DNA of 64,000 nt, from positions 1,178,001 through 1,242,000 of the forward strand of contig LR792634.1 in NCBI GenBank assembly GCA_902827205.1. The letters run 5' to 3'. The position numbers were made by a program, and so were the translations under genes. Below the pieces are notes generated by a model, which was not told the DNA's origin, ran no database searches, and worked only from the letters and a program-made list of their open reading frames with translations. Within the stretch, counting starts at the first letter, position 1. Every line of letters starts with the position of its first letter. This DNA comes from Methanocaldococcus lauensis. GTDB taxonomy: Archaea; AGJL01; Methanococci; Methanococcales; Methanocaldococcaceae. Below, piece after piece: positions 1-64,000 of this stretch.

Positions 1-147
1 TTACTCTCTACAATAATCGCAAAAATATTATCAAATAATGGAAAAATTCCTAGAAGTGTTTCAAACTTGCTTAGAATAAGTGGAGAAGAAGTAAAAAAAG
101 AAATCCAGAGAAAAAGATTAAAAATAAAAAATAAATTTAAAAAGTAA
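1..147 (+). CDS. C-terminal end of an unrecognised protein (partial)
   Basis: An open frame enters from the left edge in frame 1 and ends with TAA at 145-147, giving 48 visible codons. The visible tail is hydrophilic and very lysine-rich, with [15 protein letters not shown] followed by a basic [11 protein letters not shown] end, which would suit a nucleic-acid-binding or ribosome-associated protein. It stops 11 bases before hisG on the same strand, so the two may be co-transcribed. I do not recognise the family from this fragment; the rest of the gene lies outside the window. Confidence 0.6.
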
Positions 148-158
148 AATGGGATAGA

Positions 159-1025
159 ATGATAATGTTTGCTTTACCAAATAAGGGAAGGATTTCAGAA
201 CCAGTTATGAAGGTCTTAGAAAAGGCAGGTTTAAAAATTACTGTTCAAGGTAGAAGTTTATTTGCAAATACAGTAGATGAGGATATTAAAGTAATGTTTG
301 CAAGAGCAAGAGATATTCCAGAATTTGTAGCTGATGGTGTTGCTGATGTTGGTGTTACTGGATATGACTTAGTCTTAGAGAGAAATGTAGAAGATAAGGT
401 TGAGTTTTTATTAGATTTTGGTTTTGGATTTGCAAAATTAGTTTTAGCCGCTCCAGAGAACTCAAATATTAACAGTGTTGATGATATAAAGGATGGTATG
501 AGAGTAGCAACAGAATTTCCAAATTTAACAAGAAAATTTTTTGAAAAATTAAATAAAAAAGTTGAAATTATTGAACTTAGTGGAGCCACAGAGATAGCCC
601 CATTTATAGGAGTAGCGGATATAATAAGTGATTTAACATCTACAGGAACCACGTTAAAGTTAAATAGATTAAAGGTTATTGAAGAAATTGTATCATCAAC
701 TACAAGGTTAATAGCAAATAAAAATAGTCTAAAAGATAAAGAAAAGAGAGATAAAATAAATAAAATTGTATTAGCGATAAAAAGTGCATTATTTGCAGAG
801 ACTAAGAGATTAATTATGATGAACGCTCCTAAGGATAAAGTTGAAGAAATAAAAAAGTTAATTCCTGGAATGAGTGGCCCTACAGTGGCAAAGGTTTTAT
901 CTGACGATAATATGGTAGCTATTCACGCAGTTGTTAATGAAGATGAAATATTTAATTTAGTTCCTAAACTTAACGCCTTAGGAGCAAGAGATATATTAAT
1001 AGTGCCAATTGAAAGAATTTTATAA
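159..1025 (+). CDS. hisG: ATP phosphoribosyltransferase, long form
   Basis: Catalyses the first step of histidine synthesis, joining ATP and PRPP. At 288 aa it is the long HisG type, which works without HisZ: an N-terminal periplasmic-binding-protein-like catalytic part (FALPNKGRI, then [11 protein letters not shown] near residue 65 and the PRPP-binding stretch [10 protein letters not shown] near residue 160) and a C-terminal ACT-like regulatory domain of about 75 residues (from about residue 210, with [10 protein letters not shown]). Feedback inhibition by histidine through that domain is known for the family. The ATG at 159 follows a GGGATAG ribosome site; a second in-frame ATG at 165 is less likely. 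hisH lies far away at 36 kb, so the his genes are scattered. Confidence 0.95.
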
Positions 1026-1035
1026 ATCCAAAAGT

Positions 1036-1043
1036 TTTATATA
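1036..1043 (+). promoter_or_regulatory. TATA box for rpl7ae
   Basis: The sequence TTTATATA, an archaeal consensus TATA box, lies about 73 bases before the rpl7ae ATG. A start of transcription about 25 bases downstream would give a leader of roughly 50 bases. Confidence 0.6.
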
Positions 1044-1115
1044 CTAAAAATAATTAAGTTGTTATACCTTCTTAACCAATGACTGAAAAATAAAAAGATG
1101 AAGGAGGTCGAAAAT

Positions 1116-1466
1116 ATGGCAGTTTATGTAAAGTTTAAAGTTCCAGAAGAAATTCAAAAAGAATTATTAGACGCTGTAGCAAAAGCTCAAAAAATCAAAA
1201 AAGGAGCAAATGAAGTAACTAAAGCTGTAGAGAGAGGAATTGCAAAATTAGTTATAATCGCTGAAGATGTTAAACCAGAAGAAGTTGTTGCTCATTTACC
1301 ATACTTATGTGAAGAAAAAGGAATTCCTTATGCTTATGTAGCATCAAAACAAGATTTAGGTAAAGCTGCTGGATTGGAAGTTGCAGCATCATCCGTGGCT
1401 ATTATCAACGAAGGAGATCCAGAAGAATTTAAAGCGCTAATTGAAAAAATAAATGCTTTAAAATAA
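1116..1466 (+). CDS. rpl7ae: 50S ribosomal protein L7Ae / K-turn binding protein
   Basis: A 116-aa L7Ae protein. In archaea it binds kink-turns in 23S rRNA and is also a core subunit of box C/D and H/ACA guide RNPs and of RNase P. The family RNA-binding signature [14 protein letters not shown] is present near residue 30, and [16 protein letters not shown] lies in the C-terminal half. An upstream in-frame ATG at 1098 exists, but the strong AGGAGGTCG ribosome site at 1101-1109 sits just ahead of the ATG at 1116, and MAVYVKF is the usual family N-terminus, so I chose 1116. It heads a ribosomal cluster with rps28e and rpl24e but has its own promoter and is followed by a T-rich terminator. Confidence 0.95.
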
Positions 1467-1513
1467 TAAAAACACGATGATATAAAGTTAAAAAATAAAA
1501 AGTATGAATTATC

Positions 1514-1540
1514 ACTTTTTTTATAGATTTTTTATATTAA
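1514..1540 (+). terminator. T-rich transcription terminator after rpl7ae
   Basis: Two oligo-T runs (ACTTTTTTTATAG and GATTTTTTATA) follow the rpl7ae stop by about 50 bases. U-rich tracts are the usual intrinsic terminators in archaea. Confidence 0.5.
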
Positions 1541-1600
1541 ACTTTTAAATTTTCTTTTAAGATATAAATATACTAACATTTTTATTATTAGGTGATGAGG

Positions 1601-1828
1601 ATGGAAGACGAATTTGTATATAAAGAGGCAGTAGCAGCTGAAGTTATTGAAGTAATTGGTAGAACAGGAGTTACTGGAGGGATTATCCAAGTTAGATGTA
1701 AAATTTTAGGTGGAAAAGACGCTGGTAGAGTTTTAGTTAGAAACGTTAAAGGGCCAGTAAAAGTAGGAGATATAATTATGTTAAGAGAAACAGAAAGAGA
1801 AGCAAGACCATTAGACAGAAAAAGATAA
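1601..1828 (+). CDS. rps28e: 30S ribosomal protein S28e
   Basis: A 75-aa small-subunit protein of the archaeal/eukaryotic S28e family, a small OB-fold protein near the mRNA exit region. The family signature [17 protein letters not shown] is followed by the very conserved tail [19 protein letters not shown] at 1592 and ATG at 1595 are also in frame, but the ribosome site GGTGATGAGG (1591-1600) overlaps them and is well spaced for the ATG at 1601. rpl24e follows after 33 bases with its own ribosome site, so the two are probably one transcript. Confidence 0.93.
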
Positions 1829-1861
1829 AACATTAAAAAATTAATTTTAAGGTGAAGAACT

Positions 1862-2077
1862 ATGCCAGAGTGGAGAGTTTGCAGTTTCTGTGGATATGAA
1901 ATTGAGCCTGGAAAAGGAAAAATGGTTGTAGAAAAAGATGGAACAGTATTATATTTCTGCTCATCAAAGTGTGAGAAAAGTTATAGAATGGGAAGAAATC
2001 CAAGAAAATTAAAATGGACTAAGATTTATCAAGATATGAAAGCTGAGTTAAAGAAAGCTCAAGCCGCAAAAGAGTAA
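1862..2077 (+). CDS. rpl24e: 50S ribosomal protein L24e
   Basis: A 71-aa zinc-ribbon ribosomal protein of the L24e family. [15 protein letters not shown] carries the first CxxC pair and [10 protein letters not shown] the second (CxxxC), together binding one zinc. The lysine- and alanine-rich C-terminus ([13 protein letters not shown]) is typical of archaeal members. A GGTGAA ribosome site precedes the ATG. It is the last gene of the rps28e-rpl24e pair; the next gene, a DNA methyltransferase, is separated by about 160 AT-rich bases. Confidence 0.94.
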
Positions 2078-2236
2078 AAAACTATAACAACCAAATTATA
2101 AAATTTTTTCCTATTTTACTTTAAAATTAATTTAAACTTAAGATATATTTTTTGATATTTTATTTATTTAGTGTTAATTTTTTATCTAATTAATTTTATA
2201 TTTTTAAATTGGAAAATATTTATTTTGGTGATAAGC

Positions 2237-3322
2237 TTGAAATTTATAGACTTATTTTGTGGATGTGGGGGATTTTCAAGAGGTTTTGTAGAAGAAGGTT
2301 TTGAACCATTGGTGGCTATTGAATTAGATGAAGATGCTGCTTTTTCCTATGTATTAAATTTTAATGGAGAAATATATGAAAAAGTTAGAGATGGAGAATA
2401 TAGATTAAAGGAATTAAAAGGTTATGTAGGAAGTTACCCATTCAAATTTCCTTTTGAAGAGGAAGACATAAAGTGGTTAAGAAGATTGGGAACATTAAAT
2501 GAGAAAACTGAAAAATTAAAGCCAATAGTTATTAACGATGACATTAGGGAGATACATTCCTTAGATATAAAAAAATTCTGTAAAAATAAAAAAGTAGATG
2601 TTATTATTGGAGGACCTCCTTGTGAAGGATATACAGGGGCTAATCCTAAGAGAGAAAAAAATCCCTATGATAGATTGTATAAAGATGAAACTGGAAGGTT
2701 AGTTTTAGAATTTATAAGGATAGTAGGAGATTTACAACCAAAAATATTTGTTATGGAAAATGTTCCTGGAATTAAAGAAGTTAGAGGAGAAATAATAAAG
2801 GAGTTTAGAGAAGTTGGCTATGAGGATGTATATTTCAATATCTTAAGAGCAGAAGATTATGGAAATCCATCTGTAAGAAGAAGAGTTTTTGTATCAAATA
2901 TAGAAATTAATCCTGAAAAGAAAGAACCAAAAACTGTTATTGAGGCAATAGGAGATTTAATGTATAAAGGTAGAGACATCCCAAATCATGAATTTGCCGC
3001 TTTACCAGCAAGGTTTAGGAAGAGAGTTCATAAATTAGGTTGGGGAGATGCTTTTATATATTTCAAAGGGGCAAATAGAAGATTAGGTAATTATATAAGA
3101 TTACATCCTCTTAAATTGTCTGAAACTGTTATGGGTAAGAGATTCTTTATCCATCCTTATGAAGATAGATTATTAACACCAAGAGAACAAGCGAGATTAA
3201 TGAGTTATCCTGATTATCATCTATTTGCAGGAGGTATAAGAAGTTGCTATAATCAGATTGGAGAAAGTGTTCCTGTAGCTTTAAGTAGAGCTATAGCACG
3301 AGAAATTAAAAATAATTTATAA
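2237..3322 (+). CDS. DNA (cytosine-5-)-methyltransferase
   Basis: A 361-aa C5-cytosine DNA methyltransferase. The motifs appear in order: motif I FIDLFCGCGGFSRGF binding S-adenosylmethionine at the N-terminus, motif IV GGPPCEGY with the catalytic cysteine (about residue 130), motif VI FVMENVPG, motif VIII RRRVF, a target-recognition region, and motifs IX-X ending in YNQIGESVPVALSRAIA. I chose TTG at 2237, which lies four bases after GGTGAT and gives the usual short N-terminus; the frame stays open further upstream to 2171 but that stretch is only hydrophobic AT-rich sequence. No restriction endonuclease gene is adjacent, so it is either solitary or its partner lies elsewhere. The recognition site cannot be read from sequence. 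The tail is repeated in decayed form 65 bases downstream. Confidence 0.92.
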   Translation: MKFIDLFCGCGGFSRGFVEEGFEPLVAIELDEDAAFSYVLNFNGEIYEKVRDGEYRLKELKGYVGSYPFKFPFEEEDIKWLRRLGTLNEKTEKLKPIVINDDIREIHSLDIKKFCKNKKVDVIIGGPPCEGYTGANPKREKNPYDRLYKDETGRLVLEFIRIVGDLQPKIFVMENVPGIKEVRGEIIKEFREVGYEDVYFNILRAEDYGNPSVRRRVFVSNIEINPEKKEPKTVIEAIGDLMYKGRDIPNHEFAALPARFRKRVHKLGWGDAFIYFKGANRRLGNYIRLHPLKLSETVMGKRFFIHPYEDRLLTPREQARLMSYPDYHLFAGGIRSCYNQIGESVPVALSRAIAREIKNNL

Positions 3323-3326
3323 AGTT

Positions 3327-3354
3327 ACACCTCCGAGCGTAAGCGAGGAGGTGT
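3327..3354. repeat. Palindromic element C, copy 1 (inverse orientation)
   Basis: ACACCTCC and GGAGGTGT form a perfect 8-bp stem around a 12-base centre. On the opposite strand the core reads CCTCGCTTACGCTCGG, matching with one change the core of a repeat at 24832-24859 and closely one at 54911-54937. The flanking arms differ between copies but stay complementary. It sits directly after the methyltransferase stop codon and beside a copy of element B. Confidence 0.75.
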
Positions 3355-3365
3355 TATGTTTTGGT

Positions 3366-3386
3366 GAAGCTTTTACTAAAAGGTTC
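3366..3386. repeat. Palindromic element B, copy 1
   Basis: GAAGCTTTT-ACT-AAAAGGTTC is an inverted repeat with 9-base arms and one mismatch. It matches the perfect palindrome at 24799-24819 when that is read on the other strand. Here it separates the intact methyltransferase from a scrap of methyltransferase tail. Confidence 0.7.
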
Positions 3387-3387
3387 G

Positions 3388-3453
3388 GAAGAGAGTGTTC
3401 CAGTATCTTTGAGTAGAGCTATAGCTAAGGTAGTTAAAGAAAACTTAAAATAA
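3388..3453 (+). pseudogene. Remnant of a C5-methyltransferase C-terminus
   Basis: Reading from 3388 gives 21 codons, EESVPVSLSRAIAKVVKENLK, then TAA. This is a diverged copy of the end of the intact methyltransferase just upstream (GESVPVALSRAIAREIKNNL), with the same relation to the stop codon. No start, ribosome site or upstream coding sequence is present; palindromic elements C and B fill the space between the two tails. It looks like the stranded 3' end of a second or older methyltransferase gene left by recombination or element insertion. It is not expected to be translated. Confidence 0.75.
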
Positions 3454-3518
3454 AATATTTTAGAATAAATAATCTGTCTTATAATAATAAAAAACTAAAA
3501 AAGAATAAAGGTGAAAAA

Positions 3519-3950
3519 ATGTTTATCTGCTTACATAATACATACAGTGCTAAGCAAGTAGAGGAGTTTGGTAGAATTGCATATGGGTTTGACATAAACA
3601 CAATAGTTGTAACGAAGGCAACGGCTTCAGCGGCACAAAGTGGAGTTCCTACATTGCACAAGATGGCATATAAATTAGGTAAAAATGTTTTATTCTTTGA
3701 GGAGTTGGATGACGCTATAGAAGTTTTAAGACCAGAAAAAGTATTTTTAATAGGAAATAAAAATATTTGTGAAGAAAAACTAAATTTTGACGAAGTTGGA
3801 AAAAATGATTTAATTGTTTTCTGTGGAGCATCAACAGGATTTACGCAGTTAGAGTTAGAAAAAGGATTAGGAAGATATATTGTAGAAAATGAAATTGGAG
3901 CATTGGGGAATTTATCAATCTTTTTATATGAAATGAGTAAAAGACTTTAA
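3519..3950 (+). CDS. SPOUT/SpoU-like predicted RNA methyltransferase
   Basis: A 143-aa protein that I place, with moderate confidence, among small archaeal SPOUT-superfamily proteins. The C-terminal ENEIGALGNLSIFLYEMSKRL resembles SpoU motif 3, where a Leu-Gly/Asn-rich loop and a final amphipathic helix form the SAM-binding knot, and VEEFGRIAYGFDINTIVVTKATASAA near residue 15 resembles the N-terminal half of the fold. The family is conserved in methanogens but its substrate is unknown to me. A GGTGAA ribosome site precedes the ATG. It is followed by a convergent RecJ-like gene. It could be a non-methylating relative, since the SAM-loop glycines are only partly visible. Confidence 0.6.
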   Translation: MFICLHNTYSAKQVEEFGRIAYGFDINTIVVTKATASAAQSGVPTLHKMAYKLGKNVLFFEELDDAIEVLRPEKVFLIGNKNICEEKLNFDEVGKNDLIVFCGASTGFTQLELEKGLGRYIVENEIGALGNLSIFLYEMSKRL

Positions 3951-4004
3951 AAACTGAATATTCAATTAAATCAATAAATAGAGCTAAATAAAAAAGTTTT
4001 TAAT

Positions 4005-6287
4005 TTACTCTTTTGGCTTCATATTTCTAATAATTTCTATAAATCTACTAATTACTTTATTTCTCAATCCCTCCACAAATTTTAAACTACCTGCACACTC
4101 ATGACCTCCTCCATCTAAAGATGCTTCAGGAATCTCTTCCATTAACTGCTCAACTATTAAATTTAAATTAAAGTTGTATTTTTCATGAACTGCGTCTGTT
4201 GCTCTAACAACTCCAAAGTCAGGACCATAGGATAATGTTATAATTGGCTTGTCTTCACCATACTTTTGAACTATGTAGTCATGAGCAAACCCTGTCGTCT
4301 TTCCAGGTGGTGGGAAGGTAAATTTATGAGCATATTTCTCTACATCTAAGGTATTCAATATAATTCCATTTTCTAAGAACTCTGTTTTTAGGGCAGGAAT
4401 TACTGCCTTCATCTGTCTATCAACCATTTTCATAGCTTGATCATATAATATCTCAATTAAATCCTCGTGTCTCTTAAATTCTTTTATGTTTGTTGCCAAT
4501 ATATCATCAACAATTCCCTTTCCATCCATAAATCTTAAGTAAAATGCCTCAAAATCCATACATAAGGATATTTTTTCTAAATATTCTCTATTATATTCTC
4601 TTCCTTTACCATACTTTTTACTTAGTTCAGTCAATCTCTCAATTGCTATTTTTACATACTGCTCTGCCTCTTCCCCTTTAGCGTGATCCCCAACAACAGC
4701 TATTCCAGGAATATGTTTTATTTCATCTTCAACATCTGGATTAATCATCCTTGCTATCTCAGTTCCTAAAACACCTGCCGTTAAATTGCTATCTCCACCA
4801 ACTAAGTAAGGATTTACATGAGCATCGACATAGTCATCAACTTCTACTCTTCCATCTACAACCTCTCCAGGGAAGTGGTGATCAATAACTATAACTTCAA
4901 TACCATAAGCCTTTGCCTTTGATATAGCAGGAATATCCTCATCAGTACTTCCATTATCAATTAACACAATCAAAGGTAGTTTTTGCCCAAATTTTAAAGA
5001 GTCCTCTATGGAAAATACTAAATCTTTTGTTACATCTTCTAACTCATAGAATGGGGCTTTTGAAGGTCTTCTCTTAAAGAAGTGCCATATTGCATCGACA
5101 TCTATAGCAAACTGGTCAATTATTGGCAGTATAGCCTTCTCCAAGGCAATTCCTCCACAGTAACCATCTGTATCTGCATGATGCCTTATTATTATTGGTC
5201 TTCCATCTAAAACTGCCTTTCTAATTCTTTTAGCAACATCAGCCATTTTTGGTCTTAATTTTTCTAAAACCTCACTTTTAACTAAGAATTCTATATCTCT
5301 GGCTGGTTCAGCTCTTTTATCTATTTCTTCCTCTATTTTTTTCTTAATTTCTTCTGCCTCTTTACCTTCTAATTTTACAAGTTTTATTCTTTCAATTTGT
5401 AATCTACCTTCCCTTATATTAACTCTACCAATAACATCAACTATATCACCAACTTTAACTTCTGGATGAGCCCTTAAACCAGCAATTTCTAATGCCGCCA
5501 CCCATGTAAAGTCAGTTCCATCAGTTATGGTAAATACAGTAGGTCCAGGAGTTTGAACTATTTGGACTACTTCTCCTCTTATATGAACTACTTGATCTCT
5601 CATTTCAACTAAATTTTTAGTTATGTCTTTTATTTGAGAGATAGGAATTTCTTTTTCATATTTAACTAAATCATAAGTTGTCAGTGGGATATATTTAAAG
5701 TCAATTTCTCTCTTTTCTGGTCTAACATCTATTGCTTGCACAATAATCTCATCGCCAATATTTAAATCCTCTAATTTTAAACTTATCATGTCTCTTGGTC
5801 TTAAAAGTCCTCTAACTTGATCGTTTAAGTTAATAAACGCCCCATACTTTTCAATTCTTGTTACAACTCCTTTGTAAAACTTACCCGGCTCTACATCGTA
5901 AAATGTAGCTAACTCATCAAACACATAGACATTTCTTAATCCTTTCTTTCTCTCTTCTTCCTCTTTTAAACATTTATCACATAAAGTCCTATCTTTAAAG
6001 TCAGGATACTTTCCAATTATTGCTCCACATCTGTCACATTTAACTACTTTTCCACTACCACCACAAAAATCACATTTTGCATAAATTGGAACTTTTCCCG
6101 TTCCTTTACACTTTGGACACTCTATTTCTCCATAATCTAAGTCATAGTTTGCTCTCTTAGAAACTCTTTTTATGTGTTGTTTTGGTGAAAATTCATCTAT
6201 GTATCCAGTTCCTTCACATACAGGACATGTTCTATATTTAACTATTTTTTTACCAGTTCCATCACAAATAGGGCATTTAACTATCAT
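4005..6287 (-). CDS. RecJ-like DHH phosphoesterase with DnaJ-type zinc finger, S1 and OB domains
   Basis: A 760-aa multi-domain nuclease-like protein found in many archaea. In order: four CxxCxGxG DnaJ-type zinc repeats (CPICDGTG, CPVCEGTG, CPKCKGTG, CDFCGGSG) plus a CDRC knuckle in the first 90 residues; an S1 RNA-binding domain near residues 135-205; an OB-fold region near 225-310; the DHH domain from about 365 with HHADTDGYCGG, DNGSTDED, VIDHHFPG and VVGDHAKG; and the DHHA1 motif GGGHECAGSL near the end. The metal-binding DHH residues are all present, so it should be an active Mn/Mg-dependent phosphodiesterase acting on DNA or RNA. An AGAGGGAT ribosome site precedes the ATG. The substrate is not decided by the sequence. 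Confidence 0.88.
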   Translation of the reverse strand: MIVKCPICDGTGKKIVKYRTCPVCEGTGYIDEFSPKQHIKRVSKRANYDLDYGEIECPKCKGTGKVPIYAKCDFCGGSGKVVKCDRCGAIIGKYPDFKDRTLCDKCLKEEEERKKGLRNVYVFDELATFYDVEPGKFYKGVVTRIEKYGAFINLNDQVRGLLRPRDMISLKLEDLNIGDEIIVQAIDVRPEKREIDFKYIPLTTYDLVKYEKEIPISQIKDITKNLVEMRDQVVHIRGEVVQIVQTPGPTVFTITDGTDFTWVAALEIAGLRAHPEVKVGDIVDVIGRVNIREGRLQIERIKLVKLEGKEAEEIKKKIEEEIDKRAEPARDIEFLVKSEVLEKLRPKMADVAKRIRKAVLDGRPIIIRHHADTDGYCGGIALEKAILPIIDQFAIDVDAIWHFFKRRPSKAPFYELEDVTKDLVFSIEDSLKFGQKLPLIVLIDNGSTDEDIPAISKAKAYGIEVIVIDHHFPGEVVDGRVEVDDYVDAHVNPYLVGGDSNLTAGVLGTEIARMINPDVEDEIKHIPGIAVVGDHAKGEEAEQYVKIAIERLTELSKKYGKGREYNREYLEKISLCMDFEAFYLRFMDGKGIVDDILATNIKEFKRHEDLIEILYDQAMKMVDRQMKAVIPALKTEFLENGIILNTLDVEKYAHKFTFPPPGKTTGFAHDYIVQKYGEDKPIITLSYGPDFGVVRATDAVHEKYNFNLNLIVEQLMEEIPEASLDGGGHECAGSLKFVEGLRNKVISRFIEIIRNMKPKE

Positions 6288-6346
6288 ATTATCCCTCTTA
6301 ATTTAATAAACTTTAAAGGTTATTTATTAATATTAATTTTAATATT

Positions 6347-6447
6347 AGTTGAAGATAACTTTAATTAATAATATGGTAGAATAGTAAGTATTACTATCGC
6401 TAATAACTTGGAAGTCATTAATATAATTATCGAAGTTGAAAATAACT
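6347..6447. promoter_or_regulatory. Operator-like repeats upstream of the FecCD pair
   Basis: AGTTGAAGATAACT (6347-6360) and AGTTGAAAATAACT (6434-6447) are near-identical 14-mers, each with AGTT/AACT arms. Between them ATAGTAA-GTA-TTACTAT (6381-6397) is a perfect 7-bp palindrome. Together they look like binding sites for a regulator of the transporter genes; which regulator is unknown. Confidence 0.4.
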
Positions 6448-6510
6448 AAAAGGTCAAATATAAAATTACAGAGAATGTAGGGTGATAACATTTCAAAAAT
6501 TAGAATAACT

Positions 6511-7536
6511 TTGCTTTTATCGTTTCTTATATTATCAATATTTTCTTTATCAATACTAAGTATAATAACAGGAACTATTAAAATAGAACCAAAAAAATTT
6601 TATAATTATTTATTAAAGGGAACGACTGAAAATCCTATTTATGATAAAATTATTGAAAAGTGTAGAATGCCAAGAACTCTTGGAGCTATATTTGCAGGAA
6701 TGGGGTTAGCTGTTGCAGGCTTGTTAATGCAAAGTTTATTTAGAAATCCACTTGCAGATCCCTACTTAATAGGAGTATCAAGTGGAGCATCACTTGGAGT
6801 GGCTATTTATGTTTTTACCTCTTTACTATTTAAGTTTGGGATACCGCAATCTATATGGGGATTTATAATATCTGCATATTTAGGCTCGCTATTGTCTATG
6901 TTTGTAGTATTAAGTTTAGCAAGGAAAGTTAAACAAATTACCACGCTTTTAATTGTAGGTCTTATGCTTGGTTATATATCATCTGGGTTAATTACAATAG
7001 TCATTGCATTTAGTGATTTTGTTGGTGTTAATAATGAAATCTTAGCAAGTTTTATAATGTGGGGATATGGTTCTTTAAGCCCATTAACTATGAAGGAATC
7101 AATAATTATGAGTATTTTTGTAGTTATATGTTGCTCTATAACTTACCTTTTGTCAAAATACCTTGATTCTTACTTACTTGGGGAAATGTATGCAAAAAGT
7201 GTTGGGGTTGATATAAAAAAATTGAGAATTTTTATTATTTTAATATCTTGTATGATTACAGCAACTGTTGTAGCATTTGCTGGACCAATTGGATTTATTG
7301 GGTTGGTGTGTCCAATAGTTGCGAGATTGTTGTGCGGAACTTCAAAACACATCTATGTAATTCCAAGTGCTATGTTAATTGGAGCAGTTTTTTTAATTAT
7401 AGCAGACATTCTTGTTAGACCGGGAGTTGTAATTCCTACAACGAGTACTGAATTACCCTTAATGTGTCCTTTATCGATAATTGGAGCTCCAATTTCTATA
7501 ATAATTTATATAAAAAGAAAGAAGATGGGGTTATAA
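6511..7536 (+). CDS. FecCD/BtuC-type ABC transporter permease 1
   Basis: A 341-aa polytopic membrane protein of the FecCD family, the permease of siderophore, haem, cobalamin or related metal-chelate importers. About nine or ten membrane segments are visible, with the family signatures [18 protein letters not shown] near residue 85 and [14 protein letters not shown] near residue 255. The start is uncertain: TTG at 6511 is the first ordinary start codon, but the ribosome site GGTGAT at 6481-6486 is ideally spaced for an ATT codon at 6490, which would add SKIRIT to the front. It abuts a second permease with no gap. No ATPase or binding protein lies in the window, so the substrate cannot be assigned. 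Confidence 0.88.
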
Positions 7537-8568
7537 ATGAGAAAGATCCTTATTATTCTTATATTAATATTATTAACTTCTTCTCTATTTCTCTATGGAA
7601 TTTTTAAAGGAGGAAATGCAAAATCTATAAGTATTGAAGATGTAAAAAATTTTTTAATATATGGAACTACTAAAAATGATTTTAAAGATATGTTAATCTG
7701 GAAAGTTAGAATCCCTCCACTAATAACTGCCTTAATAGTTGGTGCAGTTTTGGCAGTTTCAGGTTTAAAACTTCAAACATTGTTTAGGAATCTTTTAGCA
7801 TCCCCATATACGACAGGAATATCGAGTGGAGCTGTTCTTGGAGTAGCAATTGCCATATTTCTTGGATTTTCATTTACCTCTTTAAGTTTTCTTTTAGATA
7901 TTTCTAAATCTAACTATGTAGTTGGTGGTTGGGTAGGAGCAGCTTTGGCATTGGTTGTTTTATTATTACTTGCTTCAAAAGTTAGAGAAGTTACTGGAGT
8001 GTTAGTTTGTGCTTTACTATTTTCATACTTTTACTATGGTGTTGAGAGTTATCTTATAACATTTGCTGAAAATGTGCAAATTCAAGAATTTTGGATGTTT
8101 CTACAGGGAAGTTTTACTGGCGTTAGATGGAATGATATAAAATTAATGGTCATATGTTCCTTAATTTTTTTAATTTCATCATATTTATTATCAAAACACT
8201 TAAATGCCCTACTTTTTGGAGAATCTTATGCAAAAAGTTTTGGTTTAAATATTAAGAGGGTTAGAATATTAATTCTATTACTTTCTGGCTTTATTGTAGG
8301 ATCTATAATTCCATTTGTAGGTTTAATTCCATTTATTGGAATCGCCTCTCCATATATAGCCAGAATTATTATGAGAACATCTGACCATAGATGGACTATT
8401 CCTGCGTCAATGCTTATAGGAATGTGTATCTCACTACTATGTTATTTAGTATCTATAAAGATATTTGCTCCAAAAGTAGTTCCTGTAAAATCAATTTTAG
8501 ATTTGTTAGGTGGAGCGTTAGTTGTTTATTTAATATATAGCTCAGAGAAAAAATATAGGTTTGAGTAA
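7537..8568 (+). CDS. FecCD/BtuC-type ABC transporter permease 2
   Basis: A 343-aa second permease of the same family, starting at the base after the stop of the first one, so the two are translationally coupled and probably form a heterodimeric channel as FecC and FecD do. It has an N-terminal hydrophobic anchor and the signatures NLLASPYTTGISSGAVLG near residue 88 and PFVGLIPFIGIASPYIAR near residue 258. It is only distantly similar to permease 1, which suggests an old duplication. The final residues KKYRFE are cytoplasmic. Neither the ATP-binding nor the substrate-binding partner is nearby; they may be encoded elsewhere or shared with another system. Confidence 0.88.
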   Translation: MRKILIILILILLTSSLFLYGIFKGGNAKSISIEDVKNFLIYGTTKNDFKDMLIWKVRIPPLITALIVGAVLAVSGLKLQTLFRNLLASPYTTGISSGAVLGVAIAIFLGFSFTSLSFLLDISKSNYVVGGWVGAALALVVLLLLASKVREVTGVLVCALLFSYFYYGVESYLITFAENVQIQEFWMFLQGSFTGVRWNDIKLMVICSLIFLISSYLLSKHLNALLFGESYAKSFGLNIKRVRILILLLSGFIVGSIIPFVGLIPFIGIASPYIARIIMRTSDHRWTIPASMLIGMCISLLCYLVSIKIFAPKVVPVKSILDLLGGALVVYLIYSSEKKYRFE

Positions 8569-8630
8569 ATTATTATATATAGTTACAGGCAAATAGTGTT
8601 TATTATATAATAAAAATTGTGGGGATATTT

Positions 8631-10190
8631 ATGAAACCAACAGCTTATTTTTGTATGGAGTTTGCTATTCATCAACCTTTAAAAACTTACGCAGGGGGCT
8701 TAGGTTTCTTAGCAGGTTCTCATTTCAGAGCGGCTAAAAGATTAAATCAACCTCTTGTAGGAGTTTCAATATTGTGGAGTTATGGATACTATGATCAGTT
8801 GAGAGATAGAGAAGGTAATATGAAAGTTGAATACATAAGGAAGTATTATGATTTCTTAGAGGATATTAATCTAAAAGTTCCAGTTACTATAAACAATAAT
8901 ACAGTGTGGGTTAAGGCATATAAATTGGAAGAGGATGTCTTTGGAACATGTCCAATATATTTCTTAACCACTGACATTCCAGAAAACGATGACTTTTCAA
9001 GAACAATAACTCATAGGTTGTATGATGCTAACAATATATTACACATTGCTCAACAGATAGTTTTAGGAGTTGGAGGTTATAAGGTTATAAAAGAGTGTGA
9101 AAATGTAAAACTCTATCATATGAACGAACCTCATCCTCTACCTCTTGTCTTTAAACTTATAGAGGATTATGGGCTTGAATACACTAAAAATCATGTCGTT
9201 TTTACTACCCACACTCCTTTACCAGAGGGAAATGAAACTCAGGACATTAATTTATTAAAATCTATGGGTTTCTTTGGAAATGTGGATATAAAATTAGCTG
9301 AAAAATTAGGAGGTAATCCATTTAACTATACTGTATGTGCTTTAAGAACATGTAAGAGGGCTAATGCAGTATCTAAGAAACATAAAGAAGTTTGCGATAA
9401 AATGTGGAGTTGGGTTAAAGACAAATGTGAGATAGTTGCAATAACGAACGCTCAAGATAGACATTACTGGCAAGATCCTATAATAAGAGAGGCGGCAAAA
9501 AAGTATGATATTGATATGTTGAGAGAGAGAAAAATGGAGCTAAAGGAGATATTATTTGAAGAAGTAGCTGATCAAACAGGTAAGATATTTAAAAAAGATA
9601 GATTAACTGTTGTTTGGGCAAGAAGATTTGTAGCTTACAAAAGACCATATATTTTACTGTATGATGAAATGAGATTACTTGAATTATTAAAAAAGAAAAA
9701 GATACAGGTTATCTGGGCTGGGAAGCCACATCCTAATGACCATAATATGATAGCCACATTCAACTGGATAGTATCAAAGACAAGAGATATGAAAGGGGCT
9801 ACAATATTAACAGGTTACGAGTTAAAATTAAGCAAATTGCTAAAACAGGGTTCAGATATCTGGCTTAATACTCCAAAATTAAATCACGAAGCTTCAGGAA
9901 CTTCTGGAATGACTGCATCAATGAATGCATCAATACATATGAGCACTTTAGACGGTTGGCATGTAGAATGGGCTAAGATGTATCCAGATGATAGTTTTAC
10001 AATTGGAGATGGAGTTAGAGATGATGATCCTTATGTGGCTAACTGCATTTATAATTTATTGGAAGAAGTTGCTGATATGTATGACACTGAAAAATGGTGG
10101 ATGAAGGCATGTAACTGTGTTAATCATATTGTTGAATACTTTGATGCTGAAAGAATGGCAAAAGAATACGCTGAAAAGCTTTATAAATAA
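8631..10190 (+). CDS. Alpha-glucan (glycogen) phosphorylase homologue lacking the PLP lysine
   Basis: A 519-aa member of the GT35 phosphorylase family in its short archaeal/bacterial form. Family features seen are TYAGGLGFLAGSH near the N-terminus, YHMNEPHPLP, TTHTPLPEG, the phosphate-site stretch VVWARRFVAYKRP near residue 330, and EASGTSGM followed by TLDGWHVEW near residue 425. Classical members read GTGNMK or GTSGMK, where the lysine holds pyridoxal phosphate; here the residue after GTSGM is threonine (codon ACT). If the alignment is right the cofactor cannot bind by the usual Schiff base. The protein may be regulatory, use another chemistry, or be a non-phosphorolytic relative. ATG at 8631 follows GGGGAT; GTG at 8619 is also in frame. 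Confidence 0.85.
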   Translation: MKPTAYFCMEFAIHQPLKTYAGGLGFLAGSHFRAAKRLNQPLVGVSILWSYGYYDQLRDREGNMKVEYIRKYYDFLEDINLKVPVTINNNTVWVKAYKLEEDVFGTCPIYFLTTDIPENDDFSRTITHRLYDANNILHIAQQIVLGVGGYKVIKECENVKLYHMNEPHPLPLVFKLIEDYGLEYTKNHVVFTTHTPLPEGNETQDINLLKSMGFFGNVDIKLAEKLGGNPFNYTVCALRTCKRANAVSKKHKEVCDKMWSWVKDKCEIVAITNAQDRHYWQDPIIREAAKKYDIDMLRERKMELKEILFEEVADQTGKIFKKDRLTVVWARRFVAYKRPYILLYDEMRLLELLKKKKIQVIWAGKPHPNDHNMIATFNWIVSKTRDMKGATILTGYELKLSKLLKQGSDIWLNTPKLNHEASGTSGMTASMNASIHMSTLDGWHVEWAKMYPDDSFTIGDGVRDDDPYVANCIYNLLEEVADMYDTEKWWMKACNCVNHIVEYFDAERMAKEYAEKLYK

Positions 10191-10259
10191 CTTTATTATG
10201 AGGAGTTTTTAAATAATAATTTAATTAAAATAATATTATAAAAAAATATTAATAAAAAA

Positions 10260-10508
10260 TTAGTCACCTTTACCTTCAATTTCTATGACTTTTACATATA
10301 TTGGATGCTCTTTTAATTGCTCATAAACTTTTTGAGCGGCTCTTCTGGATCTTGCAAGCATGACAAAAGCAATATCTCCTTGATATCTTGCTTCCGTAAA
10401 TGACAATATATCTCCTCTTGCAATACCTTCTCCAATAATTCTTCTAATTAAATCTTCATATTTAGTAGCATGTTTTTCAGGAATATTTAGTAAGATTCCA
10501 TAAATCAT
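10260..10508 (-). CDS. Conserved small protein of unknown function
   Basis: An 82-aa protein that I do not recognise. It looks like a compact alpha/beta domain of ferredoxin-like type: a hydrophobic first strand (IYGILLNIP), a helix with a basic face (YEDLIRRIIGEG), a strand (DIAFVMLARS), a second helix (RRAAQKVYEQLKEH) and a last strand (IYVKVIEIEG). That layout recalls small ACT- or RRM-like folds. GGTGAA sits directly before two successive ATG codons; the second (10508) has the better spacing. It lies 34 bases downstream of another unknown gene on the same strand, probably in one operon. Confidence 0.7.
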   Translation of the reverse strand: MIYGILLNIPEKHATKYEDLIRRIIGEGIARGDILSFTEARYQGDIAFVMLARSRRAAQKVYEQLKEHPIYVKVIEIEGKGD

Positions 10509-10542
10509 CATTTCACCTCATCATAATATTTTAATATTTATT

Positions 10543-11244
10543 TTATTCTGAAGTTTTTAATATTCCTAATGTGTCATTTGTCTTTTTTGCAATGTCTAAG
10601 TCAAACAGTGCGATTGTTGGCAATAACCAAGAGAACCAAAATCTTGGCTCTCCATCCTTAGTTTCTCCGTAGTATGCAAATGACAATCTACCAAATCCTG
10701 TTTCTTTTTCAACTTTTCTCGCACTTCTTAAAAATCTCCTTGCAATGTTTGGAAGTTCTTCATAACTGTATGGCTTACCTCCAACACCATTCTGCATATA
10801 CAACTCTGAACTAATTCCAACATTTTTTATAGCTTTTATTAAGTTTCCTAATTTATTCTTTTTAAAGAATGCCAACAATAAAGAAGCCGCTGGAACTCTT
10901 AAAACTTCTATATTTTGGTTATCTTCATCTCTCAACTGACAAACTATATATGCTCTACCCATTTCCATCTCAATATGTGCATATAATTCCCTATTCTTTG
11001 GTAACTCTTCAAGAACTTCAATAACTTCATACTCCTTTCCATCCTTTGTAAATTTATCTCCAGCCTTTCTTTCATCTAATTCTACAGTAAAGTATGTCTC
11101 TTTACCATCAATCTTACCAAATATTAAATCAAATCCCCATTTTTTCAATGACTTTAATTTGAACTCTCTTTCTCTTTCTGGATTTCCAAGAGTTTCAAAA
11201 ACTAAAGTATTTACAACTTCGACTTCTTTTGCATCAACAACCAA
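10543..11244 (-). CDS. Conserved protein of unknown function, TTG start
   Basis: A 233-aa soluble protein that I do not recognise. The first 100 residues are rich in charged strands (FELKSLKK-like, [17 protein letters not shown]), followed by a helical part ([22 protein letters not shown]) and an aromatic C-terminus ([26 protein letters not shown]). There is no signal peptide or membrane segment. It starts with TTG at 11244, three bases after a perfect GGTGAT. It is the first gene of a pair with the 82-aa protein downstream, which suggests a shared job. The sequence alone gives no enzymatic motif. Confidence 0.72.
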
Positions 11245-11432
11245 TATATCACCTTTTATTGAATTTTGTTAATTAAATTTTATTTATATATTTACAAAAT
11301 GTATATGTCTTTGAAGTTCTATAAATACTTTTCTATAATTTGTTAATTTATATATTTATATTAAATGCTAAAAGGTTTAAAATAGTAAAAATAGAGAAAT
11401 ATTAAAAATAGAACTAAAAATAGGTGATAATT

Positions 11433-12539
11433 ATGAGATACAAGAAAGTTCCAGTTAAAAAGATTGTTAATAAAATAATTGATGAGTGTGATGTAATTTT
11501 ATTGGTCTTAGATGCAAGAGATCCAGAGATGACAAGGAATAGAGAATTAGAAAATAAAATTAAAAACAAAGGGAAAAAATTAATTTATGTATTAAATAAG
11601 GCAGATTTAGTTCCTAAGGAGATTTTAGAAAAATGGAAAAATGTATTTGGAGAAAATACTGTATTTATCTCTGCTAAAAGAAGATTGGGAACTAAGATAC
11701 TAAGAGATATGATAAAAAAATCTCTAAGAGAGATGAATAAAAAAGAGGGAAAAGTTGGAATTGTTGGCTATCCTAATGTCGGAAAGTCATCTATAATTAA
11801 CGCATTAACTGGAAAGAGAAAGGCATTAACTGGTTCAATTGCTGGTTTAACAAAAGGAGAGCAGTGGGTTAGATTAACAAAAAATATTAAACTTATGGAC
11901 ACTCCCGGAGTCTTAGAGATGAAGGACGAGGATGACTTAGTTATAAGTGGAGCATTGAGATTAGAAAAGGTAGAGAATCCAATTCCTCCTGCCTTAAAAA
12001 TCTTAAAAAGAATAGATAATTTTGATAAGTCAATAGTTAGAGAATATTTCAGCATAGATTATGATAATATTGATGAAGAGACACTAAAAAAGATAGGAGA
12101 AAAAAGAGGTTATTTAATAAAAGGAGGGGAAGTAGATTTAGTTAGAACAGCTAGAACAATTATTAAAGAATACCAAGATGGAAAGCTCAACTATTACAAA
12201 GTAGATTTAAAGAAGTATGGACAAGATAGAGATAAGGATATTTCATTTATAACAAAGTATTTAAAAGATTTTCCATTTATTGAAGATGCTAAAATGATTA
12301 TCACTCATTTAAAAGACTTTGAAGAACTATATAAGAGAATAAAAAAACCTGTTTTAGGTTTTGAAAAAATAGATGGGAATATTGTTGTTATATCCTTTGG
12401 AGAAAAAACTAAAGATACTGGAAGGAAAAAAGTAGAAGATTTTTGTAAAAGTAAAAATATTGAGATTATTTCAAAGTTTGGAGATAAAATTGGTAATAAT
12501 AATATATATGTGGCTGTTGGGAAAAAAGTTAAAAAATAG
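11433..12539 (+). CDS. Circularly permuted GTPase (YlqF/YawG family)
   Basis: A 368-aa GTPase with motif order G4-G5-G1-G3, the mark of circularly permuted ribosome-assembly GTPases. NKADL (G4) is near residue 50, SAKRR (G5) near 75, GYPNVGKSS (G1, P-loop) near 110 and DTPG (G3) near 150. A C-terminal domain of about 110 residues after residue 255 has no motif I recognise. Relatives take part in maturation of the large ribosomal subunit; that role here is inferred. GTG at 11424 is in frame, but GGTGAT at 11423-11428 fits the ATG at 11433. Confidence 0.85.
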   Translation: MRYKKVPVKKIVNKIIDECDVILLVLDARDPEMTRNRELENKIKNKGKKLIYVLNKADLVPKEILEKWKNVFGENTVFISAKRRLGTKILRDMIKKSLREMNKKEGKVGIVGYPNVGKSSIINALTGKRKALTGSIAGLTKGEQWVRLTKNIKLMDTPGVLEMKDEDDLVISGALRLEKVENPIPPALKILKRIDNFDKSIVREYFSIDYDNIDEETLKKIGEKRGYLIKGGEVDLVRTARTIIKEYQDGKLNYYKVDLKKYGQDRDKDISFITKYLKDFPFIEDAKMIITHLKDFEELYKRIKKPVLGFEKIDGNIVVISFGEKTKDTGRKKVEDFCKSKNIEIISKFGDKIGNNNIYVAVGKKVKK

Positions 12540-12547
12540 GTTAGGAA

Positions 12548-12997
12548 TTATTGCGTGTTTTTATTATTTTTAAGAATTTCCTTTATTTCATATAGCGTAT
12601 CTTTCATCTCAATTAAAATCTTTTTATGTTCTTCTAACTCGCTAAATATAAACTTAATATACTTCACTCCCTCATCTAACTTTTTATTTAACTCTATTAA
12701 ATCATCTGCCGATATTCTATTAATGCCCTCTGGAAACTCGATGTAGGTATTCAATGCTCTTTCCTCAATCTTCTCTATTTTTATAAGGTTATCTTTTTTA
12801 GACAGTAATTCGATATACTTTTTAAAGACATCCTTTATTTCCTCATCATCAAAGTTTGCTAATATCCTAACTGTCCCATCCTTATAGTTATATACTATGC
12901 CACTAATACCTAAACCTCTGCCTATATTTTCTATCCTATCCCTAAATCCAACATGTTGGACTTTCCCATAAATGATTATCTCATAAGTTGTTGCCAT
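12548..12997 (-). CDS. Acylphosphatase-domain protein with C-terminal helical extension
   Basis: A 149-aa protein. Residues 1-90 match acylphosphatase: [15 protein letters not shown] contains the catalytic arginine, and [13 protein letters not shown] contains the catalytic asparagine. Normal acylphosphatases end near residue 95. Here a further 55 residues follow ([23 protein letters not shown] and on), highly charged with heptad-like spacing, which looks like a coiled coil. It may be an acyl-phosphate hydrolase tethered to a partner, or a domain reused for binding. It ends 8 bases from the convergent GTPase gene. Start ATG at 12997 with a weak GGTAA ribosome site. Confidence 0.82.
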
Positions 12998-13043
12998 ATT
13001 TTTACCTCTCTATATAACATGTATCCATCCTTGTTTTAATAAA

Positions 13044-13076
13044 CCCATAGGGGGCTCCGCCCCCTATTGGTATCCC
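13044..13076. repeat. Palindromic element A, copy 1
   Basis: CCC then ATAGGGGG-CTCCG-CCCCCTAT, an 8-bp perfect stem, then TTGGTATCCC. The arms and the trailing TTGG(T/G)AT motif recur in five other copies in this window. Confidence 0.8.
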
Positions 13077-13077
13077 G

Positions 13078-13113
13078 CCCCATAGGAGGATTCCACCCTC
13101 CTATTGGTATACC
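13078..13113. repeat. Palindromic element A, copy 2
   Basis: ATAGGAGG and CCTCCTAT form an 8-bp stem around ATTCCAC, followed by TGGTATACC. Relative to copy 1 the middle of the stem changed on both sides (G to A, C to T), so pairing is kept. Confidence 0.8.
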
Positions 13114-13189
13114 TCCCATATTAAGCATGCTTTTTTAATTTTTAATTATTTTTATTTTTTATACAGGTTCCCATCCTTATTTTAATAAA

Positions 13190-13222
13190 CCCATAGGGGC
13201 TTCGTCCCTATTGGTATACCCC
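13190..13222. repeat. Palindromic element A, copy 3
   Basis: ATAGGG pairs with CCCTAT around GCTTCGT, with one extra possible G-U pair, followed by TGGTATACCCC. It is preceded by a near-identical copy of the 20-base sequence that precedes copy 1, so the repeated unit extends to about 50 bases here. Confidence 0.8.
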
Positions 13223-13686
13223 ATTTATTTTTAGTTATTATCCTTGTTTTAATGGACTAACGATTCAAACCCTACCAACTATTGCTTATTTTATACTCGA
13301 ACTCCTATATAAATCTTTCTTTTAACATCCGATTTTTCTGACTGCCTGATTATCAAAGTATTTATAAGAGTAAGAAAGGTTGTGCTAACTATTTATAAAT
13401 CCAATACACAACCATAAACAAAAATCTCAATAATCAAACCTTATTTTATATATTTAAAAATAAAACTAAACTTAAAATTATAAAAATAAAAATAAATAAC
13501 TAAAATCTCTAAAAAATCTAAATTTTAATAAGAAAAAAATAGTAATACTTTTTATCAATTTTCTAGTACCAAATCCAAACAACCCCTTTATAAATGCAAG
13601 AAAGTAAAATTAATATTATTAATATGCATATTAAAAAAGTTAATAAAATTTAAGGAAGCATAACTTATTTATATTTAAATTATAAT

Positions 13687-13708
13687 TTATCATTAAAGAT
13701 AATGATAA
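13687..13708. promoter_or_regulatory. Perfect dyad overlapping the likely ehb transcription start
   Basis: TTATCATTA-AAGA-TAATGATAA is a perfect inverted repeat with 9-bp arms. It lies about 15 bases after a TATA-like TTTATATTT near 13670 and 16 bases before the hydrogenase start codon, where a repressor would block transcription initiation. Confidence 0.55.
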
Positions 13709-13723
13709 ATTACTGGTGGCATT

Positions 13724-14167
13724 ATGATTAAAAAAATAGCAAGAAAAAAATGTATTCACATTATGCTCGTTTATACTGGCGGATGCAATGGTTGTGATAT
13801 TGAAGTAGTTAATGCAGTATTTTCTCCATTTTACGATGCTGAACAATATAATGTTTTTTTAACTTTTAATCCAAGAGAGGCAGATATTTTAGTAGTTTCT
13901 GGATGTGTAACTAAATTTGTTGAAGAATCCTTAAGAAAGATTTATGAAAAAATTCCTGAGCCTAAGGCAGTTGTTGCTGTTGGTTCCTGTGCGTTAATGG
14001 GTGGAGTTTATAAAAATATAGGAGGAGATTTGGGAGTTTCTGACTTTGTTGCTGGACCTGTTGAAAATATAATTCCAGTAGATGTTAAAGTGCCTGGCTG
14101 TGCTCCAAGACCGGAAGACATTATTGCTGGAATTGCTAAGGCAATTCATAAAGTTGTTGAAGGATGA
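13724..14167 (+). CDS. ehbM: Energy-converting hydrogenase B small subunit (EhbM-type)
   Basis: A 147-aa protein of the NuoB / [NiFe]-hydrogenase small-subunit family. The four cysteines for the proximal 4Fe-4S cluster are in place: GGCNGCDIE near residue 20, SGCVTKF near 61, GSCALMGG near 85 and [10 protein letters not shown] near 124. In methanogens such membrane-bound Eha/Ehb hydrogenases use ion flow to reduce ferredoxin for CO2 fixation. The short size and the pairing with a NuoH-like gene point to EhbM. GGTGG precedes the ATG. The other ehb genes are not in the window, which fits my recollection that ehb genes are partly scattered in this genus. Confidence 0.82.
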
Positions 14168-14192
14168 AATAAAATATTTTGGGGGAAATATT

Positions 14193-15161
14193 ATGATTGA
14201 AGAAGTTATTTCAATTTTAGGAATTCCTTCATTGGCGTTTGTTATATCAACATACATTCCTGGAATTCAGAGAAAGATAGAGGCAAGAATTCAACAAAGA
14301 ATAGGACCAAGTATATTAGCCCCTGGATTTTGGGCATTTTTTAAGTTTTTATTTAAAAAAGTTGATAATCCAGATGCCAATTTACCAAATTTGTATAATA
14401 GATTACCATTACTATCAATAGTTGTTTTATGGACTATATTGGCTATAACTTCACTTACAAGTTTTCATATTCTTTCAAATGAAATAGGAATTGTAGGACT
14501 TTTAAAGTTAGAGGAAATGATGTATATAATTCTCGGCTCTCTATCATTTTCAATTATGGGTTGGAGAATGCCTTACATAGATGAATGTAAAGGAACTCCA
14601 TTTATAAAAACTTTAAAAATATCATTAGAGCAGTTAGGGGCTGTAAGATGTTTTAAAATGATAACTATTGGTTCATTTCCATTTTACTTAGCAACATTTT
14701 TACCATTTATAAATAAGCATAGTATATTTTTAAAAGATATTGTTGGAGAGCCATTTTTATTTTCATTGGGAGGAATATTTGGGGCTATATGCTATTTCAT
14801 TGGGTATATTATTATGGTTAAAGAATATCCTTTCTCAATAACTCACACTAAGGCAGATGTTATTGAGGGTCCAACACTGGAGTTAATGGCTAAGTATAGG
14901 GCATTATATTTAGCAAGTTATGAACTTCTTTTAATAACATTGGGTAGTTTATTTGCCACTTTATATTTAGGAATAGCCCCAGATGTTAGTAATCCAATAA
15001 CTATAATTGAAAACTTTGCTATTGCATTAATATTCCCAATATTGGCGGCAATTGTTAGAGCATTTTCCCCTCTATTGTTATTTAAACAAATATATCCTAT
15101 TTCATTTATAGCCACTCTATTTGGAGTTATTGGATTTATATTTGCATTGTTAGGATGGTAA
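14193..15161 (+). CDS. ehbO: Energy-converting hydrogenase B membrane subunit, NuoH-like (EhbO-type)
   Basis: A 322-aa polytopic membrane protein of the NuoH/complex I subunit 1 family with about eight membrane segments. The conserved cytoplasmic loop after the first helix, GIQRKIEARIQQRIGPSILAPGF, matches the family signature that contacts the hydrogenase/quinone module, and EYPFSITHTKADVIEGP near residue 215 is the second conserved loop. It anchors the peripheral arm and takes part in ion translocation. It follows ehbM after 25 bases. ATG at 14193 has a GGGGGAA ribosome site; the frame is open upstream into ehbM but that extension is not supported. Confidence 0.85.
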   Translation: MIEEVISILGIPSLAFVISTYIPGIQRKIEARIQQRIGPSILAPGFWAFFKFLFKKVDNPDANLPNLYNRLPLLSIVVLWTILAITSLTSFHILSNEIGIVGLLKLEEMMYIILGSLSFSIMGWRMPYIDECKGTPFIKTLKISLEQLGAVRCFKMITIGSFPFYLATFLPFINKHSIFLKDIVGEPFLFSLGGIFGAICYFIGYIIMVKEYPFSITHTKADVIEGPTLELMAKYRALYLASYELLLITLGSLFATLYLGIAPDVSNPITIIENFAIALIFPILAAIVRAFSPLLLFKQIYPISFIATLFGVIGFIFALLGW

Positions 15162-15168
15162 TTTAATT

Positions 15169-15609
15169 TTATAAAGATTTAGCAATTTTATATGGGATTA
15201 TTGATAAAACTCCTAAAATTAAATATATAGTTATATCTTTAAATAAACTCCAATTTTTCCAATCTTCCAATCCAACCAAAAATCCAATAGCATTAGATAA
15301 TAACAACAAAATAGATACTATTCCTATACCCAAACCAATGATTGAAGCAGTAAATAAATAAGAAACTGCCTTTATATCTCCAATAACTGCTTTTTTTACT
15401 CCTAAAAAATAAGTTACTCCTATTGCCAATAATGCAAATCCTCCAAATACATCTCCTACAAATAATGGAAATTCTATCTTTATATTAAGTATTGAATTAG
15501 AAAAACCTATTAAAATTTCAATTATTCCTGAAGTTGAAAACAATGCTCCAAAGATTAAAGATAATGCCAGTAAAGTATTTTTAACCTCTTTAATATTTTT
15601 TAGTTCCAT
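15169..15609 (-). CDS. Small membrane protein of unknown function, downstream of feoB
   Basis: A 146-aa hydrophobic protein with four likely membrane helices (about residues 10-32, 45-68, 80-105 and 122-142) and no motif I recognise. It lies 21 bases after the feoB stop on the same strand, so it is probably part of the feoA-feoB transcript and may assist iron uptake; that is inferred from position only. A GGTG ribosome site precedes the ATG. It ends seven bases from the convergent ehbO gene. Confidence 0.7.
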   Translation of the reverse strand: MELKNIKEVKNTLLALSLIFGALFSTSGIIEILIGFSNSILNIKIEFPLFVGDVFGGFALLAIGVTYFLGVKKAVIGDIKAVSYLFTASIIGLGIGIVSILLLLSNAIGFLVGLEDWKNWSLFKDITIYLILGVLSIIPYKIAKSL

Positions 15610-15630
15610 ATTTTAACACCTTTGAAATTA

Positions 15631-17667
15631 TTAAATAACTGAAAAGAGTTGCAAAATTCCTGAGCCTACTACTGTTATTATTAATGCCACAATATAAGCC
15701 AATACAAGTTCATAGATTAAAGTAAATACTGCCCACTTCCAACCGATTTCCTGTTTTATTACTGCCAATGTCGCCAAACAAGGGGTATATATTAAACAGA
15801 ATGCCATATATGCGTAGGCAGATACTGGAGTGAATACTTTCGATAAAATACTTACTAAATTTTCTTCTCCTACTCCATATAAGACAGCCATAGAACCTAC
15901 AACTACTTCTTTTGCTATGAATCCAAATACTAATGCTGAACACGCTCTCCAATCCCAACCCATCGGACTAAATATTGGAGTTAAAGTTTTTCCAATAATT
16001 GCTACATAAGATTTTTCAATAAGTTGTGGATTTTGTAATGCATCAACTACTAAGAATCCTGAAGGACCATATACAGATAAAAACCAAACTAACATAACTC
16101 CAAATACTATAATAGTTCCTGCCTTCTTTAAAAAGTCATAAACTCTATCCCACGTGTTCATTAAAACTACATTTAAATTTGGGAGATGATAGGGAGGAAG
16201 TTCTACAATTAAAGGCATAGGAGATGATTTAAAAATAAACTTTCTAAATAAAACTGCTAAAATTAACGCTAAACACAATCCAAGGGCATACATACTTATA
16301 ACAACCAAACCCTGATACTTTTGAAACAACGCCCCTGCAAAGAAGGCATAAATTGGCAATCTTGCAGAGCAAGACATCAAAGGATTTATTATAATGGTTA
16401 AAATTCTATCTTTCTCGTTTTCTATAGTTCTCGTAGCCATAATTGCTGGGACATTACATCCAAAACCCATAACTAATGGAATTATTGCCTTTCCAGGCAA
16501 ACCAAATTTGTTCATAATCCTATCTGCAATAAATGGAATCCTTGCCATATATCCACTTTCCTCCAATAGAGAGAGAGCAAAAAACAAAAATGCCAATATT
16601 GGGAAAAATGTTAAAACAGCCCCAACTCCTGAAATAATTCCATCAGATAACAAGGAGGCAATAAATTTGTTTGGTATAGATGATTTAACAATGTCTGCTA
16701 AAACTCCAAATCCATAATTAATCATAGCAGAAAATGGAGCTGAAACATCAAAGGCAAATTTAAACAACATCCATAGCATTGGAATTAACAGTAAAATTCC
16801 CACTTTTTCGTCAGTTAAAACATCGTCAAGCATCTGAGTAGTTGTTAATTTTCCAGAAGTTTTCCTAACAACCTCACTGATGATTTTATCAATAATCTTA
16901 TATCTTTCCTCAACTATTCCCAACTCTGGCTCTTCATATTTTTTAGATAATTCTTCCATTATTTTATTTAAAACTGAGTTTAATTCATTCCAAACTTTGC
17001 TATTTTTTATTAGTTCTTCTATATATTTATCTCTTTCAAGGAATTTTATAGCAAGATACTTTAAATTGTATTTTTTTAAATTTTCATCCTTTTGCAAGAT
17101 AGAGACAATTTTTTTTATGTATGGCTCTAATTTAGGATATTCAATTTTAGTAAATTTTTTATTTTTTACAGCTTCTGAAATAACCTTTTTTAACTCTTCA
17201 ATTCCCATCTTCTTTGCGGCGGATATTGGAACAACTCTAACCCCTAATAGCTTCTCTAATTTATTTATATCGATATTTATTCCAGATTTTTCTGCTAAAT
17301 CCATTTTATTTAATGCTAACAATAGATTAGTGCCCATTTCCATTAACTGTAAAGTTAAATATAAATTTCTTTCCAAAGATGTGGCATCAACTATATTAAC
17401 GACTAAATCTGGTTTTTCATTTAATATGTAATCCCTTGCAACGACCTCATCAATAGAGTTGGCAGTTAAACTATAAACTCCGGGTAAATCTACAACTTTA
17501 AATTTTTTTCCATTGTATGTAAATTCTCCTTCTTTTTTTTCAACAGTTACTCCGGGCCAATTTCCTATATATACATTCTCTCCAGTTAAGGCGTTAAATA
17601 ATGTAGATTTACCTACATTTGGGTTTCCAATTAAGGCAATTTCATATTTATCTTCATTATTAGACAT
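15631..17667 (-). CDS. feoB: Ferrous iron transport protein B
   Basis: A 678-aa FeoB. The N-terminal G domain has GNPNVGKST (G1), DLPGVYSL (G3) and NKMDLAEK (G4). A helical guanine-dissociation-inhibitor region follows to about residue 275. The membrane domain carries the two Gate motifs, including GFGCNVPAIMATRT and the late PCLATLAVIKQE. It imports Fe(II) across the cytoplasmic membrane. A GGTGAAAATGT ribosome site precedes the ATG. feoA lies 21 bases upstream on the same strand, and a DtxR-type regulator is divergent from feoA, so iron-controlled expression is likely. Confidence 0.95.
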   Translation of the reverse strand: MSNNEDKYEIALIGNPNVGKSTLFNALTGENVYIGNWPGVTVEKKEGEFTYNGKKFKVVDLPGVYSLTANSIDEVVARDYILNEKPDLVVNIVDATSLERNLYLTLQLMEMGTNLLLALNKMDLAEKSGINIDINKLEKLLGVRVVPISAAKKMGIEELKKVISEAVKNKKFTKIEYPKLEPYIKKIVSILQKDENLKKYNLKYLAIKFLERDKYIEELIKNSKVWNELNSVLNKIMEELSKKYEEPELGIVEERYKIIDKIISEVVRKTSGKLTTTQMLDDVLTDEKVGILLLIPMLWMLFKFAFDVSAPFSAMINYGFGVLADIVKSSIPNKFIASLLSDGIISGVGAVLTFFPILAFLFFALSLLEESGYMARIPFIADRIMNKFGLPGKAIIPLVMGFGCNVPAIMATRTIENEKDRILTIIINPLMSCSARLPIYAFFAGALFQKYQGLVVISMYALGLCLALILAVLFRKFIFKSSPMPLIVELPPYHLPNLNVVLMNTWDRVYDFLKKAGTIIVFGVMLVWFLSVYGPSGFLVVDALQNPQLIEKSYVAIIGKTLTPIFSPMGWDWRACSALVFGFIAKEVVVGSMAVLYGVGEENLVSILSKVFTPVSAYAYMAFCLIYTPCLATLAVIKQEIGWKWAVFTLIYELVLAYIVALIITVVGSGILQLFSVI

Positions 17668-17688
17668 ACATTTTCACCATTTTTTGAA

Positions 17689-17910
17689 CTAAACTCTCTC
17701 AACAATTATTTTCATAGCCAAACCCTTTCCAATGGCTATATTACAACCTCTCACTGAGACAATTACTGGGCCATTCTGATTTCTGATAACCTTTAATTTA
17801 CTCCCAATATTCAATCCCATACTACTTAATCTTTGAATTACGCCAAATCCTGCATTAATACTCTTTACAATAACTGTTTCCCCTTCTTTAGCAAACGCTA
17901 ACGGATACAT
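17689..17910 (-). CDS. feoA: Ferrous iron transport protein A
   Basis: A 73-aa SH3-like FeoA protein that works with FeoB. LSSMGLNIGSKLKVIRNQNGPVIVSVRGCNIAIGKGLAMKI is split here into its two marks: LSSMGLNIGS in the middle and the C-terminal GCNIAIGKGLAMKI. I chose ATG at 17910; GTG at 17919 is also in frame. It leads the feoA-feoB-membrane protein transcript. The 100 bases between it and the divergent regulator are AT-rich and must hold both promoters. Confidence 0.92.
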   Translation of the reverse strand: MYPLAFAKEGETVIVKSINAGFGVIQRLSSMGLNIGSKLKVIRNQNGPVIVSVRGCNIAIGKGLAMKIIVERV

Positions 17911-17996
17911 AGTTACCACAACGTTTATATATGATTAAAATTTTTAATTATAATTAAATTTTTTAAGTATGGTTAAATATTAAGTAACTATATAGG

Positions 17997-18008
17997 GGTA
18001 TAAATACC
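17997..18008. promoter_or_regulatory. Palindrome covering the TATA box of the DtxR-type regulator gene
   Basis: GGTAT-AA-ATACC is a perfect palindrome that contains the TATA-like TATAAATA. It ends 13 bases before the regulator start codon, so a protein bound there would compete with TBP. Self-regulation by the DtxR-type protein is a reasonable inference. Confidence 0.5.
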
Positions 18009-18021
18009 TTTCTGTGATACT

Positions 18022-18402
18022 ATGTCTCAAAGTATTGAAGATTACTTAGAAAAAATATATATTTTTACTAAAGAAAATAAGAGACCTATAAAAACTACGG
18101 AATTAGCAAAGTTGTTAAATATAAAGCCATCAGCAGTTACAAGTATGGCACAAAAATTAAGTAAGTTAGGATATGTTGAGTATGAGCCATATATAGGAAT
18201 AACATTAACAAAAAAAGGATTAGATCTTGCCAAAAAAGTTTTAGATAAACATCAAACTTTACAGACATTTTTAGAAAAATATTTAGGAATAGATAAAGAA
18301 ATGGCGTCAAAAGAGGCGTGTAAATTAGAACATGCAATGTCTGATGAAGTTTTGAAAAAATTAAAGATATTTATGGAGGAACATAAGGATTTAGTTGAAT
18401 AA
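18022..18402 (+). CDS. DtxR/MntR-family metal-dependent transcriptional regulator
   Basis: A 126-aa iron- or manganese-dependent repressor. The N-terminal winged helix-turn-helix reads IKTTELAKLLNIKPSAVTSMAQKLSKLGYVEYEPY (here named by its ends, residues about 20-55), and the dimerisation/metal domain contains DKHQTLQTFLEKYLGI and EACKLEHAMSDEV with the usual histidine, glutamate and cysteine metal ligands. There is no SH3-like third domain, as in MntR-type members. It is divergent from feoA and is the probable iron regulator of feoAB. GTGAT precedes the ATG. Its own promoter overlaps a palindrome at 17997-18008. Confidence 0.9.
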   Translation: MSQSIEDYLEKIYIFTKENKRPIKTTELAKLLNIKPSAVTSMAQKLSKLGYVEYEPYIGITLTKKGLDLAKKVLDKHQTLQTFLEKYLGIDKEMASKEACKLEHAMSDEVLKKLKIFMEEHKDLVE

Positions 18403-18409
18403 TAAATAA

Positions 18410-19288
18410 TTATTCTTTCAATTTTTTACCAATTTTTTTTCCTAATTCAACTGCCTTATCAATATCTTTTACTTTACATTTTATTTCTCCACAGGCTTTT
18501 TTTATTTTATCGTTAATAATAACCCCTGCATCTAATTTTAATAACTCATCTTTTTCATCGTAAATTGCTAATGCACCCATCGGAACACTACAACCTCCAC
18601 CAAATTCATTTAAAGCTGTTCTTTCACATGTCGATTCTAAGTAAGTTTTTTCATCATTTATTTTTTCTAATATTTTTCTTAAATTTTTGTCATCTTTTTT
18701 ACAAGCAACGGCTATAATCCCTTGAGCAGGAGCTGGAAGAATATTTAGCCTTTTATATTTGAAATCACTCAAATCAATTCCCAATCTTATTATTCCTGCC
18801 TCAGATAAGACAATAGCATCATATAAACCTTCTTTTAGTTTTCTTAATCTTGTATCTACATTACCTCTGAGGAGTTTAAACTTTACATTTGGATATAGAA
18901 ACTTTAAAAAAGCTCTCCTTCTTAAACTTGAAGTTCCTATAACTATTTCACTATCTTCATCAAAATCTTTATCTTTATTCCATATTAACAAATCATAGTA
19001 ACTGTCTCTTTCTAAAACTGCTCCAATTATTAAGTTTTCATTCCACACAGTTGGAATATCCTTTAAACTATGAACAGCTATGTCTATCTCATTATTTAAT
19101 AATGCCAAGTCCAACTCTTTAGTAAAGACACCAATACCAATATCTGAGAGTTTTTTATTTAAAACTCTATCCCCAGTAGTTTTTATTATTTTTATTTCAA
19201 CATCATAACCTAAATTTTTTAGTTTTTCAGATACTTTATTTGCCTGATATAATGCTAACTTACTGCCTCTCGTTCCTATTCTTATCAT
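18410..19288 (-). CDS. hemC: Hydroxymethylbilane synthase (porphobilinogen deaminase)
   Basis: A 292-aa HemC that joins four porphobilinogen units into hydroxymethylbilane for corrinoid, F430 and haem-type tetrapyrroles. IGTRGSKLALYQA at the N-terminus, TGDR, VHSLKDIPT, the catalytic-aspartate region LERDSYYDLLI, IGTSSLRRRAFL, and the dipyrromethane-cofactor cysteine in GGGCSVPMGA near residue 230 are all present. dph6 lies 12 bases upstream on the same strand, suggesting one operon. It ends 7 bases from the convergent DtxR-type gene. Confidence 0.95.
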   Translation of the reverse strand: MIRIGTRGSKLALYQANKVSEKLKNLGYDVEIKIIKTTGDRVLNKKLSDIGIGVFTKELDLALLNNEIDIAVHSLKDIPTVWNENLIIGAVLERDSYYDLLIWNKDKDFDEDSEIVIGTSSLRRRAFLKFLYPNVKFKLLRGNVDTRLRKLKEGLYDAIVLSEAGIIRLGIDLSDFKYKRLNILPAPAQGIIAVACKKDDKNLRKILEKINDEKTYLESTCERTALNEFGGGCSVPMGALAIYDEKDELLKLDAGVIINDKIKKACGEIKCKVKDIDKAVELGKKIGKKLKE

Positions 19289-19300
19289 AGTTTCCCATTT

Positions 19301-19972
19301 TTATTCCTTATCAACCAATTTAGCTTTTTTTATATTGTATATTCCCCAAGTTTCATGCCACTCAATCTCTGCTTCAACAACTTCAATTCTCTTTTTAAAA
19401 ACAGGTGAATCAAATACAAATGTTTCTGCCTCTCCTCCTTCAAATGCCTTATGTATCCCATACTTTTCGCAAATATTTAGTAGTTTATCAATATTATCCT
19501 TTGTTATTCTCTTTCCTAACCACTCTTTACCTAATCCATAGGCATAAACTCCAACAATTCTCACATCGAAAAGATTACTTACAGTTCTTAAAATCCATTC
19601 TGGATCTTTATGCCACAATGGAGAAAAAGATTTTAATCCAAGTTCTTCACAAACTCTATCAATTCTTGATTTTTGATAGACACTTGCCACAGCTCCTGTA
19701 ACAATTCCCTCAACATCTAACTTTTCCAAGCCTTTTTTTAAATCTTCAACTTCTTTCTCCTTCTCACCCTTTGTATAAATCTTTACAAGAGGTATTCCAA
19801 CAGCCTTAGAACTGAGTTCAGTTAAATGCACATTTGGTATGTGGAACATATAACTTTCTTTATTCTCGCTCTCTACATTTACAAGATATTTCACATTAAA
19901 ACCTTCCTTTAATGCCCAATATAATGCATAATTTGAATCTTTTCCTCCTGAATATAGAACAGCAACATCCAT
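19301..19972 (-). CDS. dph6: Diphthine-ammonia ligase family ATP-pyrophosphatase
   Basis: A 223-aa PP-loop ATPase of the Dph6/MJ0570 family. The PP-loop [10 protein letters not shown] is at residues 8-17 and the family end motif [17 protein letters not shown] is near residue 180. Dph6 carries out the last amidation of diphthamide on translation factor EF-2, which archaea possess. GGTGAT precedes the ATG. The next gene upstream, argC, ends 40 bases away on the same strand. Relatives with other amidation substrates exist, so the exact reaction is by family. Confidence 0.88.
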
Positions 19973-20012
19973 TTATAATCACCTAAAAATATTTAAAAAT
20001 AAGAATTAAAAT

Positions 20013-21038
20013 TTAAGGATGTAACCCAACATTAAACAACCCTTCTTTTTCATCAAATCCAAACATTATATTCATGTTTTGTATTGCTTGCCCACTGGCT
20101 CCTTTAACTAAGTTATCTATTGCTGAAATAATAACTAATCTATTGTGTTCATCTATCTCAAACCCACCAATATCGCAAAAATTCGTTCCTCTAACCCAAG
20201 TTAATTTAGGAATCTCTTCTGGAAATATTCTAATAAAAATTTCATCTTTATAAAATCTCTCATAAATCTTAATTATATCTTCTCTATCCAAATTTTCAAC
20301 TAAAAATGTGTGTGCTGTTGTCAAAATACCCCTTGTGATTGGAGCTAAGTGAGGAGTAAATGAAACTTTAACATTTCCAAGTTTTTTTAATTCTTTTTCT
20401 ATTTCTGGTGTATGCCTATGAGTTGTTATTTTATATGGGTTTATATTTTCATTCACATTAGGGAAATGGGTAGTTTCTGTTGGATTTATTCCTGCTCCAC
20501 TGACTCCAGTTTTTGAATCAAATATAATTCTCTCCTCAATAATTCTTTCTTTTACCAATGGTGCTACTGCTAAAATACATCCAGTAGGAAAACATCCGGG
20601 ATTTGCTACTAATTGAGCCTCTTTTATTTCTTTTCTATGTAATTCAGGCAATCCATAGGCAATTTTTGCATCTACAAGACCCTTATGCTTTATTTTGTAA
20701 TACTTTTCATACAATGATATATCTTCAAATCTGTAATCGCCACTTAAATCTATAACTTTAATTCCCCTCTCAATAAAATCTGGAACTATATTCATTGAAG
20801 CTCCGTGTGGTGTTGCAGTAAATATTAAATCTACATCAATTTTATCTAAATCATTAGTAAAATATAAATTTTCATACTTTTTAATTCCCTTTAAATAAGG
20901 ATGAACTTTAAAAACATTTTTTCCCTCTTCTTTTCTTGAAGTTATATACTTTACCTCAACCTCCTTATGGTTTGACAACAATCTTAAGAGTTCCGCCCCT
21001 GTATATCCAGTAGCTCCAATTATAGATACTTCAATCAT
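20013..21038 (-). CDS. argC: N-acetyl-gamma-glutamyl-phosphate reductase
   Basis: A 341-aa NADPH-dependent reductase, the third step of arginine synthesis. The N-terminal Rossmann motif [14 protein letters not shown], the active-site cysteine in NPGCFPTGC near residue 147, and [12 protein letters not shown] near residue 207 are present, and [10 protein letters not shown]-like [12 protein letters not shown] lies near the end. GGTGATATT precedes the ATG. It is the last gene after the ArsR regulator on the same strand with a 15-base gap, although the regulator need not control it. Confidence 0.95.
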
Positions 21039-21053
21039 AATATCACCAAAAAA

Positions 21054-21338
21054 TTATTTCTCAAAGAATTCATTTATTTTATCATTGTCTATATAAAATT
21101 TAAATTTTTTTGCTCTATACATTCTCTTAGCCCTTGCATCATCTAATATTAAATAACTTTCCACTAAATCAGCCTCTTCCAGTTTTTTTAAATGGGTATA
21201 TAACACAGGCCTCGATAGATTTAGAGCTTTAGCTAATTCATAAATACTCATCGGTTTTTTATTCAAAAGATATAATATTTTAATCCTTACGGGATTAGAT
21301 AATGCTGTTCCTATCTTAACAGTTTTCTCTAAATCCAT
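21054..21338 (-). CDS. ArsR-type winged-helix transcriptional regulator
   Basis: A 94-aa winged helix-turn-helix protein. ALSNPVRIKILYLLNKKPMSIYEL followed by LSRPVLYTHLKKLEEADLVES marks the recognition region (residues about 15-60), and RAKRMYRAKKFKFYID is the wing and dimer strand. No cysteine metal-binding motif of classical ArsR is visible. ATG at 21338 lies four bases after the stop of a small membrane protein, and the stop region TGAGTGAT doubles as ribosome site; a TTG at 21350 is also in frame. The tight coupling suggests the membrane protein senses a signal for this regulator. argC follows after 15 bases. Confidence 0.85.
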   Translation of the reverse strand: MDLEKTVKIGTALSNPVRIKILYLLNKKPMSIYELAKALNLSRPVLYTHLKKLEEADLVESYLILDDARAKRMYRAKKFKFYIDNDKINEFFEK

Positions 21339-21342
21339 AAAA

Positions 21343-21591
21343 TCACTCAATTTCTTCCCATTTTTTCTTCAAATCTTTAACTATTTCTTTTATTTCTTCT
21401 ACATCTTTCTCTATTTTTGCTAATTCTACTTCACTATTGGGTTTTTTGAATATCAAATATGCTAACATTAGTATGATAATTACTAAAAGAAGTATTACGA
21501 TGTATTCGTATCCTACAAATATATGACCAATTGTTGTATGCGTAGTAGTATCTTCTACAACAAAATGACTCATTCCTGCACCATAAGGCAT
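21343..21591 (-). CDS. Small single-pass membrane protein with cytoplasmic coiled coil
   Basis: An 82-aa protein that I do not recognise. An extracytoplasmic head of about 27 residues (rich in T and H: EDTTTHTTIGH) leads to one membrane helix (YIVILLLVIIILMLAYLIF, residues about 30-48) and a charged coiled-coil tail (VELAKIEKDVEEIKEIVKDL). The gene is translationally coupled to the ArsR-type regulator. The layout, a short sensor head, one helix and a coiled coil, suggests a signalling or scaffold role; this is inference. ATG at 21591 follows GAGGTGGAT. Confidence 0.72.
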   Translation of the reverse strand: MPYGAGMSHFVVEDTTTHTTIGHIFVGYEYIVILLLVIIILMLAYLIFKKPNSEVELAKIEKDVEEIKEIVKDLKKKWEEIE

Positions 21592-21838
21592 TGTATCCAC
21601 CTCAGAGAAATAAATAAATCTTATTATTAAAAAGAACTGGTTAAATATATATTTAAATATACCATCAGTATTAAAAAATCTTATCGTAGTTTTAATTTTA
21701 AATTTTATTTAAATTTTATAGTTTTCTTCTGCAATAAAATAGACCACCGTATATAAAATGTAATATTATTAAATTACTAAAAAATAATATAAAATTTAAA
21801 TAAAATTTAAAATAAGAAAATAAAAAAAGAATTTTAAT

Positions 21839-22858
21839 TTATTGAGTATTTATGGTGTTATTATTATTTATATTTTTGTAATAAATGTGAGGAGCTTTTT
21901 CATAACCTTTTGAAGCGTTAATTATATGATAGTTTATATGTGATACAGTTTCATTCATTTTATTTATTTGATTGTTAAATCCTCTCATACCATTTGCCAT
22001 TCCGCCATGCCACATTGGATGTAAATGCAATCTAACCATTACCATATGCATTTCTTGAAGTTGAACCATAATTCTGTATGCTTCTTGGTATCTGTTTTGA
22101 TTCATTAGTTGTATAACTTCATTCAATTTGTTTTCTAATTCTGAGGTATTTACGCCAAGATTTTTTAATGTTTCAATTTTCATTTCCATTAATCTAATTC
22201 TATTTTGTAACATTAATTTTACTCTCTCATCAGAAATTTTAGTTACATTAACCTTAAATCCTCTATGCATTAACATATTTGTGATTCTTGAATAATTACA
22301 AAATGGACTAATTGGATTTTCAATAACTTCAATATTTTGTATTCTTAACTGTAATCTTGTTGGTTCAACTGATAAGTTTGTTCCATTTGTTAATAATAGT
22401 AAGCAATGTCCATCTCTAATTTTTTCCATACTTTCATTTAATGCTATGTCATCTAATCCATAGCAAACACATGCTGATACATTATTTCCAAAAGCGTTTT
22501 TAAATTGATTTTGGAATCTTAAAGTTACATTAGCATTAGTTTCATATCTTGTTTGTCCTCCTACTCTTTCAACAGTAATTCCAGCATTTTCCAAAGTTGT
22601 TGTGTAGTTTTCAACAACTGCTAATGGGCCTCCAATTATTATAACCTTATCAGGATTTAATGCTAATATTTCATTTACTACATTTTCGTCATAAACTCCC
22701 CAAGTTGTTGTTACAATTGTCGCATTTAATGTCTTTGCTAATTCAAGAGCAGTTGCCTGATCTGCACAGTTGTCACTTACTAAAACAACAGTATTTGTCG
22801 ATACTATTGGCAGAGCTACTAATGATAATAATAGAACTGCCATTTTCTTTATTATCAT
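21839..22858 (-). CDS. Exported protein with cell-wall-binding-2-like domain and Met/His-rich tail
   Basis: A 339-aa secreted protein. A signal peptide (IIKKMAVLLLSLVALPIVST) is followed by a domain resembling putative cell-wall-binding repeat 2: VVLVSDNCADQATALELAK, LNPDKVIIIGGPLAVV and GQTRYETNANVTL. After residue 200 it is helical (MLQNRIRLMEMKIETLKNLGV) and then rich in Met, His and Asn (QEMHMVMVRLHLHPMWHGGM near residue 275), a composition often seen in copper- or silver-binding periplasmic proteins. The end is Asn-rich. GGGTGATAAG precedes the ATG. It is 35 bases downstream of a Cys-rich exported protein on the same strand, so they are likely partners. Confidence 0.75.
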   Translation of the reverse strand: MIIKKMAVLLLSLVALPIVSTNTVVLVSDNCADQATALELAKTLNATIVTTTWGVYDENVVNEILALNPDKVIIIGGPLAVVENYTTTLENAGITVERVGGQTRYETNANVTLRFQNQFKNAFGNNVSACVCYGLDDIALNESMEKIRDGHCLLLLTNGTNLSVEPTRLQLRIQNIEVIENPISPFCNYSRITNMLMHRGFKVNVTKISDERVKLMLQNRIRLMEMKIETLKNLGVNTSELENKLNEVIQLMNQNRYQEAYRIMVQLQEMHMVMVRLHLHPMWHGGMANGMRGFNNQINKMNETVSHINYHIINASKGYEKAPHIYYKNINNNNTINTQ

Positions 22859-22893
22859 AGGCTTATCACCCGATTATTGTTTATATTTTATTT

Positions 22894-23181
22894 TTATCTA
22901 TACCATCCCCAACAACATCCACATCTACAATAACCACAGCAAGGACCATAACCATATGGAGGATGGTAATTATCAAAAGGTGAATGGTAGTAGTCGCTAA
23001 TGTTATCATTAATTGAATTATCATTTGGGTAAGGGTAATAATGAGAAGGATAGTAATAATTTGGAGGATAGGCATGATAGCCCCAATATCCATAAGGAAC
23101 CAATGCAAATACAACGCCTATCAAACAAAGAACCCCCAAAGCAACGATACCTTTTAGCATTTTACTTTTAAAAAGTGTCAT
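22894..23181 (-). CDS. Small exported Tyr/Pro-rich protein with cysteine cluster
   Basis: A 95-aa protein. A hydrophobic segment (LKGIVALGVLCLIGVVFALV, residues about 8-27) serves as signal or anchor. The exposed part is full of tyrosine, proline, histidine and asparagine (YPPNYYYPSHYYPY) and ends in PCCGYCRCGCCWGWYR, with six cysteines in 11 residues. That cluster suggests metal binding or disulfide cross-linking at the cell surface. ATG at 23181 has a strong AGGGGGAAT ribosome site; the frame extends upstream to 23220 but without one. I know no homologue. It probably shares a transcript with the Met/His-rich protein after it. Confidence 0.68.
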   Translation of the reverse strand: MTLFKSKMLKGIVALGVLCLIGVVFALVPYGYWGYHAYPPNYYYPSHYYPYPNDNSINDNISDYYHSPFDNYHPPYGYGPCCGYCRCGCCWGWYR

Positions 23182-23368
23182 TTTATTCCCCCTATTAATA
23201 TCTGTTTTATTATTTAACAATATGTAGTATTTTTACTACACATTATTATGTTATGCAACATATATTTATATATTACGGAGTTGTTTAAATATTAATCACA
23301 ACTGTAAAAATAAAAAATTAAGGTAAATTTAAAACAAATTAAATCAAAATAAAAATAGAAATGGAAAA

Positions 23369-24676
23369 TTACAATAAATGAGGGGGAACAATATCTTTAT
23401 AAATCAAATCTGCATAAGTTTCTCTTTCTCTAATTATAAATACTCCCTTTTTACTTGTTAAAATCATTCTTGGTCTTCCTCTTGCATTGTAGTTGTTAGC
23501 CATACTTATTCCATAAGCACCAACATCAAATATAGCCAATACATCCCCTATATCAACTTTGTCCAACTCTCTGTCTCTACCAAAAACATCACTACTTTCA
23601 CAAAGCCCTCCTGCTATACTAACAATTTCTTTTTCATCCTTAACTTTACAGTTTATTATGTGATGATATGCCTCATACATAGCAGGTCTCATCATATCGT
23701 TCATTCCAGTATCAATCATAACCCATTTTGTTACTGGTGTTTCTTTTATGTGATGAACCTTCCCCAATAAATAGCCAGCAGTGGCAACTATACTTCTACC
23801 TGGTTCTAATATTAGGTTTGGAATCTCTACTTTATCTTCATATTCTAACATTGTATCTATTATTGCGTCTGCCAAATCTTTTGGAGTGGGTATTTTTTTA
23901 TCTTTTTCATAAGGAATTCCTAAACCTCCTCCCAAATTAACATCTTCTATTTCTATACCCTCATTTTTTAATTCTACGACAAAATCCATAACTTTTCTTG
24001 TTTCTTCAACAAATGGACTTAGATCTGTTAATTGAGAGCCAATATGACAATGAACTCCAACCACATTAACATTTTCCATTTCCATAGCCATTTTTATTGC
24101 CTTCAAAGCCAAACCACTCTCAACATCTAAACCAAACTTATTCTTCTTTAAACCTGTTGAAATCTTTGGATGTGTTTTTGGATCAACATTTGGATTTATT
24201 CTAAAAGCAACATTTGCTACTTCTCCAAGCTCTTTTGCAGTTTCATTTATCAAAATTAATTCACTTATGCTATCAACATTGAAGGCTCTAATATTTGCTT
24301 CAATTCCCATTATAATCTCTTCTTTTGTTTTACAATTTCCATTGAAAACTATTTTCTCTGAAGGTACATTTGATAACTTTGCTATATATAACTCTCCCCC
24401 ACTGACTACATCAGCCCCACATCCTAATTTAGTTAATAATCTTGTAATAGCCAAGTTAGCGTTTGCTTTGTATGCGTAGGCAAGAATAAAATCTTTTCCA
24501 GTCTCTTCTTCCCACCTTTTAAACGCCTCAAAATATCTATTTACATTTATTTTAATTTGCTCCTCTGACATAACATACAAAGGAGTCCCAAACTTCTCAG
24601 TCAATTCTATTACATCATAGCCATCTATAAAAAATCTCCCTTCTTTTATCTCTACTGTATCATTACCTAAAAACAT
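23369..24676 (-). CDS. lysA: Diaminopimelate decarboxylase
   Basis: A 435-aa PLP enzyme of the alanine-racemase/ornithine-decarboxylase fold that makes lysine from meso-diaminopimelate. The PLP lysine is in LAYAYKANANLAI near residue 72, the histidine in HCHIGSQL near 212, GGGLGIPY binds phosphate near 255, and CESSDVFGRDREL holds the active-site cysteine near 365. GGTGAAAAG precedes the ATG. dapB for the same pathway is at 48 kb, so the lysine genes are scattered. Confidence 0.95.
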   Translation of the reverse strand: MFLGNDTVEIKEGRFFIDGYDVIELTEKFGTPLYVMSEEQIKINVNRYFEAFKRWEEETGKDFILAYAYKANANLAITRLLTKLGCGADVVSGGELYIAKLSNVPSEKIVFNGNCKTKEEIIMGIEANIRAFNVDSISELILINETAKELGEVANVAFRINPNVDPKTHPKISTGLKKNKFGLDVESGLALKAIKMAMEMENVNVVGVHCHIGSQLTDLSPFVEETRKVMDFVVELKNEGIEIEDVNLGGGLGIPYEKDKKIPTPKDLADAIIDTMLEYEDKVEIPNLILEPGRSIVATAGYLLGKVHHIKETPVTKWVMIDTGMNDMMRPAMYEAYHHIINCKVKDEKEIVSIAGGLCESSDVFGRDRELDKVDIGDVLAIFDVGAYGISMANNYNARGRPRMILTSKKGVFIIRERETYADLIYKDIVPPHLL

Positions 24677-24699
24677 CTTTTCACCTGAAACTTTTTAGA

Positions 24700-24729
24700 A
24701 CCATAGGGCTTCGCCCTATTGGGATACCC
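24700..24729. repeat. Palindromic element A, copy 4
   Basis: ATAGGG-CTTCG-CCCTAT followed by TGGGATACCC. It begins the palindrome-rich stretch between lysA and tRNA-Arg and is followed within 10 bases by element B. Confidence 0.8.
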
Positions 24730-24738
24730 AAATTTTTG

Positions 24739-24763
24739 ATGAACCTTTTTTTAAAAGGTTCAT
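24739..24763. repeat. Palindromic element B, copy 2
   Basis: ATGAACCTTTT-TTT-AAAAGGTTCAT is a perfect inverted repeat with 11-bp arms and a three-base loop. It lies between element A and a truncated tRNA copy. Confidence 0.8.
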
Positions 24764-24765
24764 GT

Positions 24766-24798
24766 GAATAAAAAATACGCCCCGGTCGGGATTCAAAC
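24766..24798. repeat. Direct repeat carrying a truncated copy of the tRNA-Arg 3' end
   Basis: These 33 bases match 24946-24978 at 31 positions, at a distance of exactly 180 bases. The copy covers the last 21 bases of the tRNA gene (T loop, T stem 3' strand, acceptor, discriminator) plus 12 bases beyond it, and then breaks off into element B. This is the pattern expected of an attachment-site duplication at a tRNA 3' end, or of a partial gene duplication. Confidence 0.8.
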
Positions 24799-24819
24799 GA
24801 ACCTTTTAGTAAAAGGTTC
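24799..24819. repeat. Palindromic element B, copy 3
   Basis: GAACCTTTT-AGT-AAAAGGTTC is a perfect inverted repeat with 9-bp arms. It starts immediately where the truncated tRNA copy ends. Confidence 0.8.
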
Positions 24820-24831
24820 ATCAAAATGGAT

Positions 24832-24859
24832 GCATTACCTCGCTAACGCTCGGCAATGT
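24832..24859. repeat. Palindromic element C, copy 2
   Basis: Core CCTCGCTAACGCTCGG with arms GCATTACC and GGCAATGT that pair except at one position. It follows element B copy 3 by 12 bases, the same B-C neighbourhood as at 3.3 kb but on the opposite strand. Confidence 0.75.
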
Positions 24860-24878
24860 CTCTTAGCAAAACTTGGAC

Positions 24879-24908
24879 ATTAATTGCCCCTGAAAGGGGC
24901 AACTTAAT
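24879..24908. repeat. Strong hairpin, TTGCCCC/GGGGCAA
   Basis: TTGCCCC-TGAAA-GGGGCAA is a perfect 7-bp stem, extended outside by ATTAA and TTAAT. I find no second copy in the window. It could be a terminator-like hairpin or another member of the palindrome set. Confidence 0.6.
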
Positions 24909-24914
24909 GGACGT

Positions 24915-24946
24915 GGGGTATACCAATAGGGGGTTTCCCCCTATGG
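24915..24946. repeat. Palindromic element A, copy 5 (inverse orientation)
   Basis: Read on the minus strand: CCATAGGGGG-AAA-CCCCCTATTGG then TATACCCC (given in parts). It has an 8-bp perfect stem and lies directly beside the tRNA 3' flank. Confidence 0.8.
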
Positions 24947-24957
24947 AATAAAAAATA

Positions 24958-25029
24958 CGCCCCGGCCGGGATTCGAACCCGGGTCTTGACATCCGCAGTG
25001 TCAAAGGATATCCGCTACCCCACCGGGGC
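24958..25029 (-). tRNA. tRNA-Arg (anticodon GCG)
   Basis: A 72-base cloverleaf on the minus strand. The acceptor stem GCCCCGG pairs with CCGGGGC, followed by discriminator G with no encoded CCA. The D arm holds A14, G15, G18, G19 and A21. The anticodon stem TGACA/TGTCA closes a seven-base loop CTGCGGA, so the anticodon is GCG, reading the arginine codon CGC. The variable loop is AGAC and the T arm is CCGGG-TTCGAAT-CCCGG. There is no intron. A T-run follows the 3' end (TATTTTTTATT), suited to termination. The 3' 21 bases are repeated 180 bases downstream. Confidence 0.95.
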
Positions 25030-25080
25030 TAAAAAATAATAAAATGAATTATTAAAATAAATATCATAACCTAAATAAAA

Positions 25081-26385
25081 TTATGGAGTTAATCTCTGTC
25101 TATCTCTTGGGAATAGGACACACTCTCTAATGTTTTCTTGCTGTGTTAAAACCATTGTAAATCTATCTGCCCCTAAACCCCATCCAGCGTGTGGAGGCAT
25201 TCCATACTTAAATGCCTCTAAGTAATAAGTAAATCCATCTGGATTTAGTCCTTTTTTCTTAATATTTTCTACTAATAAATCATACTGATGAATTCTTTGA
25301 GCTCCAGAAGAGATTTCTAAATCTTTATACATTAAATCAAATGCCTTACAAACTTCTGGATTATCTTCTTTTGGCATAGTATAGAATGGTCTTGTCTCAG
25401 ATGGCCAGTCAGTTATAAAGTATAATCCTCCCATCTCATCTCCAATAGCCTTTTCAGCCTCTCTACTCAAATCTTGCCCCCAAACAATTTCAACGCCCTT
25501 AGAGTTCGCAATATCAATAGCTTCATCATATGTAATTCTATCAAACTTTTTTGGAGGTATTTCAAATTTAATTCCTAATATCTCAATCTCCTTGCTTCTA
25601 TTTTCATAGACATCTACAAATGCATTATATACAACCTTTTCCAACATTTCCATAGCATCATTATCATCAGCAAATGCCATTTCAATGTCTATTGATGTAG
25701 CTTCATTTAAATGCCTTCTTGTGTTATGTTCCTCAGCTCTAAATATAGGGGCTATTTCAAACACTCTATCCAAACCTGTAGCCATTAACATCTGTTTATA
25801 GAGTTGAGGACTCTGCCCTAAAAAAGCCTCTCTCTCAAAGTAAGATATTGGGAATAGTTCAGTTCCTCCCTCAGTGCATGATGCAACTAGCTTTGGAGTA
25901 TTTACTTCAATAAATCCTTCATTATATAGCGTTTTTCTAATGGATTTTAACATTTCATTTCTTATTTTAAATATTGCTTGTATTTTTGGCCTTCTTAAAT
26001 CTAAAAATCTGTTTTCTAACCTTGTATCTAACTCTGCTGGAACTTTTTCAGAAGGATCTAAAGGAAGAGGTCTTTGAGCAGTATTTAAAACTTCCAAATC
26101 TAATGGTAATATTTCAAATCCATTTGGTGCTTTTTCATTTGCAATAACCTTTCCTTTAATTGCAATAACATCCTCAGCTCCAAGTTTTTTTATTCTTTTA
26201 AATAACTCCTCTCCAATCTTTTGTTTTGGTGCTACTATTTGTAAAAATCCTTCTCTATCTCTCAAAATAACAAATATAATTTTACCTAACGCTCTAATTG
26301 AATGCACCCAGCCCATTACAATTACTTCTTCTCCATCCATTTCTGGCTTAATATCTGCTGAATAGTGTGTTCTTTTCCATTTCAT
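25081..26385 (-). CDS. aspS: Aspartyl-tRNA synthetase
   Basis: A 434-aa class IIb synthetase of the short archaeal type. The N-terminal OB anticodon-binding domain begins with [23 protein letters not shown]. The class II catalytic core follows: motif 2 around [15 protein letters not shown] near residue 215 and motif 3 around [13 protein letters not shown] near residue 405. The bacterial insertion domain is missing, as in archaea. Whether it is discriminating or also charges tRNA-Asn is not decided from what I can see. GGTGAG precedes the ATG. tRNA-Arg lies just downstream. Confidence 0.95.
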
Positions 26386-26405
26386 AATCTCACCATTTAT
26401 TAATT

Positions 26406-27833
26406 TTATTTTTCCTCTTCTTTAATTCCAATAACCTCTAATATCTTAGTTCTAATAGCTTCTTCAACTAACTTTCTTAGAGCCTCTTTGTCAGATACTG
26501 CTTTAAATATACCTAAAGGAATTTTAGCTGCTGCAGCTGTTTGATGCCCTCCCCCACCAAATGCCTTATTTAATATTTCTCCTAAGTTTAACCTCAAATC
26601 CTTAGTTCTTGCAGATATGTGTATTTCATCACCAACTATACCAAAGACGAATGTTGTAGATATTCCTTCCATTTTTAGTAAGAAATCAGCGGCTTTTGGT
26701 AGGGCATCTCTATTACTAATCTCTCCTACATAGGCTAAGGCTATGTTACCTTTAACTACTTTTCTGTTCATTATAGCTCTGGCTAATACTTCCATAACTT
26801 CAGTTGATATTTCTGGATTTTCAATCATATTTAGTAATGTAGCATCTATATAGCCCTGTAAATAAGCAGCAGCTTCAAAATCTAATTTTGACGTCTCTCT
26901 TTTAAAATAGTCAGTATCTGACTGTATTCCATAAAATAAAGCGGTTGCTAAGTTTCTTGAGGGTTCAATATTTAGCTCCATAAGATATTGAGTTAAAATC
27001 GTAGATGTTGCACCTACATTTGGTCTTATATCAACATACTCAGCAGTTAAATCAGAACTGTTATGATGATCTATAATTATATCAATTTTAGAAGGTAGTA
27101 TCGGTAACTGTTTTGATGTAGAGGTGTCAACAACAGCAATTATGCAGTAATTGTTTAAATTCACATTCTCAATATTTAAAAGATTAATACCTAACAAATT
27201 TATCATTGCCTTGTTTTCATCATATCCAATACTTCCTCCATATGCTATCTCTGCCTCTACTCCCCATTTTTCAGATATTGTTTTTAAAGCCATAGCACTG
27301 GCAATTGCATCTGGATCTGGATTTATATGAGTTAATATTAATAATGGTCTTTTACTTTCTTCTTCATTTTCTTTTTCATTAATACATTTTTTCTTACCTT
27401 CTAATAGTAGATATTTCAACCTCATCAATTTTCTTTTTAATTTTGCACTTTCAACTTCTTTTGCAATGTCTTTAGCACCACTTTCTAATATGTTTATAAC
27501 TTTATCTATATTTAAACCCATATAAATTTCATGATAGCCAGGTATAGCACGAGCAATTTTATAAGATTTAGGACTTAATTCACAAACTTTTTCTGCTATT
27601 TTTCTATTAATATCTGGATTGTTTGTTAATATTAATACAATATCTGCTTTATCTATTTCTGCTTTTTTTAATACATTTTCATCAGTAGCATCTCCAACAA
27701 TTGCTTTTATACCTTCTTTTAATAAATCATCTATATCATCAATTTTTATGTCGATTATGGTTATAGGTTCTTTATTTTTTATTAAATTTACAACTTTTTT
27801 ACCAAAAGTTCCATATCCTATTACGGTTATCAT
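26406..27833 (-). CDS. RCK (TrkA-N) domain fused to DHH-DHHA1 phosphodiesterase
   Basis: A 475-aa fusion. Residues 1-130 form a TrkA-N/RCK-type NAD- or nucleotide-binding Rossmann domain ([14 protein letters not shown], then [15 protein letters not shown]). Residues from about 165 form a DHH domain with [33 protein letters not shown] and SDTDYF, and the DHHA1 end has [15 protein letters not shown]. All metal-binding residues are present. Relatives hydrolyse short oligonucleotides or cyclic dinucleotides such as c-di-AMP, a signal tied to potassium control elsewhere, which fits the RCK domain; this link is inference. ATG at 27833 follows GTGAT. It ends 20 bases before aspS on the same strand. 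Confidence 0.87.
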
Positions 27834-28035
27834 AGTTATCACAAAAATTTAAATTTTAATTTTATCATATTTAATTAGGAAAAAGAAATTTAGATAATAT
27901 AAAATTTCTTATGATCCTTAGAATAGACTCTATAATTAATTTTACTTACTTTTACTATGGGGCTATATATAATTTATCGAAATAGAAATTTTGCAATATA
28001 TAACTATATTCACCTATAAATTTAAATATGTTTAT

Positions 28036-28752
28036 TCATTTTAAAAATTCAATGTCTATCCTATTTTTTAAGTAATTTATTAATTTTTCAGCATATTTTA
28101 ATTTTTTTATTTTTATTTCATCACCAATTTCTATCTCACTCTTTATATTTGGTCTTGAATACTTGGTTATATAAATTCCAAAATCCATTCCCCCTAATAT
28201 TAACTTCTTAGCTTTAAAGTGATATGCTAAAAAGCAACATCTATCTCCATCTGTAAATCCTCCAAAATTAACTAAATTTTTTAGATTTAACTCTATATAA
28301 TTCGGAATTTGGCAACTACCTACAACATTTTTTAACTTTGGGACATACTCTTTAATTTTCTCGATATTATCTCCATGTGCATGAACCACTATTATTGTTC
28401 CCTTTCTATTACATTCAAATATAGCATTTAAATCTCCATCTAAATCCGAAACGATAATATCTGGAATAATTCCCTCTTCTAAAAAAGCCTTTGATGCTCC
28501 ATCAGCAACAATTATTGGAATATCTTTATTTAAATTTTTTATAATTTTTATATGTTTTTTTAATGAAGGACCTGCACCAAATATAAAAACTTCTTTCCCT
28601 TCAATGATATTTTTAAGGTTTTTTATAGGAATTTTATCAGCATTTTCTAAGAGATCATTTAATATTATTGCACTATTAATATCTTTATTTTTATCAAACC
28701 CAAAATCTTTAATAATTTTATTATAAAATATCTCCCATTCTTTCATATCCAT
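28036..28752 (-). CDS. mptE: 6-hydroxymethylpterin diphosphokinase, archaeal MptE type
   Basis: A 238-aa protein of the archaeal family that replaces bacterial FolK in tetrahydromethanopterin synthesis, transferring diphosphate from ATP to 6-hydroxymethyl-dihydropterin. FIFGAGPSLKKHIK is the nucleotide-binding loop near residue 54, followed by VADGASKAFLEEGIIPDIIVSDLDGD in parts (IIVSDLDGD near residue 98) and GGFTDGDRCCFLAYHF near residue 165. It fits the divergent neighbour mch, which acts on the same cofactor. GTGATAAT precedes the ATG. Confidence 0.88.
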   Translation of the reverse strand: MDMKEWEIFYNKIIKDFGFDKNKDINSAIILNDLLENADKIPIKNLKNIIEGKEVFIFGAGPSLKKHIKIIKNLNKDIPIIVADGASKAFLEEGIIPDIIVSDLDGDLNAIFECNRKGTIIVVHAHGDNIEKIKEYVPKLKNVVGSCQIPNYIELNLKNLVNFGGFTDGDRCCFLAYHFKAKKLILGGMDFGIYITKYSRPNIKSEIEIGDEIKIKKLKYAEKLINYLKNRIDIEFLK

Positions 28753-28904
28753 ATTATCACATTTGAGTAATTATTATTTATATTAAAGTCCTATTCAAAA
28801 CTAAATCATAAATTATAAAAACAATATTGACTTTAATAATAGATTATGTCTCCTTAATAAATTCTATTCTATATAAAAAGTTATAAATTATGTTGGTGGT
28901 ATAT

Positions 28905-29876
28905 ATGTTAAGTGTAAATAAAAAAGCCTTGGAAATCGTAAATAATATGATTTCAAAAAAAGAGGAGTTAAATATAGAAGTTATAAAATTAGAAAATGGA
29001 GCAACTGTTTTAGATTGTGGAGTTAATGTCCCCGGAAGTTGGGCAGCAGGAAAGTTATTTACAAAGGTTTGCCTTGGTGGTTTAGCTCATGTTGGTATAT
29101 CCTTATCTTCATCTGGTTTTGAAGATATAAACCTTCCATTTGTTAAAGTAAAAACATCTCATCCAGCCATTGCTACATTAGGTTCTCAAAAGGCAGGTTG
29201 GGCAGTAAAAGTTGGCAAATACTTTGCAATGGGTTCAGGACCAGCAAGAGCATTGGCTAAAAAACCTAAGAAAACTTACGAAGAAATTGAATATGAAGAT
29301 GATGCAGATGTTGCTGTTTTATGTTTAGAGGCATCAAAATTACCTAATGAAGAAGTTGCTGAGTATGTAGCAAAAGAATGTAATGTTGAGCCAGAAAATG
29401 TTTATTTATTAGTGGCTCCTACATCTTCATTGGTAGGTTCTATACAAATCAGTGGTAGAGTTGTAGAGAATGGAACATATAAAATGTTAGAGTGTTTAGA
29501 GTTTGATGTTACAAAGGTTAAATATGCCGCTGGTTTAGCTCCAATTGCCCCAATAATTGGAGATGATTTTGCTATGATGGGTGCTACAAACGATATGGTG
29601 TTATATGGAGGAATAACCTATTATCACATTAAAAGTGATGAAAATGATGATATTGAATCTCTTTGTAAGGCATTACCTTCATGTTCATCAAAAGATTATG
29701 GAAAACCATTTATGGAAGTTTTTAAATCAGCTGATTATGACTTTTACAAAATAGACAAAGGTATGTTTGCTCCAGCAGTTGTAATAATTAATGATATAAC
29801 AAACGGTAAGGTATACAAATCTGGAAAAATTAATGTTGAAGTACTTAAAAAATCATTAGGCTGGACAGAATTGTAA
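28905..29876 (+). CDS. mch: Methenyltetrahydromethanopterin cyclohydrolase
   Basis: A 323-aa enzyme of the CO2-reducing methanogenesis pathway that interconverts formyl- and methenyl-tetrahydromethanopterin in the cytoplasm. Recognised from [17 protein letters not shown] near residue 35, [17 protein letters not shown] near 80, and [12 protein letters not shown] near 225, all typical of the archaeal cyclohydrolase family. Length is normal. The frame opens at 28890, but the ribosome site GGTGGT lies inside that extension and fits the ATG at 28905. mptE is divergent, 150 bases away. Confidence 0.95.
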
Positions 29877-30003
29877 AATATTAAAGTATAATAATTATAT
29901 TTTTTATTAATTTTTTATTATTAAGTATTATTTTAAGTATAAAGATTAAATTTTATTTTTTATAATAAATTTTTCTTTTAAATTCATAAAATGGGGAAAG
30001 AAC

Positions 30004-30561
30004 ATGATAAAACTCCTATATGATGGAGAACTTATAAGAGAAAATGGAATAATAAAAAAAGCATCTTCATCAGTAACTTTAATCCAAACAAAAAACCACA
30101 ATATAATTGTAGATACTTCAACAAAGGATAAGAGAGAACTAATTATTAAAGAATTGGAAAAATTAAATTTATCTCCAAAAGATATTGAGATTACTATAAA
30201 TACTCATTTACATTACGATCACATTGAGAACAATTCAATATTTAAAAATGCCACATTTTATGCCTCTCCAAAAGAATTTGGATTTAATGAATATTTTGAA
30301 GATTTTAAAAAATTTAAAGATAAAGAGATTGAGATAGTTGAAACTCCAGGGCACACTTATGGTAGTATTTCAGTTATTTATAAAGATTATATCGTTGTTG
30401 GAGATGCCTCTCCTTTAAAAAATAATGTGATAAAATTAATTCCACCAAGGTTAAATGTAGATGAAAAATTAGCCCTAAAAACTTTAAAATATATTAGAAG
30501 TTTAAAAAAGAATGTAATTACTGGACACGAAGGAATTGTATATAAGGAAGAGATAATTTAA
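30004..30561 (+). CDS. Metallo-beta-lactamase-fold hydrolase
   Basis: A 185-aa protein of the metallo-beta-lactamase superfamily. The zinc motif NTHLHYDHIENN is near residue 65, the third histidine in ETPGHTYGS near 115, the bridging aspartate in VVGDASPLK near 135 and the last histidine in TGHEGIV near 178. At this size it is a single-domain member of the glyoxalase-II-like type with no extra RNA-binding domain. The substrate is unknown. A GGGGAAAG ribosome site precedes the ATG. It ends two bases from the convergent FBP aldolase/phosphatase gene. Confidence 0.85.
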   Translation: MIKLLYDGELIRENGIIKKASSSVTLIQTKNHNIIVDTSTKDKRELIIKELEKLNLSPKDIEITINTHLHYDHIENNSIFKNATFYASPKEFGFNEYFEDFKKFKDKEIEIVETPGHTYGSISVIYKDYIVVGDASPLKNNVIKLIPPRLNVDEKLALKTLKYIRSLKKNVITGHEGIVYKEEII

Positions 30562-30563
30562 AT

Positions 30564-31724
30564 TTATTCTACATCTCCTTTATCTTCTCTTTTAACTCCT
30601 CCTTCTTCAATTAACTCTAAACCTTCTAATGGTATAAATCTATCTTTTAATGCCTCTAAAACTTTTGGAACTGTTGTGTATTCCATCATAGTTGCTGGTA
30701 ATCTATGTGGTTGGAATGGACCCATTCTTCTTATTATATCTGCCATCTCTAAGGCTTTTTCTCTTGCCTTATCAAATCCTTTATCTGCGAATAAATCATT
30801 TGGTCCAATTAACATTCCATCACATATTTGGAACCCTAATGCAATAATTCTTGCAGGTCCGTCAAATCTTGTTGGAGTAGCATCTTCTTCTCCAACTGGC
30901 ATTAATGGACCCCAATGGCTACCTCTCATCCATCCTGGAACAAAGTGTGGATTGGCAAATGGTTCTAAAACCTCCCCTACTGCTGGAAATCCACTTTGGG
31001 CTCTAACAATTGCTACTGGATCGTCTTTACCAACATACTCTCCTGCTATATAGTTTAATTTTTCAGTACTAACAACGGCTGCAATTTCATTATCTTTTCT
31101 TCTATAAATTCTCTTAATAGCATATTTTTCATAATCTCCAATTAATGCTAAGAGCATATACATTTCTTCTGGGGTTTCTAAGAACACTTTTTTATGTCCT
31201 ACAACATCATGAACCTCAAATCTGAATCCTGAAATCATTGAAGGGTCAAAGACTAAACCAGCGGTATTAAATGGATCTGCAAACATTTTAAATAATGGAT
31301 AGTTAAATGCTGTTGGATCTGTTTTATCACAGCAGAAAACGACTATTGGCTCGCTCTTTCTTTCAACGAATTCCATTTCAGCACATCCTGGACCCATACC
31401 TCTAACATTTCCTGAAAAACTGTCAGATAATAAATCTTGCCCAGCACCATAAAGTTTTAACTCCTTAGCAACTTTTGTAGCTTCTTCAAATGCCTTCCAA
31501 GCCAATCCATGAACTTTTTCATTGTCACAACCTAATCTATGAGTCATAATTAAATCAATGTCATCTCCACATCTTGTAACATAATAATCTAAGATTATCT
31601 CATCAACAGCCTCTTCTAAAACACCTTCACAAGTTTCTAATAACTCATCTGGTGCTAAAGTATGTCCACACAACCCTCCAACATCTGCCTTTATAACACT
31701 TACAGTTACTTTATTGTTCTCCAT
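30564..31724 (-). CDS. fbp: Fructose-1,6-bisphosphate aldolase/phosphatase
   Basis: A 386-aa bifunctional enzyme of archaeal gluconeogenesis that condenses the triose phosphates and removes the 1-phosphate of the product at a single active site. The Mg-binding N-terminus SVIKADVGGLCGHTLA, the conserved GAGQDLLSDSFSGNVRGMGPG in parts (AGQDLLSD and NVRGMGPG near residue 100), FCCDKTDPTAFNYPLF near 150, and GWMRGSHWGPLMPV near 270 are all present. GGTGAT precedes the ATG. Together with the phosphorylase homologue it belongs to sugar-phosphate metabolism, though the genes are far apart. Confidence 0.95.
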   Translation of the reverse strand: MENNKVTVSVIKADVGGLCGHTLAPDELLETCEGVLEEAVDEIILDYYVTRCGDDIDLIMTHRLGCDNEKVHGLAWKAFEEATKVAKELKLYGAGQDLLSDSFSGNVRGMGPGCAEMEFVERKSEPIVVFCCDKTDPTAFNYPLFKMFADPFNTAGLVFDPSMISGFRFEVHDVVGHKKVFLETPEEMYMLLALIGDYEKYAIKRIYRRKDNEIAAVVSTEKLNYIAGEYVGKDDPVAIVRAQSGFPAVGEVLEPFANPHFVPGWMRGSHWGPLMPVGEEDATPTRFDGPARIIALGFQICDGMLIGPNDLFADKGFDKAREKALEMADIIRRMGPFQPHRLPATMMEYTTVPKVLEALKDRFIPLEGLELIEEGGVKREDKGDVE

Positions 31725-31973
31725 AAAATCACCTTTTGCTTTATTTTGTATTATTAATTAGATATTTTTAGATATTTATTCACAAATAGTATATAAATTT
31801 AACTTATTGACAATATAGTTGTTAAGACATTTAACTTTCTATTTTTATCTAATCATTTTTTAATTATTTAAGTTATTTCTGTAAAGCTTTGAAAAACCAA
31901 AATTAAATATTAAATAGTTAAAGTTAATATTAATTATAAAAAACTAATTAATAAATCGTTATATGGTGATATT

Positions 31974-33257
31974 TTGTTAATAGTAAAAAAAACTGAGAGA
32001 TTGGAAGGAACAGTTAAAGCTCCTCCCTCAAAGTCATATACACATAGAGCAGTTATTGGAGCTTCTTTAGCAGAGGGTAAAAGTATAATAAAAAATCCTC
32101 TCTGGGGGGAGGATTGCTTATCATCTGTCAATGGATGTCGTATGCTTGGAGCCAATATAATATTAGATAAAGAAAAAGATGAGTGGATTGTTGAAGGCGG
32201 AAAGTTAAAGACACCAGATAATGTAATAGATGTTGGAAATAGTGGAACTACATTAAGGATTTTAACCTCTATATCTTCACAAATACCAAAAGGATATGCA
32301 ATTTTGACTGGAGATGATTCAATTAGGAGGAGACCAATGCAACCATTGTTAGATGCATTAAAACAACTCAATATAGAGGCATTTTCATCAAAAATGGATG
32401 GAACTGCCCCTGTAATAGTTAAAAGTTCTAAAATTTCAGGAAATGTTGTAAAGATTAGAGGAGATATAAGTTCTCAATTTATAACATCATTAATGATGCT
32501 ACTTCCACTTAATAATGAAGACACTGAAATAATTTTAACTTCTCCATTAAAATCAAAGCCCTATATTGATGTAACAATAGACATATTAAATAAATTTGGA
32601 ATAAAAATTGATAAAACAGAAAATGGCTTTTTAGTTTATGGAAATCAAAAATATAAACCTATAAATTACATAGTTGAGGGGGATTATTCCTCTGCCTCTT
32701 ATTTAATTGCCGCAGGGGTCTTAATAAATTCAGATTTAACAATAGAAAATTTATTTTCAGATTCAAAACAGGGAGATAAGGCAATAATTAATATTGTCAA
32801 AGAAATGGGGGCAGATATTAAAGTCAAAAAAGATAAGGTTATTATTAATGGAGAGTATAACTTAGAAGGTATTGATATAGATGTTAAAGACATTCCTGAT
32901 TTAGTTCCTACCATAGCAGTTCTTGGATGCTTTGCAGAAGGGAAAACAGAAATATTTAATGGAGAACATGTAAGATTAAAAGAATGTGATAGACTTAGAG
33001 CATGTGCTGTAGAATTAAGAAAGATGGGAGCAGATATTAAAGAAAAACCAGATGGATTAATAATAAAAGGAGTAAAAAAATTAAAAGGATGTAAATTAAA
33101 TACATACAATGACCATAGGTTAGTTATGGCATTTACAGTTGCTGGTTTAAAGGCAGAGGGAGAGACAATAATTGACTATGAGGAATCTGTAAAAATATCA
33201 TTCCCATACTTTGTTGAGGTGATGAAAAGTATAGGAGCAAATATAGAAGTGACATAG
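31974..33257 (+). CDS. aroA: 3-phosphoshikimate 1-carboxyvinyltransferase (EPSP synthase)
   Basis: A 427-aa enzyme of the shikimate pathway joining PEP to shikimate-3-phosphate. The substrate motifs are PPSKSYTHRAVIG near residue 18, VGNSGTTLRIL near 88, GDDSIRRRPMQPLLDAL near 113, the catalytic region with KECDRLRACAVEL near 335 and NDHRLVMAFTVA near 380. The start is TTG at 31974, three bases after GGTGAT. The next gene, a homocitrate synthase, begins 26 bases later, then a pyruvate-kinase-domain protein, so this heads a small operon. Confidence 0.94.
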   Translation: MLIVKKTERLEGTVKAPPSKSYTHRAVIGASLAEGKSIIKNPLWGEDCLSSVNGCRMLGANIILDKEKDEWIVEGGKLKTPDNVIDVGNSGTTLRILTSISSQIPKGYAILTGDDSIRRRPMQPLLDALKQLNIEAFSSKMDGTAPVIVKSSKISGNVVKIRGDISSQFITSLMMLLPLNNEDTEIILTSPLKSKPYIDVTIDILNKFGIKIDKTENGFLVYGNQKYKPINYIVEGDYSSASYLIAAGVLINSDLTIENLFSDSKQGDKAIINIVKEMGADIKVKKDKVIINGEYNLEGIDIDVKDIPDLVPTIAVLGCFAEGKTEIFNGEHVRLKECDRLRACAVELRKMGADIKEKPDGLIIKGVKKLKGCKLNTYNDHRLVMAFTVAGLKAEGETIIDYEESVKISFPYFVEVMKSIGANIEVT

Positions 33258-33283
33258 AAAAACTTAATAGTATGGTGGGATAT

Positions 33284-34480
33284 ATGGACTTTTTATTTGA
33301 AAATAATTGGAAGGCTGTTTGTCCTTACAATCCAAAGTTAGATTTGAAGGATATTTACATATATGACACAACTCTTAGGGATGGAGAGCAAACTCCAGGG
33401 GTTTGTTTTACTAAGGAGCAGAAACTGAATATAGCCAGAAAATTAGATGAACTTGGAATAAAACAAATTGAAGCAGGATTTCCAATTGTCTCTGAAAGAG
33501 AGGCGGAAATTGTTAAAGCAATTGCAAATGAAGGATTGAATGCAGATATTTTAGCATTATGTAGAACATTAAAAAAAGATATAGATAAGGCAATTGACTG
33601 TGATGTTGATGGAATAATAACCTTTATAGCCACTTCCCCATTGCACTTAAAATATAAATTCAATGGTAAAAGTTTAGACGACATTTTAAAGATGGGAGTT
33701 GAAGCAATTGAATATGCAAAAGAACATGGATTATTTGTTGCTTTTTCAGCAGAAGATGCTACAAGAACTCCTATAGAAGATTTAATTAAAGTTCATAGAG
33801 CTGCTGAAGAATCTGGGGCGGATAGAGTTCATATTGCAGACACTGCAGGGTGTGCTACTCCCCAAAGTATGGAGTTCATATGTAAAAAGTTAAAAGAAAA
33901 TTTAAAAAAGGCTCATATTGGAGTTCATTGCCATAATGACTTTGGATTTGCAGTTATAAATTCTATATATGGTTTAATTGGAGGAGCTAAGGCTGTTTCA
34001 ACAACTGTCAATGGTATTGGGGAGAGAGCAGGAAATGCCGCATTAGAAGAGCTAATTATGGCTTTAACTGTATTATATGATGTTGATTTAGGGCTGAATT
34101 TGGAAGTTCTGCCAGAATTATGTAAGATGGTTGAAGAATATTCTGGAATAAAGTTACCAAAGAATAAACCAATAGTTGGAGAACTTGTATTTTCTCACGA
34201 AAGTGGGATTCACGTAGATGCCGTCATAGAGAATCCATTAACTTACGAGCCATTTCTTCCAGAAAAAATTGGAATTAAGAGAAATATTGTATTAGGTAAG
34301 CATTCTGGTTGTAGGGCAGTGGCATATAAATTGAAACTTATGGGTATAGAATATGATAAAGATATGCTATGTGAAATAGTTAAAAAAGTTAAAGAAAAGA
34401 GAGAAGAGGGAATATTTATAAGTGATGAAGTATTTAAAGAAATTGTTGATGAAGTTTTAAAAAAGAGAAAGGGTGAATAG
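33284..34480 (+). CDS. aksA: Homocitrate synthase (AksA type)
   Basis: A 398-aa member of the 2-isopropylmalate synthase family. [17 protein letters not shown] is at residue 25, [13 protein letters not shown] near 215, and [14 protein letters not shown] near 300. There is no C-terminal LeuA regulatory domain, so leucine-inhibited IPMS is unlikely. Its place directly after aroA is what I remember for the methanogen homocitrate synthase that starts 2-oxosuberate synthesis for coenzyme B. Citramalate synthase is the main alternative. ATG at 33284 follows GGTGGGAT. Confidence 0.82.
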
Positions 34481-34481
34481 T

Positions 34482-35060
34482 ATGAGACTTTTTGAATATC
34501 CTGGAAAAGAAAATACAGATAAAACTTTAAAAATAGCAGTTGAAAGAGCTAAAAAAGGAGACATAAAAAGTATTGTAGTAGCATCATCTACTGGAGAAAC
34601 TGCTAAAAAATTACTTGATTTATTGGAGAAAGAAAATTTAAATTTAAATGTGGTTGTTGTAACATATCACCAAGGATTTTATGGGGAAGATAAAATTTCA
34701 ATGAGTAAAGAAGTTGAGGAGGAATTAAAAAAGAGAGGAGCTAAGGTATTTAGAGGAACTCATGCATTGAGTGGAGTTGAGAGAGGAATATCAAATAAAT
34801 TAGGTGGCTATGGTCCTGTTCAAGTTATCGCAGAAACTTTGAGAACTTTTGGACAAGGTGTTAAAGTTTGTTATGAAATTACTATTATGGCTTGTGATGC
34901 TGGATTAATAAAAGCTAAAGAAGAGGTAATAGCTATTGGAGGCACAGGAAGAGGGGCAGATACCGCAATGGTTATAAAACCAGCTAACATGAACACATTC
35001 TTTAATATTGAGGCGAGAGAAATTTTATGTATGCCAAGATTTAAAAAGAAAAAAGAATAA
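34482..35060 (+). CDS. Pyruvate-kinase alpha/beta (C-terminal) domain-like protein
   Basis: A 192-aa protein made only of the domain that forms the C-terminal, effector-binding part of pyruvate kinase. [17 protein letters not shown] near residue 28 is the typical nucleotide/phosphate loop, and [14 protein letters not shown] near residue 152 is a second glycine-rich loop. Stand-alone versions are common in methanogens; they cannot have pyruvate kinase activity and probably bind a phosphorylated effector. GGGTGAATAG precedes the ATG, one base after the aksA stop, so it is co-transcribed with aksA. Confidence 0.78.
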
Positions 35061-35089
35061 AATTTTATTTTTAATAAAATTGGGAAAAT

Positions 35090-35836
35090 ATGAGAATTTT
35101 ACGTCAATTAATTACAATCTTGTTTATGGTTTTTATTCTTATATTGCCATCTTTAATAAATACAAATTATAATTTATATAAAAATCAAAATAAGCCAATA
35201 ATATTAATTCACGATGTTAGTCCAGTTTATTTTAAAGATTTAAAAGAAATTGTAAGAATAATAAATAAATATCACTATCAAAATAGAACTTATCTTTTTT
35301 TGATTGTCAATCATGCAAATGAGCATAATTTAAAAAACTATCCTGAATTTGTTAAATATCTGCATCAATTAGAAAAAGAGGGCTATCACATTGAGTATCA
35401 CGCATATAATCATATAGGAGATGAATTTAACTGTAATAAAACAGTTGCAGAGGAAAAACTAAATAAATCCTTTAAAATATTAAAAGAATGTGAGTTTAAC
35501 CCTAAAAAAATTAAGTATTTTATTCCGCCAAGATATATAATATCAAAAGATGCAGAAAAATTATTCTTAGAGAGGAATATAACAATAATTCTAAATAACA
35601 AAATTATAACAAAGAATAATGGAAAAATTTATGTAATTAGCATTATAAATAGAGAATATACTTGGTATCTTCCAAAAATATTTGTAAAAGATGCTGAACT
35701 AATTGCATTGATTGATTACAAATTAAGTAAAATTGAAAACAAACCTTATTTTTTATCAATTCATCCCAAGGCAGTAAATTATGGTGATGGATTATTATTT
35801 TTAAATGATTTTTTAAACGAAACGTCAAGAAATTAA
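35090..35836 (+). CDS. Exported or membrane-anchored polysaccharide deacetylase-like protein
   Basis: A 248-aa protein with an N-terminal hydrophobic segment (LITILFMVFILILPSLI) followed by a NodB/polysaccharide-deacetylase-like barrel of the DUF2334 type. IILIHDVSPVYFKDLKEI near residue 44 gives the first metal-binding aspartate, EYHAYNHIGDEF near 103 the two histidines, and LSIHPKAVNYGD near 225 a late histidine. It probably acts outside the cell on N-acetylated glycans of the surface layer; the substrate is inferred. The ribosome site is GGGAAAAT. It follows the pyruvate-kinase-domain gene by 29 bases. Confidence 0.75.
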   Translation: MRILRQLITILFMVFILILPSLINTNYNLYKNQNKPIILIHDVSPVYFKDLKEIVRIINKYHYQNRTYLFLIVNHANEHNLKNYPEFVKYLHQLEKEGYHIEYHAYNHIGDEFNCNKTVAEEKLNKSFKILKECEFNPKKIKYFIPPRYIISKDAEKLFLERNITIILNNKIITKNNGKIYVISIINREYTWYLPKIFVKDAELIALIDYKLSKIENKPYFLSIHPKAVNYGDGLLFLNDFLNETSRN

Positions 35837-35846
35837 TAAAAGAGTC

Positions 35847-36440
35847 TTATAATAATTCAACAAAGTTTTCTATAATTTTTAATCCAACTTTTCCACTTTT
35901 TTCAGGATGGAACTGTGTTGCATAAATATTGTCTTTATTTATAGCACTTGGAAATTCAATTCCATATTCAGTTGTGCCAATGATATACTCTTTATTTAAA
36001 GGATTTACATAGTAGGAATGAACAAAATAAAAGTAACTATTATCCTTTATACCTTCAAATAATGGGTTGTCTTTAACTATTTTTACATTATTCCAACCCA
36101 TGTGAGGTAGTTTTTCAACATTTCTAAATTTAATAACATTACCTTTTATTACTCCCAAACCTTTAACTCCTTTCTTTTCTTCACTCTCTTCAAATAAAAC
36201 CTGCATACCTAAACATATTCCTAAAAAAGGAACTTTATCATCAAATATTTTATATAATGTTTCTTTTATTTTTGATAAATTTTCCATAGCACTCCCAAAA
36301 TTCCCAACTCCTGGTAAGATTACTTTATCACACGCTAATAACTCTCCACTGTCTTTTGTTATTATTGCTCTGTCATAAAGTTCAACTGCCTTCTGAATAC
36401 TTCTCAAGTTCCCTGCATTGTAGTCAATTATCCCAATCAT
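35847..36440 (-). CDS. hisH: Imidazole glycerol phosphate synthase, glutaminase subunit
   Basis: A 197-aa class I glutamine amidotransferase that supplies ammonia to HisF in histidine synthesis. The nucleophile cysteine is in FLGICLGMQVLFEES near residue 78, and the histidine-glutamate pair in ATQFHPEKSGKVG near residue 178; IIDYNAGNLRSIQKA is the typical N-terminus. GTGATGAAA precedes the ATG at 36440; GTG at 36449 is in frame but overlaps that ribosome site. It lies 15 bases downstream of tbp on the same strand. Confidence 0.94.
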   Translation of the reverse strand: MIGIIDYNAGNLRSIQKAVELYDRAIITKDSGELLACDKVILPGVGNFGSAMENLSKIKETLYKIFDDKVPFLGICLGMQVLFEESEEKKGVKGLGVIKGNVIKFRNVEKLPHMGWNNVKIVKDNPLFEGIKDNSYFYFVHSYYVNPLNKEYIIGTTEYGIEFPSAINKDNIYATQFHPEKSGKVGLKIIENFVELL

Positions 36441-36455
36441 TTTCATCACTAAATT

Positions 36456-36998
36456 TTAAAGTTCTTGAACTTCTTTTATTGTCTCTAAGATTTTATTTAG
36501 AGCCCTTTTAGCATCTTCCTCACTCTTTAATCCAGTAATAACTACTTTACCGCTACCAAAAATTAAGACAACAACTTTTGGGTCGTCTAATCTATAAACT
36601 AATCCAGGAAATTGTTCAGGTTCATACTCAGTTCCTTCGACCATTAAGGCGATTTCATCTAAGTTTGGCTCAATTCCCAAGTCTGCAGTAGCAACCATAT
36701 TTTGAACTTTGATTTCAGGATTCTCAATAACATCGAATCCAGCATCTTTTAATTCTTTTATAATTTTTTTAATAGCAATCTCAGCCTCTTCTTTGCTCTT
36801 AGCCCCTGTACAGTTTATTTTCCCACTTCTGAATATTAACAACGCTACCTTTGGAACTGACAATCTACAAACTAATCCAGGAAATTGTTCAGGTTCATAT
36901 TCAGCATTATCTAAAATCATTGCGACTTCTTCTAAATCAATATTATCTCCAATTTTTGTTGAAACTACAACATTGACTATCTTTATATCGGGTTCCAT
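36456..36998 (-). CDS. tbp: TATA-box-binding protein
   Basis: A 180-aa general transcription factor made of two direct repeats of about 90 residues. YEPEQFPGLVCRLSVPKVALLIFRSGK (first half) and YEPEQFPGLVYRLDDPKVVVLIFGSGK (second half) are the matching saddle strands, named here as residues about 35-60 and 125-150. It binds the TATA boxes seen in this window. The frame extends upstream to 37049, but GGTGAAAGTT precedes the ATG at 36998 and MEPDIKIVN is the usual start. The tail EVQEL is mildly acidic. Confidence 0.95.
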   Translation of the reverse strand: MEPDIKIVNVVVSTKIGDNIDLEEVAMILDNAEYEPEQFPGLVCRLSVPKVALLIFRSGKINCTGAKSKEEAEIAIKKIIKELKDAGFDVIENPEIKVQNMVATADLGIEPNLDEIALMVEGTEYEPEQFPGLVYRLDDPKVVVLIFGSGKVVITGLKSEEDAKRALNKILETIKEVQEL

Positions 36999-37142
36999 AA
37001 CTTTCACCTTTTTAGTAGATAGCTTAAATATTATAGTAAATATCCACATATATATAGATTATTTAAAAACATAAACATAATATTTATATATTTAAATTAA
37101 TAAATATATTACTAAAAAATAAAAAATAAAAGTTTAAGGAAT

Positions 37143-37451
37143 TTATCCGAATAAAGCGGCCAATCCAGCAACAGCTGCTCCAGTGTCTTCTTCTTTCTTC
37201 TCTTCTTTTTTCTCTTCTTCTTTTTTCTCCTCAGCAGCTGCAGTTGTTGTAGGTGCAGGAGCAGCTGCAACTGGCATAGCAGCGTTTGCTATAGCCTCTT
37301 CAATATCAACTCCTTCTAATCCAGCAACTAATGCCTTAACTCTTGCTTCATCAACTTCTACGCCTGCAGCAGTTAAAACTGCCTTAATAGCGTCTTCTGT
37401 TATCTCTTTTCCTGCACTGTGCAATAGTAATGCCGCATAAATATATTCCAT
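37143..37451 (-). CDS. rpl12: 50S ribosomal protein L12 (P1-like stalk)
   Basis: A 102-aa stalk protein. The N-terminal dimerisation domain ([20 protein letters not shown]) is followed by an Ala/Pro hinge ([13 protein letters not shown]) and a charged tail of alternating E and K ending in the AALFG motif that recruits translation GTPases. GGAGGTG precedes the ATG. It is the last of the L1-P0-L12 gene order, 145 bases downstream of P0. Confidence 0.95.
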
Positions 37452-37596
37452 ATTTTACACCTCCATTTTCATTCAATTTGTTTATATTAGATTTTGTTTT
37501 TATATTTGTTTAATTAGTATTGTGTTTTATCTCTACTACAAATATTATAATTAATTTGCAATTCACTATTTATTATTAATTATTTATATTTTTCGG

Positions 37597-38613
37597 TTAG
37601 AATAATAAAGCCAATCCTGCGGCTCCTGTATCCTCTTCTTTCTTCTCTTCCTCTTTTTTCTCCTCTTCTTTTTCCTCTTCAGATACTAGAGCAGCTGAAA
37701 CTTCTACTGATGACAGTTTAGCTTTAATGTCTTCATCTAAAGCATCTTCAGGCAACTTGGAAGCCAATGCCAATGCCTGCGCTTGAGCCTTTGCTAATAT
37801 ATCTCCAGCAGTTTCCTTTGTTATAAATGCTGTTTCAATTGCCAATGCCTTAGCATTAATAAATGCTTTCTGTATCAAGTATGGTAACACTTCTTTTGTT
37901 GGATATGCTATATTAAATGCTAAGTTAAATGCATTTTGGTAGGCAGTTTGAATATCTGCCAATAATTTTTCTTCATCTACTTTTAATACATCTGGAGTAT
38001 ATATAATTCCATCTTCATAAACTGCCAAAATGTTTAAACCAACTTTTATTGGTTTTATTCCTAATCTGTCCAATACTGCTGCTAATTTTGGTGAAACTAC
38101 TTCTCCCTTTTTAACAACTACTTTGTCCTCTTTAATTACAATTTTACCTTTTTCAATAGCCGCTGGAATACCTACACTTTTGAGTTCTCCTAAGAAAGGT
38201 CCTGGAGGCATTCCAGTAGGACCTTTTTCGACTTTAATGTCACATGGAGCTATTTGCCCTCCTTTTACAGGAGCAGGACTTTTGTTCTCTTCCAACATCT
38301 TATAAAGTTTAAATGGATTCATATCTGTAACTAATATTGCTGCCCCTCTCTCTACATAGTTTGCCAATTCAGCTAACTTTGGATTATTCAATTCTTCAGA
38401 TGCTTCTTTTAAGGCTCTTATGATTAAGGTGTTTCTTGACATTCTCAATTTGACTTTATCTCTAATTTTGTCTCTAATTTCTTGTAATTGAGGGGCAGGG
38501 ACATCCATCATATCTACTATGGCAACTACAGGCTTACTTTTAATAAGCCCCTTGAGTGTTTTAACTTCCTCTATTTTCCAGGGGGCCACATGAGCTTTCA
38601 CTTTTGTTTCCAT
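37597..38613 (-). CDS. rplP0: 50S ribosomal protein L10 (P0-like stalk base)
   Basis: A 338-aa acidic ribosomal protein P0. The N-terminal rRNA-binding domain includes [31 protein letters not shown] in parts ([15 protein letters not shown] near residue 30) and [15 protein letters not shown] near 57; helical segments that bind L12 dimers follow, and the C-terminus copies the L12 tail with an E/K-rich stretch and GLALLF. GGGGAT precedes the ATG. It lies 25 bases after rpl1 and is co-transcribed with it. Confidence 0.95.
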
Positions 38614-38638
38614 TTTTATCCCCTTTGCTATTTAGTGA

Positions 38639-39298
38639 TTATTTTTTCTTAGCTTTTTCTTTTTTGACTTTTACAGCTGGACCCATAGTTAATTTAACAT
38701 AAGCATCTTTTAAGTGATAGAGACCTTTTTCATATTTCTTAGCTATAACGTTTAGAACAGCCTCTATATTATCGACTATTTGTTCATCGGTCATTTTTTC
38801 GTTTCCAACTAATACTTGGAAGTAAGGTTTATCTCTTGTGTTTATAACAACAGTTTTTTTCAATCTTTCAACTAATGGGGCTATGTTTGCGTTAGCAGGA
38901 ACTGGTTTTGGCATTTTACCTCTTGGACCTAATATCATACCCATATATCTACCAATCAAAGGCATTAAATCGGCTTGAGCAATAAAGAAGTCATGTGCCT
39001 TAGCAATTTTTCTTAACTTCCTTTTGTCTTTACCTAACTCTTCAATTTCTTCTTTTCTAATAGCAGTTAATCCTAACTCTTCAGCTTGTTTAATTAAATC
39101 ACCAGTTCCAATAACTGCTATCTTGGCTTCTTTACCTCTTCCATGAGGAAGCACCACTTCAGCCTTTATTCTGTTCTCTGGCTTCCTCATGTCAATTTCT
39201 TTTAATATTCCTATAAATTCAAAGGACTGTGTGAAGTTTCTCGGCTTCGCGAGTTCGCGAGCCTCCTTCACCGCTTGCAACAGCGCTTCTCTGTCCAT
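38639..39298 (-). CDS. rpl1: 50S ribosomal protein L1
   Basis: A 219-aa two-domain L1 protein at the tRNA exit side of the ribosome. [21 protein letters not shown], given as residues about 23-43, and [14 protein letters not shown] near residue 122 are family signatures. It ends in a basic [10 protein letters not shown] tail. AAGGAGGAGTG precedes the ATG. In Methanococcus species L1 represses its own operon by binding its mRNA; a GC-rich structured stretch at the start of this coding region fits that site. The first gene of the L1-P0-L12 operon. Confidence 0.96.
39228..39285 (-). promoter_or_regulatory. Probable L1-binding autoregulatory site inside rpl1
   Basis: Codons about 5-24 of rpl1 are unusually GC-rich. 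In the mRNA GUGAAG (after GCG) pairs with CUUCAC, enclosing GGCU-CGCG-AACU-CGCG-A-AGCC, a stem with asymmetric internal loops. Methanococcal L1 operons are known to be repressed at a site just inside the L1 gene that mimics the 23S rRNA binding site. The match here is in position and layout; binding itself is inferred. Confidence 0.65.
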
Positions 39299-39564
39299 AT
39301 TTCACTCCTCCTTATAACTTTATTGAGGTTTAACTTGTTTAATTCTTGTTTAATTATTTAAATTTGATGAAAATCACCAATATTATATGACATCTTATAT
39401 AAATATTTTACAGTTGAAATTACATTACATTTAAGTTAAAAGAGAGAGATTCACTAAATTTCTAAGACAAAAATTAAAAATTTGTATATAGAAAATACTA
39501 TACACAGTATATAAAATTTTCGGTATACTGGATTTGAAAAGAAAACATTGAAAATTTTAATAAA

Positions 39565-39873
39565 TTATTGTTTATTCATTTTCTCTTTTAATTCATTGAG
39601 TAAAGTATCGCACATATTTATAATATCTCTCAAACATTCTTTTAAAACTTCTATTGGATCTACACCATCTTCAGTTATTACAGTTATCTTTGGATTTGAT
39701 ATATATCTTCCAGTTTCTGGATGTAACAATGGATGATCTATAGAGTATGAAGCCATCTTTACGCCTTCTTTTGTTAATAGAATATCTTTCAATAAATTTG
39801 GTAGAGAGTGATCTTCATTTATTAACTCAATTTCAACTAAATTATTCTTCCTTTCCAATATCTTTATCTCCAT
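39565..39873 (-). CDS. rpo11: DNA-directed RNA polymerase subunit L (Rpo11)
   Basis: A 102-aa RNA polymerase subunit homologous to eukaryotic Rpb11 and to part of bacterial alpha. EDHSLPNLLKDILLTKEGVKMASYSIDHPLL, given as residues about 20-50, contains the family dimerisation motif that pairs with Rpo3, and a long helix follows (PIEVLKECLRDIINMCDTLL). GGAGGGAGAAT precedes the ATG. Its first 32 bases overlap the end of the upstream DUF2067-type gene in another frame, so the two are tightly coupled. Confidence 0.94.
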   Translation of the reverse strand: MEIKILERKNNLVEIELINEDHSLPNLLKDILLTKEGVKMASYSIDHPLLHPETGRYISNPKITVITEDGVDPIEVLKECLRDIINMCDTLLNELKEKMNKQ

Positions 39874-40468
39874 ATTCTCCCTCCAATAGATCTTTTTTAG
39901 CTAAGTTTATATCTTTGTTTAATACTATTCTACCATCTTCCTCTTCTCTAAGGAATTCTTTTTCTAAGGCCTCTTTAATTACCTCTTCAATAGGTTTGTT
40001 TTTTATAAAAGATACTAAAACTACTAAATTTTTTACAGGTTTTGAACCAAGATTTGAAAATCTCAACTCTTGATAAAGTTCAAAGAGATTTTTTAGAATA
40101 TCATTAAATTTATTAATGTCAATGTCTGTTTTTATTGCATTTTCATCTTCTAAGTATATAACTCTATATCCTAAAGTCTTAAGAGTATCTATTATCAAAT
40201 CTTTATTAACTGGATATTTAAGTTCTGATAAAACATATTTATATAAGCCTTCTTTGTCTTTTCTATACATTCTCCTTACTTTTTCTATTAAATTTACTAT
40301 AGTCCTATAATTTTCATTTAAGGAATCTTTATCAAATCCAAATACAAAGATCTTTACATGATTTCCTTTTGATTCTATTGTGCAATCAACCTTTAGCCTT
40401 GATAATCTTTCACAAAGATCTAAAAGTTCTTGGTCACTACTAACCTTAAATGAAATTATTTTTCTCAT
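39842..40468 (-). CDS. Conserved archaeal protein (DUF2067-type) upstream of rpo11
   Basis: A 208-aa protein that I place by position and look in a conserved euryarchaeal family linked to rpoL. It starts with a strand-helix-strand unit (IISFKVSSDQELLDLCERLSRLKVDCTIES) here noted as residues 4-33, has a helical middle, and an acidic end (GEYGDKDIGKEE). No catalytic motif is visible. The overlap with rpo11 suggests a role tied to transcription or RNA. GGTGACAAT precedes the ATG. Confidence 0.72.
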   Translation of the reverse strand: MRKIISFKVSSDQELLDLCERLSRLKVDCTIESKGNHVKIFVFGFDKDSLNENYRTIVNLIEKVRRMYRKDKEGLYKYVLSELKYPVNKDLIIDTLKTLGYRVIYLEDENAIKTDIDINKFNDILKNLFELYQELRFSNLGSKPVKNLVVLVSFIKNKPIEEVIKEALEKEFLREEEDGRIVLNKDINLAKKDLLEGEYGDKDIGKEE

Positions 40469-40575
40469 ATATTGTCACCAACGATGGAATAACATTTAAT
40501 TAGTATAAAGTGTTTATAAAATATAACTGCCTAATATAATAAAGTTTTGCATTAGAATATTTTCTGGTGGTAATG

Positions 40576-41496
40576 ATGGATACATTTGAGATGATAAAGA
40601 AAAACACTTCTGAAATAGTTAGTGAAGAAGAACTCAAAGAAGTTTTAAATAAAACAAATAAAAAGGCATACATTGGATTTGAGCCAAGTGGTAAAATACA
40701 TTTAGGGCATTACTTACAAATTAAAAAGATGATTGACTTACAAAATGCTGGATTTGATATTATAATATTATTGGCTGATTTACACGCATATCTAAATCAA
40801 AAAGGAGAGTTAGATGAGATTAGAGAAATAGGAGAATACAATAAGAAAGTTTTTGAGGCTATGGGTTTAAAGGCTAAATATATTTATGGCAGTGAGTTTC
40901 AATTAGAGAAAGATTATACTTTAAATGTATATAAATTAGCCCTAAAAACTACCTTAAAAAGAGCGAGAAGAAGTATGGAACTTATAGCAAGAGAGGATGA
41001 AAATCCAAAGGTTGCTGAAGTTATCTATCCAATAATGCAAGTCAATGATATTTATTACTTAGATGTTGATGTTGCAGTAGGAGGAATGGAGCAGAGAAAA
41101 ATCCATATGTTAGCAAGAGAATTGTTGCCTAAAAAAGTAGTTTGTATTCATAATCCTGTTTTAACTGGATTAGATGGAGAAGGTAAGATGAGTTCTTCAA
41201 AAGGAAACTTTATAGCAGTTGATGACTCACCAGAAACAATTAAAGAAAAAATTAGAAAAGCATACTGTCCTGCTGGAGTTGTTGAAAAAAATCCAATAAT
41301 GGAAATTGCTAAATATTTCCTTGAATATCCTTTAACTATAAAGAGACCTGAAAAATTTGGAGGAGATATAACTGTAAATAGCTATGAAGAATTGGAAAAT
41401 CTGTTTATAAATAAAAAATTACATCCAATGGACTTAAAAAATGCTGTAGCTGAGGAACTTATAAAGATTTTAGAGCCAATTAGAGAAAAGATATAA
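40576..41496 (+). CDS. tyrS: Tyrosyl-tRNA synthetase
   Basis: A 306-aa class I synthetase of the short archaeal type. [17 protein letters not shown] holds Tyr32 and the HIGH-like motif (HLGH), QVNDIYYLD holds the tyrosine-contacting Asp158 by count, and GKMSSSKGN is the KMSKS-like loop near residue 204. As in other archaeal enzymes there is no bacterial S4-like C-terminal domain. It is very close to the well-known M. jannaschii enzyme and has the same length. GTG at 40567 and ATG at 40573 are in frame, but GGTGGT at 40566-40571 fits the ATG at 40576. Confidence 0.96.
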
Positions 41497-41503
41497 ATAT
41501 AAA

Positions 41504-41893
41504 TTAGACAATTATTATATCACTTAATTTTCTCTTATTCTCTTCCTTTTTAAGATCCTCTAATGGTACTGGTTTAGAATCTGCTATTATAATGTTATCA
41601 TTTTTTCTATCATTAGTTTTTTTAGTAATTTTATTAAGATTTTGCATCATATTATAATTTTGTTTTTTAATATCTTTTTTATCCTTATTATTTTTTGGAT
41701 GAGGGAGAGTTTTATATCTAATTTTAACAATAATCTCTCCTTCTCCATCATCTTTATCAAATGGTAGATTTATCTTAGCAGTGTCTTTAGATAAAACTTC
41801 TAATGAAACATTTTTATCCCCTAAATAAATATCAACATAGGTAATTAAAACACTTTCTGGATTTTGTATTGAGAGAGTTATTTTCTCCTCCAT
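41504..41893 (-). CDS. Conserved hypothetical protein, charged C-terminus
   Basis: A 129-aa protein that I do not recognise. The first 65 residues look like a small beta-sandwich (ITLSIQNPESVLITYVDIYLGDKNVSLEVL), and residues 66-129 are very rich in lysine, asparagine and aspartate and likely disordered (HPKNNKDKKDIKKQNYN). It lies seven bases after cbiT on the same strand and is probably co-transcribed with it. No membrane segment or catalytic motif is seen. Confidence 0.65.
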   Translation of the reverse strand: MEEKITLSIQNPESVLITYVDIYLGDKNVSLEVLSKDTAKINLPFDKDDGEGEIIVKIRYKTLPHPKNNKDKKDIKKQNYNMMQNLNKITKKTNDRKNDNIIIADSKPVPLEDLKKEENKRKLSDIIIV

Positions 41894-41900
41894 ACTTAAT

Positions 41901-42443
41901 CTACCTGACAGCTTTTATTATTGTTATTGGATTTTTTGCTAAAAACATGTGTCCAGAAGAGATTTTTTTGCTGTATGAAACTGTAATATTAATCGCCTCT
42001 ACATTATATCCTCTACATTCTAATTCATTCATAATTTTAACGGCATTTTCTAAAACAATTGTATTGGCAACAATATGATTTATACCTTTTTTATCTAAAA
42101 TTTCAATTATCTTTTCAATATTTTTAGTTCCACCTATAAAAGCTTTGTTAAACTCTAATTTTTCCAAAACTTCCTCTGCCCTACCTTTTATAACTTCACA
42201 GTTTTTAATATTAAATTTGGCTAAATTTTGTTTAGTTAGCTCAATAGCCTCATCTAAGTAGTCAATTGCATATACAAACTTACATCTTTTGGCTATCTCA
42301 ACTGTCATTCCTCCACTCCCACAGCCAATATCAACAACAACATCATCTTTATTTAAATTTAATTTCCCAATGCTTACAGCCCTAATTTCTTCTTTTGTTA
42401 TTGGAACTTTATCTTTTCTTATAAATTCACTGTCTGGGATCAT
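41901..42443 (-). CDS. cbiT: Cobalt-precorrin methyltransferase CbiT
   Basis: A 180-aa SAM-dependent methyltransferase of anaerobic cobalamin synthesis that methylates C15 and decarboxylates the acetate side chain at C12 of the precorrin ring. MIPDSEFIRKDKVPITKEEIRA, given as residues 1-22, is the conserved N-terminus, DIGCGSGGMTVEIA near residue 38 is the SAM loop, and GGTKNIEKII near 103 binds the substrate side. CbiT stands alone here, without CbiE fused. cbiZ at 61.5 kb belongs to the same corrinoid metabolism. GGTGAC precedes the ATG. Confidence 0.93.
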   Translation of the reverse strand: MIPDSEFIRKDKVPITKEEIRAVSIGKLNLNKDDVVVDIGCGSGGMTVEIAKRCKFVYAIDYLDEAIELTKQNLAKFNIKNCEVIKGRAEEVLEKLEFNKAFIGGTKNIEKIIEILDKKGINHIVANTIVLENAVKIMNELECRGYNVEAINITVSYSKKISSGHMFLAKNPITIIKAVR

Positions 42444-42538
42444 AATAATGTCACCAATTTTAGTAAGTATATTAAGTAGGTAATAACATAATTGAATTTG
42501 AAGATTTAATAATTAAAAAATTGCAATAGGGGGAAGTT

Positions 42539-43561
42539 ATGAACTACTCAATAAGACTATTTAAAGTTATGGGAATTCCAATAGAGCTACATATAACATT
42601 TATTCTATTCTTAATAATTATAATTGGGCTATCTGTAATCAATAAAAATATATTTTGGGCTATTTTATTTATTTTATTGTTTGTCTCTGTCGTTTTACAT
42701 GAATTAGGGCATAGTTATGTGGCTAAAAAGTATGGTGTCAAAATTGAGAAAATTTTACTTCTACCAATTGGCGGAGTAGCGATGATGGATAAAATTCCAA
42801 GAGAAGGAGAGCTAAAGATAGGTTTGGCTGGTCCAATAGTTAGCTTTATCATTGGGATAACTTTATTAATTATATCTCAATCTTTTGATATAAATATAGG
42901 TGGTTATCCCTTAATATATACAGTTGGATTGTTAAATTTAATGCTTGGTAGTTTTAACTTAATTCCTGCCTTTCCTATGGATGGAGGTAGAGTGTTAAGG
43001 GCTATATTATCAAAAAAATATGGGTATTTAAAATCTACAAAAATAGCGGCAAATATTGGAAAAAGTTTAGCTTTGGCTATGTTAATTTTTGGATTACTAT
43101 CAATGAATATTATATTAATTTTAGTGAGTTTGTTTGTGTATTTTGGTGCTGAACAAGAGAGTAGAATGGTGGAAGTTGAAACAATCTTTAAAAATATTAG
43201 GGCAAAAGACATTATGACCCCAAATCCAATATGCGTAGATCCAAATATTAGCATCGAAGAATTTTTAAATTTTATGCTTAAACACAAATATTTTGGATAT
43301 CCAGTAGTTGAAAATGGAAAATTAATTGGTTGTATAGGGATAAGTAATATACACAGTAAAAAAGGGACTGTAAGAGATTATATGGAAAAACCAGTAATAG
43401 TTGATGAAAATACTGATATAACTGACATTTTAAAAAAGATGGTTTATGCTGATAGGGTTTTTGTTGTAGATGAAAATAACAAATTAAAAGGGATAATATC
43501 AAAAACAGACATATTGAGAGCTATGAATATATTGGAATTAAAAGAGGAATTAGAACATTAA
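42539..43561 (+). CDS. Site-2 protease family intramembrane metalloprotease with CBS domains
   Basis: A 340-aa membrane protease. Six membrane segments fill the first 205 residues; HELGH near residue 54 binds zinc and FNLIPAFPMDGGRVLRA near residue 140 provides the aspartate ligand. Two CBS domains make up the rest (DIMTPNPICVDPNISIEEFL from about 222, and VRDYMEKPVIVDENTDITDIL from about 280) and probably sense a nucleotide. This matches the M. jannaschii S2P whose membrane core has a known structure. The substrate is unknown. GGGGGAAG precedes the ATG. Confidence 0.92.
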   Translation: MNYSIRLFKVMGIPIELHITFILFLIIIIGLSVINKNIFWAILFILLFVSVVLHELGHSYVAKKYGVKIEKILLLPIGGVAMMDKIPREGELKIGLAGPIVSFIIGITLLIISQSFDINIGGYPLIYTVGLLNLMLGSFNLIPAFPMDGGRVLRAILSKKYGYLKSTKIAANIGKSLALAMLIFGLLSMNIILILVSLFVYFGAEQESRMVEVETIFKNIRAKDIMTPNPICVDPNISIEEFLNFMLKHKYFGYPVVENGKLIGCIGISNIHSKKGTVRDYMEKPVIVDENTDITDILKKMVYADRVFVVDENNKLKGIISKTDILRAMNILELKEELEH

Positions 43562-43569
43562 ATTAAATT

Positions 43570-43752
43570 TTATTCTTTCTTTTGAGGCTGTTTCCATTCC
43601 ATATATCCACATCTTCCACAGGAGTATCTGTTTAAGTGCTCAGCCATAAAAACTCCTGGCCCACATCTTGGGCAAAACTTCTTTAATCTAACAACTTTAT
43701 CTCCTTCAATTTTGTAATATTTGTATTTTGCTGTTTTTTTACCTTTTGTCAT
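43570..43752 (-). CDS. rps27ae: 30S ribosomal protein S27ae
   Basis: A 60-aa zinc-ribbon ribosomal protein. The four ligands are in [14 protein letters not shown] and [11 protein letters not shown]. In eukaryotes the homologue is made as a ubiquitin fusion; here it stands alone, as in archaea. The ATG follows directly on the rps24e stop codon, with GGGGGGAGAG inside the end of rps24e as its ribosome site, so the two are coupled. Confidence 0.94.
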
Positions 43753-44064
43753 TTACTCTCCCCCCTCAGCAGTTGTTTCCTCTTCTTCATCAATTTTATT
43801 CTTTCTTAAAATGTGTTCTCTTTCAATTAGCTTTAACATTTCTTCATTGTCATATAATTTAGCATAACCTCTAACTCTCTGCATTCCAGATTCTCCAACA
43901 ATTTTTTCAACGATTAATAAATCCTTATTTGCGTTTAAGATTGCCGCAAGTTTTAATTTAACATCTTTGAATGTAGGTGTTGCCCCTTCATAATCTACAA
44001 TAAATCTATATTCTTTTCTCTTTAATAATGGGTTATACCTTTCTGATAATATCCTTATCTCCAT
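43753..44064 (-). CDS. rps24e: 30S ribosomal protein S24e
   Basis: A 103-aa small-subunit protein. RYNPLLKRKEYRFIVDYEGATPT, given as residues about 9-31, and VVEKIVGESGMQRVRGYAKLYD in parts (GESGMQRVRGYAKLYD) are the family marks. The acidic end EEEETTAEGGE contains the ribosome site of rps27ae at DNA level. GGGAT precedes the ATG. It forms a cluster with spt4 and rpo7 upstream on the same strand, an arrangement common in Euryarchaeota. Confidence 0.94.
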   Translation of the reverse strand: MEIRILSERYNPLLKRKEYRFIVDYEGATPTFKDVKLKLAAILNANKDLLIVEKIVGESGMQRVRGYAKLYDNEEMLKLIEREHILRKNKIDEEEETTAEGGE

Positions 44065-44119
44065 ACTTTATCCCTCATATCATTTTTTTGTTAGTTTTTG
44101 TTTTTTTAATATTAAATTT

Positions 44120-44596
44120 TTATATTTTTATAAATTGTTTTAATAAATTTTCAATTTCTTTTTTTATTTTTTCATTTATTTTTATAATAACCATTCCTTT
44201 ATTTGGCAATCCATATAAAACATAAGTTCCAATAGGAAAGTATTTGATAACAATTAGAGCTAGTAAATCTTCTTCTCCATCTACCAATAGAGCGATGTCT
44301 TTATCATTTATGGTAGAGAGGTATTTAATACTTTCTATTGCCTCATCAGATATACAACCAGGAGGATTTTTTATCTTAATAATTTTTTTAAAATTGTGAT
44401 TTATTTTTATAGGGATTGTTCTTTGAGTTTTTAGATCAAAAATGGATAATTTAGGAATTATGTTGTTTTCAATTACTGTTTTAGTTACTATATCTCCAAC
44501 AGTTACTATATCACCATCTATATTTGGTAATGTTTTATATACTTTTCCAAAGGGTTTTTTTAATTTTTCTCTTAAATTTTCTGGGAGTATTAACAT
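44120..44596 (-). CDS. GTP-dependent dephospho-CoA kinase
   Basis: A 158-aa protein of the archaeal family (formerly DUF359) that performs the last step of coenzyme A synthesis with GTP instead of ATP. LPENLREKLKKPFGKVY at the N-terminus, VTVGDIVTKTVIENN near residue 34, KNPPGCISDEAI near 77 and LLVDGEEDLLALIVIKYFPIG, given as residues about 100-120, fit the family, the last containing the catalytic Asp-Gly-Glu-Glu-Asp. It starts 7 bases after the spt4 stop, so the pair is coupled. Confidence 0.88.
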   Translation of the reverse strand: MLILPENLREKLKKPFGKVYKTLPNIDGDIVTVGDIVTKTVIENNIIPKLSIFDLKTQRTIPIKINHNFKKIIKIKNPPGCISDEAIESIKYLSTINDKDIALLVDGEEDLLALIVIKYFPIGTYVLYGLPNKGMVIIKINEKIKKEIENLLKQFIKI

Positions 44597-44603
44597 GCTT
44601 AAT

Positions 44604-44783
44604 CTACTCCTTTACACTTAATGCATATTTACCTTTAATTTTAATATTTGCCTTCTTAGCAATTTCTGATTTTTCTGGATTTAAAACAATTAACAACCCA
44701 ATCCAATTTTCGCTTGTTGGAGAGTGACATATAGGGCATATTTCGTCGTTAGTTAAATATTTACATTTTAAGCAGGCTCTCAT
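44604..44783 (-). CDS. spt4: Transcription elongation factor Spt4 (RpoE'')
   Basis: A 59-aa zinc protein: MRACLKCKYL with the first CxxC and EICPICHSPTSENWIGLL with the second. It ends in KIKGKYALSVKE. Spt4 binds the NGN domain of Spt5 and makes RNA polymerase processive. GGTGAGGTT precedes the ATG. It lies between rpo7 (16 bases upstream) and the dephospho-CoA kinase gene. It is short, so it is easily missed when only longer frames are considered. Confidence 0.93.
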   Translation of the reverse strand: MRACLKCKYLTNDEICPICHSPTSENWIGLLIVLNPEKSEIAKKANIKIKGKYALSVKE

Positions 44784-44799
44784 AACCTCACCTTTTTAG

Positions 44800-45369
44800 T
44801 TATTCTTCTCCCTCTTTTTTATTTTTCTTTTTTTCTTCTTCAATCCACTCTAATTTTCCTAAGTATGGCTGTCTCATCGTTAAAGCTATTTTACTTCCCC
44901 TCTTTCTTTCAGCTTTTAAACTAATGGCAACGATTCTTGCTCTAACATAGTCTCCAATTTCTAAAACTTTTCCAGTCTCTTTTCCAATAATCGCCTCTCT
45001 CTTAGGGTCATAAGATACATAATCATCCATAATTTGCGAGACGTGTATTAATCCATCCAAAGGCCCTAACCTTACAAAGCTTCCAAATTCTACGACATCT
45101 ACTATTTCTCCCTCAATAAGTTCATACATTTCTGGAATATACACAAGAGTTTCAAATACAACTGGGTGATAGGCTGAACCATCCCCATGAACTACTTTTC
45201 CATCTCCTATCTCTTTTACATCAACTATTGACAAAATAAAACCTACATCTTTATCTAATCTTCCTTCATATTTTTCTATAAGAATTTTCTTTATCGTTTC
45301 TTTTAAATCATTTCCAAACTCTTCTGGGGGAACTCTAACGACATCAGCAATTTCTAATATTTTATACAT
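44800..45369 (-). CDS. rpo7: DNA-directed RNA polymerase subunit E' (Rpo7)
   Basis: A 189-aa stalk subunit of archaeal RNA polymerase, homologous to Rpb7. The N-terminal tip-associated domain ([19 protein letters not shown]) is followed by an S1/OB domain from about residue 80 ([26 protein letters not shown], given as residues 83-108). It pairs with Rpo4 to bind emerging RNA. The frame runs upstream to 45381, but the ribosome site GAGGTG lies there and the ATG at 45369 gives the normal N-terminus. It heads the rpo7-spt4-dephospho-CoA kinase-rps24e-rps27ae cluster. Confidence 0.95.
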
Positions 45370-45716
45370 AATTAAATTCACCTCTTATTTTGAGTTTATT
45401 TTGTTAAATATAGAAGTAAATAAAAATATAATTAGAAGATATTAAAAATAAAAAGCAAATTATCTCAAAAATAAGACTTAGAAAAAATAATATTGATAAT
45501 ACTTTTATTACGAAGTTGTATTTATAATTAACCATAGCTATTCATAATGGGTTGTATTTATGTTTATTATGTTTATGTTCTTAACGAAACTATTTTAAAA
45601 TGAATATTTAAAACTAACCTAAAAGAATTTATTAATTTTAAATAGTATAAACAAAGTTTTTATATTATTTGGACACAAAGTTTGTCTTTCAATAACAAAA
45701 AATTTTGGGGATAGCG
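45370..45716. other. Intergenic region with divergent promoters
   Basis: About 350 AT-rich bases between rpo7 (minus) and the UDP-ManNAc dehydrogenase gene (plus). Near the plus-strand gene TTTTTATATTAT (about 45656-45667) looks like a TATA box and ACAAA-G-TTTGT (45675-45685) is a small dyad near the expected start. GTTGTATTTAT occurs twice (near 45514 and 45550). I see no gene or RNA structure. Confidence 0.5.
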
Positions 45717-47006
45717 ATGACAGCAACATCAAATAACGATAACAACGATAAAAAAAAGATATGTGTAGTTGGTTTAGGATATATTGGACTACCAACAGCA
45801 TCAATGTTAGCAATATATGGATATGAAGTTATAGGAGTAGATATAGACAAAAAAAGAGTAGAGGAGATTAAAAAATTAAATTTTAAAACTACAGAAAAGG
45901 ATTTAATGACTTTAGTCAAAGGGGCAATAAATTCAGGAAATTTAAAAGTTCAAACAAAGCCAGAAAAGGCTGATGTTTTTATTATCTGCGTGCCTACACC
46001 ATGTATTGAGATTGATGGAGAAAAAAAATGTGATTTAAGTTATTTAAATAAGGCCATTGAAGACATAAAACCATACATAGAAGATGGGAATTTAATAATT
46101 ATTGAGAGTACAGTTCCCCCAGGAACTTCTGAACAGATTTATAAAAAATTGTCTAAGGAGAAGAAGATATATTTAGCCCATTGTCCAGAGAGAGTTCTGC
46201 CAGGAAATATTTTAGCGGAGTTAGTTAAAAATGACAGAATAATTGGTGGAATAGACGATAAATCAAAAGAAATGGCTAAAAAGATTTATGTGACATTTGT
46301 AGATGGAAAAATATATTTAACAGATACTAAAACAGCAGAGATGGTAAAATTAATGGAAAACACTTATAGGGATGTTAATATTGCATTGGCAAATGAGTTT
46401 GCGAAGATTTGTGAGGAGTTGGGAATAGATGTATGGGAAGCTATAGAGTTGGCTAACAAACATCCAAGGGTTAATATTTTAAAGCCGGGTCCAGGAGTAG
46501 GTGGGCATTGTATAAGTATAGACCCCTGGTTTATTGTTGAGAAATCAAAAAATGCGGTTCTTATAAAAACTGCAAGAATTTTAAATGATTCTATGCCTTT
46601 TTTTGTAGTAGAAAAGATTAAAAAAATATTAAATAAGGATAGTGGAAAAATAGCTATATTTGGGGTAACATATAAAGGAAATGTTGATGACACAAGAGAA
46701 AGTCCAGCAGAGAAAGTTGTTAGAAAGTTAATAGAGGATGGTTTTGAAGTAAAATGCTATGATAAGTATGCAAGAAACTTTATAGTTCCATTGTATAGTT
46801 TAGAGGAAACTGTTGATGGTGTAGATATAATAGTTATTTTGGCTGATCACGATGAATATAAAAACTTTGAAGAAGAAACTATAAAAGATATTTCCTCAAA
46901 AGTAAAAAATAAAATAATCTTTGACACTAAAAATGTAATAAACAAAGATTTATGGAAAAAAGAAGGTTTTAAAGTATATATATTAGGTGATGGGAAAAAT
47001 GCATAA
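45717..47006 (+). CDS. wecC: UDP-N-acetyl-D-mannosamine dehydrogenase
   Basis: A 429-aa NAD-dependent nucleotide-sugar dehydrogenase that oxidises UDP-ManNAc to UDP-ManNAcA for surface glycans or N-glycosylation. The N-terminal Rossmann motif is [15 protein letters not shown] near residue 17, the catalytic cysteine is in [15 protein letters not shown] near residue 258, and the C-terminal UDP-binding domain has [16 protein letters not shown] near residue 320. UDP-glucose dehydrogenase is the main alternative but the [11 protein letters not shown] form favours the ManNAc type. ATG at 45717 follows GGGGATAG. The next gene overlaps its end by 8 bases. Confidence 0.9.
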
Positions 47007-47469
47007 ATTAAATGAAATATATTTAAAGGAGTGTATTCATTTTTTTGATAGTTGTATAAATGCTTTAAAAGAGTTTGATTTAAGAACATTTATATCAAGA
47101 TTTTATTATGGAATGCTATATTTATTAAATGCATTTGAATTTTATATTAGGGAAGATATAGAGGACTGGCACAATAAAGAGAGATATATTAATTTTAGTA
47201 AAAAAATTAGGAACTTTTTAATAGATTTAAAGTTATATAGGCATGCATCAGATTATATCTTATCTAAAAGATTGGAGCACGGTAAATCATATGATGAACA
47301 TTGGGAAGAATTTAGAGAAAGTTATTTAAAATTAAAATTTTTCCATTATTTGCACATATTGAAGCAGGAACTGTATAATTATAGGCATAATCAACTTATA
47401 TGCATTATCGTTGAAAAACTGGACATTATTGAGAAGTTATTAAAACTCTACATTATGTTAGAGGAATAA
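46999..47469 (+). CDS. Helical protein of unknown function coupled to wecC
   Basis: A 156-aa, mostly helical protein rich in aromatic residues ([23 protein letters not shown]). The pattern recalls HEPN-type four-helix domains, but the usual R-x4-6-H nuclease motif is not clearly present, so I do not assign it. GGTGATGGG precedes the ATG at 46999, which overlaps the wecC stop (ATGCATAA). The following unknown gene starts two bases after its stop. The coupling suggests that the three gene products are made together. Confidence 0.68.
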
Positions 47470-47471
47470 TT

Positions 47472-48008
47472 ATGGACGATATAATAAGAATATTAAAAGA
47501 ATTTGGAATTTATAGTGAATATTTAAAAATATTAGATATAGAGGTTGAAGGAGATAAATATATAACTATTCTAATCCCAGATGCATTAGATTGGATAGAA
47601 TTGGAGGAAATAGAAGAAATCTTAGAAAAAAAGATGGATAATGTTAGAATTAAGATTTCAAAATTGCCTTTAAGCAGATTTATAAAAATATATTTAGAGA
47701 GGAATCTTAAAAATAAAACTTATGGAAATTTCATTGAAAACATTGAAATAGATGGAATAAATTATGCTTTATATATTGACTGGAAAAATAAAAAAATAAT
47801 AATTCATAAATTTAATGGTAAAAATCCTATAACAGAAAGTTGTAAATTATCATCAAGTTGGGAGACTCCGTGGGGTCTTTGGGTTTTAGGTTTTAAGAGT
47901 AGGGAAGAGGCAAAGAAATTTGCTGAAAATCTTGCATCTGAAATTTATAAATATTATAAAATCGATTTTAATATTGTAGAACATAAAAGGTGTTTAATAG
48001 AAAATTAG
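47472..48008 (+). CDS. Conserved protein of unknown function
   Basis: A 178-aa soluble protein that I do not recognise. A first alpha/beta part ([21 protein letters not shown], then [26 protein letters not shown], residues about 25-55) is followed by a beta-rich stretch with [28 protein letters not shown], given as residues about 128-155. The Trp-rich segment may be a ligand-binding face. It is two bases downstream of the helical protein gene and ten bases before the dapB start, so all belong to one operon from wecC to dapB. Confidence 0.7.
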
Positions 48009-48017
48009 GTGATAAAA

Positions 48018-48842
48018 ATGATTAAAGTGGCTGTTACAGGAGCATTGGGTAGAATGGGAAGTAATATAATTAAAACAATATCTCAACAAGAAGATATGAA
48101 AGTAGTTGCGGCATTTGAAATTCCAAATCATCCAAAAAAGGGAGAAGATGTAGGTGAATTAATTGGCATAGGAAAAATAAATGTTCCATTATCTACTTCA
48201 GATGAACTAAATGAAGTTTTAAAATCTACAAAGCCAGATGTTTTAGTTGATTTTACCATAGCAGATGCATGTGTAGAAAATGTTAAAATAGCCGCTAAAA
48301 ATGGAGTTAATTTAGTTATAGGAACTACAGGATTCACAGATGAACAAAAAATGGAAATAGAAAAAGCAATAAAAGAGAATAAAGTAGCGGCAGTTATTTC
48401 ACAAAACTTTGCAATAGGCGTTAATATATTCTTCAAAACCTTAGAATTCTTAGCCAAAAAACTTGGAGATTATGATATAGAAATAATTGAAATGCATCAT
48501 AGATACAAAAAAGACGCTCCTTCGGGAACTGCCTTAAGAGCGGCTGAAATTATAAAAGAAAATAGAGGAACTGACAGTATTTTTGTTTTTGGAAGAAAAG
48601 GATTAATTGGTGAAAGAAAGAAGGAGGAGATTGGAATTCACGCATTGAGGGGAGGCGATGTTGTTGGAGATCATACAGTTATATTTGCTGGAGATGGAGA
48701 GAGAATCGAAATTACTCATAGGGCAAGTAGTAGGCAGGCGTTTGTTAATGGAGTTATATTATCTATAAGATTTATTAAAGATAAAAAGGAAGGAATCTAT
48801 AATACATTCGATGTCTTAGGTTTGAATGAGATTAAATTTTAA
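48018..48842 (+). CDS. dapB: 4-hydroxy-tetrahydrodipicolinate reductase
   Basis: A 274-aa NAD(P)H-dependent reductase of lysine/diaminopimelate synthesis. The dinucleotide motif VTGALGRMGSNIIK is at residue 6, VIGTTGFTDEQ near 100, the catalytic HHRYKKDAPSGTALRAAE near 160, and HALRGGDVVGDHTVIFAG near 213. GGTGATAAAA precedes the ATG at 48018; an in-frame GTG at 48009 overlaps it. It is the last gene of the wecC transcript. lysA at 24 kb completes the pathway. Confidence 0.95.
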   Translation: MIKVAVTGALGRMGSNIIKTISQQEDMKVVAAFEIPNHPKKGEDVGELIGIGKINVPLSTSDELNEVLKSTKPDVLVDFTIADACVENVKIAAKNGVNLVIGTTGFTDEQKMEIEKAIKENKVAAVISQNFAIGVNIFFKTLEFLAKKLGDYDIEIIEMHHRYKKDAPSGTALRAAEIIKENRGTDSIFVFGRKGLIGERKKEEIGIHALRGGDVVGDHTVIFAGDGERIEITHRASSRQAFVNGVILSIRFIKDKKEGIYNTFDVLGLNEIKF

Positions 48843-48981
48843 TATTTGAATTTTTATTTTTATATAGTTAGTTCATAAAATATGAATTTTAATTCCAAAT
48901 AGAAAACTTTATATAGGTATATTATGCAATATTAGATACTGTAAATATATAAAATATGGGTTATAGATAAATGGTGAGAGT

Positions 48982-50115
48982 GTGAAAAAAATATTGGCTT
49001 TAATATTAGGAATCTGTTTAATACTCCCAATAGTTTCATTGGCAGGTTGTGTAGGAGAAAACTCTCAGAATAGTCAAACTCCTTCAAATTCAAAAACCAT
49101 TATAATAAGAACTACAGGAGCAACATTTCCAAAGTATCAGATACAAAAATGGATTGAAGATTATCAAAAAACCCACCCTAATGTAAAAATAGAATATGAG
49201 GGTGGAGGATCAGGTTACGGACAAGAAACATTTTTAAAGGGATTAACTGATATTGGAAGGACTGATCCTCCAGTTAAAGAGGCAATGTGGAAAAAATTCT
49301 TGGGAACAGGAGATCAACCGTTGCAATTCCCTGAAATCGTAGGGGCTGTTGTTGTTGCCTATAATATTCCAGAACTTAAAAATACAACGTTAAAGTTAAG
49401 TAATAATGCGTTAGCAGATATATACTTAGGTAAAATAAAATACTGGGATGATCCTGAAATTAAAGAATGTAATCCAAAAATTGCTGATAAATTACCTCAC
49501 AAAGAAATAATTGTCATTCACAGAAGTGACGCCAGTGGAACAACTGCAATATTTACAACATACTTAAGTTTAATAAGCAAAGAGTGGGCAGATAAAGTTG
49601 GAGCTGGAAAAACAGTTAATTGGCCTGTTGATCAGATGGGTAGAGGAGCAGCTGGAAAAGGAAATCCTGGAGTAGTGGCTATATTAAAGAATACTCCATA
49701 CTCAATAACATACACTGAATTGTCATATGCAATCGAAGAAAAACTTCAAACTGCTGAATTACAAAATAAAAATGGAAAATATGTTAAAGCAAATGAAACT
49801 ACAATAAAGGCGGCTGTTGAAAATGTTAAAGCATACATTCCAAATCCAACAGAGGGTTATAAAGAAGATTTAAAACAACTGTTAAACGCTCCGGGAGATA
49901 ATGCATATCCAATAGTAGCATTTACCCACTTGTTAGTTTGGGAAAATAAAAATGGTAAGCATTACAGTAAAGAGAAGGCAAAGGCAATTAAGGATTTCTT
50001 AACATGGGTATTAACAGAAGGGCAGAAGCCAGAACATTTAGCTCCTGGTTATGTTGGATTACCTGAAAGTGTAGCAAAAATTGGTTTAGACGCTGTAAAT
50101 AGAATAAAGGAGTAA
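48982..50115 (+). CDS. pstS: Phosphate ABC transporter, phosphate-binding lipoprotein
   Basis: A 377-aa extracytoplasmic phosphate receptor. The signal peptide ends in a lipobox-like SLAGCVGEN, so the mature protein is probably lipid-anchored at the cysteine near residue 23. TTGATFPKYQIQKWIEDY near residue 45, GGGSGYGQETFLKG near 77 and HRSDASGTTAIFT near 172 hold the phosphate-contacting residues. The start is GTG at 48982, after GGTGAGAGT. A TATA box (TTTATATAGG near 48911) lies ahead. It leads pstS-pstC-pstA-pstB-phoU. Confidence 0.95.
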   Translation: MKKILALILGICLILPIVSLAGCVGENSQNSQTPSNSKTIIIRTTGATFPKYQIQKWIEDYQKTHPNVKIEYEGGGSGYGQETFLKGLTDIGRTDPPVKEAMWKKFLGTGDQPLQFPEIVGAVVVAYNIPELKNTTLKLSNNALADIYLGKIKYWDDPEIKECNPKIADKLPHKEIIVIHRSDASGTTAIFTTYLSLISKEWADKVGAGKTVNWPVDQMGRGAAGKGNPGVVAILKNTPYSITYTELSYAIEEKLQTAELQNKNGKYVKANETTIKAAVENVKAYIPNPTEGYKEDLKQLLNAPGDNAYPIVAFTHLLVWENKNGKHYSKEKAKAIKDFLTWVLTEGQKPEHLAPGYVGLPESVAKIGLDAVNRIKE

Positions 50116-50320
50116 GATTTTTTAAATTCTATAATTTTCCTATTTTTTGTTTATTTTTTAGAAAAATTTAAAAACTTAGTAACAATCTATTTTAACATAA
50201 CGAAAATTTAAAAATAAAATTTAATAATTAAGCAATCAATAAAAATAATTAATGATCGATAATAAAATAAAATTTAAGATTATTAAAAAATAAAAAATTA
50301 CCATAATGAGGATGAAAACT

Positions 50321-51259
50321 ATGGATATATCTAAACTATTAAAAAAAATAGATGGATTTAAAATAATAACTTCACCAGCAATAATAATAGTTTTCATACT
50401 CTTTGCGCTAATGGTAGGATTCTATTTATATAATGCATTGCCAGCCATTGAAAAGTATGGATTAAATTTATTTATCCAAAATATATGGCAGGCTGCTGAA
50501 GAACCAGCAAAGGAAGTTTATGGATTAGCCGCACCAATTTGGGGAAGTATTTACACTGCCACAATTGCTATTTTAATAGCACTTCCTTTATCTATAGGTT
50601 ATGCAATATTTGTAAATGACTATGCTCCAAAGCCTTTAAAGTATCCCCTTATTATTATATCAGACATAATGGCTGGATTGCCTACAATAATTTATGGTAT
50701 TTGGGGAGCATTTATATTGGTTCCTCTTTTAAGAGACCATGTAATGAAGTTTTTGTATGAGCATTTTTCATTTATTCCTTTATTTGACTATCCTCCGCTC
50801 TCTGGATACTGTTATTTATCTGCTGGAATACTCCTTGGGATTATGGTTGTTCCTTTTGCATCTGCAATAATAAGAGAGGCTTATGCGATGATTCCTTCTG
50901 TATATAGGGAAGGATTGGTTGCTTTGGGAGCTACAAGATATGAAACTACAAAAGTTTTAATTAGATTTATAAAGCCTGCAATAATATCTGGCTTTATATT
51001 GGCATTTGGTAGGGCTCTTGGAGAAACCGTTGCTGTCTCATTGGTTATTGGAAATTCATTTAACTTAACTTATAAGTTATTTGCTCCTGGATATACAATA
51101 TCCTCCCTTATAGCAAACCAGTTTGGAAATGCTATCTTATATGAATATATGACCTCTGTCTTATATTCTGCTGGGCTCGTTTTATTTGTAATTGGTTTGA
51201 TTGTGAATATTATAGGGCTTTATTATTTGAAGAGGTGGAGAGAAAATGTATCCCACTAA
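50321..51259 (+). CDS. pstC: Phosphate ABC transporter permease
   Basis: A 312-aa membrane permease of phosphate uptake with six main membrane helices. VYGLAAPIWGSIYTATIAILIALPLS, given as residues about 60-85, and the cytoplasmic EAA loop REGLVALGATRYETT near residue 195, ending in GRALGETVAVSLVIGNS, are typical of PstC. The exact start is unsure: ATG at 50306 and 50312 also read in frame, but GAGGATG at 50308-50314 looks like the ribosome site for 50321. It overlaps pstA by 14 bases and follows pstS after a 205-base AT-rich gap. Confidence 0.92.
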   Translation: MDISKLLKKIDGFKIITSPAIIIVFILFALMVGFYLYNALPAIEKYGLNLFIQNIWQAAEEPAKEVYGLAAPIWGSIYTATIAILIALPLSIGYAIFVNDYAPKPLKYPLIIISDIMAGLPTIIYGIWGAFILVPLLRDHVMKFLYEHFSFIPLFDYPPLSGYCYLSAGILLGIMVVPFASAIIREAYAMIPSVYREGLVALGATRYETTKVLIRFIKPAIISGFILAFGRALGETVAVSLVIGNSFNLTYKLFAPGYTISSLIANQFGNAILYEYMTSVLYSAGLVLFVIGLIVNIIGLYYLKRWRENVSH

Positions 51260-52103
51260 AAATAACAATTTTCATAAAAAAATTAGGACTATTAAAGATT
51301 ATATCTTTTTAATAGTAGTTGGTAGTTTAACATTTATTGCTATACTCCCTCTATTTCATATAATTGTTTCAATTGTATTAAAGGGATTACCAGTTATAAT
51401 GGAAAAAGGAACAACATTTATATTTGGAACTTTGAGTGAAGGAGGAATAGGGCCAGCAATAGTGGGAACATTGATGCTAACATTTTTAGCAACTCTTATA
51501 GGATTACCTTTAGCATTTTTGGCTGGAGTGTATATTTATGAATTTTCAAATAGTTTTATAGGTAGGACTACTAAGATGTTGTTACAGATAATGTTAGAAT
51601 TTCCAACTATATTGGTGGGAACATTTGTTATGGGATTATTGGTTGTTCCCATGGGAACATTTTCCGCCCTTGCAGGAGCATTAGCTCTTGCAATAATATT
51701 AACTCCTTATGTTGCTGTATATACAGAAGAGGCCATGTCAGAAATTCCAAAAATATATAAAGAGGGAGGTTATGCGTTAGGATGTACAAGAGCGCAAGTA
51801 ATATTTAAAATTATTACAAAAATGGCTAAAAAAGGAATTTTAACAGGAATATTAATAGGTATGGCAAAAGTTTCTGGGGAAACTGCTCCCTTATTATTTA
51901 CAGCTGGTGGATTATATGAAGTTTATCCTACAAATCCACTTCAACCAATTGGAGCTATTCCTCTATTAATATATACACTGGTGCAAAGTCCTTCTCCCGA
52001 AGACCATAAAATAGCTTGGGGAGCAGCATTAGTTATGCTCATTATCTTCTTAGCAATATTCATTCCAATAAGATATGCTTTGAAAGATGACATAAAACTC
52101 TAA
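51246..52103 (+). CDS. pstA: Phosphate ABC transporter permease
   Basis: A 285-aa second permease of the Pst system, pairing with PstC. Six membrane helices are visible; [25 protein letters not shown] (residues about 160-185) is the loop contacting the ATPase, and [15 protein letters not shown] near residue 220 is the PstA counterpart of the PstC signature. Its start overlaps the pstC end and uses GTGGAGAG inside pstC as ribosome site. pstB follows after 31 bases. Confidence 0.94.
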
Positions 52104-52134
52104 CTCAAAAAATAAAAATATAGATAGTGAGATT

Positions 52135-52893
52135 ATGGAAAAAGTAAAGATAGAAACTAAAAATCTAAGTTTGTGGTATGGTGAAAAACAGGCATTGTTT
52201 GATATAAATCTTCCAATTTATGAAAAGAGAATTACTGCTTTAATTGGACCGAGTGGTTGTGGTAAATCTACATTTTTAAGATGTCTAAATAGGTTAAATG
52301 ATTTAATTGATGGAGTAAAAATAGAGGGAGAGGTTTTATTAGATGGAAAAAATATTTATGATGAAGATGTTGATGTTGTTGAACTAAGGAAGAGGGTAGG
52401 AATGGTTTTTCAAAAGCCAAACCCATTTCCAATGAGTATTTATGACAATGTCGCCTTTGGTCCAAGAATTCACGGAATTAAAGATAAGAAAAAATTAGAT
52501 GAAATCGTAGAATGGGCTTTAAAGAAAGCCGCTCTTTGGGATGAGGTCAAAGATAACTTAAATAAATCTGCCTTAAAATTGTCGGGAGGACAACAGCAGA
52601 GGTTGTGTATTGCGAGAGCTATAGCGGTAAAGCCAGAAGTTATATTATTGGATGAGCCAACATCTGCCTTAGACCCAATATCAACATTAAAAATAGAGGA
52701 GTTAATGGTTGAATTATCTAAAGATTATACTATTGTTGTTGTTACTCACAATATGCAACAGGCAAGTAGGATTTCTGACTATACCGCATTTTTCTTAATG
52801 GGAAAACTAATTGAATTTGGAAAGACAGAGGATATATTCTTAAACCCTAAAAGGAAAGAGACAGAAGATTATATTAGTGGTAGATTTGGTTAA
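52135..52893 (+). CDS. pstB: Phosphate ABC transporter ATP-binding protein
   Basis: A 252-aa ABC ATPase that powers PstCA. Walker [21 protein letters not shown] (start near residue 38), the Q loop [18 protein letters not shown] near 88, signature [14 protein letters not shown] near 150, Walker [13 protein letters not shown] near 170 and the switch histidine VVTHNMQQA near 203 are all intact. GTGAGATT precedes the ATG. phoU follows after 21 bases. Confidence 0.96.
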
Positions 52894-52914
52894 ATTATTT
52901 AAAGGAGGGTTAAA

Positions 52915-53592
52915 ATGGTTAAAAAATTTGAAATGATGTTAAAGGAAATAGAGAATGATTTAATGAATATGGCTGATATGTGTATTGAACAAATTGAAGA
53001 TTCTATAAAGGCATTTACAGAAGGAGATAGAGAATTAGCTAAAATAGTTAGAAAGAAAGATGATGAAATAGATTTAATGGAGATTGAAATAGAAGATAAA
53101 TGTATTAAGGCAATTGCATTATATCAACCAGTATCTGGAGATTTGAGGGAGTTGATAACTGCCATTAAAATATCTTCAAAATTGGAGAAAATTGGTGACA
53201 ATGCCTCAAAAATTTGTAAATTATTGTTAAAATCTAAAATAGAAGGTAGTAGAAAGAATGAATTATTGATAGTAATGAAAGACTATTTAATTACTATGTT
53301 AAAGAATGCAATGATTTCGTTTAAAAATAGAGATGAAGATTTAGCGAGAGAAGTTTATGAAATGGATAAAAGATTGGATGATTTATATGAACAGTTATAT
53401 AGGAGTATGATTAGCAAAATCTTAGAGGATCCTAAAAATCTAACCTTGGCAACAGAAATAATATTTGCGGCAAAATACTTAGAAAGAAGTGGGAATATTG
53501 TTGCTTCAATTGGGGATAGAGTAGTTTATATGATTACTGGGGAAAGAATAAAAGAAGAAGAATTAGAAGAAAGAATTGAAGAAAAAGAATAA
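52915..53592 (+). CDS. phoU: Phosphate-specific transport regulator
   Basis: A 225-aa all-helical protein made of two PhoU repeats. The metal-binding stretch [33 protein letters not shown] is split here: [14 protein letters not shown] near residue 48 and [10 protein letters not shown] near 70; the second repeat has [16 protein letters not shown] near 145 and [19 protein letters not shown] near 187. PhoU limits phosphate uptake through PstB; with no bacterial PhoR in sight, it is probably a transport modulator only. AAAGGAGGG precedes the ATG. Confidence 0.94.
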
Positions 53593-53653
53593 TAATCTTT
53601 TTTTATTAATGTAATTTTTTAATCTATTTTTTAATTTATATTATTGTGATAGC

Positions 53654-54520
53654 ATGAGAGCATATCCTATTAAAACAAGATACATAAGAAAAGGAGAAAA
53701 TTTTATCCCAATTGTTATAGAGGCAATAAAAAATAGTGGAATTAAATTAGAGAATGGGGATTTTGTTGTATTAAGTGAGAAGATGGTTTCTACATCAGAA
53801 GGAAATTTTATTGATGAAAGTAAATTTAAACCCGGAGTTTTAGCTCATTTTTGTTATTATTGGTCAAAATATGTTTGGGGCTATGTTCTTGGAAAAATTT
53901 TGAAAGTTAAAGAGGATAAAATAAAAAATTTAAGGAAATTGCCAAAAGAAGAAACTTTAAAACATAAGCAGGCAATTATAGAAGCTGTGGGGTTGAGATA
54001 TGCTTTAAAACCTTATGCTGAGGGTGGAGTAGATTTAACTAATGTTCCTGGAACTTATGCCTGCCCTTTACCAAAAAATCCAAAAAAATGGGCTGAAAAA
54101 TTGTATAAGGAGATAAAAAAAGAGTTAGGAGTTGATGTAGTAGTTATGATATCTGACACTGATGCAACATATAAAGTTTTAAATTTTTACATTACTGCAT
54201 TGCCTTATGCTATTGAAGGAATAATAAGTGGAGTAGGCGTTTTTGGTTTTATTCTTGGAAGATTAGCAGATGTTTTAAAGATTGGAGGATTTGCTGGATG
54301 CACACCATTGGCTGTATATGGAGATTATAAAAAATATACAATTGGAGAGCTTGTAAGGATAGCGTATATTTGCGATAGAGTTCATAAAACTATAAAAAAC
54401 ATTAATGAAGTTTTTGAAAAATACAACACTTATATTATAACAGAGGATATACTAAAAAAATTAGAGCATACTCCAGTTGTGGTTGTTAAAATGAAAGAAG
54501 AATATAAGCCAGTAAAATAA
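53654..54520 (+). CDS. Coenzyme F420-0:L-glutamate ligase-like protein (CofE family)
   Basis: A 288-aa protein of the CofE family. GDFVVLSEKMVSTSEGNFIDES, given as residues about 37-58, is the family GTP/metal region (SEKMVSTSEG), and ISDTDATYKVLNFYI near residue 170 holds the second conserved acidic pair. The middle differs from authentic CofE (EAVGLRYALKPYAEGGVDL), and the length is greater than the usual 250 residues, so it may be a paralogue with a different substrate. GTGATAGC precedes the ATG. It follows phoU by 61 bases but need not share its transcript. It is the last gene before the CRISPR region. Confidence 0.78.
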   Translation: MRAYPIKTRYIRKGENFIPIVIEAIKNSGIKLENGDFVVLSEKMVSTSEGNFIDESKFKPGVLAHFCYYWSKYVWGYVLGKILKVKEDKIKNLRKLPKEETLKHKQAIIEAVGLRYALKPYAEGGVDLTNVPGTYACPLPKNPKKWAEKLYKEIKKELGVDVVVMISDTDATYKVLNFYITALPYAIEGIISGVGVFGFILGRLADVLKIGGFAGCTPLAVYGDYKKYTIGELVRIAYICDRVHKTIKNINEVFEKYNTYIITEDILKKLEHTPVVVVKMKEEYKPVK

Positions 54521-54844
54521 GAAATAAAAATTAAACTCATAAAATTTTAAAATTTATTCATAATAATTAATACTCAATCTTGGAAATTTTTAGGAAATAT
54601 AATAATAAATCATAAAAAAATTAAATTTTTCTTATTATATATTAAAATTCTATAAATATTTAGAATTATTATAATGATTTTTTAACATTTTTATTATTTT
54701 ATAATAAAGATTTTAGAATTTACCGAGAGTCGTTATTACTCTTGAAAAGTATATAAATTAATAAATATATAAATTTAATTAAAAATAAAATTTCTATCTT
54801 TTAAACCCATAAGTAATTTTATTCATATCAATTATATCACTTTA
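54521..54844. other. AT-rich intergenic region before the CRISPR array
   Basis: No gene is seen. A small hairpin AGAGT-CGTTATT-ACTCT lies at 54726-54742, followed by TATA-like repeats (AGTATATAAATTAATAAATATATAAATT in parts). The rest is AT-rich without clear structure. It lies at the leader-distal side of the array. Confidence 0.5.
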
Positions 54845-54875
54845 TTTCCATCCCCTTAGGGGTCTGAGTTTTAAA

Positions 54876-54905
54876 CCCATAGGGCTCCGCCCTATTGGGA
54901 TACCC
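54876..54905. repeat. Palindromic element A, copy 6, inside the old end of the CRISPR array
   Basis: CCC then ATAGGG-CTCCG-CCCTAT then TGGGATACCC, starting exactly at the end of the first degenerate CRISPR repeat. It takes the place of a spacer together with element C. Confidence 0.8.
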
Positions 54906-54910
54906 GGGAT

Positions 54911-54937
54911 GCATTGCCTCGCAATGCTCGGCAATGC
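54911..54937. repeat. Palindromic element C, copy 3
   Basis: GCATTGCC and GGCAATGC form a perfect 8-bp stem around TCGCAATGCTC. Compared with copy 2 a stem position changed so that pairing is complete. It follows element A by five bases. Confidence 0.78.
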
Positions 54938-56312
54938 CTCTTAATTAATATTATTTTCCCCTTAGGGTCTGATTTTAGACAAGTATTTTAACAAAAAAGA
55001 GATTTTAAAAATCATAATTTTTCCATCCCCTTAGGGGTCTGATTTTAGACCAGTAATCACAGCGAACCATTAGACAGCCGCCGCCGATTTTCCATCCCCT
55101 TAGGGGTCTGATTTTAGACGTAGATTTGCTAAATAAGGGTTATGGTTTGGATATAGTTTTTCCATCCCTTTAGGGGTCTGATTTTAGACTTACAGTTTTT
55201 TATGATTTCCATTTTAATCCCCTCTATATTTCCATCCCCTTAGGGGTCTGATTTTAGACTTCTGAGGTAAAAATCTAAAAGAGGGATAGTATGAAATGCA
55301 AATTTCCATCCCCTTAGGGGTCTGATTTTAGACCAAATTGCTTTGTATGGATCTATTGGTTCGTCAAACACTCTAATTTCCATCCCCTTAGGGGTCTGAT
55401 TTTAGACTCAGTTATGATGAACTGTCAAATACAATAATAGTTATATTTCCATCCCCTTAGGGGTCTGATTTTAGACCCCCATCCTATTCTTTTTATTATG
55501 TTTCCAATTCTTACATTTCCATCCCCTTAGGGGTCTGATTTTAGACAATAATCCTTCAAAATCAGCAAGACCTCTGCAACTAAATTTATTTCCATCCCCT
55601 TAGGGGTCTGATTTTAGACGGTGATAAAATGAGAAGAAGCTACAAAGAACACTACAAATTTCCATCCCCTTAGGGGTCTGATTTTAGACTTATGTAAAGA
55701 TTGTTAAAGAAGGTAAGATAGTGTATGATTTCCATCCCCTTAGGGGTCTGATTTTAGACTTTGTTCCACTTGGGACAATCATTCCATAGATTACTACTAT
55801 TTCCATCCCCTTAGGGGTCTGATTTTAGACAAATCAACTAATTTTATGTCTAAAAATGTCTTCTTTGAATTTCCATCCCCTTAGGGGTCTGATTTTAGAC
55901 AAAAAATGAAGTTGATACTATCATAAACAAAAGAAAAATTTCCATCCCCTTAGGGGTCTGATTTTAGACCATCACTATACAAGATAACAAAATAGTAATA
56001 CATAAATTTCCATCCCCTTAGGGGTCTGATTTTAGACCCCCACGCATTTGGAGCTATACCTTCTTCAACTATATTTCCATCCCCTTAGGGGTCTGATTTT
56101 AGACAAATCATAAAAGAACTATGCAAGTTAATGAAAGAATTATTTCCATCCCCTTAGGGGTCTGATTTTAGACGTAATAAATTCAACAATGGAGCATTTA
56201 AATTCGCATAAATTTCCATCCCCTTAGGGGTCTGATTTTAGACCATTTGCGTAGTTTCTTAGCATCTCTTTGTATTTTTCATTTCCATCCCCTTAGGGGT
56301 CTGATTTTAGAC

Positions 56313-56440
56313 AGGGCATAATTTGAAGAAATAAACTTTTAAAATTACTTTATTATGCTTCTTTGTTGGGGGGTTATAGTTTGGAGGGTTAGTAACCCTT
56401 GTTATTTATATACCTCCGAACTTATATATAAACTTTTCTA
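56313..56440 (-). promoter_or_regulatory. CRISPR leader with TATA box
   Basis: On the minus strand a TATA box TTTATATATAAG (56422-56433) points toward the array, with expected transcription start near 56400, about 85 bases before the first repeat. A small dyad AGGGTT-AGT-AACCCT (56385-56399) sits at that start. AT-rich sequence fills the rest. Confidence 0.65.
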
Positions 56441-56654
56441 TTTTTATTTATTTGCTTAAAAATCCTTTAAATTTTTAATATCAACCTTTTTATCGGGGAA
56501 AATTGAAGATAAAAATAAACTATCAAAATCTCCTAAAAATCTCAATAATTTAATAAACTTAATTATTCAAATTAATCAAAATAGACGACCCTCCGAAATT
56601 TAATAAAATCTTTTAAAATTTAAAAATATTAAATTAAAATCCCCTAAATTAAAA
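56441..56654. other. AT-rich spacer between CRISPR leader and RNA candidate
   Basis: About 210 bases without gene or clear structure; it holds a short C/G-rich patch near 56580-56600 (GACGACCCTCCG) and, at its right end, the A-runs that form the T-rich terminator of the RNA candidate on the minus strand. Confidence 0.4.
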
Positions 56655-56945
56655 AATAAAAATTTTTAGCGAGAGAAAATATCCGAATGGGACTGCTATT
56701 AAATCGAAGATGTGGAGAGTTTCCGTTCCCCGATCATCAGCCGATGTAGTTGGGAGGCGGGAAGGGTTTGTAGCAGCTTCTAAATATCAGTGGGACAATA
56801 TTGTTATATAACCGATGAGAGGACTCTGCCTTCGAGGTTGATATACCTTTGATAAAAAGATTTTATGGGGCTGTATCCGTTCAGCCTGGAAGTCCAATGA
56901 ACCTATGGCAGAGAGATTGATATTCTCGATGAAATTTCCATAGAT
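56655..56945 (-). ncRNA. GC-rich structured region, probable non-coding RNA of unknown class
   Basis: In an AT-rich genome these 290 bases stand out by GC content, as structured RNA genes do in hyperthermophiles. Complementary segments: CTGCTA (56693-56698) with TAGCAG (56771-56776); inside it TTCCC (56726-56730) with GGGAA (56759-56763); CATC (56735-56738) with GATG (56743-56746); CTCTGCC (56824-56830) with GGCAGAG (56907-56913); alternatively CTATGG (56903-56908) with CCATAG (56938-56943). On the minus strand a TATA box TTTATATAAA lies at 56951-56960 and T-runs follow the left end, so I favour that strand. No long reading frame without stops and no protein similarity is seen. It is not tRNA, rRNA, SRP RNA or RNase P RNA by the motifs I can check. 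Confidence 0.6.
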
Positions 56946-56950
56946 ATCGG

Positions 56951-56960
56951 TTTATATAAA
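56951..56960 (-). promoter_or_regulatory. TATA box for the RNA candidate
   Basis: TTTATATAAA, almost self-complementary, at the right edge of the structured region. On the minus strand it would start transcription near 56928; on the plus strand no gene follows. Confidence 0.5.
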
Positions 56961-57032
56961 TTAAGTTGTTAAATGCTATAATATGGTATGGAAATGGGAA
57001 ACAGTCTCCTCTACAATTCGTTCTGTATATGT

Positions 57033-58691
57033 TTAGTATCTCAATACAGCTCCTTCATCAGCTGATGTTACAAGTTTAGCATATCTTGCCAAGTAACCTT
57101 TTTTAACTTTTGGTTCAGGTTTTTTCCATTTAGCTAATCTTTCTTTTATCTCATCTTTATCCAAATCTAAATCTAATTTTTTGTTTATCATATCTATTTT
57201 AATTATATCTCCATCTTTAACTATCGCTATAGGTCCTCCAGCCATAGCTTCTGGTGAAACATGCCCAATACAGGGCCCTCTACTACCTCCACTGAATCTA
57301 CCATCTGTAATTAATGCTACTGAATCATCTAAACCCATTCCACATATTGCTGATGTAGGAGCTAACATCTCCCTCATTCCAGGCCCTCCTGCAGGACCTT
57401 CATATCTAATAACTACAACATCTCCTCTTTCTATCTCTCCATTTAATATTGCATCAACAGCCTCTTCCTCACTATCAAATACTCTCGCAGGCCCTTCATG
57501 TTTATACATCTTTGGGTTTACAGCACCAATTTTAACTACTGCTCCATTTGGTGCCAAACTACCTTTTAATATCCTTAAACCAGCTGTTTCATGGACTGGA
57601 TTGTCAATTGGTCTTATGATATTGTAATCAATATACTTAACCTCATTAATTATCTCTCCAATGGTCTTTCCACTAACTGTTAGACAGTTTTTCCTTATTT
57701 TCTCTTCTAAAACTTTTAACACTGCAGGAATACCTCCTACTCTATGTAAATCAATCATAAAGTGCTCTCCACCAGGTCTTAAAGAAGCTATGTGAGGTAC
57801 TTCATCAGACAACCTATCAAAGTCATCCAACGTTATAAATTTTGGCTTTATTTCATTTGCAATTGCTGGGATATGTAAGGTTGTGTTTGTTGAACCTCCC
57901 AAAGCTAAATCTACTAATATAGCATTTTCAAATGCCTCCTTAGTTAAAATCTTATCTGGAGATATATTGTTTCTTACTAAATCAACTATTCTCATACCAC
58001 TTCTCTTAGCTATTCTTATCTTTTCTGCTGTTGTTGCATGAGATGTAGCACAATAAGGTAGAGATAATCCCATAGCCTCAGTTAAACAAGCCATTGTATT
58101 AGCTGTAAATAAACCTGCACAACTTCCAGCCCCTGGACATGCAATATCTTCAATTTCTTTAAGTTCTTCCTCTGTAATTTTCCCAGATGCACAAGCCCCA
58201 ACTCCTTCAAATACACTAATTAAATCATATTTTTTCCCTCTCAACTCTCCAGGAAACATTGGCCCTCCTGTAACTACTATAAATGGTAATCCAGTTCTTA
58301 CAGCACCCATTATCATTCCAGGAACAATTTTATCACAACTTGGTATTAAAACTAAGCCGTCAAATCCATGAGCCTTTGCCATACTCTCTACAGTATCTGC
58401 AATAATCTCTCTTGAAGGTAAAGAATACTTCATCCCCTCATGACCCATAGCAATTCCATCACATATTGCCATTGTGTTGAATTCAAAGGCAGTTCCTCCA
58501 TTTGCATATATTCCTTTTTTTACAGCTTCAGCAATGTCTCTTAAATGTATATGTCCTGGAACAACTTCAGTAAAGCTATTAACAACTCCAATAAAAGGTT
58601 TTTCTAATTCTTCATCCGTGTATCCACAAGCCTTTAACAAACTTCTATTTGGAGCTCTTTTTAGCCCTTTTTTTACTCTATCACTTATCAT
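57033..58691 (-). CDS. ilvD: Dihydroxy-acid dehydratase
   Basis: A 552-aa iron-sulfur dehydratase of isoleucine, valine and pantothenate synthesis. The cluster cysteines lie in [11 protein letters not shown]-flanking N-terminal sequence, [11 protein letters not shown] near residue 118 and [14 protein letters not shown] near 190; [14 protein letters not shown] near residue 278 and [16 protein letters not shown] near 475 are also typical. The start ATG at 58691 follows GGTGGAT; GTG at 58700 overlaps that site. leuD lies 110 bases upstream on the same strand. Downstream is the RNA candidate. Confidence 0.96.
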
Positions 58692-58800
58692 TTTATCCAC
58701 CTTTAAAAAAACTTAAATGCTAAGCTTAATGCTATTAATGAAATTTAAAAACTAATTTAAAAAGAAAAAATAATTTTGTTGAACTTTTATCCATTATTAT

Positions 58801-59307
58801 TTAACCTTCTACTTTCATCTTCTTCTTTAAGTAAGGCATTAATCCTCCTGCCTCTAAAATTTCCATCATAAATTCTGGAAGTTTGTTTCCTTGTAGAACT
58901 TCTCCAGTAGTTAAGTTTTTGATCTCCCCAGTTTTTAAATTAACCTCTAAAATATCTCCTTCATTAACTTTCTCTGAAATTCCTTTACATTCAATTACAG
59001 GCAAACCTACATTAATAGCATTTCTATAAAATATTCTTGCAAAACTTTCAGCAATAACACAGCTAATTCCAGCCCCTTTTAATCCTAATGGTGCATGCTC
59101 TCTACTTGAACCACATCCAAAGTTCTTTCCTCCAACAATTATATCCCCTGGCTTAACTTTTTTTGGAAAGTCAGGATCAGCCCCTGTCATAACAAACTGA
59201 GCTAATTCTTCAGGTTTTGTATAAACTAAGTATCTTGCTGGCAATATAGCATCTGTATCTATGTTATCTCCAAACTTCCAAACTCTTCCTTTTATTATAC
59301 TCTGCAT
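58801..59307 (-). CDS. leuD: 3-isopropylmalate dehydratase small subunit
   Basis: A 168-aa small subunit of an aconitase-family hydro-lyase, completing leucine synthesis with a large subunit not in this window. [20 protein letters not shown] at the N-terminus includes the specificity loop YLVYT; methanogen homoaconitase small subunits have YLRT-type loops instead, so this is the isopropylmalate isomerase type. [19 protein letters not shown] near residue 63 is the substrate-binding stretch. GGTGAGCGTT precedes the ATG at 59307; the frame runs upstream to 59352 without support. Confidence 0.9.
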
Positions 59308-59425
59308 AACGCTCACCTTATAAAGTTCTATTAAAAATAAAAAAAGATTCAAAGTATAATAAATACTTTTATGACTCCATATATTTTTTAAGTATTTAAT
59401 ATATAGGAGAGATAATTAGTGAAGA

Positions 59426-60643
59426 TTATATCTCCTTCAATAATTTCTTTAGAATTTCCATATCACATTCAATTTTTATTGGCTCTTCACTAGCCCTTAT
59501 TGCGGCGTCAGGATCTTTCAATCCATGTCCTGTTGTTATACAAACAATTCTTTCATCTCTATCAATAATCCCTTCTTCTAACAACTTCTTAAGTCCAGCA
59601 ATTGAAGAGGCTGAAGCTGGTTCAACAAATATTCCCTCCTTTCTTGCTAATAATTTTTGTGCCTCTACAATCTCTTCATCTGTAACTGCCTCAGCATAGC
59701 CTCCTGAGGAATAAATAGCATCTAATGCCTTTGGAGCATTTACTGGATTTCCAATTCTTATAGCAGTAGCAATTGTCTCTGGATTTTTGTATGGAACTAT
59801 ATCCTTTGCCCCTTTTCTAAATGCTTCAACTATTGGCTTAGCTCCCTCTGCTTGAATACCTGTCATTTTTGGAAGTTCGTCAATAATTCCAGTCATTTCA
59901 AACTCTTTAAATCCTTTCCATATTGCTGAAATATTTCCAGCATTTCCTACGGGAACTATAACTCTATCTGGGACTTGCCAATTTAGTTGGTCGCAAATCT
60001 CAAATGCAATAGTTTTTTGCCCTTCCAATCTAAATGGATTTATTGAATTTAATAAATAAATTAATTTTTCTTTTGCTAACTGTTTAACCATATTTAAGGC
60101 ATCATCAAAGTTTCCTTTAATTTGTATAACTTTGGCTCCATAAAACATTGCCTGAGCTAATTTTCCTAATGCCACTTTTCCCTCTGGTAGTAAAACTATG
60201 CATTTTTTTCCACATCTTGCTGAATATGCAGATAAAGATGCAGATGTGTTTCCTGTTGATGCACAACCAACAACTTCAACTCCCAACTCATTAGCCCTTG
60301 TAACTCCAACTGTCATACCTCTATCTTTAAAACTTCCAGTAGGATTAGCTCCTTCGTTTTTTACATAGAGTTCTTTAACTCCAAGCTCTTTCTCTAAGTT
60401 TTTACATCTATATAGGGGAGTTCCTCCTTCACATAAACTTACAATTTTACTTTTATCTTTTACTGGTAAGTATTCTAAATATCTCCAAACACCAATTTCC
60501 CTTTCTCTAAATTTTTCTTTTGAAACTTTGTCCTTTATTTCTTCATAATCATAAACAATTTCTAACAATCCACCACATTCACAAGTATAAACTATTTCAT
60601 CCACATCGTAAGTTTTTCCACACTTAATGCATCTTTGTATCAT
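59426..60643 (-). CDS. thrC: Threonine synthase
   Basis: A 405-aa PLP enzyme that makes threonine from phosphohomoserine. It begins with a zinc ribbon (CIKCGKTYDVDEIVYTCECGG, given as residues 5-25), as in archaeal members. The PLP lysine is in NPTGSFKDRGMTVGV near residue 107, the phosphate loop is VPVGNAGNISAIWKGF near 227, and ASTGNTSASLSAYSA near 132 contacts the cofactor. GGTGAGTAAT precedes the ATG. It stands alone, with leuD 118 bases downstream. Confidence 0.95.
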   Translation of the reverse strand: MIQRCIKCGKTYDVDEIVYTCECGGLLEIVYDYEEIKDKVSKEKFREREIGVWRYLEYLPVKDKSKIVSLCEGGTPLYRCKNLEKELGVKELYVKNEGANPTGSFKDRGMTVGVTRANELGVEVVGCASTGNTSASLSAYSARCGKKCIVLLPEGKVALGKLAQAMFYGAKVIQIKGNFDDALNMVKQLAKEKLIYLLNSINPFRLEGQKTIAFEICDQLNWQVPDRVIVPVGNAGNISAIWKGFKEFEMTGIIDELPKMTGIQAEGAKPIVEAFRKGAKDIVPYKNPETIATAIRIGNPVNAPKALDAIYSSGGYAEAVTDEEIVEAQKLLARKEGIFVEPASASSIAGLKKLLEEGIIDRDERIVCITTGHGLKDPDAAIRASEEPIKIECDMEILKKLLKEI

Positions 60644-60768
60644 TATTACTCACCTCGTATAATTAAGATGATGTATTTCAGAAGATTATTTATATAGTTA
60701 TTTATTGAATATTTGAAGTATTAATTAAACTATACTTTAATTCTTGTAAAAGTATAGAGAGGGAGAAT

Positions 60769-61524
60769 GTGAAGATTGGAGTTTCAACTTGTATATTTTT
60801 AGATACTGATAAAAATTTAGAGGAATCCTTAAATATCTTAGAGAAAAAGGTTAAGTATGTTGAATTAGGTTGCGATGGAAATTTAAATATAATGTCAGAT
60901 AAAAATATCGAAATAACAAAATCATATAATTTAAGATATACTTTGCACTGTCCTATAACAGATCTAAATATATCATCATATAGAGAAAAAATAAGAAAAG
61001 TTAGTTTAGAGTTTATTAAAGATATTTTAAAGTGTGCAATAGATATTAACGCTAAATTAATCGTTTTACATCCGGGATATTCTGTTTTTAAAAGTGACTA
61101 CAATAAATCTTTATCATCTTTAATAAAAAGTTTAAAGGAATTAAATAAAATTCAAGAAGAGTATGGGATACAGATAACTATTGAAAATATGCCATTATAC
61201 GATATGTTTATGTTTAGACATCCAGAAAAATCAATTATAGAAAATTTAGATGAGTTAAAAATAACTTTTGATATAGGTCATTCTTTTTTAAATAATAATA
61301 TCAAAAATTTTTTAGAGCTGTCTGATTTAATTGCTCATATTCATATCCACGACAATAATGGAGAGTTTGACGAACATCTATGTATTGGAAAAGGAAAAAT
61401 CAACTTTAATGATTTTAAGAAAGATTTAAAAAGAATTAACGCCATAAAAATGATTGAATTACAAAAGAAAAGTTTAAATGATTTAGATATATGCATACAA
61501 AATTTAAAAGAACTTTTAAAGTGA
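60769..61524 (+). CDS. Xylose-isomerase-like TIM-barrel protein (sugar phosphate isomerase/epimerase family)
   Basis: A 251-aa TIM barrel of the AP endonuclease 2 / sugar isomerase superfamily. LHCPITDLNISS near residue 58, VLHPGYSVF near 102, ITIENMPLYD near 140, TFDIGHSFLNN near 165 and AHIHIHDNNGEFDEHLCIGKG near 187 carry the metal-binding His/Glu/Asp set. It could be an isomerase or endonuclease IV-like, but it is short and lacks DNA-binding loops that I would expect. The start is GTG at 60769 after GGGAGAAT. It ends six bases before the cbiZ start, suggesting joint transcription. Confidence 0.8.
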   Translation: MKIGVSTCIFLDTDKNLEESLNILEKKVKYVELGCDGNLNIMSDKNIEITKSYNLRYTLHCPITDLNISSYREKIRKVSLEFIKDILKCAIDINAKLIVLHPGYSVFKSDYNKSLSSLIKSLKELNKIQEEYGIQITIENMPLYDMFMFRHPEKSIIENLDELKITFDIGHSFLNNNIKNFLELSDLIAHIHIHDNNGEFDEHLCIGKGKINFNDFKKDLKRINAIKMIELQKKSLNDLDICIQNLKELLK

Positions 61525-61529
61525 TGTAT

Positions 61530-62300
61530 ATGGAGATAGAAAATGTATTGTCAATGGATGATTGGAGAGCATATAAAGTTCCCCATAATGTGGAAGTTGA
61601 TGGTTTAGTAGAAAAAACAAAAACCTTAATAATTGAATTTAAAAAGAGAAGAAGAGTTTTATCTACAAGAGAAGGATTTAAAATAGTAAAATATGTTGGA
61701 AATCATTCAATTCCAGAGGTTTTTTGGGAAAAAGTTCATCACTATAAAAATTATGAAAGTAAAGTTTTAAAAACTATTGGAATAAAAAAAGAAGATATTG
61801 CTTTATTATCAACTGGGGCAAATATGGATAATTTAGCAGTTGCAAAAGAAGAGTTTGATGAGTTTTATGTAATTGCCTTTACCACTGCTGGGGCAAAAGA
61901 TAACGCAATTAGATTGGGAGATGAAGAGGCAGATTATATAGAAAAAGATTTTAAAACATACAAAATAGTAAATGGTAAGATAGTTCCAAAAGAAAATATA
62001 GGAACAGTTAATATTATTTTAATAACCAATGCTAATCTAACAGATGGAGCTATGGCAAGGGCAATAATAACCATTACAGAGGCAAAAACTAATGCATTCC
62101 AAGAATTGGATATTAGGAGTACCAAACATCCTGAATTATTAGCCACAGGAACAGGAACTGACAATATAATTGTTGTTAAAGGTTTTGGAAGAGGAGTAGA
62201 TTATACTGGAGGACATACAAAGATGGGAGAGATGATAGCAAAAGCCGTTAAAAAGAGTGTTATTGAAGCTTTAATAAAACAGGATAATATTAAAATTTAA
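61530..62300 (+). CDS. cbiZ: Adenosylcobinamide amidohydrolase
   Basis: A 256-aa CbiZ-family protein that removes the aminopropanol side chain of salvaged cobinamides so that archaea can rebuild cobalamin. STREGFKIVKYVGNHSIP near residue 45, LSTGANMDNLAV near 90, FTTAGAKDNAIRLGDEE near 112, and LATGTGTDNIIVVKGFG near 208 are family marks. The frame starts upstream within the previous gene, but AGTGAT at the end of that gene is spaced for the ATG at 61530; ATG at 61524 is the alternative. cbiT at 42 kb belongs to the de novo route. Confidence 0.88.
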   Translation: MEIENVLSMDDWRAYKVPHNVEVDGLVEKTKTLIIEFKKRRRVLSTREGFKIVKYVGNHSIPEVFWEKVHHYKNYESKVLKTIGIKKEDIALLSTGANMDNLAVAKEEFDEFYVIAFTTAGAKDNAIRLGDEEADYIEKDFKTYKIVNGKIVPKENIGTVNIILITNANLTDGAMARAIITITEAKTNAFQELDIRSTKHPELLATGTGTDNIIVVKGFGRGVDYTGGHTKMGEMIAKAVKKSVIEALIKQDNIKI

Positions 62301-62335
62301 TTTAAAATTTAAAGAAAACTTGATGGAGGGTAAAA

Positions 62336-62548
62336 ATGAAGGTGGATATAAAGATAAACGAGGATTTTTGTAAAGGTTGTGAGATTTGTATTGTAGTATG
62401 TCCAAAAAAAGTTTATGAGAAGTCAAAAAAATTAAATAAAAGAGGTGTCTATCCTCCAATCCCTGTAAATGCTGATAAATGCACATTATGTAACTTATGT
62501 ATATTACAGTGTCCAGATCAGGCAATATCTATTGATGTGCAAAAATAA
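62336..62548 (+). CDS. Two-cluster 4Fe-4S ferredoxin
   Basis: A 70-aa ferredoxin with two complete CxxCxxCxxxC motifs: FCKGCEICIVVCPKKV near residue 12 and KCTLCNLCILQCPDQA near residue 49. The sequence between them (EKSKKLNKRGVYPP) is typical of delta subunits of 2-oxoacid:ferredoxin oxidoreductases, such as KorD, so it may be that subunit rather than a free electron carrier; no other subunit is nearby. GGAGGGTAAAA precedes the ATG. It follows cbiZ by 35 bases. Confidence 0.85.
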   Translation: MKVDIKINEDFCKGCEICIVVCPKKVYEKSKKLNKRGVYPPIPVNADKCTLCNLCILQCPDQAISIDVQK

Positions 62549-62674
62549 CAAAAATATTCTTATAGATTTTTATTTATAAATTTATCAATTACAATTTAAC
62601 AATTAGAAAAGGTTATAATTAAGTTACAGACTTAAATTTCTATTATCACCAAATATATTATGTGAGATGAGATG

Positions 62675-63481
62675 ATGATTCAAATAACTGTTATTCAGAT
62701 AGACAATTACGGACCTTGGACAGTTACTCCAAATCCAAGGAGAGAAAGTGACTTACAGGCATTACAGAGTAGATTATATGCAGATTTAAATCTTATGTTT
62801 GGAGCACATAAAGGAATTGTATTTTATACAAGATTTGACAACTTAATTGCCATAACAAATGGAATTGATTTAATTACTCACAAAAGAATTCAAGAGAGTA
62901 TAAGGAATAGGTATCCTTTTACTGTTAGTATGGCTATTGCATCAGCAGAAACACCCTATGAGGCTCAAAAGTTGGCAACAGAAACATTACAAGAGTATGG
63001 AAGTGCTCAGGATGAGAATCGAAAAGAGGTTTTAGATGTAGCCAATGAGTTTGTTGTTGATGGATATGTTCAAATAGCCCATATTGACATAAACAACATC
63101 ACAGGAACCTTCACAGACATCGTTAGTGCTTATGACACTTATATAAATGTAAATAAGGTTAAATTATATCTTATGGAGGAACTATTAAAACATAAGGCTT
63201 TACTGTTTTTTATAGGTGGAGACAACTTTATGGCTCCATCAAATGGTATGGATGAAGAGGATTTCCTAAAGATTTTTGAGAAAATTAAAAATAAATACAA
63301 TATTGAATTAAAGGCAGGAATTGGAATTGGAAAAACTGCTGAGGATGCTTCAAACTTGGCAGATATTGGATTAGAAAAAATCAGAATGAAGTTAGTAAAT
63401 AAAAATATATGCGTTTTAAGACAAGAAGATATTATAGAACAAAATTTATCAACTAAAAAGTTATGTGAATTACAAAGGTGA
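62675..63481 (+). CDS. arfA: GTP cyclohydrolase III
   Basis: A 268-aa archaeal GTP cyclohydrolase that forms the formylamino-pyrimidine phosphate starting riboflavin and F420 (Fo) synthesis. It begins [20 protein letters not shown], given as its first 20 residues. Two GGDEF-like palm units are visible: [15 protein letters not shown] near residue 138 and [13 protein letters not shown] near residue 185, the latter holding the metal-binding Asp. ATG at 62672 also precedes in frame; GAGATGAG fits either. The next gene starts 8 bases after its stop, using the stop region GGTGA as ribosome site. Confidence 0.93.
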
Positions 63482-63489
63482 ATATTACA

Positions 63490-64000
63490 ATGAAAAAAAT
63501 TGATAAACTACTTGAATTAAATAAAAAAGTTGTTTTAGCACCAATGGCTGGAATAACTGATGGAGATTTTTGTATGCAATTTAAGGGTTTGTTTGGTATT
63601 GTGACAATTGGAGGGTATAATTTAGATTCCTTAACATATGAGGCAAGTATAAAAATGGAAAAAAGAGGAAGAAAAGAATTTGTAATAGATTTGGATGAAT
63701 TTAATGATTATATTATAAATGAAATAAAAAAGGCAAGAAATAGTAATTCGTTAGTGTCAGTTAATGTTAGATTTGTCAATATAGACGAAGCATATGATAG
63801 ATTATTAACTATCTCAAAGTATGCAGATATCATAGAATTAAATTGCCATTGTAGGCAGAAGGAGATAACTTCATTAGGAATTGGGCAGGAGTTAATGAGA
63901 AACAAATCTCTTTTAAAAGAATTTTTATATAGAATGAATAATTTAAATAAACCAATATTTTTAAAAATCAGATTAAATTATATTCCTTTAACCAAATTAA
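63490..64000 (+). CDS. Dus-like / dihydroorotate-dehydrogenase-like TIM-barrel protein (partial, runs off the window)
   Basis: The first 170 residues of a FMN-type TIM barrel. VVLAPMAGITDGDFCMQF near residue 15 is the typical first strand and flavin loop of tRNA-dihydrouridine synthases, and IIELNCHCRQKEITSLGIGQELM, given as residues about 115-137, is the position of the Dus NxGCP loop, but here it reads NCHCRQ, which differs from active Dus enzymes (usual catalytic Cys two residues later). It may be a methanogen-specific relative with another substrate. It is coupled to arfA by an 8-base gap. The end is outside the window. Confidence 0.75.
   Translation, partial: MKKIDKLLELNKKVVLAPMAGITDGDFCMQFKGLFGIVTIGGYNLDSLTYEASIKMEKRGRKEFVIDLDEFNDYIINEIKKARNSNSLVSVNVRFVNIDEAYDRLLTISKYADIIELNCHCRQKEITSLGIGQELMRNKSLLKEFLYRMNNLNKPIFLKIRLNYIPLTKL

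Follow-up and report, generated by a model that had tools for sequence, protein, structure and literature searches.

A palindromic element between two copies of a tRNA-Arg end in Methanocaldococcus lauensis, a probable case of long target duplication

In the stretch of 64,000 nucleotides from Methanocaldococcus lauensis that we analyzed (the window), a tRNA-Arg(GCG) gene lies between the protein-coding genes aspS and lysA (Table 1). Read in the orientation of the tRNA, the order of the features is tRNA-Arg, a T-rich flank, a palindromic element (E1), the tRNA end repeated together with its flank, a short further element (E2), and lysA. In a search of the region against Rfam, the tRNA alone reaches the cut-off, and the remaining matches are those expected by chance.

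Table 1. Features at the tRNA-Arg(GCG) locus, with positions in the window
Feature	Position	Strand	Basis or remark
lysA, diaminopimelate decarboxylase, downstream neighbor; anchors the empty sites of relatives	23369..24676	-	TIGR01048, 553 bits
E2, second short element copy, orientation opposite to E1	24701..24765	+	Further genomic copies
Detached repeat copy: displaced tRNA 3′ end, 31/33 identical, decaying	24766..24798	-	
Palindromic element E1 (147 bp), inserted between the repeats	24799..24945	-	First base may overlap 24946
Attached repeat copy: T-loop to tRNA 3′ end and 12 nt of T-rich flank, joined to the tRNA gene	24946..24978	-	
tRNA-Arg(GCG), intact gene	24958..25029	-	ARAGORN; Rfam RF00005, 57.5 bits
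aspS, aspartate--tRNA(Asn) ligase, upstream neighbor	25081..26385	-	TIGR00458, 776 bits

Direct comparison of the two copies, whose starts are 180 bp apart, shows identity at 31 of 33 positions. Each copy consists of 21 nt of the tRNA-Arg 3′ end and 12 nt of the T-rich downstream flank, and the ARAGORN prediction fits this span. Elsewhere in the 64-kb window, neither strand has a match to the 33-mer of at least 22/33; when the neighborhood was shuffled 3000 times, the highest value was 21/33. A preliminary description of this DNA, which had reported a 33-base match with two differences covering the tRNA end and its flank, is thus confirmed, as is its claim that the copy stops exactly at the palindromic element. 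Both mismatches to the intact tRNA-Arg are in the detached copy, one in the T-stem (CCCGG to CCCGA) and one in the T-loop (TTCGAAT to TTTGAAT). E1 has the terminal hairpins CCATAGGGGGAAACCCCCTATTGG and GAACCTTTTACTAAAAGGTTC with internal hairpins in between, and the detached tRNA end is enclosed by 36-nt inverted arms that E2 and E1 form together (inverted repeats I1 and I2). The folding energy of the region from 24701 to 24946 is −59.4 kcal/mol, compared with a mean of −26.1 kcal/mol for shuffled sequences (z = −9.3).

The 147 bases of palindromes that had been noticed between the repeats proved to be a single member of a family of palindromic repeats that occupies dozens of loci in each Methanocaldococcus genome. 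Searches with E1 and E2 gave 39 matches in the genome of M. lauensis, 49 in G008 and 43 in G006 (in the latter, to a related element). The matches listed group into 22, 40 and 37 loci, respectively, counts that are search matches and non-exhaustive. Copies of the family are mosaics of hairpin modules in either orientation, and the two ends of the element are different hairpins; a further copy or mosaic lies at positions 13045-13252 of the window. Like MITEs, the elements are short and non-coding, with many dispersed copies (22 to 40 loci in each of the three genomes), and they are polymorphic in presence, with empty sites at tRNA and protein-gene loci. At more than 20 loci they are also bounded by direct repeats of variable length (27-61 bp), which would be target-site duplications if they arose at insertion. 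Many family members elsewhere have no detectable direct repeat. Neither an autonomous partner nor a mobilizing enzyme was found. A Y1 (REP/IS200-like) transposase was rejected as the mobilizing enzyme here, given that the genome of M. lauensis has no match to PF01797; such matches occur only in G001 and, in a broken form, in G011.

The tRNA-Arg locus varies among related genomes. In G008, G001 and G012, tRNA-Arg(GCG) is followed directly by lysA, with about 40 bp between them and with neither the element nor the copy. The preliminary description had held that a copy found at the same place in all relatives would point to simple duplication, and had proposed a search of relatives for an element integrated between the repeats. 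The three syntenic relatives just named do not share the copy, and G009, a close relative, has the same arrangement as M. lauensis. Because G009 shares the arrangement and the changes in its detached copy are partly different, the insertion of E1 is probably older than the split of the two genomes. The homology between them (L002/L261) stops at the 5′ end of tRNA-Arg (window position 25030), upstream of which M. lauensis has aspS and G009 has something else. Among 11 loci probed, we found no clean recent insertion that distinguishes M. lauensis from G009. Four of the 11 have both flanks on one contig, with equal spacing at two and different spacing at the other two (L037 and L047), both of which are rearranged or partly deleted.

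The arrangement recurs at other tRNA genes. In both G008 and G001, tRNA-Ile(GAT) is followed by an element and then by a repeat of its own end, and another element lies between tRNA-Gly(TCC) of G008 and a repeat of that gene's own 3′ end. Elements and repeated own 3′ ends are also found at tRNA-Cys and at an intron-bearing tRNA, taken to be tRNA-Met, in G008, at tRNA-Val(GAC) in M. lauensis, and at a tRNA taken to be tRNA-Asp in G006; at the counterpart of the latter in G008, the arrangement is present in decayed form. The repeat at the tRNAs is that tRNA's own end, and by eye it starts mostly at G53/T54 of the T-loop. The tRNA-Ile gene of M. lauensis has no element, three relatives carry one there, and the native flank of this empty gene is similar to the one that follows the detached copy in G008. 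G006 has the element at tRNA-Ile but lacks the tRNA portion of the second copy, so that a subsequent deletion must be assumed there. Across three genomes, an element lies within 100 bp of the 3′ end of nine tRNAs and of the 5′ end of none. Random placement predicts about 0.33, but this contrast is overstated, because the null model places elements anywhere in the genome, genes included. Slippage can generate short direct repeats, and the tRNA end could in principle have been duplicated locally in tandem, independently of the palindromes. We regard this as scarcely tenable and refuted by the recurrence of the same element between gene-end copies at many unrelated loci, to which the empty site in relatives adds.

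A second copy of a tRNA end is routinely taken for an att scar left by a virus or plasmid, and the preliminary description had left a choice between a scar of an excised element and a site used by the palindromic elements. The latter stands, as members of the family lie at the 3′ ends of tRNA genes, accompanied by a second copy of the end concerned. The former would make the repeats the attL and attR of a virus or plasmid with a tyrosine integrase that entered at the 3′ end of tRNA-Arg and was later reduced to 147 bp by loss of its interior. The layout is indeed that of an att pair, with an intact tRNA and a truncated 3′ copy in direct orientation that starts in the T-arm. Moreover, integrases are found in G009, G006, G008, G001 and G011, and plasmids of Methanococcales integrate at tRNA 3′ ends (PMC6972569). 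The locus thus resembles the att sites of archaeal tyrosine integrases in having a direct repeat of a tRNA 3′ end beside an intact tRNA (PMC8371274, PMC6972569). It differs from them in that the same insert occurs behind many targets, including protein genes, and we did not find a repeat specific to one attB with content specific to one element. The att sites reported for Methanococcales plasmids of the pT26-2 family, moreover, lie in tRNA-Ser and tRNA-Leu genes and are longer, usually including the anticodon (PMC6972569, PMC8371274). No tyrosine integrase lies between the repeats, and a profile search of the M. lauensis genome gave no match to PF00589, although the insertion is old. In viral contigs an exact 19-mer is absent, and the 341-bp region has no match among phages and plasmids in a search that may leave out records near the genome of M. 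lauensis itself. One integrase with one attP is not sufficient, since the same element, a member of a family at dozens of loci and mostly accompanied by the repeated end of its own target, lies behind about seven tRNAs and at the ends of protein genes and CRISPR arrays. For this reason, and given the absence of PF00589, we reject the integrase scar as very unlikely.

Among the loci retrieved with the element, it is flanked by direct repeats of 27-50 bp at about 21 distinct ones, with an alignment score of at least 38 (99% of unrelated flank pairs score 37 or less). Most of these repeats are at the ends of protein genes, more commonly the 3′ end than the 5′ end, and those at protein-gene ends are 28-61 bp long. 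Sister genomes are empty at seven of the loci (L090, L094, L097, L100, L107, L111 and L114). By eye, no motif common to the starts of the duplications is seen at protein genes, while a start in the T-loop is common to the tRNAs. The repeat at L137 was set aside as an element duplication, for it comes from two adjacent paralogous genes. A second case lies within the window at 3262-3450. Here, the end of an open reading frame for a DNA cytosine-5 methyltransferase (2171-3322; TIGR00675) is repeated at 3390-3450 and is separated from the open reading frame by a short element (3333-3387); replacement differences prevail between these copies (9 of 11 differing codons).

Family copies also sit at the ends of CRISPR arrays in M. 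lauensis, between the array repeat and a variant repeat. One such array is in the window (54840-55190 and on), where the family member is bounded on one side by a variant terminal repeat and on the other by a truncated repeat of the array, and the arrangement recurs at several other arrays of this genome (L038-L044). At one of them (L042, 1349-1700, at about 293.4 kb of the genome), the array ends in a tandem duplication of a spacer, a repeat and an element, of which unequal recombination is the probable cause.

At protein genes, the detached copy usually runs into the native gene end and its flank, and the attached copy stops at the element, which can supply the stop codon. In the 14 protein-gene cases that align without gaps, the paired copies differ at 42 silent and 20 replacement codons (third positions, 45/68), although L094 alone accounts for 10 of the 42 silent differences. 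The silent fraction is therefore 0.68, compared with an average of 0.23 under random mutation of one copy and with about 0.39 by a hand estimate that allows silent change in the copy in use as well. This excess at silent sites suggests that both copies were probably coding for much of their separate history. Two processes could produce such pairs: one of the copies may have been exchanged with another species through homologous recombination, or the element may arrive with its own gene end.

The second of these would have a mobile unit of gene end plus element join a foreign end to the resident one, which would make the attached copy foreign and leave the detached one as the native end. Integrative elements of bacteria are known to replace the end of their target gene. 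Such a unit fits the excess of silent differences and the native C-terminus and flank of the detached copy, as well as the attached copies that often end in stop codons of the element. At one gene, G008 has an attached end like that of G011 and a native detached end, and in G004 the end-element unit occurs twice in tandem; at another, the attached ends of G008, G012, G007 and G006 are near-identical despite differing upstream sequence. Against this, some pairs are identical within a genome (G011 and G004 at the gene of L007/L008), which is expected of a recent duplication or of gene conversion, and ordinary homologous recombination between species that halts at the element would yield the same pattern. 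At L094, the attached end of G008 matches G007 in part only, and a unit that always moves as a whole is not upheld there. We therefore consider this reading unlikely.

Behind one ferredoxin-like gene on contig 42 of G004 (L181/L246), there are two tandem units of gene end and element, and the unit nearest the gene differs from the outer one. In G011 and G004 (L007 and L008), the insertion is at the 5′ end of the same gene, and the 40-bp repeats are identical within each genome and differ between the two genomes at two positions. The latter pattern suggests gene conversion between the copies or independent insertion.

Given that the family recurs together with the end of each target and that empty sites are reciprocal among genomes, we find an unusually long target-site duplication that preserves the gene to be the best reading. 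Specifically, we propose, with a probability of roughly 0.7, that the repeat at tRNA-Arg is a target duplication of about 33 bp from a palindromic miniature mobile element that was inserted behind the tRNA gene. In an ancestor of M. lauensis and G009, E1 would have entered directly behind tRNA-Arg(GCG) and duplicated about 33 bp of its target, which begins with the T-loop and runs past the tRNA 3′ end to include the T-rich stretch. The duplication would have been created during insertion, through staggered cleavage or a comparable step. The copy attached to the tRNA body would then preserve the function of the tRNA, leaving the displaced copy beyond the element, behind which E2 sits in the opposite orientation, free to decay. 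Restoration of the gene by duplication may likewise be how element copies survive at gene ends. Target duplications made by transposases are usually of fixed length, and the variation in repeat length from 27 to 61 bp argues against this reading. Because plain duplication and decay do not give the silent excess, the reading also requires that alleles be exchanged between species. At many loci, later homologous recombination between species would have replaced one of the two copies, up to the element.

A related possibility, to which we assign a low probability, is that the element is inserted off target by the host Cas1-Cas2 or a relative, with tRNA 3′ ends serving as repeat-like targets of which about 33 bp are duplicated. 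Most of the duplications are within the range of CRISPR repeats, at most tRNAs they start with GTTC, and in M. lauensis the element is present at CRISPR array ends as well. Casposons, with integrases of the Cas1 family, target the 3′ ends of tRNA genes and make duplications of 14-15 bp beside terminal inverted repeats, and CRISPR repeats, whose duplication is made by Cas1-Cas2, are generally 25-50 bp long (PMC6977970). The elements described here share the tRNA 3′-end targets with Cas1-family systems, and CRISPR repeats are close in length to their duplications. They differ from casposons in that there are no casposon genes between the repeats and, by eye, no motif common to all targets. Cas1 (PF01867) is present in eight element-bearing genomes (G000, G001, G006, G007, G008, G009, G011 and G012) and was not found in G002. 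This co-occurrence is weak evidence, since G010 has Cas1, yet none of its listed matches is to the element; among the matches listed, those of both G002 and G010 are to the tRNA sequence. If Cas1-Cas2 were indeed responsible, the element would be non-autonomous and would exploit the immunity machinery for its mobility.

Palindromic elements of M. jannaschii were reportedly described by Suyama, Lathe and Bork (2005, FEBS Lett 579:5281) as short, present in many copies, mostly intergenic and falling into a few groups. The family described here, with about 40 loci in G008, appears to be the same, and its duplications of gene ends look new. A review that cites this work also gives a variable target duplication of 3-26 bp for non-autonomous palindromic elements such as YPAL/RU-2 of Yersinia (PMC2229807). 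Compared by features rather than by sequence, the two families are alike in being small, hairpin-rich and non-coding, in having no simple terminal inverted repeats and in a target duplication of variable length, whereas the duplications described here are longer (27-61 bp) and span gene ends.

Because a small palindromic element probably makes copies of tRNA ends, calls of att sites in Methanocaldococcus should be checked for this family. With one copy decaying and one in use, and with empty sites in relatives, the paired copies make both the mechanism of insertion and recombination between species directly testable. We suggest that a repeat can keep inserting in a gene-dense genome if, at the ends of tRNA and protein genes, insertion becomes tolerable through a long duplication by which the gene end is restored.
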